A DNA stretch of 46,619 nt from Thermococcus sp. EP1 (GTDB lineage Archaea > Methanobacteriota_B > Thermococci > Thermococcales > Thermococcaceae), in assembly GCF_001317345.1 (NCBI RefSeq), contig NZ_JXCG01000008.1:1-46619 (forward strand), given 5' to 3'. The first letter of the stretch is position 1. Every line of letters begins with the position of its first letter. The notes under the pieces were generated by a model. That model made no database searches. It was not told the DNA's origin and saw nothing but the letters and a program-made list of their open reading frames with translations. Below, in pieces: positions 1 to 46,619 of this stretch. A program made the position numbers and the translations under genes.

Positions 1-45
1 TTGTCATTAACAGTGTAAAAAGAAAATTTGCTTTTGGAGAACTCA
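1..45 (-). CDS. Start of a leftward gene, product unknown (partial)
   Basis: An ATG on the minus strand at 45-43 opens a frame that stays open to the window edge (15 codons: MSSPKANFLFTLLMT). An AAGGAAG purine run lies just upstream of the ATG, and a TATA-like stretch (about 78-92 on the minus strand) sits at a suitable distance. The hydrophobic end of the fragment could begin a membrane segment or signal peptide. Only the first residues are visible, so no function can be given. It could also be a chance frame. Confidence 0.4.
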
Positions 46-177
46 TAGGTTAACTTCCTTTTTATTCTTATTTCATGGAAAATCTTATATTTCCTACGTT
101 ACATAGATGGGTAATGTGAGTACTAGGTCTGCACAAGTTTGACTTTATCAAAATTTATTATAATGGGAGTGTGAGTA

Positions 178-936
178 ATGCCAGTTATAATCGTCACTGG
201 GAGAGGAGGAGCCGGTAAAACCACTACTACTGCAAATTTAAGTGTATATTTCGCCCAACAAGAATATAGAACTCTTGCAATAGATGGTGACCTTTTCTTA
301 CCCAATCTTGGATTTCACTTTGCTTTAGAAAATGTCAGTTATACTCTCCACTCTATTCTCAAAAACCCTGATGTAGAACCAGAATGGGCAATATATAAGC
401 ATGGAAAAACTGCGGTGAATGTGATACCGGGAAGTACTAGACTCCAAGATGTCGTAGGAATTTCCCCCAAACGATTAAGGGATGTCGTGGAGCTAATGAA
501 ATATAAGTTCCCTCTAGTGTTTGTTGATTCCCCCACTGGAATACCTTTCGATACATTACCGACTTTTGAAGTTGCAGACTATCAAATAATAGTCGTTGAA
601 ATTGAGAGGTCTCCAATTTATTCTTTTGAAACTATGGTTGAGAACGAGATTAATAAACTCAGAGTAATTGGAGAAGAGTATGGATTAAAGATTGGGGTTA
701 TTCTAAACAAAGTTAGAGAGTCAGAAGATGTGATCGAGCATATAGTAGATGAGATTGACCAAAATGTTGGTTTACCTGTTATAGGTATCATTCCCTTTGA
801 CGAGAGCGTGCCAGAATCTATTAACGTAGGAATTCCAATTCTTGGGTACAAACCCCGTAGTGATGCTGCAATAGCATTTTATGAAGCCGGAGAAATACTT
901 GAGGAATGGATATTTAAAAAGGTTAAAAAGAGTTGA
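178..936 (+). CDS. MinD/ParA-family ATPase
   Basis: This 252-residue P-loop ATPase belongs to the MinD/ParA (SIMIBI) class. Residues 7-15 read GRGGAGKTT, a deviant Walker A motif in which the usual signature lysine (KGGxGKT) is arginine. LVFVDSP near residue 116 is the Walker B-like strand, and IGVILNKV near residue 179 gives the nucleotide-specificity Asn-Lys. The C-terminal GYKPRSDAAIAFYEAGEILEE resembles the tail of archaeal MinD homologues. GGGAGTGTGAG just before the ATG is a ribosome binding site. HMG-CoA reductase follows after 26 bases and is probably co-transcribed. The cargo positioned, if any, is unknown. Confidence 0.85.
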   Translation: MPVIIVTGRGGAGKTTTTANLSVYFAQQEYRTLAIDGDLFLPNLGFHFALENVSYTLHSILKNPDVEPEWAIYKHGKTAVNVIPGSTRLQDVVGISPKRLRDVVELMKYKFPLVFVDSPTGIPFDTLPTFEVADYQIIVVEIERSPIYSFETMVENEINKLRVIGEEYGLKIGVILNKVRESEDVIEHIVDEIDQNVGLPVIGIIPFDESVPESINVGIPILGYKPRSDAAIAFYEAGEILEEWIFKKVKKS

Positions 937-962
937 AAAAATCTCTTTTTGGGGGTTATACT

Positions 963-2186
963 ATGAACATTGAAGAACTCATTGAGAAAGTTGCTAAGGG
1001 AGAAATTAAACTACACCAAGTAGAAAAACATACAAATGATAAGCGTCTTGCCACAGAGATAAGAAGAAAGGCACTTGAAAGAAAGCTTGGAGTAACATTA
1101 GACAACATTGGCCACTACTCTATAGATCCAAACCAAGTCATCGGCAAAAATATTGAAAACATGATTGGAGTCGTTCAAATTCCTATGGGTGTAGCAGGCC
1201 CTCTCAAAATAAATGGAGAGTATGCTAAAGGAGAATTTTACATTCCTCTTGCCACCACTGAGGGCGCATTGGTAGCCTCTGTTAACAGAGGGTGTTCAAC
1301 TCTAACAGCTGCAGGTGGTGTCAAAACCACTATAATTGGTGACAAAATGACACGTGCACCTCTTCTCAAGTGTCCCGATGCTAGAAAAGCAAGGGAAGTT
1401 GCAGAGTGGGTCAAAGGGAACATTGAGTACCTTCAAGAAGAAGCCGTAAGCAAAGTCACTAGACATGGAAAGCTTAGGGATATTAAACCATATATAGTCG
1501 GTAACAATCTCTATCTTCGTTTTGAATTTGAAACTGGCGATGCTATGGGAATGAATATGGTAACAATAGCAAGTGAAGAGATCATGAAAGTAATCGAAAG
1601 CAGATTTCCAGAAGTTAAATATCTGGCCCTTTCAGGTAATGTCTGTGTTGATAAAAAGCCTAATGCGATGAATTTCATTAATGGTAGAGGAAAAAGCGTG
1701 ATTGCTGAGGCCATAATACCTCGTGAAATTGTAGAGAAAAAACTTAAGACAACCCCTGAACTTATAGCAGAGGTAAACTATCGTAAAAACCTTGTGGGAT
1801 CCGCACAAGCAGGAAGCTACGGATTTAACGCTCACTTTGGAAACATTGTGGGAGCAATTTTCCTTGCAACTGGTCAAGATGAAGCACAAATAACTGAAGG
1901 CTCACACGGAATAACTCTAGCCGAAGTTACCCCAGAGGGAGACTTATACATCAGTATAACAATGCCTAGCCTTGAAATCGGAACCGTAGGCGGAGGAACT
2001 CGAGTACCAACACAACGAGAAGCCCTAACTATAATGGGAGTCGCAGGTGGTGGTGAACCACCGGGAACAAATGCCAAAAAATTTGCAGAGATCATAGCCG
2101 GGGCTGTTTTAGCTGGAGAACTCTCACTCCTAGCAGCAATAGCTGCAAAACATTTAGCTAAGGCCCATAAAGAACTTGGACGGTAA
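963..2186 (+). CDS. hmgA: HMG-CoA reductase, class I (NADPH)
   Basis: Reduces (S)-HMG-CoA to mevalonate, the committed step towards archaeal isoprenoid ether lipids. The 407-residue product has the class I hallmarks: ENMIGVVQIPMGVAGPL for CoA binding, TTEGALVASVNRG carrying the catalytic glutamate, GDAMGMNM for NADPH, a DKKP lysine segment (CVDKKPNAMNF), GQDEAQI with the catalytic aspartate, and a C-terminal AAKHLAKAHK histidine. It lacks the membrane anchor of eukaryotic enzymes, so it is cytosolic. The frame is open upstream to a TTG at 933, but GGGGGTT five bases before the ATG at 963 marks that ATG as the start. It follows the MinD-like gene closely. Confidence 0.97.
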   Translation: MNIEELIEKVAKGEIKLHQVEKHTNDKRLATEIRRKALERKLGVTLDNIGHYSIDPNQVIGKNIENMIGVVQIPMGVAGPLKINGEYAKGEFYIPLATTEGALVASVNRGCSTLTAAGGVKTTIIGDKMTRAPLLKCPDARKAREVAEWVKGNIEYLQEEAVSKVTRHGKLRDIKPYIVGNNLYLRFEFETGDAMGMNMVTIASEEIMKVIESRFPEVKYLALSGNVCVDKKPNAMNFINGRGKSVIAEAIIPREIVEKKLKTTPELIAEVNYRKNLVGSAQAGSYGFNAHFGNIVGAIFLATGQDEAQITEGSHGITLAEVTPEGDLYISITMPSLEIGTVGGGTRVPTQREALTIMGVAGGGEPPGTNAKKFAEIIAGAVLAGELSLLAAIAAKHLAKAHKELGR

Positions 2187-2194
2187 AAGTCGCC

Positions 2195-2851
2195 TCATCG
2201 TTTTATTTTCTTAATTTTATCTCTCAACGCTTTCGTTATTTCTGAGTCTTCCACAACACGAACTCCTCTGAACTTTAAAAGCGAAAAGGGATAATCTATA
2301 ACTAGAGTTACCAAAACCACAAACGTGGTAATTGCTAAAGTCAAAAGAAGATAATCTAAATACTCATCCGCCTTGAAAAACCACGAAGAAGCTAACCCAA
2401 TAATCAACGAAAACAAAAAGGTTATTCCCGAGCGATGTTCATGTCTTTTCACACCTATCTTTCTCTGACATATTAGTTTGAGCAAATATGCCAAGCCTTC
2501 TTTTTTCATTATTTCAAAAATGAATTTAGTAATTTTACTGTTCTCTAGCTTAAAATCCAATTCTTCCTTTCCAGAAAATAAGTATAGCATACGACTCAGA
2601 TCTCCTTCGAGTTCAATCACCTGAATCACAGGGTCTGACCCATAGAGATAGTTACCAACTTCTGTTACAATATAACATTCTGGCTCAACAAATCGCAAAG
2701 GCCGAATATTTTTTGAAGAGAGATATCTTTCAAGATCCTTTGAGAGATTAGCAATTGATTCGCCTTTAATCTTTATATAAATACATCTCTTAATGTCCTT
2801 TGATTTTGCACTGAAATATCCAGAAAAATACCTACGAAATAAATCCCACAT
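2195..2851 (-). CDS. Membrane protein of unknown function, paralogue of the upstream gene
   Basis: A 218-residue protein I do not recognise. The first 125 residues or so are soluble and mixed alpha/beta. Two hydrophobic segments follow (about residues 146-160 and 168-188), then a basic tail ending KDKIKKIKR. The soluble part aligns with the gene at 2907-3530: IYIKIK/VYVLIK, a Glu/Tyr stretch before IQVIELEGDLSRMLYLF versus IYVVELTDEMNRWFYFL, and a Lys/Glu-rich segment before the helices. A TATA-like run (2868-2882) lies so close to the ATG that the transcript is probably leaderless. It converges on hmgA with an 8-base gap. Confidence 0.75.
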   Translation of the reverse strand: MWDLFRRYFSGYFSAKSKDIKRCIYIKIKGESIANLSKDLERYLSSKNIRPLRFVEPECYIVTEVGNYLYGSDPVIQVIELEGDLSRMLYLFSGKEELDFKLENSKITKFIFEIMKKEGLAYLLKLICQRKIGVKRHEHRSGITFLFSLIIGLASSWFFKADEYLDYLLLTLAITTFVVLVTLVIDYPFSLLKFRGVRVVEDSEITKALRDKIKKIKR

Positions 2852-2906
2852 ATTGCTAAGTTACTTTTTGAAGTTTAAAAATATTATGTCTAGATTTGAA
2901 ATAGAA

Positions 2907-3530
2907 TTAGTCCTCCCAAGCTCTCCGTTTGTAGCCTTTTTTAATACTCTGAAGAGCCACAATGAAGAAGATGGCAAAGGTTATGATATTGCCGAGCTGA
3001 GAAATGTCAATAATATTCTCAAATGCCAAATACCCAGCTATAAAACTGAGAAGTCCCAGACCTACTTGAATTGCACTTAAGACTACCTCAAAGGTGCTTC
3101 TTTTAGTAAGTTTGCCCTCAACCATTTTCCTAAAGATCTCTTCTAGGGCTTCGTCCTTCTTAACCTGAAAGACTAGGAACTTATCTTTATTCTTGAAGCT
3201 AATCCTCTCTTCACTTGGAAGGAAATAAAACCATCGGTTCATCTCATCAGTGAGCTCAACCACATAGATCTTATATGCCTTTGCAAAGAGATTCTTGGCA
3301 TTCATTAGTAGTGTATACTCATCAGGATTTACCACTCTATTAAATGTCTTTCCCTTAAAGAGCTCCTCAAGTTCTTTGGCCTTTTCGCTTATAAGCTGAT
3401 CTTGCTTTACTTTAATAAGCACGTACACTATCTTCTTTTCCTTCTTGGGCTTTCTAACTTCTTTTCTCTTCTGAGGCTCTTTTCTTCTGGATCTTCTAGG
3501 AATTATAATTGGACCTGGCGTAAACGGCAT
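2907..3530 (-). CDS. Membrane protein of unknown function, paralogue of the downstream gene
   Basis: About 207 residues, unrecognised family. A proline-rich and then very basic N-terminus (RRSRRKEPQKRKEVRKPKK) leads into a mixed alpha/beta domain (VYVLIKVK to FQVKKDEALEEIF). A hydrophobic pair follows (FEVVLSAIQVGLGLLSFIAGYLAF and IITFAIFFIVALQS), then a basic end. The layout matches the 218-residue neighbour, so the two look like a tandem duplication. The frame is open to a TTG at 3542; I place the start at the ATG at 3530 because GGGA lies six bases upstream, but 3536 is also possible. The basic N-terminus could bind nucleic acid or lipid head groups; this is a guess. Confidence 0.75.
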   Translation of the reverse strand: MPFTPGPIIIPRRSRRKEPQKRKEVRKPKKEKKIVYVLIKVKQDQLISEKAKELEELFKGKTFNRVVNPDEYTLLMNAKNLFAKAYKIYVVELTDEMNRWFYFLPSEERISFKNKDKFLVFQVKKDEALEEIFRKMVEGKLTKRSTFEVVLSAIQVGLGLLSFIAGYLAFENIIDISQLGNIITFAIFFIVALQSIKKGYKRRAWED

Positions 3531-3586
3531 AAGCATTCCCAATTAGTTTAATGCATCAATTCTTAAAAAGTTATTGAGAAAAAAGA

Positions 3587-5470
3587 TTAAGAGCTAAATT
3601 CTTGAATCTTCTTTCTTACAAGCTGGTTCACCAGCTTTCCATCAGCTTTGCCCCTAAGTTTTGCCATTGCTCTTCCCATGAGCATTCCCATAGCTCCCAT
3701 GCCCTTAGCCTTTACGACATTAAGATTCTCCTTGACTATTTCTTCGATTATCTTTTCGACTTCTTCCTCGCTTAAGAGAGTCAGTCCCTTCTCCTCAGCA
3801 ACTTGGAGAGCTGTTTTCTCTGGATGTAAAGCAAGTTCTTTGAATATCTCCTCAAAAGCCTCCTTTGCAATCTTATTCTCAAGTAGCAACTTGAACGCAT
3901 CTTTTATGTGCTTGTCGCTTATGTTTTCAATGGGTACTTCTTTCTTAAGGCCTTTAAGGACTACTACGAGAGTTGATGCTGCCAGAGATGGCTTAACTCC
4001 CATTCCTATTAACTCCTCAAAGAGCTCATCTCTTTCATCATCAACTAATGTCTGTGCTAGGCTCTTATCGATGCCATACTCTTTAACATAGCGTCCTACT
4101 TTTGCCTGTGGGTACTCAGGAAGGTTTTCAAGGATTTCCCTCTTGATTTCCTCACCAATAAATATTGGTGGTATATCTGTCTCTGGATACATTCTTGCTT
4201 TTCCAGGAAGTGGACGCATGTATTGCGTATTTCCATCAGGCAATGCTCTCCTCGTCTCTTCTGGGACTCCTATTATGGCTTCTCTGGCCCTCTTAAGAAC
4301 TTCTTTAAGGGCTTTCTTAGCAGCCTCTTCCTTCGCAGCTACTAAAACGAATGCATCTTGTTCCTCAAGACCAAGGGTTTCAATGATTTTATTTACCTCT
4401 TCTTGGCTTATACCATAGTTAGGAAGCTCATCTATGTGGAAGATCCCCTTTACATATTTTTTAGCCCTATCTGCCATTTCCGTACCCAATCTTCTCCCTG
4501 GTTGAACCTCAAATCCTATAAGGCCCCTGAATTTAGGAAGCTTAACTGCTATGACTTTACCTCCCTTCTTCAAGGCTTTTGCAATTATCTTTGAACCAGT
4601 GTTCTTGAAAACATCACTTACATCGTAGAACTCTTCTTTTATCTCTTCTTTATTCGCTCCCCTCTTTTGAAGCTCATCCCTAATTTTTAGGAGATTGATT
4701 TGCCTCTGCACCTCACGCTCTATGATGATTGGGATCATGTCTAACTCCTGCACACCCTTTATCTCTATCCTAGCCCCACCCTTAATAGAAACATTGAGAT
4801 CCTGTCTTATAGTTCCAAGGCCTCTCTTAACTTTTCTTGTGGCCCTGAGAGCATCCCCTATAAACTTAGCCACCACTTTTGCCTGCTCCGGATGGTGGAT
4901 GTCTGGAGTAGTCGCAATCTCAATTAGGGGAATCCCCAAACGATCAAGCCTATAAACTGCCCTCTTATCTCCCTGTTCTATTATTCTACATGCATCTTCC
5001 TCAAGACAAATAGTAGGGATGCCGACGCTTCCCCAAGGAGTATCTATTCTACCGTTCATTCCCACTATTGCAGTCCTTTGGAAACCAGAAACGTTGGAAC
5101 CATCAATGACTATTTTCCTCATGAAGTGGACTTCATCTACTGGAATAGCATTCAAAAGATATGTTATCTGGATCGCTACTTTGAGAGCATCTTCATCTGG
5201 CAAATGAGGAGGTTCTTCATCCATGTACACCAAATCGCTGTACTTATAATTGCCCTCATAAACAAAGACCCTACCTTTCTTAAATTCCTCTAACGCAGCT
5301 TGATCAATTTCTCCAAGTTCACTCATAGTTGGTCTCAAGCGACGTTCAAACGTGAAACTAACATCCTCATGAAGCTCACTCGGCACAGGTGAAAAGAGCT
5401 TTTTTGTAGCAAGTTGCCTGTGAATCTCAAGACCAACTTTAAGACCAAGTTCTTTGTAGTCAAACTCCAT
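3587..5470 (-). CDS. gatE: Glu-tRNA(Gln) amidotransferase subunit E
   Basis: GatE is the kinase/transferase subunit of the archaeal GatDE complex. It phosphorylates Glu on mischarged Glu-tRNA(Gln) and completes amidation with ammonia from GatD. The 627-residue product begins with the GatB/E catalytic core ([20 protein letters not shown]), includes SNVSGFQRT and the zinc/Mg region ([10 protein letters not shown]), carries the AspRS-like insertion in the middle, and ends with a YqeY-like tail domain ([20 protein letters not shown]). The GTG and ATG at 5479 and 5476 are in frame, but GAGGTGA is best spaced for the ATG at 5470. The gene lies five bases after gatD, in the same operon. Confidence 0.96.
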
Positions 5471-5475
5471 TTTCA

Positions 5476-6795
5476 TCACCTCAGATAAGTGTCAAACCTT
5501 GTGTACGGTGTTATTTCTCCACTATAATTTGTCAGCATCATTCTCTTAACTTCTTCAAGGTCTTGTGTATGTCCAAGAACCCACATGAGCTTAACATATG
5601 CTGTCTCCGGTAGCATGTCCTCACATGGAATGACTTTGGCCTTTAGAAGCTTTCTTCCTGTTGAATAAACATTAAGGTTAATCCTTCCATACAGACATTG
5701 GCTTGTCATGCAGACAGCAATTCCTTCTTCAGTTGCTCGCTCTATGCTCGGTATCATGTCATTAGGAGTGTGTCCAAGCCCCGTACCTTCTATTACAATC
5801 CCCTTGTAGCCTCTGTCAACAAGAAACTCTATAATTTCCCCGGTTACTCCAGGATAGACCTTTATTAGTGCTACCTTTTCCTCAATTTTGTCATCTACCC
5901 AAACCTCATTTTCACTCCTTTTTCTATAATCATCCCTTAGGTATTCTACCTTTCCATTACTCCATATCCTTGCTATTGGAACATCGTTTATACTTCTAAA
6001 AGCATCTCTCCTTGAGGTGTGCATCTTTCGTACTTTTGTTCCCCTATGGGCTAAGCAATAAGTATCACCTGTTTCGCCGTGCATTACTACTGCAACTTCT
6101 CCAAAATCTTCCACAGCCATTCTCGTGGAGCAGATTAAATTCATTGCAGCGTCGCTTGAAGGCCTATCACTGCTTCTCTGAGAGCCTACAAAGATCACAG
6201 GCTTGCCTAAATTCCTAAGCATGAAACTTAAAGCTGCTGAAGAATAACCCATAGTATCAGTTCCATGACCTATTATAACTCCATCCTCTCCACTATTCAA
6301 TGCTTTAGCAACTTCATAGGCCATTTTTTTCCAATATTCAGGTTTCATGTCTTCACTCATTATGTTGAAAAGAAGTTTTGGAGTTATGTTGGCTATTTCA
6401 AAAATCTCAGGCACTGCTTTTGCAAGTTCTTCAGCAGTAAACGCCGCGTGTACTGCTCCAGTTTTGTAGTCAATCTTACTAGCTATTGTTCCACCGGTTC
6501 CGATTATGGTAACATTTGGAAGCTCTGGTTTCTTGGGAAGAACCTCTTTAAAAGAGATTTCTTCTCTTGGTTTGGCTTTTTCAAGAATCCTTACTTCGAG
6601 TATCTGGTCAATGAGAATACCAATGTTATATCCATTGTCCAACTTTATTGTAAGTGTTTCTCCTTTTGAAAGTTCATACGGAGGCATCACAATGCCCCTG
6701 TGTGTGATCATTGTATTATTCTCTTTCTCAACAACTTCAATATAATCGCCAATTCCTATCCCTTTCTCTTTCATAAAAACTTCAACTTTCCTCAT
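5476..6795 (-). CDS. gatD: Glu-tRNA(Gln) amidotransferase subunit D (asparaginase-like)
   Basis: GatD hydrolyses glutamine (or asparagine) and channels ammonia to GatE for Gln-tRNA(Gln) synthesis. The 439-residue protein has an N-terminal SH3-like domain (to about residue 75) followed by an L-asparaginase domain. Visible motifs are [13 protein letters not shown] (first catalytic Thr), [18 protein letters not shown] (second Thr-Asp), [17 protein letters not shown] and the LMWVLG region near the C-terminus. The ATG at 6795 is preceded by GGGGGTTTAACC. A TATA box (6844-6855, minus strand) drives the gatD-gatE operon. Confidence 0.97.
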
Positions 6796-6843
6796 GGTTA
6801 AACCCCCTTTTGATGAATGTTAGCTAAAGAATGTTTGGGATAC

Positions 6844-6855
6844 GAGATATAAACC
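6844..6855 (-). promoter_or_regulatory. Promoter (TATA box) of gatDE
   Basis: On the minus strand the sequence GGTTTATATCTC is a typical Thermococcales TATA box. Transcription would start about 25 bases downstream, near 6821, giving a leader of about 25 bases that contains the GGGGG ribosome binding site of gatD. It lies against the stop codon of the small regulator gene read from the same strand. Confidence 0.6.
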
Positions 6856-6858
6856 TTG

Positions 6859-7152
6859 TTATCGGAGTTCAATTTTAAACCTTGGCTCCTCTATCCACTC
6901 TGATCTGCACTTTGGACACTTTCCAGGAGATTTTATCTCTGCTTTAAACACAAAACCACACTTCCTGCACTGAGCTGGTTGGATCAAAAGCACCTTTCCC
7001 TCACGCTTTACAATATTGGCGATGACTTTTAGGTCTTCTAGTATAATCTTCTTGCTTCCTCTTCCTCTCATCTCAAGCATCAGTGCCAGTTCACTTACAC
7101 TGTAATCTCTCTCTTCCAAAAGCTTTATTATCTTCTGTCTTCTCGTCATCAT
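6859..7152 (-). CDS. Small HTH/zinc-ribbon predicted transcriptional regulator
   Basis: A 97-residue protein of the COG3357 type. The N-terminal half is a winged-helix-like HTH (RRQKIIKLLEERDYSVSELALML). The C-terminal half is a zinc ribbon with CRKCG and CPKCR. It probably binds DNA or RNA, but no target is known. The start may be either of two adjacent ATGs (7152 or 7149). It is divergent from pus10, whose predicted start lies only about 10 bases away, and is followed on the same strand by gatD after 63 bases. Confidence 0.8.
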   Translation of the reverse strand: MMTRRQKIIKLLEERDYSVSELALMLEMRGRGSKKIILEDLKVIANIVKREGKVLLIQPAQCRKCGFVFKAEIKSPGKCPKCRSEWIEEPRFKIELR

Positions 7153-7161
7153 GATGGGGAG

Positions 7162-8370
7162 TTGGAAGAGAAATTAAAAAGGTTAAGGGTGAGCAAAGTG
7201 ATAATCGAAAAAGCTGAAAAAATTCTTGAAAGGTACCCGCTCTGCAATCACTGTCTTGGAAGGGCATTTGGACTTCTTGGAAAGGGAGATAACTATATCA
7301 GGGGAAAATCCATAAGATTGGTTCTAAATATGGAGCGAGAAATTAGAGGAGAAGACCCTCTTCTAGAACCTCAAGAGTGTGAGCTCTGTAATGGTATCTT
7401 TAAAAAAGTCGAAGACTTGGCGAGATTGTGTTATAATAAAGTCTCAAAATTGGGATTAGAATTTGACACTTTTCTTGTGGGCTCAAGGATCCCCAGAGAA
7501 ATTTTAGAGAAAGAGAATGAGATAATTGAGAGCTTTGAGTTAAAATATGCTGAACCTATCAACAGGGAACTAAACCGAGAGATTGGAAAAATCCTTGAAG
7601 TTATTCTTCAAAAAAGCGTGAATAAGAACAACCCCGATGTCGTTTTTATTGTTGATCCATACAACGAGACAGTGGAACTTCAGGTAAAACCACTCTACAT
7701 TTATGGAAGGTATAGAAAGCTTGTAAGAGGAATCCCACAGACACCATTAAAGGGTTTTAAAGAGAGTGTTGCCTCGATAATATGCAAACCGTTTTCTAAA
7801 GCTGCAAAAGGGAAATCTATCTTTCATGGAGCAGGAAGAGAAGATGTTGACGTTAGAATGCTCGGAAATGGACGACCTTTTGTTATCGAAGTTAAAAAGC
7901 CTGTGAAAAGAAGAATAAATCTTCAAGAAATTGCCAAGGAAATTAATAAGAGTGGAAAAGTGGAAGTTTTAGATTTAAGCTTCATAAATAGGGAAGAAGC
8001 CGAAAAAATTCTCACATCTAACCATAAAAAAGAATATGAAGCTCTAGTGTACGTCGAAGAGCGTGTCAGTGAAAAGGAAGTAGAAAAAGTAGTTAAAGCC
8101 CTTAAAGATACTATTATTCACCAGCGAACTCCAAAAAGAGTTTTGGGTAGAAGGGCAGATATTGTGAGAGTAAGAAAAGTTCATGAAATCACTGGCAACC
8201 TCATAGATGAAAAACACTTTAAGCTTCGCTTAATAACCGACGGAGGACTTTACATAAAGGAATTAATTTCAGGAGATGATGGAAGAACAAGTCCCTCGGT
8301 GACGGAAATATTAGGAAAGAAAGCATGGTGTGAAAAGCTTGACGTTCTGAATATCCTCGATGGAGAGTGA
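7162..8370 (+). CDS. pus10: tRNA pseudouridine synthase Pus10
   Basis: Forms pseudouridine 54 (and 55) in archaeal tRNAs. The N-terminal zinc-binding pairs are CNHC (residues 23-26) and CELC (about 74-77), followed by a THUMP-containing region. The catalytic domain has YIYGRYRKLVRGIPQT and GREDVDVRMLGNGRPFVIE, which carries the catalytic Asp. The C-terminal KLRLITDGGLYIKELISGD is typical of the family. Length (402 or 393) matches archaeal Pus10. The start is uncertain: the longest frame uses TTG at 7162, but a GTG at 7189 gives an N-terminus (MSKVIIEKAEKIL) closer to my memory of family members. It heads the cluster with rpl21e, rpoF, DUF655 and ksgA. Confidence 0.95.
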   Translation: MEEKLKRLRVSKVIIEKAEKILERYPLCNHCLGRAFGLLGKGDNYIRGKSIRLVLNMEREIRGEDPLLEPQECELCNGIFKKVEDLARLCYNKVSKLGLEFDTFLVGSRIPREILEKENEIIESFELKYAEPINRELNREIGKILEVILQKSVNKNNPDVVFIVDPYNETVELQVKPLYIYGRYRKLVRGIPQTPLKGFKESVASIICKPFSKAAKGKSIFHGAGREDVDVRMLGNGRPFVIEVKKPVKRRINLQEIAKEINKSGKVEVLDLSFINREEAEKILTSNHKKEYEALVYVEERVSEKEVEKVVKALKDTIIHQRTPKRVLGRRADIVRVRKVHEITGNLIDEKHFKLRLITDGGLYIKELISGDDGRTSPSVTEILGKKAWCEKLDVLNILDGE

Positions 8371-8493
8371 AAACTTTATAAATGGTAGCACACATGAGCT
8401 TATGGTATTGGGAAAGACCCTAAGTTGAAAAAAGATCGTTCCTAAGCGCGTGATTTGTTAAAACTCCTAAATAAGGTTTAAGAGGTGATTAGA
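8371..8493 (+). promoter_or_regulatory. Promoter and long leader of rpl21e
   Basis: A TATA-like ACTTTATAAATGG (about 8373-8384) starts right after the pus10 stop. A transcript beginning near 8405 would have a leader of about 90 bases, long for this organism, ending in the strong ribosome binding site GAGGTGA (8482-8488). The leader repeats the word CCTAAG (near 8421 and 8442). No convincing box C/D or H/ACA RNA was found in it. The leader could carry ribosomal protein feedback control, but no clear stem is visible. Confidence 0.45.
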
Positions 8494-8787
8494 ATGGTTC
8501 AAAAAGCCCATACTATTAGAAGGAAAACTAGAGGTAAGCTTAGCAAATCACCAAGGAGGAGAGGACTTCCTCCGCTCACAAGATTCCTTCAAGAGTTTGA
8601 AGTTGGACAAAAAGTCCACATAGTTATTGAGCCAAGTTACCACAAAGGTATGCCAGACCCAAGATTCCATGGAAGAACAGGGACAGTAGTTGGCAAAAGA
8701 GGAGATGCCTACGTAGTTCAGCTCACAGATGGTGGTAAGGTAAAAACATTCTTCATTCACCCAGTTCATCTAAGGCCCCAGAAGTGA
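8494..8787 (+). CDS. rpl21e: Ribosomal protein L21e
   Basis: Large-subunit ribosomal protein shared by archaea and eukaryotes. The 97-residue sequence starts [18 protein letters not shown] and has the KOW-like [18 protein letters not shown] segment and the final HPVHLRPQK, all diagnostic. The ATG at 8494 follows GAGGTGA at ideal spacing; the in-frame GTG at 8485 is part of that binding site and is rejected as a start. Its stop is five bases before the rpoF ATG, so the two are probably coupled. Confidence 0.98.
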
Positions 8788-8792
8788 GGAGT

Positions 8793-9155
8793 ATGATAGG
8801 GCGCAAAAAGATAAAGGAAGAATACGTTTCAATTCCAGAAGCGAAAGAGTTACTACTCAAAAGAAAAGAGGAAGGTGCTGAAGAAAACCCAGAGGAGCCC
8901 ATATTTTACGAAGCAAGAACCAGCCTAGAGCATGCGGAAAGATTTTCAAAAATTACTGCAGACAAAGCAAAAGAGCTGAAAAACAAGCTCATAGGACTAT
9001 TCGAATGGCTCGACGAACGAATAGCTACGAAGCTCATTGACATAATGCCTAATGATTACTTTGATATGAAAATAATCTTTGCCAAAGAAGAACACATGCC
9101 TACAAAAGAAGAGGCAGAAAAAATACTCGAAATTCTAGACGAATATAGAGAATAG
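8793..9155 (+). CDS. rpoF: DNA-directed RNA polymerase subunit F (Rpb4)
   Basis: Rpb4-like subunit that forms the stalk of archaeal RNA polymerase together with RpoE (Rpb7). The 120-residue sequence has the archaeal features AKELLLKRKEEG near residue 20, YEARTSLEHAERFSK and a C-terminal helical HRDC-like domain (KEEAEKILEILDEYRE). The in-frame GTG at 8784 overlaps the L21e stop; I prefer the ATG at 8793 because MIGRKK is the usual N-terminus, although GAGGAG is only about one base away from it. The L21e-Rpb4-DUF655 order is conserved in archaea. Confidence 0.95.
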   Translation: MIGRKKIKEEYVSIPEAKELLLKRKEEGAEENPEEPIFYEARTSLEHAERFSKITADKAKELKNKLIGLFEWLDERIATKLIDIMPNDYFDMKIIFAKEEHMPTKEEAEKILEILDEYRE

Positions 9156-9157
9156 GC

Positions 9158-9174
9158 CTTTTCTCTCTTTTTTC
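9158..9174 (+). terminator. T-rich terminator after rpoF
   Basis: Directly after the rpoF stop the plus strand reads CTTTTCTCTCTTTTTTC, the oligo-T type of stop typical of archaeal transcription termination. No stem is needed or obvious. A new TATA-like element (about 9189-9200) before the DUF655 gene suggests the downstream genes also have their own promoter. Confidence 0.5.
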
Positions 9175-9233
9175 ATAACTTTCTCAAAAAGTATTAAAAA
9201 CCCTTAGAGCGTATATTCTTGGGGGGAGAGACA

Positions 9234-11223
<1,990 letters not shown>

Positions 11224-11304
11224 GTTATTCCCTTTCTTAATATGGGAATTCAAAATTTAAAAATATGGCGCTTAATTTTTAAACCCCCTTCCGAACTTTT
11301 AAAC
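11224..11304. promoter_or_regulatory. Divergent promoter region, ferritin-like and radical SAM genes
   Basis: This 81-base gap holds a TATA-like TTAATTTTTAAACC (about 11272-11285) for the rightward gene. It lies about 25 bases before the ATG at 11305, which implies a nearly leaderless transcript. AT-rich sequence on the other strand (TTTTTAAATTTTG, about 11252-11264) could serve the leftward gene. No strong inverted repeat is seen. Confidence 0.45.
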
Positions 11305-13050
11305 ATGATAATTGCCATAATTGACGGTTATACAGACGAGCCAGCTGGCCTTGGTGTACCTCCTTATCTGGGAATCTACCCCCGATATGCTTATGGGGCT
11401 ATAAAAAAGGCTAATAAAAATGCCCAAGTTTTCTACCTCACTATAGATGATCTCCGTTTTACATATGAAGGAGAGCAAGGGATAAAAACACGGAACAAGA
11501 CCCCTAATGTATTAAAAACTAAGGAGATCCTAGAAAAAGCCGATATTATTATTTACATCGGTGGGCTCCATACTCCAGGCAAGTACTTATCTGCAGTGCC
11601 ATCCCAAGTAGAAGAAGTTGCAAAATTCATAAAGCACCTTAAATGTATTAAAATACTTGGTGGCCCAGCTTTTATGGGTTCTGCTCATGGAGGAGGAACA
11701 AAGATAAGCTCAAAAGAACTCATGCTTGCACAGACGGTTTTTGATCACATCGTCTATGGTGATCTGGAAGCTTTTCTTTACGACTTCTTTAAAAACCCTA
11801 AAGAAGCAGACCCTCTTAGATTCAGAACTTATGAAGAGCTTAAAGATTATGCTCTTCTAGGAGCTGAGGTGGTGAGACAATTTCCGGACTATCCCCATTT
11901 CGTGATAGTCGAAATTGAGACCCAAAGGGGATGTCCAAAAGCTGCAGGTATTGGAGGATGTAGTTTCTGTACTGAGCCTGTGAGGTACAAAACAATTGAA
12001 GACAGACCCATCAAAGACATTATAGAGGAGATTCAAATCCTCTATAATCTGGGAGTGAGACACTTTAGGATTGGGAGACAAAGCTGTATATTTTCCTATA
12101 TGGCAAAACCAAATGACAGAGTGCCCATCCCAAACCCTAAGGCACTTGAAGATTTATTTAGAGGAATTAGAGATGCAGCACCCCTGATAAAGACCCTCCA
12201 TGTCGATAATGCAAATCCTGCTATAATAGCAAACTACCCCAAGGAAAGTATTAAGATAGCAAAGGCCATCATAAAATATGGAACTCCCGGGAATGTTGTT
12301 GCCTTTGGACTTGAAACTGCTGATCCAAAAGTGGCAAAACTCAATAATCTAAATTCCACGCCAGATGAAGCTTATGAAGCTGTTAAAATCCTAAATGATG
12401 TTGGAGCAAAGAGAGGTTATAATGGAATGCCATGGCTTTTACCTGGAATAAACATTCTATTTGGGTTGCCAGGAGAGACTAAAAAAACATATGAGCTTAC
12501 ATATGAATTTTTGAAAAGAATCCTTGATGATGGCCTCTTGGTGAGAAGAATTAATATTAGACAAGTAGTTGTCTTCCCCGGTACTCCTCTCTGGCATATG
12601 CGAGAAAAAGTTAAGATTGAGAAGCACAAAAAGTTAATTCAGCACTATAAATACAAAATAAGACATGAGATAGACTATCCAATGCTCAAACGTTTGGTTC
12701 CTGTGGGTACGATTTTGAGAGAAGTCAGGGCGGAAGTTTTTGATAATGGTCTAACTTATGGCAGGCAGATAGGAAGTTACCCTCTTATAGTAGGAATTCC
12801 AAAGGAGATAGAACTCAATAAGCTCTATAATGTGGTAATAGTTGGTCATGGATTTAGAAGCATAACGGGAATTCCGATTCCAGTGAATATCAATATCGAA
12901 AGCTCCAAAGTGCTCAGTTATCTTCCAGGGCTCGGCAAGAAGAGAATAATTAGGATTCTCGCACAAAGACCCTTTAAGAACAAGGAAGAATTTCTAAAAA
13001 TGTTAGATCCCAGAGAAAGGGAATTCTACGAAAAGATCATAAAAATCTAA
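11305..13050 (+). CDS. Radical SAM protein with C-terminal helix-hairpin-helix (COG1031 type)
   Basis: A 581-residue archaeal Fe-S enzyme of unknown substrate. Residues near 20-150 form an N-terminal domain reminiscent of B12-binding/methylthiotransferase-like folds (IIIYIGGLHTPGKYLS). The radical SAM cluster motif is expanded: CPKAAGIGGCSFC, i.e. Cx8Cx2C rather than Cx3Cx2C. FGLETADP, INILFGLPGET and NIRQVVVFPGTPLW follow in the barrel. A TRAM-like region comes next, and the end has LSYLPGLGKKRIIRIL, a helix-hairpin-helix that suggests RNA or DNA as substrate or partner. The ORF is open upstream to 11242, but the conserved start is MIIAIIDGYTDEP at 11305. RNA modification is plausible but unproven. 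Confidence 0.85.
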   Translation: MIIAIIDGYTDEPAGLGVPPYLGIYPRYAYGAIKKANKNAQVFYLTIDDLRFTYEGEQGIKTRNKTPNVLKTKEILEKADIIIYIGGLHTPGKYLSAVPSQVEEVAKFIKHLKCIKILGGPAFMGSAHGGGTKISSKELMLAQTVFDHIVYGDLEAFLYDFFKNPKEADPLRFRTYEELKDYALLGAEVVRQFPDYPHFVIVEIETQRGCPKAAGIGGCSFCTEPVRYKTIEDRPIKDIIEEIQILYNLGVRHFRIGRQSCIFSYMAKPNDRVPIPNPKALEDLFRGIRDAAPLIKTLHVDNANPAIIANYPKESIKIAKAIIKYGTPGNVVAFGLETADPKVAKLNNLNSTPDEAYEAVKILNDVGAKRGYNGMPWLLPGINILFGLPGETKKTYELTYEFLKRILDDGLLVRRINIRQVVVFPGTPLWHMREKVKIEKHKKLIQHYKYKIRHEIDYPMLKRLVPVGTILREVRAEVFDNGLTYGRQIGSYPLIVGIPKEIELNKLYNVVIVGHGFRSITGIPIPVNINIESSKVLSYLPGLGKKRIIRILAQRPFKNKEEFLKMLDPREREFYEKIIKI

Positions 13051-13084
13051 AATTAAATTTGAACCAGAGTTTTTTATAACAAAA

Positions 13085-13123
13085 TACAAAGTTAAAAAGA
13101 AGTTAAGAAAAGGCTAAAGCCTT
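13085..13123 (-). terminator. Hairpin plus T-run terminator after the S-layer gene
   Basis: On the minus strand, directly after the S-layer stop, the perfect inverted repeat AAGGCTTTAGCCTT (13110-13123) is followed by TTTTCTTAACTTCTTTTTAAC. This resembles an intrinsic terminator, fitting for a very highly expressed gene. On the opposite strand the T-run near 13069-13076 probably ends the convergent radical SAM transcript. Confidence 0.55.
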
Positions 13124-14589
13124 CAGTTTGATTCTATTAGGTTTATAAGTTCGTCAATTGCCTCTGCGGTCTTGGTGTAGTCTTGTCCTGCAGCGATTAT
13201 GACGTAGTTGTCTGGGTCGTTTGGAAGTGGCTCAACGATTAATGCGTAGCCATCCTCATCCATGACGTCTTCTTTCCACTCTGCAACTTTCTCTTCGCCG
13301 AAGATCTCCTCGAGTTGTGCCCAGACCTTGTTGCTTACCCATCCACCAATGATGTAAACGTCCTTGGTGTTGTCAGCAACGTTGAACTCTGCCAAGTCAA
13401 CTTCATAGTCTGGAACGGCAACTGCATATGGGTCGATTGATGGGATCATGTATTGGGTGTAGGTGTCAACAACTCTCTCTGTGTACCAGACAAGGCGGTA
13501 TTGTGGATCATCTACTACCTTGAGGAATACATCAAGGTCAGCAAGCTCAAATTCGTCTCCAAATGCTAGCTCAACTGTGCCATTGAAGTATACCCAAGTG
13601 CTGGTTTCATTCCAGTTAAGTAGCCATCCATCTACAACTGGAGTGTGCTTTTCAACACTTCCAGTCAGCCAGTAATATGTCCAGTCAACATAGATGTATT
13701 GGCTTCCAAGGACACCAAAGAATGTGTCACCGATCTTCAATTTGAGAATGTGTCCAATTCCAGCTTGTTGAAGTTCTGTCACCTTATCATTTGCCGCTGT
13801 TTCATTTGTACCGAAGAACTCGACCATGTTGTTGCCGTCGTCATCTACCCATATAACAGTCCAGTTGTCTTTTTCTATAATGACGAGATCTGAGCCTGAG
13901 GCTCCTGGGCCCTGAAGTTGGACAAGAGCTCTCTTTTCTGGTGAGATCTCGTAGTCTATGAAGGTTATGTCCCACCCAGTGATGTCTGCAACTGGAACGC
14001 CGACTTCGTAGGTTTGAAGTGGCTCTGAAGAGTCTGAGTCGTAGAAGTACATAGTACTGTCTATAGGTACTGGGTCACCCTCAAACTCTGGCATTGGGCT
14101 CATATCAGGCCCGTAGTATATCACTATTGCTGGGTTTGTCTCGTTGCTCACTATTGTGGTTATGTTTGTGGTAGCATTGAAGCTAAATAAGCTCCAGTTA
14201 AACCAGATTGCTATATCATCCCCAGTGGGAGTGGCGTTCATTGTTAGATCATATTTGAACTCATCAAAGTCTGGGACATATGACTCATTGAACCATTCTC
14301 CCATGGTGCTATCAAATTTCTCTGTCATGTGTGTGTCTGTGGCTTTTACTTCTACCTCTGTTGATGTGATTGAGTCTTGGAAGAGTGCCAAGGCAAGCCT
14401 TGCAGCTGCTAATCCGTCTTCTTTAACGTGGACAACTTGTCCGTCAACCTCTGCGGTTGTTGGGAAGGCAATTACGGCTTTTTCAATATTAAGGCCAGCA
14501 TATACATTCTCGGTTTGAGCTGCTACTGCTCCAAGGCCCCCTGCTACAAGGGCGCCGACACCCAGTGCAATTATTTTTCTTGCTTTCAT
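13123..14589 (-). CDS. S-layer protein
   Basis: Main cell-surface lattice protein. The 488-residue product starts MKARKIIALGVGALVAGGLG followed by AVAAQ, a typical Thermococcales S-layer signal peptide with cleavage near AAQ/T. The mature part is acidic, rich in Asp, Thr, Val, Tyr and Trp, with many Asn-x-Ser/Thr sites (NETNP, NATTNITT, NETSTW), consistent with glycosylation. The C-terminal region (VYIIGGWVSNKVW, then GQDYTKTAEAIDELINLI) matches the archaeal S-layer C-terminal domain. An ideal GGAGGTG sits before the ATG at 14589; the longer frame to 14646 is leader. Codons here are richer in G/C than in the neighbours, as expected for high expression. Confidence 0.93.
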   Translation of the reverse strand: MKARKIIALGVGALVAGGLGAVAAQTENVYAGLNIEKAVIAFPTTAEVDGQVVHVKEDGLAAARLALALFQDSITSTEVEVKATDTHMTEKFDSTMGEWFNESYVPDFDEFKYDLTMNATPTGDDIAIWFNWSLFSFNATTNITTIVSNETNPAIVIYYGPDMSPMPEFEGDPVPIDSTMYFYDSDSSEPLQTYEVGVPVADITGWDITFIDYEISPEKRALVQLQGPGASGSDLVIIEKDNWTVIWVDDDGNNMVEFFGTNETAANDKVTELQQAGIGHILKLKIGDTFFGVLGSQYIYVDWTYYWLTGSVEKHTPVVDGWLLNWNETSTWVYFNGTVELAFGDEFELADLDVFLKVVDDPQYRLVWYTERVVDTYTQYMIPSIDPYAVAVPDYEVDLAEFNVADNTKDVYIIGGWVSNKVWAQLEEIFGEEKVAEWKEDVMDEDGYALIVEPLPNDPDNYVIIAAGQDYTKTAEAIDELINLIESN

Positions 14590-14881
14590 ATCTTCACACC
14601 TCCAATACCTCGTAGGGGCTAAACCCCTAACTATGGTATTCTTCATTACCTATAGGTGCCTTGGGGTTTATATACTTTTCGCTTTCAGACCCTTTCTAAC
14701 GATTAAAAGAGCTCGCTCATTGCCGTAATGACCAAAAATGGCATTTACTTAATGCCTACACTCAATTCGCCTTTTGCCGATAATATCTTAACCAAAAATT
14801 AAATGTTAATGACTCATTAATCCCCCATTATATAAAAGAATTTATAAACATTTCTGCTTTTAAAAATAAAAGATCCAAAAA
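14590..14881 (-). promoter_or_regulatory. S-layer promoter and upstream region with dyads
   Basis: This 292-base gap has no gene. A strong TATA box (AAAAGTATATAAACC on the minus strand, about 14666-14680) should start transcription near 14643, giving a leader of about 54 bases ending in GGAGGTG. Upstream lie three inverted repeats: TCATT-5-AATGA (14717-14731), GGCATT-5-AATGCC (14740-14756) and TTAATGA-1-TCATTAA (14806-14820). They could bind a regulator. The far end near 14829-14850 is very AT-rich and contains TATA-like words on both strands. Confidence 0.6.
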
Positions 14882-15706
14882 TCAAGAAAGTTTGATTTTA
14901 AACGTGTCATGCTCAACAAGCTTCTTTTTGATGGGTCTATGGATGAGTTCATAAACAAAATTCGCTAAGTCTGTTAGAACATTTTGGAGTTCTGGTGCAC
15001 TCACATCAATTATCTCTGGTTCCATTATAGAGATTGCAACGGGGGCAAATTTTCCTGTAAGTTGGAAAAGGGTCTCAAATGAAGAGATCAATTCTGCAGC
15101 AGCCAATATACGAAGCTTTCCATTCTTTTCCTCTTGAACTTTACTGACGATTTTGTTTATTTTAGCGCCTTCATAGTCAAATGCTTTCTTTAAAACGTCT
15201 TCAATAGCCTTCTGGTCTTCCCCAAATGCCTCAACGACAAAGCGGTAGAGAATTTCCCTGCTATCTATTATAAGATCCTCTATCTCCTCTCTGCTATAGC
15301 CGATCCTCGGTTCTGGGAGTTCATCAAGTCTAGGATAAACAGCTAGAGTGCCAAAATTCTTCATGAGCTCCCCTATGAAAAGAGAGACCTCCCCCAGAAT
15401 TTTCATTAATTCTTTCCTTTCTATCTCCATTTTCGCTGGAGATATCACTTCAACAACTACAGGAGCATACTTCATTGCAGCTTTTACTATGTCCTTAAAA
15501 GAGCCCTCGAGATCTGCTTCTACCATCATTGAGTATTTTAACATGTCATCATCAGGGTTTTCTAGAATCTCCTCAGCCCTTATATTTTCAACTTTAAGAG
15601 TGTCTTCGTTTTTGAGTGATTTTACTATCTCCTCAACAGCCCTTTCCAAAGCTTTCTTATTATTGGAAAGACCTTCAATGTAAAATCTAACTTTCATCGT
15701 CTCCAT
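14882..15706 (-). CDS. Hypothetical protein with an internal duplication
   Basis: A soluble, acidic 274-residue protein I do not recognise. Two segments about 140 residues apart align well: K-Y-APVVVEVISP...ELMKILGEVSLFIGEL (about 79-117) and K-F-APVAISIMEP...ELQNVLTDLANFVYEL (about 219-257). Each is preceded by an SF-containing helix, so the protein seems to be two copies of one alpha/beta unit. The start METMKVRFYIEG at 15706 follows GGTGGT; an ATG at 15697 is possible. It begins one base after the stop of the radical SAM gene, so the two are co-transcribed and perhaps act together. Confidence 0.8.
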   Translation of the reverse strand: METMKVRFYIEGLSNNKKALERAVEEIVKSLKNEDTLKVENIRAEEILENPDDDMLKYSMMVEADLEGSFKDIVKAAMKYAPVVVEVISPAKMEIERKELMKILGEVSLFIGELMKNFGTLAVYPRLDELPEPRIGYSREEIEDLIIDSREILYRFVVEAFGEDQKAIEDVLKKAFDYEGAKINKIVSKVQEEKNGKLRILAAAELISSFETLFQLTGKFAPVAISIMEPEIIDVSAPELQNVLTDLANFVYELIHRPIKKKLVEHDTFKIKLS

Positions 15707-15707
15707 A

Positions 15708-16754
15708 TTACCACCACATTCCTCTATAATGTCGTTTTTTGTGTCCTCCAATTATTGATATTGGTTCACCACAGTATTCACATTTTCCATCTTTTATGTG
15801 ATACTCTTCTATGGTAAAGCCCCACCGAACTATTAAAGGTTTTCCACATTTTGGACAATATGTATGCTCGCCTTCATGGCCCGGGACGTTGCCTGTGTAT
15901 ACAAATTTTAGTCCCTCCTCTCTTGCTATACGATAAGCCTTCTCAATTGTCCTTACTGGGGTTGGGGGTAAAGATAGAAGCTCATAATGAGGAAAGAAAC
16001 GAGAAAAGTGGACAGGCGTGTCATCACCAAGTTCTTTAATTACCCATCTCGCAAAGCTTCTAATTTCTTCCTCTTTATCGTTAAGCGTTGGAATAATGAG
16101 GTAAGTAAGTTCTACATGAATTCCAAATTCTCTCTTTGCTATAATTGCTGTTCTCTTGCTTGGCTCAATACTTGGAACCTTTGCCACTTTTCTATAAAAT
16201 TCATCACTAAATGCCTTGATATCTATGTTCATTGCATCTATATAGGGAGCTAATTCTCTAAAAGGAGCCTCATTAATGTAGCCATTTGTCACTAGAATAT
16301 TGTTCAATCCTTCGTTTTTAGCCAACTTTGCCGTATCAAGAACAAACTCATACCATATCGTCGGCTCATTATAAGTATAAGCTATGCTTTCACAGTTATA
16401 GTGTTTAGCTAATCGAACTATAGCTTCAGAAGTAGCATTTTCCAAATACGGAAATCTCTCATCAGCTTGACTTATCTCCCAGTTTTGACAATGGATACAA
16501 TGCATGTTGCACCCAACTGTACCTATCGAGAAAGCGCACGAACCGGGATGAAAATGATAAAGAGGTTTTTTCTCTATTGGATCCGCAGCCATGGAAGAAA
16601 CTTTCCCATAATTGAGTGTATAGAGTTTCCCATTAATATTTTTTCTAATCCTACATGAGCCCCTTTGCCCTTCACTAACAATACAATTCAAAGGACACAA
16701 ATGACATCTCACCCTATTTCCCTCAAGGGGTTCCCAATACATCGCTTCTCTCAT
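15708..16754 (-). CDS. amrS: AmmeMemoRadiSam system radical SAM enzyme
   Basis: A 348-residue member of the COG1180 pyruvate-formate-lyase-activating-like group, AmmeMemoRadiSam type. The N-terminus has CHLCPLNC and a further Cys (GSCRIR). The canonical radical SAM motif is CNMHCIHC, preceded by SIGTVGC and followed by QNWEISQ. NEPTIWYEF and HFSRFFPHYEL are typical of this subfamily. The C-terminus is a zinc ribbon (CPKCG ... CEYCG). Homologues are usually linked to Memo and AMMECR1 proteins; neither is nearby. GGTGAG precedes the ATG at 16754. Substrate unknown; the co-transcribed 274-residue protein is the only local partner. Confidence 0.92.
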   Translation of the reverse strand: MREAMYWEPLEGNRVRCHLCPLNCIVSEGQRGSCRIRKNINGKLYTLNYGKVSSMAADPIEKKPLYHFHPGSCAFSIGTVGCNMHCIHCQNWEISQADERFPYLENATSEAIVRLAKHYNCESIAYTYNEPTIWYEFVLDTAKLAKNEGLNNILVTNGYINEAPFRELAPYIDAMNIDIKAFSDEFYRKVAKVPSIEPSKRTAIIAKREFGIHVELTYLIIPTLNDKEEEIRSFARWVIKELGDDTPVHFSRFFPHYELLSLPPTPVRTIEKAYRIAREEGLKFVYTGNVPGHEGEHTYCPKCGKPLIVRWGFTIEEYHIKDGKCEYCGEPISIIGGHKKRHYRGMWW

Positions 16755-16800
16755 AATCTCACCATAAGAAAATAGTACTCATAGTAGTTTAAGTTTTTGG

Positions 16801-16816
16801 TTAAAAAGAAAAAAAG
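16801..16816 (-). terminator. T-rich terminator after the ABC transporter operon
   Basis: Read on the minus strand, the bases after the last ABC gene are CTTTTTTTCTTTTTAA, a strong oligo-T terminator. The amrS promoter (TATA-like AAAACTTAAACTAC) follows immediately in the same 62-base gap. Confidence 0.6.
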
Positions 16817-17521
16817 TCAGAGAACCTTCCTTTTAAACAACAAAACCAACGGAAGGAGCCAAGCTAAGTGAACTGCGAGAGCCATAGGAAAGTCACTGTA
16901 GTCATTGATAGGAATTCCATCAAAGACCTTGTAAAGCCAGTAAGTTGGTAAAAAGGCAGTAAACTTGCTCCAATCTGTCGAGAGGTTTCTCCAGAGAACA
17001 ACAAGCTTAATCACTGGTGGAAGCATAAGAAACCAACCAATTATTTTTGACACCGTTATCGCCTGCATCCTCGATTCTGAGAATATCGTGATGATCAGAC
17101 CATAGATCCATACCTCAAGGAGGAAAAGTGCCATTAAAGTTAGAAGGCCCTTCTGAGGTATCTCTATATCAAGGATGTATGGTGCCACAGCAGCTAGAAC
17201 CACTGTTATCAGTGAGGCCCAGGTAAGTCTGTAGATTAAAAAAGCTTCGCTAGATATTGGGATTACTTGTAAAGCTTGTATTGTTTTGTCTTCCTTTTCA
17301 TCAGCCATCATAAAACCTGGAATCATGCCGAATATCATGGGTATGAATATCAGCCCCAAAAGAGCCAAAAGGGGGTAATAGAGCCCAATGCGATCTTTGA
17401 AGTAGCGGATAATTAGGAGTAAAATTAAAGTCATCGTTACACTATAAAGGAGCATTGGGTCTCTCCTTAACAGCTTGATGTCTGTCTTATAAATAGCTCC
17501 AAACTTTCTAATAAAACTCAT
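16817..17521 (-). CDS. ABC-2 type transporter permease (second permease)
   Basis: A 234-residue membrane protein with about six hydrophobic segments, beginning with the cytoplasmic FGAIYKTDIKLLRRDPMLL seen in ABC-2 permeases. FGMIPGFMMADEKEDKTIQALQVIPIS is the conserved cytosolic loop (EKE...l.a.Pis). It starts inside the previous permease gene (ATGA overlap at 17518-17521). With the other two genes it forms an exporter of unknown substrate; drug, lipid or peptide efflux are all possible. Confidence 0.88.
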   Translation of the reverse strand: MSFIRKFGAIYKTDIKLLRRDPMLLYSVTMTLILLLIIRYFKDRIGLYYPLLALLGLIFIPMIFGMIPGFMMADEKEDKTIQALQVIPISSEAFLIYRLTWASLITVVLAAVAPYILDIEIPQKGLLTLMALFLLEVWIYGLIITIFSESRMQAITVSKIIGWFLMLPPVIKLVVLWRNLSTDWSKFTAFLPTYWLYKVFDGIPINDYSDFPMALAVHLAWLLPLVLLFKRKVL

Positions 17522-18219
17522 CTTACTCCCTCCACAGCATACTTGTAAAACCTTATTCTAGCTATGTAGTACGCTACAACCGCCCAGATTACCAAGCCTG
17601 ATGCTGACCACGTTAATGTATTTCTCGAGATCTCCTCAAAGGGTGCTTTGAAGAAGTGAAGTGCCGGATAGCTTGGTATAACGTAGAGGATTTTCCATAC
17701 TTCATGGGTTAGGTAACCATGATAGTGAACGAATGGGAGAAGTGATACTATCATGACCCCAAGCATTGGCACGAAGTAGTCATCTAAATCTCGATATCTA
17801 GCAGAAATCCCTATGCCGAGGAGTGTATAGACTATGGAGACAAAGAATGTACCAATTACCACATAGGGGATCCCACTGAGGGAGCGCGTACCTATGGCCA
17901 TTATCAGCACTGCTCCAACTATCGAGAGTATACTTAGTAGAAAGGTCTTGGCAAGTATGTAGCTCCTCCATTCTATTGGAGTTACCGCTAAAGCTCCGAT
18001 TGCACCATCCTTCTTTTCAGCAAATATCTCGGTACCAACGAACATAAAACCAACAAGACTCGGCTCAATGATAAGGAATATAGGTACCATCGTCGGGAGA
18101 TATTGCTCTGGAAAAGCCAAGAGCATCAATCCATATGCTAACGCTATCAGTATGTAAATTGGGTATACATAGCTCCTCACACCAATAATTAGGTTTGTCC
18201 TTACCAACCTTCCGATCAT
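17518..18219 (-). CDS. ABC-2 type transporter permease (first permease)
   Basis: A 233-residue, six-segment membrane protein similar in plan to the next gene. The loop GTEIFAEKKDGAIGALAVTPIEWRSYIL is the ABC-2 permease signature (E..dG.l..l.vtP). The two permeases would form a heterodimer with the ATPase encoded upstream. ATGA overlaps at both ends (18216-18219 and 17518-17521) indicate strict translational coupling. Confidence 0.88.
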   Translation of the reverse strand: MIGRLVRTNLIIGVRSYVYPIYILIALAYGLMLLAFPEQYLPTMVPIFLIIEPSLVGFMFVGTEIFAEKKDGAIGALAVTPIEWRSYILAKTFLLSILSIVGAVLIMAIGTRSLSGIPYVVIGTFFVSIVYTLLGIGISARYRDLDDYFVPMLGVMIVSLLPFVHYHGYLTHEVWKILYVIPSYPALHFFKAPFEEISRNTLTWSASGLVIWAVVAYYIARIRFYKYAVEGVR

Positions 18220-19067
18220 ACAAGTCTCCTCCCTGTCACCTTGAGGAATATCTCCTCAAGTGTGGGCTCTTCGGTGTTTATCCTTCTGATCTCGTGGGTT
18301 TTGATGATGTTGAGGAACTCCTCATTCTGGCCAATGTTTTCGAGGGGGAACTCTTTCACACTAATGTCTCCACCAGCAACATATTCTACCTTAACAAGCC
18401 GCTTACCCATCTTTACTTTAAGCTCACTTGGGTTATCTACAAGCCTCACAGCACCATCGACAATGAACGCAACTCTATCACAGAGCTCATCAGCAACATA
18501 CATGTTGTGAGTGGTAAGGAAAATTGTTTTCCCATTCTCTCTCATCTCCAAGAATAAATCTTTGATTTTCCTAGCACTTGCTGGATCAAGACCCTCAAGG
18601 GGTTCATCAAGGAAAAATATTTCTGGATCAGGGAGTAACGCTCTTGCAAGATCAAGCTTCTTCTTCATACCTTTGGAAAACTCCGCAACGAGCTGGTCTG
18701 CTTCCTTATCAAGTCCCACCATTTTGAGGACTTCAATAGGATCAAGATGCTTTTTGTAAAAGCTTGCGAAGAACTGAAGATTTTCAAGAGCAGTAAGACG
18801 GGAGTAAACTGCGGGAAACTCAAAGGAAACACCAATTTTATTATAGTAATCTTTGCCCCATTTTCTCAAGTCTTTGCCAAAGACTTTGATATCCCCTGTA
18901 TGATCTTTAATAATCTTTACTAAAATTTTCACCGTTGTAGTTTTCCCTGCTCCGTTTGGTCCCAAAAAGCCGTAGATTTCTCCTTCTTCAACCTCAAAGC
19001 TAAGATTCTCTACACCTCTAACATCACCGTAATACTTCCTAACATTTTTAACTTCAATCACTGCCAT
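18216..19067 (-). CDS. ABC transporter ATP-binding protein (exporter type)
   Basis: A 283-residue ATPase with Walker A GPNGAGKTT (about residues 36-44), a Q-loop-type region after the beta-strands, signature FSKGMKKKLDLARAL (replacing LSGGQ), Walker B IFFLDEPLEGLD, and switch TTHNM. The C-terminal 70 residues form the regulatory extension typical of DrrA/CcmA-type exporters. GGTGA precedes the ATG. It is the first gene of a three-gene operon; a perfect 16-bp palindrome lies 45 bases upstream. Confidence 0.93.
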   Translation of the reverse strand: MAVIEVKNVRKYYGDVRGVENLSFEVEEGEIYGFLGPNGAGKTTTVKILVKIIKDHTGDIKVFGKDLRKWGKDYYNKIGVSFEFPAVYSRLTALENLQFFASFYKKHLDPIEVLKMVGLDKEADQLVAEFSKGMKKKLDLARALLPDPEIFFLDEPLEGLDPASARKIKDLFLEMRENGKTIFLTTHNMYVADELCDRVAFIVDGAVRLVDNPSELKVKMGKRLVKVEYVAGGDISVKEFPLENIGQNEEFLNIIKTHEIRRINTEEPTLEEIFLKVTGRRLV

Positions 19068-19112
19068 GTTTTCACCATTTTAAAATACGCATTTGAAGTA
19101 GTTATAGTTAAT

Positions 19113-19128
19113 CCCGCACATGTGCGGG
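19113..19128. promoter_or_regulatory. Perfect 16-bp palindrome, candidate operator of the ABC operon
   Basis: CCCGCACATGTGCGGG is a perfect self-complementary sequence, and it is GC-rich in an AT-rich surrounding. It lies between the ABC ATPase start (19067) and the channel remnant. A TATA-like ATTAACTATAAC (minus strand, about 19101-19112) adjoins it, so a protein bound here would cover the promoter. It could bind a dimeric repressor of the exporter. No gene for an adjacent TetR or MarR-type regulator exists; the nearest regulator is the HTH gene at 19332-19994. Confidence 0.5.
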
Positions 19129-19163
19129 TTGAATAGACAAAAAGGTTTTAGTATTTAATGTAA

Positions 19164-19304
19164 TACTTCACCTTCACAACTCTCGGCTATGGTGACATGC
19201 ACCCAACAGGATGGCTCAAGGCCCTAAGTGCAATAGAAGCTCTCACTGGGGCGGTCTTCATGGCGCTCATTGTTGCCGTCATTGCAAGAAAGTGGATGAG
19301 GTAG
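19164..19304 (+). pseudogene. Remnant of a K+ channel gene (3' end only)
   Basis: This 46-codon open frame ends in TAG at 19302-19304 and translates to a channel C-terminus: YFTFTTLGYGDMHPTG followed by WLKALSAIEALTGAVFMALI and a basic end (ARKWMR). TLGYGD is the K+ selectivity filter, followed by the expected inner helix with EA..GA...AL. A stop codon (TAA, 19161-19163) immediately precedes it. No start codon or pore helix is found upstream in any frame, so the gene is truncated. It is the only visible sign of gene loss by deletion or rearrangement in this area. Confidence 0.8.
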
Positions 19305-19331
19305 TGTTAGCCCTCCGTTTTAGAGTTTCTA

Positions 19332-19994
19332 TCATTCACCCATAACTTCCTCAAGCACCTTCTTCTGCGCCTTCCTTAAATGTTCTTTCACTGTTGATGG
19401 ACTCAGATCAAGCATCTGGGCAAGATCTCTTAAAGTTACACGCTTTGGCTCGTCAAAGTAACCGCTTTTGTAAGCTAAGAGAAGCACTTCACGCTGTCTC
19501 TTGCTTAGCTTTGAAAGAGGCGTATTTTCTGGTGTATACTCTTCAACACTCAAGACACTTCCTTTGTAAACCTCTTTAAGGGTAGAAATCACTTCACTGA
19601 GGAGAGAATCTTCACAAGTTACAACCAGAACAATTGAAAACCCGTCAAAAGTACCCTTTTCAAATATCACAAGACCTTTCTTTTGGAGCTCAAGGATCCT
19701 TTTGACATCCTCTGTTGGATAAGGGATACTCTTAATATTAATTTTAGCATAAAGCAGGTAATGGCCATTTTTTGGTATCAATCTCAGCTCTTTCACATGA
19801 GCAAGCTTTCTAAGGTTTTCAATAATTTCTTCTGGGTTTATACCTTCTTTGAACTTGACTTCTGTTATTTTAATGACTTCATCGTCAAGTATAAAGTAGG
19901 TATCCCCATAGCCCCATTCTATAGCTTCAAGAAACTCCTTGAACATAACAAACATTTCTTGATCAAGTGGAACTTTGAACTTTATTCTTTTCAT
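19332..19994 (-). CDS. HTH_10 (bacterio-opsin activator-like) transcriptional regulator
   Basis: A 220-residue protein. The first 150 residues form an alpha/beta ligand- or partner-binding region. The C-terminal 55 residues are an HTH_10 domain (LSKRQREVLLLAYKSGYFDEP, then TLRDLAQMLDLSPSTVKEHLRKAQKK), the archaeal Bat-like type related to sigma-4 helix-turn-helices. The frame is open to 20018; the ATG at 19994 (MKRIKFKVPL) is the more likely start. It lies about 33 bases after thiL on the same strand and is probably co-transcribed. Its target is unknown; a dyad upstream of thiL and the palindrome upstream of the ABC operon are candidates. Confidence 0.82.
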   Translation of the reverse strand: MKRIKFKVPLDQEMFVMFKEFLEAIEWGYGDTYFILDDEVIKITEVKFKEGINPEEIIENLRKLAHVKELRLIPKNGHYLLYAKINIKSIPYPTEDVKRILELQKKGLVIFEKGTFDGFSIVLVVTCEDSLLSEVISTLKEVYKGSVLSVEEYTPENTPLSKLSKRQREVLLLAYKSGYFDEPKRVTLRDLAQMLDLSPSTVKEHLRKAQKKVLEEVMGE

Positions 19995-20027
19995 AAGCAT
20001 CAAAAAAGAATTTGACAAGAGATGTTA

Positions 20028-20963
20028 TTAGGATTTCGTTAGATGCTCCCATCCTAAAATCGGCATCTTTTTGATTTTTCCATTTCTCCTTAAATAAACC
20101 CCCTCTCCCTCCTCAACCTTTCCAATCACCACGAAATCAAAGTCAAGCTTATCCAAGTGCTCCTCAGGAATCATAAAGATGAGCTCAAACTCTTCTCCAG
20201 ACGCTAAGGCAATCTCAATAGGATCTAAACCTAAGGGCTCAGCAACTTCAAAGACTTCTTGCCTTATAGGGAGTTTTTCTGAATCGATTAAAATTTTAAC
20301 GCCGCTCATCTTTGCTATCAGGTGCAATTCTTTACTCATACCGTCACTTATGTCTATAGCGGAATTTGCATACTTTGCCAAAATTTGGCCCTCTTTAACC
20401 CTCGCCTTTGGCTCCAAAAGCTTCTCGTAAAGCACCTTTCTTGTCCTCTCTTCTATCTCAAGGTTCTCAAAATACACTTTAAGCCCGGCCAGAGCTCTCC
20501 CGATATCCCCAGTAACGCAGACCAAGTCCCCAATTTTTGCACCGCTTCTCGTAAGTAATCTTTTAGTCTTTCCAAGAGCTATTCCATCAATTATCAGGTC
20601 ACAGGCTTCATTTGTATCAGCACTTATTATTGGTGTTCTATAAAACTCAGATGCCTTAGCAATTCCCCTTGAAATCCCTTCTAAATACTCCATCTCAAAA
20701 TCTCTTGGAACTCCAATGGAAAACAGAAATCCTATTGGTGTTGCACCCATGGCTGCAACATCACTAACATTCATTGTGAAGACCTTAAATCCTACCTGTT
20801 CAGGTGTCATTATATCAGGAACATCTGTAGTCCGCACTAACATGTCATTTGTGACCACTAACCATCCACTTTCCCATTTTATCGCACCAGCATCGTCTCC
20901 TAAAGGTAGATCTCCCTGAAGTTTAAGGTGTCTCATGAAGAGTTCTATTATCTCACGCTCCAC
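20028..20963 (-). CDS. thiL: Thiamine-monophosphate kinase
   Basis: Phosphorylates thiamine monophosphate to the active cofactor thiamine diphosphate. The 311-residue sequence shows the ThiL/PurM fold motifs: LPLGDDAGAI with Mg-binding aspartates, TNDMLVRTTDVP, NVSDVAAMGATPIGFL, TGDIGRALAGL, SAIDISDGMSKELHLIA and ALASGEEFELIF. The start is a GTG at 20963 with AGGGGGAT upstream. It diverges from galK and is followed by the HTH regulator. Confidence 0.96.
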   Translation of the reverse strand: MEREIIELFMRHLKLQGDLPLGDDAGAIKWESGWLVVTNDMLVRTTDVPDIMTPEQVGFKVFTMNVSDVAAMGATPIGFLFSIGVPRDFEMEYLEGISRGIAKASEFYRTPIISADTNEACDLIIDGIALGKTKRLLTRSGAKIGDLVCVTGDIGRALAGLKVYFENLEIEERTRKVLYEKLLEPKARVKEGQILAKYANSAIDISDGMSKELHLIAKMSGVKILIDSEKLPIRQEVFEVAEPLGLDPIEIALASGEEFELIFMIPEEHLDKLDFDFVVIGKVEEGEGVYLRRNGKIKKMPILGWEHLTKS

Positions 20964-22103
<1,140 letters not shown>

Positions 22104-23198
22104 GTGAGAGCATTGGTTTTCCATGGGAATTTACAATATGCAGAGATTCCAAAAAATGAAATTCCTACAGTTATTGAGAAAGCGTATTTTTCCGTTATCT
22201 CAAAGTTAATTAAAGCTGAAATTCCCTTTGGTCTTAATATAACTGGTTACACTCTTGAAATCCTTCCCAATGAAATAATTTCTCTAATCAAAGAAGGCAT
22301 TGAAGTTGGTTTAATTGAAATCCTCGGAACCAGTTACACCCACGCAATTTTGCCCCTCCTTCCTCTTGACCGAGTTGAAGCACAGGTACAGAAAGACAAA
22401 GAAGTTAAGGAAGAAATCCTAGACACTTCTCCAAAAGGCTTCTGGCTTCCAGAGCTAGCCTATGATCCAATAATTCCCGCAATACTGAGAGACCATCAAT
22501 ATGAATATTTATTTGCAGACGGTGAAGCAATGTTGTTCTCAAATCATCTAAATTCTGCAATAAGACCTATAAAACCCCTTTATCCTCACCTTATACGAGC
22601 CCAACGGGGAGAGGGGTTTGTGTATCTCAATTATCTTCTTGGTCTTCAAGAGCTGAAAAGAGCAGTTAAATTAGCTTTTAGTGGTAAAGTGACTCTTGCA
22701 GCAGTTAAAGAGATCGACGCAGTTCCAGTATGGGTAGCCATAAATACCACCATAATACTTGGAATCGGAAAGTTTCCATTAATGAATCCAAAGAAAGCAG
22801 CCTCTTGGATAAAGGAAAAAGATGAAATACTTCTGTATGGCACAGACATAGAGTTTCTTGGCTATCGCGATATTTCAGGCTATAAAATGGATATTGATGC
22901 TCTCTTAATGCTCCTTGATCATCTCAATGATAGGATATGCCCGCCTTCGGAGCTTAAGCACAGTGGAAGAAGACTCTACCTAAGAACCTCAAGCTGGGCC
23001 CCAGACAAGAGTTTGGACATATGGACCAAAGATGAAGGCAATGCACGATTAAATATGCTCTCCATAGGATTAGATGGAGAATTAGCATTCTTTGCAGAGA
23101 ACAGCGATGCCAGAGGGTGGGAACCTCTTGTCGAAAGAAGACTAGATGCATTTAAAGCAATTTATGAGTCCTGGAGGGGTGAGAATGAGAAATCTTAG
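22104..23198 (+). CDS. GH57 glycoside hydrolase, probable alpha-galactosidase
   Basis: A 364-residue GH57 family protein, much shorter than GH57 amylases. It matches in size, context and motif the P. furiosus galactose-operon GH57 alpha-galactosidase. GFWLPELAYDP carries Glu117, the position of the catalytic nucleophile in that enzyme. It starts HGNLQYAEIP and ends with HSGRRLYLRTSSWAPD and an ENSDARGWEP segment. There is no signal peptide, so it is intracellular and cleaves imported alpha-galactosides. The start is a GTG directly after the galK stop, with GGTGA inside galK. It overlaps the MFS gene by 14 bases. Confidence 0.85.
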   Translation: MRALVFHGNLQYAEIPKNEIPTVIEKAYFSVISKLIKAEIPFGLNITGYTLEILPNEIISLIKEGIEVGLIEILGTSYTHAILPLLPLDRVEAQVQKDKEVKEEILDTSPKGFWLPELAYDPIIPAILRDHQYEYLFADGEAMLFSNHLNSAIRPIKPLYPHLIRAQRGEGFVYLNYLLGLQELKRAVKLAFSGKVTLAAVKEIDAVPVWVAINTTIILGIGKFPLMNPKKAASWIKEKDEILLYGTDIEFLGYRDISGYKMDIDALLMLLDHLNDRICPPSELKHSGRRLYLRTSSWAPDKSLDIWTKDEGNARLNMLSIGLDGELAFFAENSDARGWEPLVERRLDAFKAIYESWRGENEKS

Positions 23199-24513
23199 AA
23201 GGAAGATCTCAATTGTATTGCTCGTACTGATGGCAGCTTTTTTGATGGCTGATCAGAATCTTCTGCCTCCAAATTACCAGCAAATAATGGAGGAATTTGG
23301 AATTACTGAAACACAAATGGGCCTTGTTTCAACGATTTTTGTAGCCACAAGTGCCCTGATAACAATAGTTTGGGGTTTCTTATCTGACATAGGACAGAGA
23401 AAAAAGCTCCTTGTTATTGGAGTCCTTCTCGGAGAGATTCCATGCTTTCTAACAGCCTATGTTCAAAACTACTATCAGTTACTGGCAATGCGGTTTTTAA
23501 CTGGTATCGGAATAGGCTCTATAATTCCCATAGGGTACTCCTTAATAGCAGACATGTTTGAAGAAGAAAAGAGAGGAAGAGGATACGCATATATCGAAAC
23601 CGCATTTGGATTCGGTACTCTCTTCGGTATGATAGTAGCAGGACTTATAGCCAGCTGGAGACCACCTTTTATAATTGCAGCCGTACCAAACTTTGTTCTA
23701 GCCCCCCTATTTTATATAATAGCAGAAGAACCCAAACGAGGAGAAGGAGAAAAAGAACTTAAGGAGGTTCTGGAAAAGGGCTATGAGTACACGTACCGAC
23801 TGAATAAAGAAGTTATCAAAAAATCCCTTAAAACGAGGACTAATATCCTCATATTCATCCAGGGAATAATAGGCACTGTTCCATGGGGAGTTATAATGTA
23901 CTGGCTTGTCTCGTTCTTTATAGTCACGAGAGGTATGGACAAAAGCACAGCTACCTTTGTACTCCTGCTGGTAGGAGTCTCAACCGTTATAGGGAGCCTT
24001 TTAGGAGGATTTGCAGGCGATTACTTTGAAGCACGACAAAAAGGTGGAAGGGCTGTAATTACCGGGCTTGCAATATTCTTTGGAATGATAGCTGCCATAG
24101 GCATAATTCTATATCCCCTCCCCAGCAAATTAAGCTTGATTCACTGGATTGGACTTGCAATATATTCACTCCTCTTAATCCAATTTGTCTCATATGCAGG
24201 ACCAAACGTAAGGGCCATAGTGTCACAAGTTAATCTTCCCGAAGATAGAGGAACCGTGTTTGGTCTCTTTAACATCCTTGACAATGTAGGTAAAGCCACA
24301 GGTCCCTTGTTTGGTGGATTTTTAATTGAGGCCTTAAGAGAGATGGGATATTCCGATGCACTAGCTTACAAATATACACTCTTAATAGGAAGTCTCTTCT
24401 GGATTCCGTGTGCAGCAGTCTGGCTCTGGATACGGAAAAGCTATCCAGAAGATAGAGATGCTGTAAAAGAAATACTCAAGAAGAGAGCCGAAGAGCTCTC
24501 AAGGGCCTTTTAA
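23185..24513 (+). CDS. MFS transporter, probable galactoside/sugar importer
   Basis: A 442-residue, twelve-segment major facilitator protein of the spinster-like group. The first helix includes MADQNLLPPNYQQIMEEF, then GFLSDIGQRKKLLVIGVLLG (the motif A loop D..GQRKK) and RFLTGIGIGSIIPIGYSLIADMF. The central loop separates the two six-helix halves. The position in the galK operon suggests uptake of galactose or galactosides, which is unusual because Thermococcales normally use ABC systems; this is inference from context. GGAGGGGTGAG precedes the ATG at 23185. It converges on the GH1 gene with a 15-base overlap. Confidence 0.88.
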   Translation: MRNLRRKISIVLLVLMAAFLMADQNLLPPNYQQIMEEFGITETQMGLVSTIFVATSALITIVWGFLSDIGQRKKLLVIGVLLGEIPCFLTAYVQNYYQLLAMRFLTGIGIGSIIPIGYSLIADMFEEEKRGRGYAYIETAFGFGTLFGMIVAGLIASWRPPFIIAAVPNFVLAPLFYIIAEEPKRGEGEKELKEVLEKGYEYTYRLNKEVIKKSLKTRTNILIFIQGIIGTVPWGVIMYWLVSFFIVTRGMDKSTATFVLLLVGVSTVIGSLLGGFAGDYFEARQKGGRAVITGLAIFFGMIAAIGIILYPLPSKLSLIHWIGLAIYSLLLIQFVSYAGPNVRAIVSQVNLPEDRGTVFGLFNILDNVGKATGPLFGGFLIEALREMGYSDALAYKYTLLIGSLFWIPCAAVWLWIRKSYPEDRDAVKEILKKRAEELSRAF

Positions 24514-25764
24514 CCCATATTTTCGAATTAACTCATCGCTTATCTCTTTTTTCTGTGCTATTTCTCCATACACGTATGCACTTTCCCTCGGTTTTCGTTT
24601 AAAGGTTGTATAATCAACTTCTATCAACCCAAATCTTGGAGCAAAACCCTCTCTCCATTCGTAGTTATCCATTAGAGACCAATAAAAATATCCGTTTACA
24701 TTATAACCTTCCTCGATAGCCTTGTGTACATATTGAAGATGCTGAATAATAAATTCTTTCCTCCATTCATCATCTAGTGTTGCTATGCCATTCTCGGTAA
24801 TATATATCGGTCTTTCGTATCGTGAAACTTTAACTATTGCTTCATATATTCCCCTTGGATACACGCTCCATCCCATCTGAGTTTTCCTTTCACTTAGCTC
24901 AGCCAACCTTGCATCAAAAAAGAACTTGAGAGGGTTCCAGCTATACTTTACTTCACTCGCTGTGTAATAGTTGACCCCTATAAAATCAACATCGCTCTCA
25001 GGAACAGTATAAGTGCTAAGAACACCTCTAAACTTACCACTCCATATTGCATCGAGGAAATTCCAATTAAAAAGATTATCTGCCTTTTCTGCCGCTTTTT
25101 TGTCTCGTTTCATATCACTTGCTGCGAGCATTATGGGTATGTTCTTTACTATCCCAACTTTAAGCCTGCTACTAAGAATTTCATACGCCAATGCATGGGC
25201 CTTTAGAAGGTTTGCAGCCACTTTAAATGCTTTGAATGGACTCTTTACAAAAGGAGGCCAATAAGCGGTTAAGTAACCCATCATAACATAGACCATTGGT
25301 TCATTAAAAGTTGCAACAAGTTTAACACCCTTCAAAATACCAACAACTGTCTCAACGTATTGCTCCCAGTATTTTAGGTTTTCTTCTTTTGCAAATCCTC
25401 CTCTCCGCATAAACCAGAGAGGAGAAGTAAAATGATGCAATGTTACATTCGGAGTTATGCCACTCTTAAGTAGAAGCTCAATAATCTCCCGATACCTGTT
25501 TAATGCATTTTCGTTTATTTTCTCCTCCTCTGGAAAGATGCGACTCCACTCTATAGAAAACCGATAGCCATCATACCCAAGGGAATGCATCAGTATTATA
25601 TCTTCTTTATAAAGTTCCCAGTGGTTGCAAGCTTTGTTGGACTTATATGGAAGTTTGTCCATCTGTTCATAATACCACCAATCGTTCCATTTGTTATTAC
25701 CCTCAATCTGATGGGAAGAGGTAGCAGTCCCAAAAATGAACTCATCAAAAAATTTTATCCCCAT
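24499..25764 (-). CDS. GH1 beta-glycosidase (beta-galactosidase/glucosidase)
   Basis: A 421-residue family GH1 enzyme. The acid/base Glu155 is in ATFNEPMVYV and the nucleophile Glu324 in YITENGIATL; FGTATSSHQIEG is the N-terminal family signature. It is shorter than P. furiosus CelB and resembles the 423-residue Pyrococcus horikoshii beta-glycosidase, an enzyme known for alkyl-glycoside preference. Specificity cannot be read from sequence, but the galactose context suggests beta-galactosidase activity. GGTGGAG marks the ATG at 25764. It is divergent from galT. Confidence 0.92.
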   Translation of the reverse strand: MGIKFFDEFIFGTATSSHQIEGNNKWNDWWYYEQMDKLPYKSNKACNHWELYKEDIILMHSLGYDGYRFSIEWSRIFPEEEKINENALNRYREIIELLLKSGITPNVTLHHFTSPLWFMRRGGFAKEENLKYWEQYVETVVGILKGVKLVATFNEPMVYVMMGYLTAYWPPFVKSPFKAFKVAANLLKAHALAYEILSSRLKVGIVKNIPIMLAASDMKRDKKAAEKADNLFNWNFLDAIWSGKFRGVLSTYTVPESDVDFIGVNYYTASEVKYSWNPLKFFFDARLAELSERKTQMGWSVYPRGIYEAIVKVSRYERPIYITENGIATLDDEWRKEFIIQHLQYVHKAIEEGYNVNGYFYWSLMDNYEWREGFAPRFGLIEVDYTTFKRKPRESAYVYGEIAQKKEISDELIRKYGLKGP

Positions 25765-25820
25765 TAACTCCACCAAAAAATTAATACTCTTCCAAATCTA
25801 ATTAGTCTTACGGTGATAAG

Positions 25821-26801
25821 ATGAGAGAACTCCGTTATAATCCCTTGCTCGGCCAGTGGATCATGGTATCTGCGGAGAGAGAAAAACGGCCCTGGAGGCC
25901 AAAAGATTTTTGTCCTTTCTGCCCAGGTGGTGAAGAGACAGGTTATGGGTGGGAAGTGCTCTCACTTCCTAATCGTTTCCCAATGCTTTCTTTCAACACC
26001 CCTAAACCCGAAAGTAAAGGGTTTTATAAAAAAGCTCGCGCTCTTGGCCAATGCAGTGTTATAGTGGAGACCCCAGAGCATAAATTGAAAGACTTGGAGG
26101 AACTCTCCATAGAGCAAATGACTAAGGTTGTGCAGCTGTGGAGGCAAATCACAGGAGAATTAAAAAACAACCCTCATATTGCATATCTATCAATTTTTCG
26201 AAATAAGGGTGAAGAAATAGGTGTGAGTTTAACCCACCCCCATGGGCAATTGTATGCTCTGCCTTTCATACCGTTGAAGGTTCGATTAAAGATTGAGAAT
26301 TCCAGAAGGTACTATAATCGATTTAAGAAATGTCTATTCTGCAAGATATTAGATGAGGAGCTAAAAGGAGAACGGCTGATCTACGAAAATAATGACTTTA
26401 TTCTCTTCCTACCTTTCTTTGCAAACTGGCCTTTTGAAGTACACATTTATCCAAAAAGGCACGTCCAATGGCTCACTCAACTAACCCAAGCAGAAATCCT
26501 CAACTTAGCGGATATCCTAAGAGTGACTACAGGCACCCTTAATTCTCTTTTTGAAAGGCAAATGCCATACGTGATGAGCGTGTATCAAGCTCCCTTTAAA
26601 GGAGAGTACTCCTTCTATCATCTGCACATTGAGTTTTATCCACTTCTCAGAGAAAAAGATAAACTAAAATATGCTGCTGGGATAGAAATGGGTACATGGG
26701 AGTTCACCTACGATGGAATCCCAGAAGAAAACGCCCAAAAACTTAAAGAAGTCTGTAAAAAGATCAAAAACAAAATAGGTATGAGAGGAAAATGCACTTA
26801 A
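25821..26801 (+). CDS. galT: Galactose-1-phosphate uridylyltransferase
   Basis: Exchanges UMP between UDP-glucose and galactose 1-phosphate, the second Leloir step. The 326-residue HIT-superfamily protein has RYNPLLGQWIMVSAER, the zinc pair CPFC, a second CLFC pair, HPHGQLYALPFIP with the catalytic histidine (HxHxQ) and a late HLHIEFYPLLR. GGTGATAAG precedes the ATG at 25821. A 56-base gap separates it from the divergent GH1 gene. galE is not in this window. Confidence 0.97.
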   Translation: MRELRYNPLLGQWIMVSAEREKRPWRPKDFCPFCPGGEETGYGWEVLSLPNRFPMLSFNTPKPESKGFYKKARALGQCSVIVETPEHKLKDLEELSIEQMTKVVQLWRQITGELKNNPHIAYLSIFRNKGEEIGVSLTHPHGQLYALPFIPLKVRLKIENSRRYYNRFKKCLFCKILDEELKGERLIYENNDFILFLPFFANWPFEVHIYPKRHVQWLTQLTQAEILNLADILRVTTGTLNSLFERQMPYVMSVYQAPFKGEYSFYHLHIEFYPLLREKDKLKYAAGIEMGTWEFTYDGIPEENAQKLKEVCKKIKNKIGMRGKCT

Positions 26802-26852
26802 TTTCTTTAAAAGGCTTAAAATTTGCTCTACAGTGAAAACCTCATCCTTTAG

Positions 26853-26978
26853 TTTGGAAAGAGGCTAGATCTACCTTTTTATCCTCATGATACCGGTATC
26901 ATCCCTAAAGACACTTCTTTTGTATCCAATGGGAGTAATCTCATTAATGATCTTGAGGACGAAATTTTCAAGGAGTAA
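26853..26978 (+). pseudogene. Possible gene remnant upstream of the cytidylyltransferase gene
   Basis: An open frame of 41 codons runs from just after a TAG (26850-26852) to a TAA (26976-26978) and has no start codon. Its composition looks protein-like (FGKRLDLPFYPHDTGIIPKD, then SFVSNGS and DLEDEIFKE). I cannot identify the parent gene, and it may be chance. It contains the perfect palindrome ATGATACCGGTATCAT (26887-26902). The rest of the 26802-27029 gap holds only the promoter of the next gene. Confidence 0.25.
26887..26902. repeat. Perfect 16-bp palindrome
   Basis: ATGATACCGGTATCAT is exactly self-complementary. It lies about 90 bases before the TATA box of the cytidylyltransferase gene and about 85 bases after galT. 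It does not match the TATCAC-N5-GTGATA motif of Thermococcales sugar regulators, so if it is an operator it belongs to another regulator. It may be a remnant of coding sequence. Confidence 0.35.
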
Positions 26979-26987
26979 GCAATAATT

Positions 26988-26999
26988 ACTTATATAGTT
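26988..26999 (+). promoter_or_regulatory. Promoter (TATA box) of the cytidylyltransferase gene
   Basis: ACTTATATAGTT is a good archaeal TATA box. Transcription would begin near 27015-27025, leaving a short leader with GAGGAAGGAAC directly before the ATG at 27030. Confidence 0.6.
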
Positions 27000-27029
27000 A
27001 AGAGGTTAAAAGGCACTTGAGGAAGGAAC

Positions 27030-27719
27030 ATGGGGAAAACAGTTGGTATTCTCCTCGCGGGTGGCAAAGGAGAAAGAATCGGTAGTCCTATACCAAAACA
27101 GTTCCTATATGTCGGGAACAAGATGCTGATTGAGTATTCAATTGAAAAGCTAGAGAAAACAGAAGAAATTGATGAGATATATGTCGTTAGCGATTCTCAA
27201 TACAGTAAGATAATTGAACATCTTAAGAATAGATATTCCAAACTCACAAAAATTATTAATGGGGGCAGAACAAAAAACGAATCTTTCAAAGACGGTGTCT
27301 TAGCACTAGATGAAGACGTGGAGAGAGTAATAATCCACATTGCAGACCGACCTTTTGTATCTTCGTATGTACTTAGCGAGATGATAAAACTCTTGAACAG
27401 ATATGATGTGATAAGTTTCTGTTCAAAAATTCCGAGTTATGTGGTAAGGGTTAATGGAGGATTTGTATCCAAAGTCCTGAATAGACAGGAATTGAGGCTT
27501 TGTAAATCACCTGTCGCTTACAGAAGTGAAATTCTTAAAACCTTAATAAATATGGTGCCAAACTCAGAATTTTTGAATATTGAGAGTGACATAGAACTTC
27601 TCCGCAAATATCTACCAGAGGTAAAGATTTATGTCTATGAATCAACGAGTTTCAACTTCAAGATAACGTACAAAGATGACCTTCGAGTTACTTCCCTCTT
27701 ACTTCTCAATGGAGCTTAG
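27030..27719 (+). CDS. IspD/TarI-type cytidylyltransferase
   Basis: A 229-residue CTP-dependent nucleotidyltransferase. ILLAGGKGERIGSPIPKQFLYVGNKMLIEYSIEKL is the IspD/TarI nucleotide-binding segment. IIHIADRPFVS replaces the IspD VHDAARP, and CKSPVAYRSEIL replaces TQTPQ. IspD acts in the MEP pathway, which this organism does not need because it carries HMG-CoA reductase. A TarI-like role (CDP-ribitol or another CDP-polyol) is therefore more likely. The convergent neighbour is a CDP-glycerol glycerophosphotransferase-like protein, overlapping by 21 bases. The exact polyol is unknown. Confidence 0.85.
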   Translation: MGKTVGILLAGGKGERIGSPIPKQFLYVGNKMLIEYSIEKLEKTEEIDEIYVVSDSQYSKIIEHLKNRYSKLTKIINGGRTKNESFKDGVLALDEDVERVIIHIADRPFVSSYVLSEMIKLLNRYDVISFCSKIPSYVVRVNGGFVSKVLNRQELRLCKSPVAYRSEILKTLINMVPNSEFLNIESDIELLRKYLPEVKIYVYESTSFNFKITYKDDLRVTSLLLLNGA

Positions 27720-28922
27720 CGGCCAGAAGTACTCTATAACTCTGTCACTGGATCTATCATCTTTGTATTTAAAAAACAAATCTCTAAGCCAAAGCCGTTC
27801 CTTTTCCCATTTTTTAGGATTCTCAAAAGCTTCGTCCAAAGCTTTCAGTAATTCATCCACAGTCTTTACTTTATCTCCTGGAGTCCAAAGTTCAAAGGGC
27901 TCCAAAACAAATCCTCTTGTTTCACAATATTTTTTCTTATCTGGAATATAGAATATTACCGGCCTATTTAAAAGAAGGTAATCTCTAAATACAGAAGAAT
28001 AATCTGTCACCAAAATATCTGCTGCAGGAAGAATATCATAAAGTGTCAACCCTGCTTCCATCAACTCTTGGTTGGTTATTACCCTAATGTACTCATCAGA
28101 ATACTTTTTAACAAACATCTCATCATGTGGATGAGGTTTGAAAATAAAAAGTGCCTCTCTTTGTTTCAAGTATTCTCTAAATTCCTGGTCTTTTACGAGG
28201 TTAGTAAATAGCTCCTGCGTAACTCTCCTATCATAATCCCTGAAAGTCGGCAAGTAAAATACGATCCTTCTGTTTTTAATCTTTGAGCATAAGAGGCTCT
28301 CTAGCCTTTTTAGCGCCTCTCCTTTTCCTTTAAAGAGTGCATCACATCTGGGCATACCCAAAACTAAGATCTTTTCTGGATGTATGTGGAAAATTGCAGA
28401 AAACAACACCTTTGTAAACTCAGAGGTTGCAACAACATAGTCTATTTTTCTTAGAATACTTTTTAAAATAAGTTTCCCAACCCAGTTCTGGTATCGTTTG
28501 TCAAACCAAAAACCTCTTTTTCCTGGAACTGCATGCCAGATCATAACTCCAATTTGATTTTTAGCCTTCCAGTAAGGAATTCTCTGAGAAGAAAATATGT
28601 ATTTTGACCTCAATAACTGCCACAGATATTCAATTGTTCCATACATAACAAACTTTGTATTTTCACGCTTTTCAAACATCCCCTTATTTTCAACAGGCCA
28701 TATAAACTTATAATCCTTAAACTGTCCCAGCTCTTTCATTCGTTCATAAATGTACCTCATATTGCCAGCAAAAGGAGGGTATGAAATAAGCATTATTCTC
28801 TTAGAGTCTTTCGGGATAAGAATACTTATTATGGCTAGGAGATGAGACCCTACAAAAACAACGAAAAATTTAAACCTTTGGGGCAAGAGTTCTATCACTC
28901 TATGAAATACCTTCCATCTCAT
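27699..28922 (-). CDS. CDP-glycerol/CDP-ribitol phosphotransferase-like protein (TagB/TagF/TarL type)
   Basis: A 407-residue member of the glycerophosphotransferase family that builds wall teichoic acids in bacteria. Motifs: IGVMIWHAVPGKRGF, VFYLPTFRDYDRR, FIFKPHPHDEM, ADILVTDYSSVFRDYLLLNR and DRSSDRVIEYFW. An N-terminal hydrophobic segment (about residues 16-36) may place it at the membrane. It should transfer phosphopolyol from a CDP-polyol to a lipid- or protein-linked acceptor. GGGATGA precedes the ATG. It pairs with the cytidylyltransferase read from the other side. Confidence 0.88.
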   Translation of the reverse strand: MRWKVFHRVIELLPQRFKFFVVFVGSHLLAIISILIPKDSKRIMLISYPPFAGNMRYIYERMKELGQFKDYKFIWPVENKGMFEKRENTKFVMYGTIEYLWQLLRSKYIFSSQRIPYWKAKNQIGVMIWHAVPGKRGFWFDKRYQNWVGKLILKSILRKIDYVVATSEFTKVLFSAIFHIHPEKILVLGMPRCDALFKGKGEALKRLESLLCSKIKNRRIVFYLPTFRDYDRRVTQELFTNLVKDQEFREYLKQREALFIFKPHPHDEMFVKKYSDEYIRVITNQELMEAGLTLYDILPAADILVTDYSSVFRDYLLLNRPVIFYIPDKKKYCETRGFVLEPFELWTPGDKVKTVDELLKALDEAFENPKKWEKERLWLRDLFFKYKDDRSSDRVIEYFWPLSSIEK

Positions 28923-29135
28923 ATTCTGTCATCCCGAATTTTTGATAGTTCCCCCAAAGACTCTAATATAGTCAACGTAAATCTTAAGATTTGTTTAATG
29001 CTGCAATTAACCAAGTATTTTGATTGCTAACTTTCTATTTGTTTTCAGAAGTTAAATCAATTATGCTAACCTCATTCCTAGAGTAAACATTCTATATCAA
29101 AAACCCAGAAGAAGTTTCAATGAGAGAAAATTTAA
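28923..29135. other. 213-base intergenic region
   Basis: No gene is supported here. On the minus strand ACTATATTAG (about 28962-28972) is a likely TATA box for the phosphotransferase gene. The right part is AT-rich and follows the EndoQ stop. A perfect 12-bp palindrome AATCTTAAGATT lies near 28981-28992; it may be chance in such AT-rich sequence. Confidence 0.5.
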
Positions 29136-30401
29136 TCAGTTTTTCTTTAAAAAGCTTAAGATTGAACTTTGTTTGGGCTTATAATACACGTCTTCTCCCC
29201 TAACCTCAATGTTCTCGAGATCTTCAAGTTTTGCTCTTTTAACTTCCTCAGGTAGTTTTATCTCTCCGTATTTTCCTCCTCCACCAGGAACAACAATAAG
29301 TTTCTCATTCCTGAAAGCCCAGATTGCTTTCGCTATGTCATTCCCAATAAGCTCTGCTATAGCCTCTATAGGAGCATCAACAAGAACCCTGATCTCACTT
29401 CCAAATTCTTTCAGAAGACGTTCCCATATACTCTTTACAGACTTAGTTTCAACTCCTTTGTTGAGAACCATTGCGATTATTTCAGCCAGCGGTGCAAGGT
29501 GGAGGTAAGGAGGCCTGTCTTTGGGCTTTTCATCTGTATCTGCAAGCTCAAGAATCCTATCGTGAACGCCCTTCTTTATAATCCCCCCGCAGAGTTCACA
29601 TCTCCATCCCAGTCTCTTTGCATCTTCAAGTCGGTATTTGGTATAACACCTTGAACATGCGGTCAAGTGATATTTTCCGAGTCTTGGATCTAAACCAGCG
29701 TTAAGAATAATCCTTCTTCCACCCTGTTTCAAGATAGCTTTTCTAACTTCCTCAAAAGTTGCTTCCTTGATCTCAAAACGGTTAAATTCTCTTCCAAGGC
29801 GATGCGGTTGTGGAGAATGAGCATCAGAATTTGATAAATACACGAGTTTATGATGGGCTTTAATCTTATCAGCCATGTATGAATCAGCAGAAAGCCCTAA
29901 TTCAAGAAAATGAATTTTTACGTTATTATATGCCTCTTTTAAGCTGTTGTACTCTTTATATAATGCAGTCCATGGGGTAAAGGCATGACTTGGGCCAATT
30001 AGAGCCCCCACCTCGTTTGCCAAGTCCGCTATTTCAGCAGCATTTATTGTTAAATGGGGCCTACCCTCACTATTAATGTCGTTAGAATAGCGCCCAAGTC
30101 TTTCTCGCATTTCTTTTACTGCTTCAATATTAGGAAAGAGAAGAAGATGATGTACCCTTTTATTATCCTCAACCTCTGCTGTAAGAAGAAACTTTATTCC
30201 CTTTATTTCATAAGTACCCTCATCAACTTTTTGAGCATATTTAAGGAGTTCCTCTTCCCATTTTGGGTTTAAAATATCTCCAGTACCAACAATCCCCAAT
30301 CCTTTAAGCTTTGCATTTTCAGCTAAAATTGGAAAAGTCATAAGCTTTGAAACAGCCTTAGAATACCGTGAATGAATGTGAAGATCTGCATCAACAAACA
30401 T
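29136..30401 (-). CDS. endoQ: Endonuclease Q (PHP domain, deaminated-base repair)
   Basis: EndoQ cleaves DNA 5' to hypoxanthine, uracil, xanthine and abasic sites; it was characterised in Pyrococcus furiosus. The 421-residue sequence has the PHP metal site DADLHIHSRYS, IVGTGDI, GPSHAFTPW, LSNSDAHSP, and a zinc-binding region (CSRCYTKYRL ... CELCGGIIKKG). The last residues include QSSILSFL, a canonical PCNA-interacting (PIP) box at the extreme C-terminus. The start has GAGGTGTC upstream. It sits 28 bases after the PAC2 gene in an operon with aIF2-alpha and Nop10. Confidence 0.93.
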   Translation of the reverse strand: MFVDADLHIHSRYSKAVSKLMTFPILAENAKLKGLGIVGTGDILNPKWEEELLKYAQKVDEGTYEIKGIKFLLTAEVEDNKRVHHLLLFPNIEAVKEMRERLGRYSNDINSEGRPHLTINAAEIADLANEVGALIGPSHAFTPWTALYKEYNSLKEAYNNVKIHFLELGLSADSYMADKIKAHHKLVYLSNSDAHSPQPHRLGREFNRFEIKEATFEEVRKAILKQGGRRIILNAGLDPRLGKYHLTACSRCYTKYRLEDAKRLGWRCELCGGIIKKGVHDRILELADTDEKPKDRPPYLHLAPLAEIIAMVLNKGVETKSVKSIWERLLKEFGSEIRVLVDAPIEAIAELIGNDIAKAIWAFRNEKLIVVPGGGGKYGEIKLPEEVKRAKLEDLENIEVRGEDVYYKPKQSSILSFLKKN

Positions 30402-30429
30402 AAAGACACCTCAAAAAGGAGAAAATAAG

Positions 30430-31215
30430 TCAGAGGTATCCTCTATCCTCCTCTTCGTGAGTTGGCTGTGGAACTTGTTGCTCAAACATTGCCCTCTGCA
30501 TTTCCTGTACTTTCCTGAGGATTTCTTCAGTTTCCTTGGCCCTCTCATCAAGTGCACTCATGTCTAATTCTAGGTTAAGCACTTTAGCTACAACGCTTAA
30601 AACTGCCTTTGCAGCCTTTGCATCCACAATGTACCCAAGGCTCTCTCCAAGGAAACATGCTCCCTTCATTCCTCTGAGTTTTCCGATTCCTAAGAGAAGA
30701 CCTGCAGCTCCAACGATTGCTCCTCCTTCGTCCTCTCTGAGAATCACTGGGAGCCCTTTGTACTTTTCCTTTGTTTCTAGATCAGTGAAGGAAGCAAGAA
30801 CCTTCGGTTCTCCCTCAAGTTCAGGAACTTGATAACCGCCCATTGTGATTATTTCCCTTGTGCCGAACTGCTCAACAAAGTCAAGCATCTTCCCTACAAC
30901 CTCAAAATGCCCATAACTGTCGGTTGGAGGAACCTGGGTGTCTCCAGTAATAATTATCAAGTCTCTATGCTCTTCATCTGGACTTTTCCAGTAGTAAAAC
31001 TCATTTCTCATTAGATCTACCGTTGAATCTTTCTTCACTATAACCTGATGCATGAAGTGAGGAGAATAAAGTTCAGCAAACTTCTTTGCATTGAGTTCTT
31101 GAATCAGATGCTCTGCAGCGAGTTTACCAACTAATCCTATACCTGGAAGCCCTTCTATAAAGACTGGATCATATATTTCTGGTTTTTCATAGACAACTAT
31201 AATACTCTCTTTCAT
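30430..31215 (-). CDS. PAC2-family protein (proteasome assembly chaperone-like)
   Basis: A 261-residue member of the PAC2/COG2047 family, homologous to eukaryotic proteasome assembly chaperone 2. The family signature appears as FIEGLPGIGLVGKLAAEHLI near residue 18, with IITGDTQVPPTDSYGHFEV and GGAIVGAAGLLLGIGKLRGMKGACFLGES further on. A C-terminal coiled coil (DERAKETEEILRKVQEMQRAM) and an acidic tail follow. P. furiosus PbaA and PbaB are relatives; I cannot say whether this is one of them. It overlaps nop10 by four bases. Confidence 0.9.
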   Translation of the reverse strand: MKESIIVVYEKPEIYDPVFIEGLPGIGLVGKLAAEHLIQELNAKKFAELYSPHFMHQVIVKKDSTVDLMRNEFYYWKSPDEEHRDLIIITGDTQVPPTDSYGHFEVVGKMLDFVEQFGTREIITMGGYQVPELEGEPKVLASFTDLETKEKYKGLPVILREDEGGAIVGAAGLLLGIGKLRGMKGACFLGESLGYIVDAKAAKAVLSVVAKVLNLELDMSALDERAKETEEILRKVQEMQRAMFEQQVPQPTHEEEDRGYL

Positions 31216-31391
31216 TTTTTCACCCCTATACCAAGTACTTCCTTTTTCAGTTTCCTCCTGTACTCCCCATATGGATCTTCAGGGGAAAACTTTGGAGGAT
31301 GAGCTAGCTTTGTCTTTTCACCACAAACTGGACAAGTCTCTTTTAAAGTGTACCGTCCACACTTTGGACATTTCTTAATCCTAAACCTCAT
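31212..31391 (-). CDS. nop10: Nop10, H/ACA ribonucleoprotein subunit
   Basis: A 59-residue core protein of H/ACA RNPs that guide pseudouridylation of rRNA. Translating the gap between the PAC2 gene and aIF2-alpha gives MRFRIKKCPKCGRYTL, then CPVCGEKTKLAHPPKFSPED and a basic end. The zinc ribbon has four cysteines, and AHPPKFSPED.YGEYRRKLKK is the Nop10 hallmark. Both ends share ATGA overlaps (31388-31391 with aIF2-alpha, 31212-31215 with PAC2). Confidence 0.96.
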   Translation of the reverse strand: MRFRIKKCPKCGRYTLKETCPVCGEKTKLAHPPKFSPEDPYGEYRRKLKKEVLGIGVKK

Positions 31392-32215
31392 GCCTCTCTC
31401 CTCTTTATCTTCCGAATCTTCTTCTCTTTTCTTATTAAAGAAGCCTCTCCACCAGCTTGTTTTATAACATTTAATATCTCAGAGGCTATTTTCTCTAGTA
31501 CTCCTTCGGCTTTGTAATAGTCCGGAGCTGTGATATCTATTCTATATCTCGGAGCTCCAAGATAACTGAACTTAACCTCAATTCCTTCTTCCTCGTTTGC
31601 TCGATCTCTTGCTTTTATCAAAGCCTCCCTAATAACCTCAACTCCATTTGGTGTTGCCACTGTGATTTCAAACTCCGCATCTATCGTGACAGTAGGAATC
31701 TCAACATAATTCGTTATAATTTCTTCTAAAACAGGAAGCCATTCATCTAAAATGAGATCTTTAAGAACCTCTATACCATTCTGAGCAGCATCTTCAAAAG
31801 CGGCGTAAACCTCCCCATATTCCTCTTCCAAGGGAACCCAAACTTCTCTCCATGCAGTCTCAAAATCCTTCCCTAATTTTTCAGCCGCTATTCTTAAGAG
31901 ATTCTCTGCTTTTTGGCCTCTCTTAAATTCTTGAAGTTTTGCTTTTCTCTCCTGTTGTTTGACTCTTTTGAGGCTGAGATCTATATGACCCTTACTTGGA
32001 TCAACCCTTATAACTTTTGCAACAATCTTCTGCCCTTCTTTTAGATAATCCCTAATGTTCCTCACGAAAGTGGGAGCAACTTCACTTATATGCATAAACC
32101 CCTCTTTTCCTGGATACTCATCAAGCGTTAAGAATGCACCGTAGTTGTGAATACTTTTAACAGTAGCTATAACAAACTCTCCTTCCTCCGGAAATTCTCT
32201 AGCTCTCCTCGGCAT
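31388..32215 (-). CDS. Translation initiation factor aIF2 subunit alpha
   Basis: Alpha subunit of the heterotrimeric aIF2 that delivers Met-tRNAi to the small subunit. The 275-residue sequence starts MPRRAREFPEEGEFV with an S1 RNA-binding domain (VKSIHNYGAFLTLDEYPGKEGFMHISEV), followed by a helical domain and an alpha/beta C-terminal domain (YRIDITAPDYYKAEGVLEKI). The ATG at 32215 is preceded by GGGAGATGA; ATGs at 32221 and 32224 are also in frame. A TATA box near 32255-32270 and a T-rich stretch after S27e suggest it starts a new transcript. Confidence 0.97.
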   Translation of the reverse strand: MPRRAREFPEEGEFVIATVKSIHNYGAFLTLDEYPGKEGFMHISEVAPTFVRNIRDYLKEGQKIVAKVIRVDPSKGHIDLSLKRVKQQERKAKLQEFKRGQKAENLLRIAAEKLGKDFETAWREVWVPLEEEYGEVYAAFEDAAQNGIEVLKDLILDEWLPVLEEIITNYVEIPTVTIDAEFEITVATPNGVEVIREALIKARDRANEEEGIEVKFSYLGAPRYRIDITAPDYYKAEGVLEKIASEILNVIKQAGGEASLIRKEKKIRKIKRREA

Positions 32216-32254
32216 TTTCATCATCTCCCGAAATTTTATCCCACTAATTGGTAG

Positions 32255-32270
32255 CTATTATAAGTTTTTA
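32255..32270 (-). promoter_or_regulatory. Internal promoter of the aIF2-alpha operon
   Basis: Minus-strand AAAAACTTATAATAG is a TATA-like box in the 85-base gap after S27e. The sequence between the S27e stop and this box is T-rich (TTTCTTTTC, then CTTTTCTCC), as in a terminator. Transcription from here would cover aIF2-alpha, Nop10, PAC2 and EndoQ. Confidence 0.5.
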
Positions 32271-32300
32271 AGGTTTTGGAGAAAAGATTGAGAAAAGAAA

Positions 32301-32498
32301 TCACTCAAGAACCTCAAGTATTTTAGCCTTTATAATACCTCTACCACCAGCAGGCTCTACCAGAGTAGAGCCACAAACTAAACAGCGGACTTTTGTAGCA
32401 GGATTGCTGAAAACGATTTGTTCGTTTCCACAGTCAATGCACTTGACCCTAAGGAATCTTGATCTTGGCATGGGGATAAGGTTCTTGGGAATTGCCAT
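32301..32498 (-). CDS. rps27e: Ribosomal protein S27e
   Basis: Zinc-binding small-subunit ribosomal protein of 65 residues. It starts [20 protein letters not shown] and has CxxC pairs CIDC and CLVC, followed by [23 protein letters not shown] precedes the ATG. It follows L44e after 11 bases. Confidence 0.97.
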
Positions 32499-32509
32499 CT
32501 TTTCTCACC

Positions 32510-32788
32510 TCACACGAGTTCAAACTTCTTCACTCTAAATCCTTCTCCTCTTGTGTGAGCCTTTCCGCACTCTGTGCACCTGTATCTCAAATCAAGCTTC
32601 TTTACTGGTTTCTCTCTTCCAGCGGGGTTTGGCCTTGGGAAACCTTTGTAACCCTTAAGAATTCTCCTGAATCTCCTTTGACCTGCACTAAGCTCACTTC
32701 TAGGCCTCTTCTTGACCTTTTCTACTTTGTGAATCGTGTGCTTTCTACAAAATGGACAGTATGTTCTTATTTGCTTTGGATACTTCAT
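32510..32788 (-). CDS. rpl44e: Ribosomal protein L44e
   Basis: Large-subunit ribosomal protein of 92 residues with a zinc ribbon (CPFC near residue 11, CTEC near residue 74). [30 protein letters not shown] and [20 protein letters not shown] are diagnostic. GGAGGTGG at perfect spacing marks the ATG at 32788; the longer frame up to 32842 is leader. A strong hairpin abuts the ribosome binding site. Confidence 0.97.
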
Positions 32789-32800
32789 TTTTCCACCTCC

Positions 32801-32839
32801 CTCGTACGCCCGGTAGGTTCCTTCCCGGACACCCCCGAG
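32801..32839 (-). promoter_or_regulatory. Hairpin in the rpl44e leader next to the ribosome binding site
   Basis: In the minus-strand RNA, CUCG (32839-32836) pairs with CGAG (32804-32801), and GUCCGG (32830-32825) pairs with CCGGGC (32813-32808). An asymmetric internal loop (5 and 3 bases) separates the stems, and the terminal loop is 11 bases. The structure ends at the base before GGAGGUGG. The TATA-like CGTTTTAAAGG near 32880-32890 would start the transcript about 20 bases before it. The leader is GC-rich against an AT-rich background. A binding site for ribosomal protein autoregulation is a reasonable guess. Confidence 0.5.
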
Positions 32840-32935
32840 CATGAACCCATGACAGTTCGAGAACCCTTATGTTGAACCCTTTAAAACGTTTTTGGAAGTA
32901 TTCTCAAGAGCCTCACTAAGAACAAAAAGTATCTC

Positions 32936-33523
32936 TTAAAAAAGCTGAAGTATAAGCGGAATTAGAAATGGAGCTACTGCGGTCAAAATAAACCCATGAA
33001 CAAATGCCAAAAGCGTTATCTCTGTGCCTCCAAACTTTGCCATTATTGGAAGAGTAGTATCCATTGTCGTGGCCCCTCCCATCACAATTCCAACTTCTCT
33101 TGGGATTTTCTGTATGGCAATTGGATAAAAGATTATGGTAAGAATCTCTCGAGTTAGGTTTGCAAGAAAGCCTATCACACCATAAACCGGGGAATACACA
33201 GCCAAAAGAGGACCCGTAAGGGAGTACCACCCAAAACCAGCTGAAATCCCTAAAGCCCACTTCAAAGGTATTCTCAAAAGCAATGATGCTAAAAAGCCAC
33301 CAAGTAACGAACCTATAACTGTTGCCATTGGAAGTAAAAGGGCCATCCTGCCAAGTTTCTTAAGTTCTTCTCTAAGGCCTTTACTTTTACCTATGTCCAT
33401 TCCAATGATAAATATCAAGAGGTAAAGCATGATCTCATATAAGTTTCCAAAATCAAAAGTAGTGGTTTTTCCAACAATCATGCCCAAAATCAGAGATGCT
33501 AAGACAAAATAAAGAAAGCTCAC
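32936..33523 (-). CDS. LysO-family transporter, C-terminal part
   Basis: A 195-residue membrane protein with about six hydrophobic segments, matching the larger part of the LysO/YbjE (DUF340) lysine exporter: FIIGMDIGKSKGLREELKKLG, GWYSLTGPLL near residue 98 and GGATTMDTTLPIMAKFGG. In E. coli LysO this region is joined to the part encoded by the next gene upstream. The ATGA overlap at 33520-33523 suggests the two polypeptides are made together and assemble. Substrate is probably lysine or another cationic amino acid, by homology only. Confidence 0.87.
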   Translation of the reverse strand: MSFLYFVLASLILGMIVGKTTTFDFGNLYEIMLYLLIFIIGMDIGKSKGLREELKKLGRMALLLPMATVIGSLLGGFLASLLLRIPLKWALGISAGFGWYSLTGPLLAVYSPVYGVIGFLANLTREILTIIFYPIAIQKIPREVGIVMGGATTMDTTLPIMAKFGGTEITLLAFVHGFILTAVAPFLIPLILQLF

Positions 33524-33759
33524 CTTCTCACCCCCACAAGGGCTACAAATAAACTTCCCAATATCGTAAAAGAAGCAAATACTAAGGAATATATTAAAAG
33601 TCTAAATGCATCAATCTCAACCCTTCCCGCTTCAACCCCCATAAAGAAGATCAATAAGAGCAGGGCTATACTCATAGGCTTGTCCATGCTGAATTTAACT
33701 CTGTTTCTGAACAGATAACCTGCTAAGACTCCAATTATGAGCGGGATGAAGATGTTCAT
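33520..33759 (-). CDS. LysO-family transporter, N-terminal part
   Basis: A 79-residue protein with three hydrophobic segments and the loop FMGVEAGRVEIDAFR, which resembles the N-terminal part of LysO/DUF340 transporters. It lies directly before the C-terminal part, with a four-base overlap. The paired genes look like a naturally split transporter rather than a frameshift, because each has its own start and the junction is the ATGA used for coupling throughout this window. Confidence 0.78.
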   Translation of the reverse strand: MNIFIPLIIGVLAGYLFRNRVKFSMDKPMSIALLLLIFFMGVEAGRVEIDAFRLLIYSLVFASFTILGSLFVALVGVRR

Positions 33760-33797
33760 ATCTTAGCCTAAAGTACATAATAGTAATAAAGTTAACG

Positions 33798-34634
33798 TTA
33801 CACACATTTTAGGAGTGCCTCATAATCCTCCCTGCTAAGCCTCCATCCCATTGCACCAAAGTTTTCTTTGATATGAACTTTATTCGTAGCTTTAGGGATG
33901 GCAACTACATTTTCTTTCCATATAAGCCAGTTTAAAGCAACTTGTGCAGCAGTTTTGCCGTATTTAGCCCCCATCTCACTTAGGCATCTATTCCTTGCAA
34001 GACTTCCTTTTTCAAGCGGAGTATATGCCATTAGGGTTATCTTCTCTCTTTTCATATAGTCCAAGAGGCCACTATGTTCAGGCCTACGGTCTCTAAGAGA
34101 GTATTTAACTTGATTTACCACGATTTCATGTTTTTTCATAACCTCTTGACTCTGTTTGAGAAGATCCAAGTCAAAATTACTGACCCCTATATACCTTATT
34201 ATCCCCTCATCTACAAGTTCTTCCAATGCATGAAGTGTCTCTTTTATTCTCTTAAAATCATCTATAGGCCAGTGAAGGAGGTACAAATCTATGTAAGTAC
34301 CAAGTCTCTTCACACTTGCTCTTGCTGCCCTTTTAGCACTTTCATATCCAAAGTGGATGGGCCAGATTTTGCTTACTATGAAAATATCTTCTCGCTCAAA
34401 CTCTTTAATCGCCTCACCAACAAGTTCTTCACTGTGGCCAGAGGCATAAAACTCAGCAGTGTCTATGAGATTCATGCCAAGTTCGAGACCATACCTCAAT
34501 GCCTCAACGTTTTCTTTATCCCTTGAATAATCCGGGCTTTCCCAGCCTCCTACACCCCATGTCCCCATCCCTATGGCAGTGACTTTATCGTCACCTATTT
34601 TCTTTAAATCATTAAAAGGCTGCATTCTTTTCAT
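33798..34634 (-). CDS. Aldo/keto reductase
   Basis: A 278-residue NAD(P)H-dependent oxidoreductase. It has the catalytic tetrad Asp (NLIDTAEFY, with Tyr), Lys (IVSKIWP) and His (YLLHWPI), plus IGVSNFD and VNQVKYSL. The C-terminal AIPKATNKVHIKENFGAM binds NADP. The substrate is unknown. GGAGGGAG precedes the ATG at 34634. Its start overlaps the DUF59 gene by 23 bases, so it belongs to the same operon as the molybdopterin enzyme. Confidence 0.92.
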   Translation of the reverse strand: MKRMQPFNDLKKIGDDKVTAIGMGTWGVGGWESPDYSRDKENVEALRYGLELGMNLIDTAEFYASGHSEELVGEAIKEFEREDIFIVSKIWPIHFGYESAKRAARASVKRLGTYIDLYLLHWPIDDFKRIKETLHALEELVDEGIIRYIGVSNFDLDLLKQSQEVMKKHEIVVNQVKYSLRDRRPEHSGLLDYMKREKITLMAYTPLEKGSLARNRCLSEMGAKYGKTAAQVALNWLIWKENVVAIPKATNKVHIKENFGAMGWRLSREDYEALLKCV

Positions 34635-34983
34635 CTTTCTCCCTCCACTCTTCAAGCAAAAGGCCGATTTCATTATACACCTTCACACTACTAAAGCCCT
34701 TATCTCTCAACACGTTGACAATATCTTTGATAATTCGCTTTTGTACATTCATAGCTATGGCCTGACAAAAGTGACACTCTGGAGTACTCCTCGCTAAGAA
34801 GAGCCACACCATAACGTTCTTACCTTCAACTGTAATACCATATACCAGTCCTTCATCTACTATGTTAAGCTCAGTTTCAGGATCTTTTACTTTTTTAAGT
34901 TCTTCTACTACCTCTCTAACTTCAGGGGGAAGTTCCTTAATTCTTCCTTTAGGTTTCTCTCTAATAAAGTCTAAAAATCCCAT
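34612..34983 (-). CDS. DUF59/MIP18-family protein (with Cys)
   Basis: A 123-residue protein of the DUF59 group that includes SufT/PaaD/CIA-type Fe-S assembly factors. KDPETELNIVDEGLVYGI (about 31-48) is the family core. The usual TLT..GCP segment is replaced by FLARSTPECHFCQAIA, which keeps cysteines. It probably helps Fe-S cluster insertion or metal handling for the nearby molybdopterin enzyme. The frame starts at a GTG (34992) overlapping the previous stop, but I prefer the ATG at 34983. Confidence 0.82.
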   Translation of the reverse strand: MGFLDFIREKPKGRIKELPPEVREVVEELKKVKDPETELNIVDEGLVYGITVEGKNVMVWLFLARSTPECHFCQAIAMNVQKRIIKDIVNVLRDKGFSSVKVYNEIGLLLEEWREKDEKNAAF

Positions 34984-34988
34984 CTCTT

Positions 34989-35309
34989 TCACTTCTTCTC
35001 AAATTTTGCGAGTAAATTATTCCCCATATCGTATATATAGACTCGTGAAAACTTTACAAGGGCAAAGCGCTCCATTATGTCGCCTATTATTTTTGAATGT
35101 GCTATTGCAGCCCCACCTATCATATTATAGTAAGTGTTACTTTCCACCGCCAGCCATATCTCAAGAGTTTCCTCATTTACATTCAACCCCGCTATAAGCC
35201 CAGCATCAAGAAGGTTCATAGTACTTATAGGGTCGATAACAGTGCCAAGCTCCTTGAGAACTTCTTGATACTCCTTCGGATACTCTCGATCTTTTCTGTA
35301 AACTTTCAT
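34989..35309 (-). CDS. DUF59-like protein lacking the cysteine motif
   Basis: A 106-residue relative of the next gene: TVIDPISTMNLLDAGLIAGL matches the DUF59 core, and EIWLAVESNTYYNMIGGAAIAHSKIIGDI occupies the position of the cysteine-containing loop but has no cysteine. It may have lost cluster binding and act as a partner subunit. The ATG at 35309 has GGTGA upstream; the frame is open to 35342. It lies 59 bases after the molybdopterin oxidoreductase. Confidence 0.75.
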   Translation of the reverse strand: MKVYRKDREYPKEYQEVLKELGTVIDPISTMNLLDAGLIAGLNVNEETLEIWLAVESNTYYNMIGGAAIAHSKIIGDIMERFALVKFSRVYIYDMGNNLLAKFEKK

Positions 35310-35368
35310 TTTATTCACCATTTCGAATTTAGAAACTATCACATAAAAACATTTTTGGACAAATATGA

Positions 35369-37270
35369 CTACTGGATCTTTCTAACCTCAACCCAAGTTG
35401 AGTGATAAGCCGATCCATTACCGTATCCCTCTACAGTCTCATCCGTTGTAAGAAAGTTTACATTCCATCCAAGTATCTTGGCCCAGAAGGCTTTGTAAAG
35501 GAGAGCAACGCCCTCTGGAATGTCTTCACTTAGTTTTACCCTTGTTCTTATTCTCCCATTCTCGTTAAATATCTCTACTTCGTCATTTTCATGTATATCC
35601 CTCTCCTTAGCATCTTTTGGATTCATATGAAGATATGGATCAATTATATTGTATGTATTATGATACTGGCTTGTTATGGTCATCTTCCAAGTTGGGCTAA
35701 GGAGTTGAAGTCCTTTCCTTCTCCTCGATTTGTATTCCGGAAATGGAGACAAGCCTCTATTAAGTGCTCTTTGAGAGTAAAACTCAATTTTTCCACTTGG
35801 AGTATTGTATGTTCTTTCTTGTAAAGGAATTTTAACAAAACCTGCTTTTCTAAGCTCTTCAAAACGTATTCCATTGATTTCCAGAACTTTTTTAATGACC
35901 TCTTCATCAGTCTCATAGAGGTGAGGATTCTCTATTCCTAACGCCTTAGCCAACAATCTTGTGACTTCACTGTTGCTCTTTCCATAAATCCTCATAACTG
36001 GTTCATTAAAGGCCACATACCTATGGTAATAAGAATCTGCAATATCATATCGTTCAAAGAACGTATTCGCTGGAAGAACAACATGAGAATAAAGGGCAGT
36101 GTCAGTAAGAAATATATCATGAACCACAACAAAAACATTATTATCTTCTATAGCCTTTCTCAACCGATTTTGATTTGGAAGGGAAGCAAATGGATTTGAA
36201 TTATACACATAAAGGAATTTTATTTCTCCATTTTCAATATATTCAGCGAGCTTCATTTGAGGAATTTTCCTAGCAGGTTTCGTACGGAGAAATTCTCCCT
36301 CAGCATAACTCTTATCAATGGTCTTCATGTCATAAATAAAGCCAAACTTATGACCAACAAGGGCCGGAAGTATCGCAATTGCCCTTATGGCCTCACCACC
36401 ACTAAAAGATCGTTGGAAACCATAACCAATGTGTATAACTCCCTTTTTCTCTGCGTATTCAAAAGCAAATTCCTCAATTCTTTCCTTCTCAATCCCTGTT
36501 TCACCGCTTACAAAGTTCATATCAAAGCGATCCAGGTATTTTACAAACTTCTCAAATCCATAAACTTTTTCTCTAATAAATTCCCTGTCATATAATTCAT
36601 TCTCTATAATGAGCCTTGCAACACCAAGGGCAAAAACCACATCCGTATTGGGCCTAATTTGAAAGAACTTCTCACATCTCTTTGCAGTCTCAGTCTTTAT
36701 AACATCCACAACCCACTTTTCAAGACCATATTTCTCAGCAAGCATGAACCCATGAAGGTTCGTCCATACTGGATTTATGCCCCAATAAACTATGAGCTTT
36801 TGATTTTTCAGCTCCTCTGGATCCATACCAACGGCCGTCCCATAAACATCCTTCAGTGCCTCTTGACCAGCCCTATCACATATCCCATAATCGAGCATTG
36901 AAGTGTTAAGATAATGAAAGAGACGCAATGGAAAGGCATAATTAACGACTCCACGATCTCCAGCATAATTATACACTAAAACACTCTCACTACCATATTT
37001 GCGTATGATTTCCATTAAACGATTTGCGACAAGGTTTATTGCCTCTTCCCAGTTAGTTTCTTTAAAATCTTCTGTCAAATCTCCCCTAATAAGAGGAGTT
37101 TTAAGTCGATCCTTGCTATGAAACCACTTGGGGAGTAATGCACCCTTAGGACACAAAAAACCCTGTGTTATTGGGTGAGAGGGATTTCCCCTTACTCTCA
37201 ACTTTCCTTCATGGATCTCACTTATTATTGAACATGTGTCATAACAGTCCCGCATACAGACGTTAAACAT
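35369..37270 (-). CDS. Molybdopterin (Mo/W) oxidoreductase, DMSO-reductase family
   Basis: A 633-residue catalytic subunit with one N-terminal [4Fe-4S] site (CMRDCYDTC ... CPKG). Cofactor-binding motifs include YAGDRGVVNY, VYWGINPVWTN, VYNSNPFASLPNQN and VVLPANTFFERYD. The C-terminal domain starts HMNPKDAKERDIHENDEVEIFN. DYGICDRAG carries a cysteine that could ligate Mo or W. No electron-transfer subunit or maturation chaperone is adjacent; the two DUF59 genes follow. The substrate is unknown. The ATG at 37270 has GGTGT upstream, ten bases after the gins15 stop. Confidence 0.9.
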   Translation of the reverse strand: MFNVCMRDCYDTCSIISEIHEGKLRVRGNPSHPITQGFLCPKGALLPKWFHSKDRLKTPLIRGDLTEDFKETNWEEAINLVANRLMEIIRKYGSESVLVYNYAGDRGVVNYAFPLRLFHYLNTSMLDYGICDRAGQEALKDVYGTAVGMDPEELKNQKLIVYWGINPVWTNLHGFMLAEKYGLEKWVVDVIKTETAKRCEKFFQIRPNTDVVFALGVARLIIENELYDREFIREKVYGFEKFVKYLDRFDMNFVSGETGIEKERIEEFAFEYAEKKGVIHIGYGFQRSFSGGEAIRAIAILPALVGHKFGFIYDMKTIDKSYAEGEFLRTKPARKIPQMKLAEYIENGEIKFLYVYNSNPFASLPNQNRLRKAIEDNNVFVVVHDIFLTDTALYSHVVLPANTFFERYDIADSYYHRYVAFNEPVMRIYGKSNSEVTRLLAKALGIENPHLYETDEEVIKKVLEINGIRFEELRKAGFVKIPLQERTYNTPSGKIEFYSQRALNRGLSPFPEYKSRRRKGLQLLSPTWKMTITSQYHNTYNIIDPYLHMNPKDAKERDIHENDEVEIFNENGRIRTRVKLSEDIPEGVALLYKAFWAKILGWNVNFLTTDETVEGYGNGSAYHSTWVEVRKIQ

Positions 37271-37279
37271 CCGAAACAC

Positions 37280-37840
37280 CTAGTACGATATGGATATCCT
37301 TTTAGCTGCTTCTCTCTGAACCAATATATGTCCAACCGTTCTAGGGAGGGTTACAAGATCCCCTGCCTTAAATGGCCCGTACTCTCTTAAACGTTCATCT
37401 AGGACCTTTGGAATATCCTGGAGAAGAATATAAGCGTTGAAAATCCTTCTATCGCTCGTGACCTCCACTTCTTTTGTTTCCTCTATTGAGACTTCTTCTT
37501 CAAATGCTGGTATTTCCTCTCTATGAATAAAGGCCATAATAACAGAGAAAAGCTTCTTCTCATCACTAATAAGGTTAAACGGGCGTCCCTCAAAAGCCAT
37601 GTCAACTATTTTGTGGAGTCTAATCTTGAGAATCTCCTTAACCAACTTCTCCGCAACGCTTAGTTCCGCCAGGTAAAGTTGTTCATCGACTTCTTCCCCT
37701 CTCTCCTTGGAGGATTCTGCTCTGAGCTTTAATGCTTTTATAAGACTATCAAACTCTTCATAAAAATCATCATCTAACAAAGTCAACTCTGTTGATGACA
37801 ATTCCATTTCTAGAAGTTCTCTAAGCTTCCCTAGATCCAA
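37280..37840 (-). CDS. gins15: GINS complex subunit Gins15 (Gins51)
   Basis: One of two archaeal GINS subunits, part of the replicative CMG helicase with MCM and GAN/RecJ. The 186-residue sequence has an N-terminal helical A domain (LRELLEMELSSTELTLLDDDFYEEF) and a small C-terminal B domain (AYILLQDIPKVL, GPFKAGDLVTLPRTVGHILV), the Sld5/Psf1-type order. It matches P. furiosus Gins15, also encoded next to PCNA. The frame opens at GTG 37849, but GGTGA is spaced for a TTG start at 37840 (MDLGKLRELL), the family N-terminus. Confidence 0.93.
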   Translation of the reverse strand: MDLGKLRELLEMELSSTELTLLDDDFYEEFDSLIKALKLRAESSKERGEEVDEQLYLAELSVAEKLVKEILKIRLHKIVDMAFEGRPFNLISDEKKLFSVIMAFIHREEIPAFEEEVSIEETKEVEVTSDRRIFNAYILLQDIPKVLDERLREYGPFKAGDLVTLPRTVGHILVQREAAKRISISY

Positions 37841-37871
37841 ATTGATCACCTAAAAAAGATATTAAAAAGGA

Positions 37872-38621
37872 TCATTCCTCAACACGAGGAGCCAACAGGA
37901 ATGTGAGTCTTCCTTCATCTCTTATTGGGTAGTCCATCTGAAGAGGCATTTCATTTCCGAACTTGAGCACTACCTCATCTGCTTTGCCAATTCCCTTGAC
38001 CATGTCCGCGAGATAACTGACACCATAAGCACTTTTGGTTTCTTCTTCCACATTCAAGTCAAGCAAACCCTCGTCTTCAAGAGTGAGCTTGATTTCGACT
38101 TCTTGGGTTTCTCCCTCTGCTTTCATAACAAACTCATTCTCCTTTGCGAGGAACTTAATACTATCACTGACGAGGGAAGCATCTTTTACAGCTTCCTTGA
38201 GCACCTCTCCCAGTACCATAGCCCTAGCTGTGAATGGAAGTTCTGGCAGTTCAAGTTCTAGTTCTTCAACCTCAATTAAGGGGAGTCTAAAAGTCCTTTT
38301 TGCAGTCCCCTCAAGAGTAACCTCAAGAAAGTTTTCCTCTCCTTTTCTAAGAACAAGAATGTCCTTACCCTTTCCTCTCTTGAGAATTTTCTTGAAGTGA
38401 TCCATGTTAACTCCTACAGTCTCCTCCCCATCGATATCATACTTACTAAATATGCCAGCAGGAAGATTGAGATCAATCAGAACTACTCTACTTGGATCCA
38501 TTGCTCTCATCGAGATTCCTTCTTCAGTAACTTTGAATGCAGCTTCATCGATTAAGTTGCTTGCTGTGTCAATCAAGCCTGCGAATTCTTTCGCTCCATC
38601 AAAAACTATTTCAAATGGCAT
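37872..38621 (-). CDS. pcn: DNA polymerase sliding clamp PCNA
   Basis: The trimeric ring that tethers replication and repair proteins to DNA. The 249-residue sequence starts MPFEIVFDGAKEFAGLI and has EGISMRAMDPSRVVLIDLNLP, the interdomain loop near EVEELELELPELP, and the C-terminal APRVEE. The ATG at 38621 follows GGAGGGGTGA. Gins15 follows after 31 bases. EndoQ in this window ends in a PIP box that should bind it. Confidence 0.98.
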   Translation of the reverse strand: MPFEIVFDGAKEFAGLIDTASNLIDEAAFKVTEEGISMRAMDPSRVVLIDLNLPAGIFSKYDIDGEETVGVNMDHFKKILKRGKGKDILVLRKGEENFLEVTLEGTAKRTFRLPLIEVEELELELPELPFTARAMVLGEVLKEAVKDASLVSDSIKFLAKENEFVMKAEGETQEVEIKLTLEDEGLLDLNVEEETKSAYGVSYLADMVKGIGKADEVVLKFGNEMPLQMDYPIRDEGRLTFLLAPRVEE

Positions 38622-38623
38622 CT

Positions 38624-38794
38624 TCACCCCTCCATATCATTGAGAATTTTAGCCATCAACCTAACTCTTTCTTTACCTCTCAATAAATAAGTTTTTCCAT
38701 TATTCACATCAGGTAACCTCTTATAAGCTTCGTCTAATTCCTTTAAAGCTTTTTCTACAAGGCGTTTAAGCACTTCTATCTCAAGTTCTCTCAT
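38624..38794 (-). CDS. Small conserved-looking protein between tfs and pcn
   Basis: A 56-residue charged helical protein: MRELEIEVLKRLVEKALKEL, then DEAYKRLPDVNNGKTYLL and RGKERVRLMAKILNDMEG at the end. GGTGG precedes the ATG at 38794, and the stop lies two bases before the pcn ATG, so it is translated between TFS and PCNA. I do not recognise a family. Its position suggests a role linked to replication or transcription, but this is only context. Confidence 0.75.
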   Translation of the reverse strand: MRELEIEVLKRLVEKALKELDEAYKRLPDVNNGKTYLLRGKERVRLMAKILNDMEG

Positions 38795-38805
38795 ATATGC
38801 CACCG

Positions 38806-39132
38806 TTATTCATAACTCCTCCAAGTGTACCCACACTTTGTACATCTATAGAAAATCGTTGAAGGCTCATCTCCTGCTCTAGTCTGCAATTCCCACCAAT
38901 AAGCCTCATTATTCCCACATTTTGGACATGTAACTTTAGCCTTTGGAAGTGTGGCAACGTCTTGTTCTATCACTGGGATGTCTTCTCTTTCATGTTTAAT
39001 GTTCTGTTTTATCTTATATCTCTCAGCTGTTTCTGGGTCAAGAGGCTCCTCATAACCGCATTTTCTACAAATAAAAACTCCCTTCTTCTTGTTTGGCAGC
39101 ATTATGCTCCCACATTTTGGACAGAATTTCAT
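38806..39132 (-). CDS. tfs: Transcription factor S (TFS, TFIIS-like)
   Basis: Stimulates RNA cleavage by stalled archaeal RNA polymerase. The 108-residue sequence has two zinc ribbons: N-terminal CPKCG and CRKCG; C-terminal CPKCG and CTKCG. The C-terminal ribbon carries the acidic hairpin RAGDEPST, whose Asp-Glu pair enters the active site. GGGGGTGA precedes the ATG at 39132. It starts the operon tfs, small protein, pcn, gins15. Confidence 0.97.
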   Translation of the reverse strand: MKFCPKCGSIMLPNKKKGVFICRKCGYEEPLDPETAERYKIKQNIKHEREDIPVIEQDVATLPKAKVTCPKCGNNEAYWWELQTRAGDEPSTIFYRCTKCGYTWRSYE

Positions 39133-39193
39133 TATTTTCACCCCCTAACCTAAGACAAGGTTGTAGGGATTGGAATAAAAAGTTTTGCCATGG

Positions 39194-39643
39194 TTAAAAC
39201 CAAGCCTCTGGATTCTTATAACTTCCAAGAACTACATGGGTTATCACGTTTTCTATTTCTGGATAATTATTACCCAACATATGAAGGAAGTCGTTTAGTT
39301 CATCTACATTTTTGAAGTATGCCCTCACAATTAAGTCCGTATCTCCTGTAATCTCCCATACATCCTCTACATGAGGTAATTTGTACAACTTTAGTGCCAC
39401 TGGTCTAGGGAGACCTCGCTTAACTTTAAGCTCTAAAAGAACTTCCAGTTCATATCCGAGCTGTTTATGATCCACATCTATTGTAAATCTTTTAATGATA
39501 CCATTCTCAACCATTTCTTGAACTTTGTTATAGCAAGTTACGCTGGTAGTATTACACTTTTTTCCTAGTTCTTTATAAGTTGCTCTGGACTGTTTATAGA
39601 GTTCTCTAAGTATCCCCAGATACAATTCGTTAATATTCTTCAC
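39194..39643 (-). CDS. Lrp/AsnC-family transcriptional regulator
   Basis: A 149-residue Lrp-type protein: HTH domain (TYKELGKKCNTTSVTCYNKVQEMVENGIIKRFTIDVD) followed by an alpha/beta RAM domain (LLELKVKRGLPR to VITHVVLGS). The recognition helix region CNTTSVTCYN is unusual for the family. The start is a GTG at 39643 with GGTGGTG upstream; the frame is open to 39718. It is divergent from the symporter and the catabolic genes, so it probably controls them in response to an amino acid-like ligand. Confidence 0.85.
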   Translation of the reverse strand: MKNINELYLGILRELYKQSRATYKELGKKCNTTSVTCYNKVQEMVENGIIKRFTIDVDHKQLGYELEVLLELKVKRGLPRPVALKLYKLPHVEDVWEITGDTDLIVRAYFKNVDELNDFLHMLGNNYPEIENVITHVVLGSYKNPEAWF

Positions 39644-39696
39644 ATAACACCACCTTGACAAAACTATATCTCTAATTTTATTTAAAATTTCCGATT

Positions 39697-39719
39697 TTTG
39701 TTTAATATTATTAAGCAAA
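39697..39719. promoter_or_regulatory. 23-bp dyad, candidate Lrp-type operator
   Basis: Between the divergent regulator and symporter genes lies a 23-base dyad with arms TTTGTTTAATA and TATTAAGCAAA; only one base pair of the arms mismatches. It sits beside TATA-like sequences for both genes (ATTTTAAATAAAA on the minus strand, about 39675-39690; AATTAAATAAAG on the plus strand, about 39731-39742). This is where an Lrp-family regulator would bind to control both directions. Confidence 0.55.
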
Positions 39720-39792
39720 CTTGTGAAAATAATTAAATAAAGTAAGAAAGAAAACTAGGTGATCCTTGTACTTGTAGTAGGAGGAATGTGCC

Positions 39793-41229
39793 ATGTTGCC
39801 CGCTATTGTATATGTTATAGTAGTATTATATCTCCTAACATTGTTAGGGATAGGCCTATATTCCGCGAGGCTAGTAAAAACAGATATAGACTTTATGTTA
39901 GCCGGAAGACGACTGGGACCAATACTTATTGCTGGAACTCTTGCTGCCACTGAGGTAGGTGGCGGAAGTTCAATGGGTGTGGCCCAAAAGGCATTTACTG
40001 ATTGGGGATTATCCTCCGCATGGTACGTCCTGACAATGGCAATAGTATTTATCATCTTGGCATTCTTAGCACCGAAGCTACGTTCTACAATGGTTGCTAC
40101 CGTCCCTGAGTTCTTTGCAAAAAGATATGGAAAAGAAAACCACATATTGACAGCCATAGTATTGTTGCTACCAATGATAGGACTCACAGCAATCCAGATC
40201 ATGGCTTCAGGAATTGTCCTCTCAATACTTCTAGGAATCGATTTCAAGATTGCCGTTCTTATCATGGGAGCAGTAGCAGTCTTTTACTCTGTAATGGGCG
40301 GCCTATGGAGTGTGACATTAACTGATATTTTCCAGTGGGTCTGTGTAGTAGGTGGAATCATTGTTGCAGTTCCATATGGACTAAAAGTAGTAGGTGGATG
40401 GGATACTTTAACCTCAACCCTAGAACCATGGAGATTTAGCATAACTGCGGGAATAGGTTGGGAAACTATAATAAGTCTAACAATAATGTATCTTGCCAGT
40501 TTTACAGTAGGGCAGGAATATATACAAAGATATTTTGCAGCCAAAGATGATAAATCTGCAAAAACAGGTTCAATCATTGCTGCCATAACTTACTTTATCT
40601 TTGCATGGTTCCCAGCAATTTTAGGACTTATAGCCTTAGCTTACATAAAGATGGGACACACAATCCCATACATTGACCAATACGGAACTAGATATGTCCT
40701 TCCTGGTTTTGCTGTAGTTGCATTGCCCCCTGTTCTATTGGGTATTCTCTTTGCAGCATTAGTCTCAGCGACAATGTCAAGTGCAGATTCTGATCTTGTT
40801 GCTGGAACTGCTATTTTCGTCAATGATATTTACAAACCTTACATCAATCCTAATGCTACACACGAAGAATTAGGAAAAGTATCAAAGATAGTAACAGCTG
40901 TCTTAGGTATACTCTCAATACTTGTAGCCATGTTCAAAATAAATGTAATAGTCAAGGTACTCATGTTCTCATTCTCATTCAGAGCTGCCGGAATATTTGT
41001 GCCATACTTAATGAGCCACTATTGGGACAAAGGTAGCCGGATAGGTTCATTCATTGCAATATTGCTCGGCAGTTTGGTAGTGGGACTAGATGCTCTAGGA
41101 ATAATCTCATTTGGGAAATGGGGAGCTGTTATCCCTGGTATAATCCTAAGCTTTATAGCTTTTGTTGTTTTTAGCTATATTTTCCCCGACAAACAACCTA
41201 AAACTTTCCAAGAGGTCTTCCAAACTTAA
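39793..41229 (+). CDS. Sodium:solute symporter (SSS family)
   Basis: A 478-residue protein with about 13 hydrophobic helices of the LeuT-fold SSS/PutP/PanF group. DFMLAGRRLGPILIAGTLAATEVGGGSSMG near residue 33 is the family TM1 region, FTVGQEYIQRYFAAKD is the characteristic Gln-rich signature loop, and LFAALVSATMSSADSDLVAG is the conserved sodium-site helix. It imports an organic solute with Na+. GGAGG precedes the ATG. It heads the catabolic genes that follow, and the substrate is probably the compound they process. Confidence 0.92.
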   Translation: MLPAIVYVIVVLYLLTLLGIGLYSARLVKTDIDFMLAGRRLGPILIAGTLAATEVGGGSSMGVAQKAFTDWGLSSAWYVLTMAIVFIILAFLAPKLRSTMVATVPEFFAKRYGKENHILTAIVLLLPMIGLTAIQIMASGIVLSILLGIDFKIAVLIMGAVAVFYSVMGGLWSVTLTDIFQWVCVVGGIIVAVPYGLKVVGGWDTLTSTLEPWRFSITAGIGWETIISLTIMYLASFTVGQEYIQRYFAAKDDKSAKTGSIIAAITYFIFAWFPAILGLIALAYIKMGHTIPYIDQYGTRYVLPGFAVVALPPVLLGILFAALVSATMSSADSDLVAGTAIFVNDIYKPYINPNATHEELGKVSKIVTAVLGILSILVAMFKINVIVKVLMFSFSFRAAGIFVPYLMSHYWDKGSRIGSFIAILLGSLVVGLDALGIISFGKWGAVIPGIILSFIAFVVFSYIFPDKQPKTFQEVFQT

Positions 41230-41230
41230 T

Positions 41231-41242
41231 CTTTTTTTCTTT
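41231..41242 (+). terminator. T-run after the symporter gene
   Basis: CTTTTTTTCTTT directly follows the symporter stop and may terminate or attenuate the transcript. A TATA-like ACTTATAAATTA (41246-41257) follows, so the enzyme genes may also have their own promoter, although its distance to the ATG at 41275 with GGAGGT is short. Confidence 0.45.
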
Positions 41243-41274
41243 ATACTTATAAATTAGACTTGGAGGTATGAGCA

Positions 41275-42315
41275 ATGCACTTGAAGAATTATCTCTCAGA
41301 TTTAAAAGGAAAAGATTTGATAACCACCCAAGAATGGAGTATAGATGAAATTAAGGCAACGATTGAACTAGCTAGGGAATTAAGAGAAATATATGAAAAA
41401 AATAACGGCAGGATTCCATGGAATTTCTTAGATAAGAAAACATTCATAATGTTATTTTATGCCTCCTCTACCAGGACGCGGTCAGCTTTTGAAACCGCAA
41501 TGACTCTCTTAGGAGGTCATGCGCAGTTTATAACAAGCTCAATGACAAGAGAAGGTGAGGGCGAGAAACACAAAGACATAGCAAAAATGTACGAGATCTA
41601 TGGGGAGGGTATTGGTATCAGATTGCTCGATCATGCTATTGATTTTATATATGGAAGAGGAAACAAAGTTCTTAGAGAATATGCCAAATATGCAGATGTT
41701 CCAATAATAAACATGGCTGATGATACTTTTCACCCCACACAAGCTATGGGAGACTACATGACTATAGAGGAGAAACTTGGAAAATTACAAGGCAAAAAAT
41801 ACGTATTAATGTGGGCATATGCCCCGGTTCCAAGAGGATACTGCAGTATTAACTCTGAAATGCTACTGGGTACTAGACTGGGAATGGATATAGTGGTGGC
41901 CCATCCTCCTGGCTTTGAGTTACCAGAAGAAATTGTTAAGATGGCAGAAGAAAACGCCAAGGCCAGTGGAGCTTCATTAGAATTCTCTAACAACTATAAA
42001 GAGGCTTTAGAAGGTGCACACGTAGTATTTCCTAGGTCCTGGATTTCACAAAGAATGGCAAGAGAAGGATATTCAAAATTCTGGGAAGAAGAAAGAAAGA
42101 TTTATGAAAAATACAAAGATTGGAAACTTAAAATGGAAGATCTCGACTTAATGGATCCCAAAGGAATAATAACCCACGTATTACCAGTTTTACGTGGGCA
42201 TGAAGCTGATGATGAGGTTATGGATTCTTCTAGATCGGTCATTTATGAGCAAGCTAGAAATAATCTCTTCGCAAAAGCTGCTGCCTTGCTTCAAACATTA
42301 GGTATAGTCGAATGA
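41275..42315 (+). CDS. Transcarbamylase family protein (ornithine carbamoyltransferase-like, substrate unknown)
   Basis: A 346-residue aspartate/ornithine carbamoyltransferase homologue. The carbamoyl-phosphate site is intact: SSTRTR (64-69) and HPTQ (153-156). The amino-substrate site is not that of ornithine transcarbamylase: HCLP is HVLPVLRGHEADDEV (301-315), and the expected DxxxSMG loop is PRSWISQRM (253-261). Related divergent proteins include YgeW and N-acyl-ornithine transcarbamylases. It is likely to act on another diamino or ureido substrate, possibly in the phosphorolytic direction giving carbamoyl phosphate. It is followed by an M20 hydrolase after 11 bases. Confidence 0.87.
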   Translation: MHLKNYLSDLKGKDLITTQEWSIDEIKATIELARELREIYEKNNGRIPWNFLDKKTFIMLFYASSTRTRSAFETAMTLLGGHAQFITSSMTREGEGEKHKDIAKMYEIYGEGIGIRLLDHAIDFIYGRGNKVLREYAKYADVPIINMADDTFHPTQAMGDYMTIEEKLGKLQGKKYVLMWAYAPVPRGYCSINSEMLLGTRLGMDIVVAHPPGFELPEEIVKMAEENAKASGASLEFSNNYKEALEGAHVVFPRSWISQRMAREGYSKFWEEERKIYEKYKDWKLKMEDLDLMDPKGIITHVLPVLRGHEADDEVMDSSRSVIYEQARNNLFAKAAALLQTLGIVE

Positions 42316-42326
42316 GGTGAGAGAGT

Positions 42327-43502
42327 ATGTTAACTGAAAAACAACAACAAGAACTAATCGGTATTTGCCAAGAGCTGATAAGAAGACCTAGCCTTTCTGG
42401 AGAAGAGGATAACGTTGCAAAGTTCATTAAAAAAACAATGAACGAGCTTGGTTACGATGAGGTTTGGATTGATGAGTACGGCAACGTAATAGGAAAAATC
42501 GAAGGAAAAGAAAAAGGAAAGACCCTCATATTTGAGGGACACATGGACACAGTTCCAGTGACCAATCCCGAGGATTGGAAACATGATCCTTTTGGAGCAG
42601 AAATTGAGAATGGAAAAATATACGGACGGGGAACATCGGATATGAAAGGAGCCCTTTCAGCAATGGTCTATGGGGCCAGTTTAATTCCAAGGGAGAAAAT
42701 AAAGGGAGATATCTACGTAGTTGGCGTAGTTATGGAGGAGATTTTCGAGGGAATAGCCTTTGGAAAAGTTCTTGATAAGATCCCAGCAGATTATGTGGTG
42801 TTGGGTGAATCAACAGAGCTCAACATCAACATTGGACAGCGGGGAAGGGCCGAAATAATTGTGAAGACAAAAGGAAAGCCAGCTCACTCTTCAAACCCTC
42901 AGGTGGGTGTTAATGCTGTTTATAACATGCTTCCTTTAATAGATGGAATAAGAAAACTCCCACTTCCATCTCACGAATTCTTGGGAGATGCAATTATCGA
43001 GCTTACAGATATTATATCAAAACCATACCCCGGCGCCTCAGTTGTCCCATACGAATGTAGAGTCACCTTTGATAGGAGATTAATAGTAGGAGAAACTGAA
43101 GAAAGCGTTTTAAAACCCATAAAAGATCTTATAGAAGAGTTAAGAGGCAAAATACCAAAGTTTGAGGCGGAGGTTGAAATTGCAACAGGAGAAGCTACGA
43201 CATATACTGGAAAGCAAATTAAGGCTAAACGCTTTTTCCCCGCTTGGTTATTGGAAAAAGAGCATGAACTGGCTAAGAAGTCCTTAGATGCTGTTAATAA
43301 TATTGGAATTCCTGCAAAATTCTCAAAGTATTCCTTCTGCACTGATGGAAGTCAAAGCGCTGGTATCAGAGGGATTCCCACAATTGGATATGGACCCTCA
43401 AAAGAGAGCTTGGCTCACGTGACGGATGAGTATATTGAGATAGATCATCTCATAAAGGCTGCAGAGGGATATATTGCCATAGCAAATGGCCTTTTGCGTT
43501 AA
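42327..43502 (+). CDS. M20-family metallohydrolase resembling YgeY
   Basis: A 391-residue zinc amidohydrolase. Metal ligands: GHMDTVP (His72, Asp74), GRGTSDMKGA (Asp105), MEEIFEG (Glu137/138), GEST (Glu161), and a late His in AHVTDEY. The sequence shares with E. coli YgeY the segments GQRGRAEI, RRLIVGET, a FFPAW...EHE stretch and FCTDGSQSAGIRGIPTIGYGP. It would remove an acyl or carbamoyl group from an amino acid derivative. GAGGTGAGAGAG precedes the ATG. The next gene starts 34 bases on. Confidence 0.9.
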   Translation: MLTEKQQQELIGICQELIRRPSLSGEEDNVAKFIKKTMNELGYDEVWIDEYGNVIGKIEGKEKGKTLIFEGHMDTVPVTNPEDWKHDPFGAEIENGKIYGRGTSDMKGALSAMVYGASLIPREKIKGDIYVVGVVMEEIFEGIAFGKVLDKIPADYVVLGESTELNINIGQRGRAEIIVKTKGKPAHSSNPQVGVNAVYNMLPLIDGIRKLPLPSHEFLGDAIIELTDIISKPYPGASVVPYECRVTFDRRLIVGETEESVLKPIKDLIEELRGKIPKFEAEVEIATGEATTYTGKQIKAKRFFPAWLLEKEHELAKKSLDAVNNIGIPAKFSKYSFCTDGSQSAGIRGIPTIGYGPSKESLAHVTDEYIEIDHLIKAAEGYIAIANGLLR

Positions 43503-43536
43503 ACCCCTATTTCATGAATTATTTGGAGGTGGAAAA

Positions 43537-44559
43537 ATGGTAGGTAAAATAGCCAACAGCCCGGTTGATTTAATAGGGAACACTCCTATTGTAAGACTTT
43601 CTAAAATAGATAAAGACTATCCATTTGAAATATGGGCAAAATGTGAATTTATGAACCCCACTGGTAGCGTGAAAGACAGAATGGCTTATTACATGATAAA
43701 AGAGGCCGAGAAACAGGGAAAACTAAAACCTGGAATGACCATAGTAATAGCCACAACTGGAAACACAGGAATAGCCTTTGCTGCATGGGGAGCTTATTTT
43801 GGTTATGACGTGCTAATAGTCATGCCTGAGGAAATGAGCTACGAAAGAAAGCTCCTAGACATGCTCTTTGGTGCTAAGTTAATTTACACTCCCGGAGGAG
43901 AAAGTGACGCTATGGGTGCATTAGAATATGCGAAAAAGCTTGAGAAAGAAAATCCTGACAAATATGTGGCATTAGATCAGTGGGATGACGAAGCAAACTT
44001 CAAAGCTCATTATGAAACCACAGGGGCAGAGATAATAGAACAACTCGGAGCAGACACTATAAAGGGATTCGTAGCCGGAGTTGGCTCAGGAGGAACATTA
44101 GTAGGTGTTGCAAAGAGATTGAAAGATGCCAACCCTAAGATAATAACTGCAGGAATGGAGCCTGCGGAATGTCCAACGGCCGAAGGATGGTTCAAAAGTG
44201 GGGAACTAGGAGCTTGGGGAAGACATGAAGTGGAAGGAATTGGAGATGGATTTGTCCCAAGTCTAGTTGAGAAGTACAGAAAGTATCTGGATGACTGGGT
44301 TACCGTGAGCAGTGATGAAGCAATTGAAATGGCAAGAAAGATAGCCAGAACAGAAGCTCTTGGAGTGGGCATCTCCTCAGGAGCAAATGTAGTAGCAGCA
44401 ATAAAACTTGCAGAACGGCACAACTTTGGAGAAGGAGATAGAGTTGTCACGATTCTCCCGGACTATGCCGCAAGATACTTTAGCACCAGACTATTCCTAA
44501 AGAGAAGGTTAACAACAGAAGAGCACGAAAGAATGCTAGAACTGGCCAGAGAAGATTGA
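43537..44559 (+). CDS. PLP-dependent enzyme, cysteine synthase-like (fold type II)
   Basis: A 340-residue fold-type-II PLP enzyme. NPTGSVKDRM has the Schiff-base lysine Lys46, TTGNTG (73-78) is the substrate-carboxylate loop (S/TSGNTG in cysteine synthase), and GVGSGGTLVGVAKRL binds the PLP phosphate. It resembles CysK/CysM, but in this cluster it may be a beta-elimination or ammonia-lyase enzyme playing the role of YgeX. GGAGGTGG marks the ATG at 43537. Confidence 0.88.
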   Translation: MVGKIANSPVDLIGNTPIVRLSKIDKDYPFEIWAKCEFMNPTGSVKDRMAYYMIKEAEKQGKLKPGMTIVIATTGNTGIAFAAWGAYFGYDVLIVMPEEMSYERKLLDMLFGAKLIYTPGGESDAMGALEYAKKLEKENPDKYVALDQWDDEANFKAHYETTGAEIIEQLGADTIKGFVAGVGSGGTLVGVAKRLKDANPKIITAGMEPAECPTAEGWFKSGELGAWGRHEVEGIGDGFVPSLVEKYRKYLDDWVTVSSDEAIEMARKIARTEALGVGISSGANVVAAIKLAERHNFGEGDRVVTILPDYAARYFSTRLFLKRRLTTEEHERMLELARED

Positions 44560-44596
44560 TTTCTACTTTTAATTTTTGTATCTTGGAGGAAGCACG

Positions 44597-45847
44597 ATGT
44601 TTGTGGAAAAACTTGTGTGCTCAAAGTGTGGATCTGAGTTTTCTCCAGCTTCTTTATACTTCAGCTGTCCAAAATGTGGGGAAAGGCTGGACATTTTTTA
44701 TGACTATAACAAGATCTCAGAGATTATCTCTAAGGATAAGCTTAGGAAGAGAGTCCCAAGCGTATGGAAATACATAGAACTCCTACCAATCCATGATTCT
44801 TCAAAAATCGTCTCTCTTGGAGAAGGAGGCACTCCTCTAATAAAATCAAAAAGACTCGCTAAGAAATTGGGATTAAGAGAACTGTATATTAAAGATGAGA
44901 CCAGAAATCCCACTGGAAGCTTTAAAGATCGTCCAATCGTGGTGGGAATTAGTAAGGTAAATGAATTCGGGATAAAAAACGTTGTAACTGCATCAAGCGG
45001 GAATGCTGCCGCTTCATTGGCAGCATATAGTGCAAAATTGGGCTTAAACTGTGTAGCTTTCGTACCAGAAAACGCCCCTACAGAAAAAGTCTCTCAACTA
45101 CGATTATATGGAGCTATGGTAGTGAGAGTCAAAAGGAATGGCTTCTTGGGAGACCCTACCGTTAAGATGATGGAATTAACTCACAAAGAATTTGGATGGG
45201 CCCCAGTTCCTAGTTTTGGAAAGTTCAACCCATACCAGATGGAAGGGCCCAAAACAATAGCCTATGAAATTTCTGAACAGCTGAACTATCAGGTGCCAGA
45301 TTGGGTCTTTATTCCAGTCGGAGGAGGGGGATTATTTGCAGGAAATTACAAGGGATTTAAAGAGTTTGAGATATTGGGGTTCATTGATAAGATACCCCAT
45401 CTCGTAGCAATACAGGCTGAGGGGTGTGCACCTCTAGTAAAAGCATGGAGAGAGAAAAAGCCCCTTGAAACATGGGAAAATCCAAAAACCGTTGCAGGTG
45501 GTTTAGCAGATCCATACACATGGGATTGGGACTTAGTATTTAAAGGGCTGAAAGAAAGCAAAGGTATTGCGGAAGAAGTTAATGATAATCTCATTTTAAA
45601 GGCACAAAGACTCTTAGCGAGGTATGAAGGAATTTTTGTAGAGCCGAGTGGAGCAGCTTCCTTAGCAGGCTTACTTAGGATGCTAGATGAGGGCCATGTT
45701 GACAAAGGAGATTCTATTGTAGTTGAAGCCACAGGTACAGGTTTCAAGGACCTAAAATCGATATCTAGTTATACTGAGGAGGTTCCAATAATAGAGCCCT
45801 CTTTGTCATCATTAACGCATGCACTTGAGAAGTATAAGCTCAGATAA
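44597..45847 (+). CDS. PLP-dependent enzyme, threonine synthase-like (fold type II)
   Basis: A 416-residue threonine synthase-like protein. An N-terminal zinc ribbon (C8, C11, C24, C27) is followed by LGEGGTPLIKSKRLAK, the PLP lysine Lys110 in NPTGSFKDRP, SSGNAAASLAAYSAKLG and the phosphate loop PVGGGGLFAG. Threonine synthase acts on O-phosphohomoserine, but no hom or thrB gene lies near. The cluster suggests another elimination reaction. GGAGGAAG precedes the ATG at 44597. Confidence 0.87.
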   Translation: MFVEKLVCSKCGSEFSPASLYFSCPKCGERLDIFYDYNKISEIISKDKLRKRVPSVWKYIELLPIHDSSKIVSLGEGGTPLIKSKRLAKKLGLRELYIKDETRNPTGSFKDRPIVVGISKVNEFGIKNVVTASSGNAAASLAAYSAKLGLNCVAFVPENAPTEKVSQLRLYGAMVVRVKRNGFLGDPTVKMMELTHKEFGWAPVPSFGKFNPYQMEGPKTIAYEISEQLNYQVPDWVFIPVGGGGLFAGNYKGFKEFEILGFIDKIPHLVAIQAEGCAPLVKAWREKKPLETWENPKTVAGGLADPYTWDWDLVFKGLKESKGIAEEVNDNLILKAQRLLARYEGIFVEPSGAASLAGLLRMLDEGHVDKGDSIVVEATGTGFKDLKSISSYTEEVPIIEPSLSSLTHALEKYKLR

Positions 45848-45917
45848 GCCTTTCCTTCAATATTTTTGAAAATTTACCATTCATAAACCTAGGAGGCTTT
45901 TATTCAAATACTTGAGT

Positions 45918-46013
45918 ATGCTCCTTGGCTTTTTCTTCTCAAGTTCTGTCATTTATGGTGAGAAAGAAATCAGAGTTCCATCATACACAACACACTACGA
46001 TGAAAACCAATAA
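45918..46013 (+). CDS. Possible small ORF or remnant
   Basis: A 31-residue open frame from ATG 45918 to TAA 46013 in the 202-base gap after the PLP gene: MLLGFFFSSSVIYGEKEIRV, then PSYTTHYDENQ. The hydrophobic start followed by a polar tail could be a tiny secreted protein or the broken front of a longer gene. No ribosome binding site is evident. The rest of the gap is AT-rich and holds a probable promoter for the methyltransferase gene. Confidence 0.3.
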   Translation: MLLGFFFSSSVIYGEKEIRVPSYTTHYDENQ

Positions 46014-46049
46014 AAAATAAAATACAATAAAGAGTGTGGAAGTGAGGAT

Positions 46050-46619
46050 ATGGATATCGAAAAATACAAGAGAATAAAAGAACTCACTGTAAAAAGTTTT
46101 AGAACTCTTGAAAATGAATTAAGGGTAAGGGTAAATGACTCGAATAAGGAATTAGTCTTCCAGTTAAAGAAAGTTGTCAATCCAAAATCCTGTGCTAAAG
46201 TTCCTGTTCATAATTGGTATTACCTAAAAGAGAGTTATTCCCCCGCCTTAATAAAAAAGTTAATAGAGAGTGAGATTATTAGAAAACCAGAGAAAAGACT
46301 TCTGGATCCATTTATGGGAGCAGGAAGTTCTCTCCTAGGTGCTCAATGGCTTGGAATTCCTTCCATTGGAGTGGACATTAACCCATTCTTCTGTTTTCTC
46401 GTGAAAACAAAGACAAAATGGCATGAATACGACTTAAAAGAGATAAAAAATTTTGTAGAGGAGATTAAAAAACTTGATACGTCAAAAAAAGCAGAAATTG
46501 ATCCCCCAGAACTTTCAACTTTCAAGAGAATATACGACAACGAAACACTTAATGAATTACTGCGTATCAAAGAGTTAATACTTAGCGAGGCTGAAAGAAA
46601 AGGTGCCGAATTCGATTTT
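46050..46619 (+). CDS. DNA methyltransferase, N-terminal part (runs off the window)
   Basis: An open frame of 190 codons from ATG 46050 (AGTGAGG upstream) to the window edge. LLDPFMGAGSSLLGAQWLGIPSIGVDINPFF (near residues 88-118) is the SAM-binding motif I of N6-adenine/N4-cytosine DNA methyltransferases. HNWYYLKESYSPALIKKLI before it is typical of a start region with an upstream DNA-contact segment. The catalytic (D/N/S)PPY motif would lie beyond the edge. It may belong to a restriction-modification or other defence island to the right. Confidence 0.85.
   Translation, partial: MDIEKYKRIKELTVKSFRTLENELRVRVNDSNKELVFQLKKVVNPKSCAKVPVHNWYYLKESYSPALIKKLIESEIIRKPEKRLLDPFMGAGSSLLGAQWLGIPSIGVDINPFFCFLVKTKTKWHEYDLKEIKNFVEEIKKLDTSKKAEIDPPELSTFKRIYDNETLNELLRIKELILSEAERKGAEFDF

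Follow-up and report, generated by a model that had tools for sequence, protein, structure and literature searches.

Two facing genes in the genome of Thermococcus sp. EP1 raise the question of what enzymes of teichoic acid type would do in a heat-loving archaeon. Teichoic acid chemistry is treated as belonging to the walls of Gram-positive bacteria and to certain Gram-negative capsules, and the bacterial Tar/Tag wall teichoic acid system comprises a primase, a polymerase, the TagGH/TarGH exporter and attachment to murein, which is not expected in an archaeon. The genes lie in a 46,619-nucleotide stretch of DNA (hereafter the window), which is part of contig C8 (78,620 bp) in a 1.82 Mb assembly of 43 contigs that is 95.9% complete. 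They encode a cytidylyltransferase of 229 aa (positions 27030–27719, forward strand), predicted to make a CDP-phosphopolyol, and a single-domain, TagF/TarF-like PF04464 phosphotransferase of 407 aa (27699–28922, reverse strand), predicted to act as a CDP-polyol:acceptor polyolphosphotransferase. A first-pass annotation had described a cytidylyltransferase facing a TagB/TagF/TarL-type gene; both reading frames are indeed present and convergent, with 3' ends that overlap by 21 bp (27699–27719), as they also do in two relatives (G076 and G090), and they are therefore not an operon in the window lineage. We think it probable that the pair is a horizontally spread module for CDP-polyol activation and transfer, which would place a teichoic-acid-like phosphodiester on a surface molecule.

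Families and folds of the two proteins

The 229-aa protein matches the Pfam IspD profile (PF01128, 4.9e-27), and the best PDB matches of its AlphaFold model (pLDDT 86) are IspD, human ISPD and TarI, with a fold match of 1.7e-21 to 1vpa. It keeps the CTP-site residues Gly16, Arg20, Lys27, Gly82, Ser88, Arg109, Asn211, Lys213 and Thr215 (E. coli IspD numbering, used for this enzyme throughout), and so has both the fold and the CTP-binding residues of an IspD superfamily CTP:phosphopolyol cytidylyltransferase. It falls below every curated NCBIfam cut-off, including those for ispD (TIGR00453, 125.7 vs 181.3 bits) and D-ribitol-5-phosphate cytidylyltransferase (NF001183, 93.3 against a cut-off of 166), and scores weakly against the inositol-phosphate cytidylyltransferase model. 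The sole full-length match to the protein in its own genome is the gene itself, others being short N-terminal matches in other nucleotidyltransferases. Its NG86 dN/dS of approximately 0.06–0.08 against G076 and G090 indicates purifying selection.

Searches of the genome (95.9% complete) gave no match to either DXR or IspF, while MEP-using control genomes were positive for both, and the window encodes the HMG-CoA reductase of the mevalonate pathway (933–2186, forward strand; PF00368, 6.8e-143). The cytidylyltransferase is therefore not needed for an MEP pathway, as the first-pass annotation had argued from the reductase, and its call to look for other MEP genes turned up neither of these two. 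We rejected assignment as the IspD of that pathway on the lack of DXR and IspF, the sub-threshold ispD score, the changed pocket described below and the presence of HMG-CoA reductase.

For the 407-aa protein, the PF04464 match (8.8e-77) extends over profile positions 5–365 of 367 (361 positions), and the sequence contains all of the WHAVPGKRG, KPHP and TDYSSVFRDY motifs. Residues W129, H130, K135, K262-P263-H264 and T306-S310 are invariant in an alignment of nine Thermococcaceae homologues, which bears out the earlier description of a TagB/TagF/TarL-type phosphotransferase with intact motifs. H130, in the WH motif, aligns with the mutated residue of the TarL H300N–CDP-ribitol structure (8va1), and the alignment shows the Asn of that structure. 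With a pLDDT of 85, the AlphaFold model of the protein matches TagF at 1.6e-21, followed by TarL and TagF-like capsule polymerases and then by generic GT-B proteins at 1e-10. This is the only PF04464 protein of its genome, and it too is under purifying selection (NG86 dN/dS 0.08–0.17 against G076 and G090). On profile, fold and catalytic motifs, then, it is predicted to be a phosphopolyol transferase of the PF04464 family. It resembles TagF, TarF and TarL in fold, in both catalytic histidines and in the CDP-binding TDYSS motif, whereas its identity to TagF is only about 20% and to TarL 22%, and its single domain has no extra N-terminal region of the kind found in TarL and TagF. Since at 407 aa it is of TarB/TarF size, adding one unit and building a polymer are equally likely.

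Acceptor pocket and source of the polyol

A tree of 37 cytidylyltransferase sequences, in which joins between long branches are uncertain according to a program warning, places the window protein in one clade with those of G076 and G090 (support 100/99), and this clade in turn groups with ten Thermococcaceae proteins that are not fused (100/99). The window protein stands outside both the TarI group (100/99) and that of MEP-IspD, so that the comparison with IspD and TarI proposed in the first-pass annotation put it with neither. When the window-type enzyme was sought across the phylum in 115 genomes (E <= 1e-20), matches came only from the same 15 Thermococcaceae genomes that carry the pair (see below), three of them of the window type. 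As judged from its sequence, the enzyme is neither MEP-IspD nor TarI and belongs to a divergent, Thermococcaceae-only clade.

Four positions (106, 140, 165 and 167), which we take from IspD and TarI structures to be the acceptor pocket, are conserved as Asp, Thr, Thr and Gln in TarI and most MEP-IspD proteins. The window protein has Asp106Ile (Leu in G090), Thr140Tyr, Thr165Ser and Gln167Val; the ten sister Thermococcaceae proteins have Asp, Asn, Ala or Ser, and Thr, and alignment of the cytidylyltransferases is uncertain around Thr189/Asp190. Loss of Asp106 is worthy of note, as its equivalent in B. subtilis IspD is described as a strictly conserved residue with a part at the CTP site (PMC5099578). 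The label 'IspD/TarI-type' thus stands as regards the superfamily, to which PF01128 and the fold assign the protein, and falls as regards TarI, whose group excludes it and whose pocket has been remodelled here. TarI membership was rejected on the tree (100/99), the NF001183 score and the pocket of Ile, Tyr, Ser and Val. The changed pocket suggests that another acceptor is used, which is probably again a phosphopolyol, and the product is probably a CDP-polyol and probably not CDP-ribitol.

Two relatives differ in this respect. In G079 (L053:8292–9710) and G030 (L065:8603–10027) the cytidylyltransferase carries an SDR domain fused at its C-terminus (472 and 474 aa) and lies beside a PF04464 gene. 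Fusion of IspD and SDR domains is the layout of Bcs1, a bacterial CDP-ribitol synthase. Both archaeal fusions keep Asp106, Thr140, Thr165 and Gln167 and group with a Bcs1-like fusion from Weeksellaceae (98/94), which is itself encoded beside two PF04464 genes. Bcs1 of Hib reduces ribulose-5-phosphate with NADPH before activating the product with CTP (PMC10299916), and other bacterial ISPD homologues are fused to such reductases (PMC4873967). By domain layout and pocket, the G079 and G030 fusions are good candidates, and our best, for archaeal CDP-ribitol synthases.

These fusions, together with the fact that the window 407-aa protein has its best NCBIfam score against the TarL model, could be taken to mean that the window pair is a true TarI/TarL-like pathway leading through CDP-ribitol to poly- or mono-ribitol phosphate. 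A single aldo-keto reductase without specific assignment is also encoded in the window (33798–34673), and in mammalian cells the formation of CDP-ribitol involves an aldose reductase (PMC4873967). However, the window enzyme stands in a separate clade and has lost the pocket residues common to IspD and TarI, and the expected dehydrogenases were not found in the genome: no other Thermococcaceae genome, this one included, has a homologue of the fusions' SDR domain at E <= 1e-12, PF00106 matches in the window genome span just ~70 of 195 positions, at the N-terminal end, and the single PF00107 protein is unassigned. Nor is a ribulose-5-phosphate reductase (TarJ or SDR) linked to the pair at the window locus. 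The polyol phosphate synthase that the first-pass annotation had hoped to find thus did not emerge, in that no ribitol-phosphate-type dehydrogenase was detected in the genome (95.9% complete), which argues against ribitol, and we regard a ribitol pathway at this locus as decidedly unlikely. A search for LicD in the same genome was likewise negative.

No dedicated reductase would be required if the enzyme activated a ready archaeal polyol phosphate, glycerol-1-phosphate or inositol-1-phosphate, with CDP-glycerol or CDP-inositol then serving a teichoic-like polymer or modification peculiar to archaea. The explanation that we prefer includes this as a special case; it fits the outcome of the reductase searches and a pocket unlike those of the pentitol and tetritol enzymes, and in other archaea and bacteria PF04464 genes do lie beside TagD-like (glycerol-type) genes. 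Against it, the known route to CDP-glycerol uses TagD, an enzyme of unrelated fold, and a short match in the same genome (C17, 441-aa frame) may already be the usual inositol-phosphate cytidylyltransferase of Thermococcales. In so specific a form we consider it unlikely.

Linkage of the two genes and insertion of the islet

The cytidylyltransferase is present at full length (E <= 1.7e-32) in 15 of 94 Thermococcaceae genomes, and every one of these 15 has a PF04464 protein, which is found in just three of the remaining 79 (in two the gene is cut off by the end of a contig, and in one the match is weak, E 7.8e-5). The linkage is therefore not due to chance (Fisher exact p=9e-15, counted over genomes some of which are closely related, making the effective n smaller). 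The genes are adjacent in 13 of the 15 genomes; a methyltransferase gene lies between them in G006, and in G067 each is at a contig end. Most pairs are encoded on one strand with overlapping or near-abutting ends, in the order PF04464, cytidylyltransferase, GT2 glycosyltransferase, and several clusters have Wzx-type flippase genes and other glycosyltransferases nearby. The same neighbours recur at non-archaeal loci in Bacillota (L079, L085, L092, L094, L098) and Bacteroidota (L090). These patterns of gene content support a functional pair. The earlier proposal that the two proteins activate and polymerise a phosphopolyol therefore survives in its first half, where co-occurrence, adjacency and fusions favour a CDP-polyol route; polymerisation is no more than an even possibility, as the TarB/TarF-sized protein may transfer a single unit.

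The window pair makes up the whole of a 2.3-kb islet between galT (25821–26801, forward strand) and a PHP-type TIGR00375 gene (29136–30401, reverse strand), the latter being conserved context outside the module. In seven genomes of the same genus (G074, G075, G078, G079, G080, G083, G084), galT and the PHP-domain gene converge, their stops no more than a few bases apart, and no insert is present. An imperfect direct repeat of 22 bp (20/22 identical) flanks the islet, with its left copy at 26802–26823 and its right copy at 29142–29163, inside the 3' end of the PHP-domain gene; no further copy occurs in the window at up to two mismatches, and the arrangement fits insertion with target duplication. 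G+C content is 0.36 in the islet compared to 0.40–0.41 in its neighbours. The pair occupies the same galT/PHP junction in G076, and in G090, which belongs to another genus, it lies elsewhere, in a galactose cluster (L052:7035–11117) where PIG-L deacetylase and GH4 genes are directly upstream of the cytidylyltransferase. Synonymous divergence of the pair genes between the window genome (G000) and G076 is that of galT, which together with the low dN/dS indicates that the islet did not enter this lineage recently and that its genes have been maintained.

An IspD family match in an islet-like insertion with a flanking repeat might suggest an MEP-pathway remnant or an unrelated passenger without function, a reading to which we give next to no weight in view of the absence of DXR and IspF, the purifying selection and the co-occurrence with PF04464. 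It is harder to set aside a link with galactose metabolism, in which the pair would make a soluble galactose-related phosphodiester (e.g. a compatible solute) or use galactitol phosphate rather than modify the surface. The pair lies beside galK, GH57, MFS, GH1 and galT genes in G000, G076 and G090, and in G090 the PF04464 gene overlaps the GH1 gene by 4 bp while the cytidylyltransferase follows the PIG-L and GH4 genes. However, galT abuts the PHP-domain gene with no insert in the seven genus relatives, which shows that the gal genes can do without the pair; in the remaining 12 genomes with the pair it lies outside that cluster, for the most part among glycosyltransferases; and the PF04464 enzymes with solved structures work on teichoic or capsule polymers. 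We therefore find this link improbable. As the window-lineage pair is convergent and set in galactose-utilisation surroundings that lack glycosyltransferases, the acceptor pathway is not visible locally.

Proposed chemistry and relation to known systems

According to the preferred explanation, the cytidylyltransferase would combine CTP with a phosphopolyol, other than methylerythritol phosphate and probably other than D-ribitol-5-phosphate, to give a CDP-polyol and pyrophosphate. The PF04464 enzyme, presumably associated with the membrane, would then pass the phosphopolyol on to a hydroxyl group on a glycan that is lipid-linked or at the surface, with release of CMP, and the product would be a teichoic-acid-like phosphodiester of one unit or a short chain. 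We infer this chemistry, along with the membrane association and the surface location, from computed results, namely both families and folds, the conserved catalytic residues, the gene linkage and the absence of MEP genes. The CDP-polyol route is the best reading of these, and the Bcs1-like fusions of two relatives speak for it; against it stand the convergent setting away from glycosyltransferases in the window lineage, the Ile or Leu at the Asp106 equivalent, the changed pocket and the failure to find a polyol-phosphate dehydrogenase in a genome that is 95.9% complete. A bolder form, put forward only tentatively, is that the divergent IspD clade, with its remodelled pocket, makes a new CDP-polyol specific to Thermococcaceae which is polymerised on a surface glycan or lipid of an S-layer archaeon; the polymer would then be a teichoic acid of archaea built from a unit of its own. 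Phosphorus makes up 1.5–4.5% of the exopolysaccharide of Thermococcus litoralis (PMC2901825), which we do not count as support for the module.

The window enzyme resembles the CDP-ribitol synthases TarI, Bcs1 and mammalian ISPD in fold, in CTP-binding residues, in pairing with a CDP-polyol phosphotransferase and, in two relatives, in its fusion form, but differs in its separate clade, its replaced acceptor-pocket residues and the lack of a linked or identifiable reductase in the genome. Unlike the hosts of bacterial wall teichoic acid systems, this one is an archaeon without murein. The bare idea of a teichoic-like PF04464 protein in archaea is not new, since a PF04464 gene of the pseudomurein methanogen Methanobrevibacter ruminantium has been annotated as teichoic acid biosynthesis (PMC5816558) and our contig search found the family in Methanosalsum, Methanobrevibacter, Halocatena, Lokiarchaeota and marine euryarchaea. 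Compared to M. ruminantium, the window locus adds a linked cytidylyltransferase and a different archaeal order. In the open-access literature (subscription journals lying mostly outside its scope) we found no report from Thermococcales of such a module, an activation-transfer pair that is linked and co-occurs and that comprises a separate cytidylyltransferase clade and two Bcs1-like fusions.

If the preferred explanation is correct, a teichoic-type activation-transfer pair in murein-free archaea widens the range of teichoic acid chemistry and points to an undescribed component of the Thermococcales envelope, and the cytidylyltransferase would be a heat-stable CDP-polyol enzyme with a possibly new substrate. 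Close relatives that have the pair and others that do not make the module open to direct test. G078, a genome of the same genus, lacks it.

Two of the non-archaeal loci, from gut Bacilli (L079 and L085), encode a PF04464-adjacent IspD-like protein with a hydrophobic residue at the Asp106 position and Asn at 108, where the window lineage has Ile or Leu and Asp or Asn, although long branches separate them in the tree and the pocket otherwise differs. The IspD-like proteins of these loci (L079:1557–6996 and L085:1558–8119 being the spans of the loci) have HVGNRP in place of HDAxRP and are accompanied by apparent ABC-2-type exporter genes (judged from sequence starts only), and may use another CDP-linked substrate. 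Elsewhere in the window, a 602-aa B12-binding/radical SAM-like protein (11242–13050, forward strand) lies under all curated NCBIfam cut-offs. Another gene (13123–14646, reverse strand) encodes an apparently secreted protein of 507 aa that has no Pfam or NCBIfam match and whose N-terminus resembles those of archaeal S-layer proteins; beside it are an AmmeMemoRadiSam-type radical SAM gene (15708–16754) and a DrrA-like ABC exporter (16817–19067).
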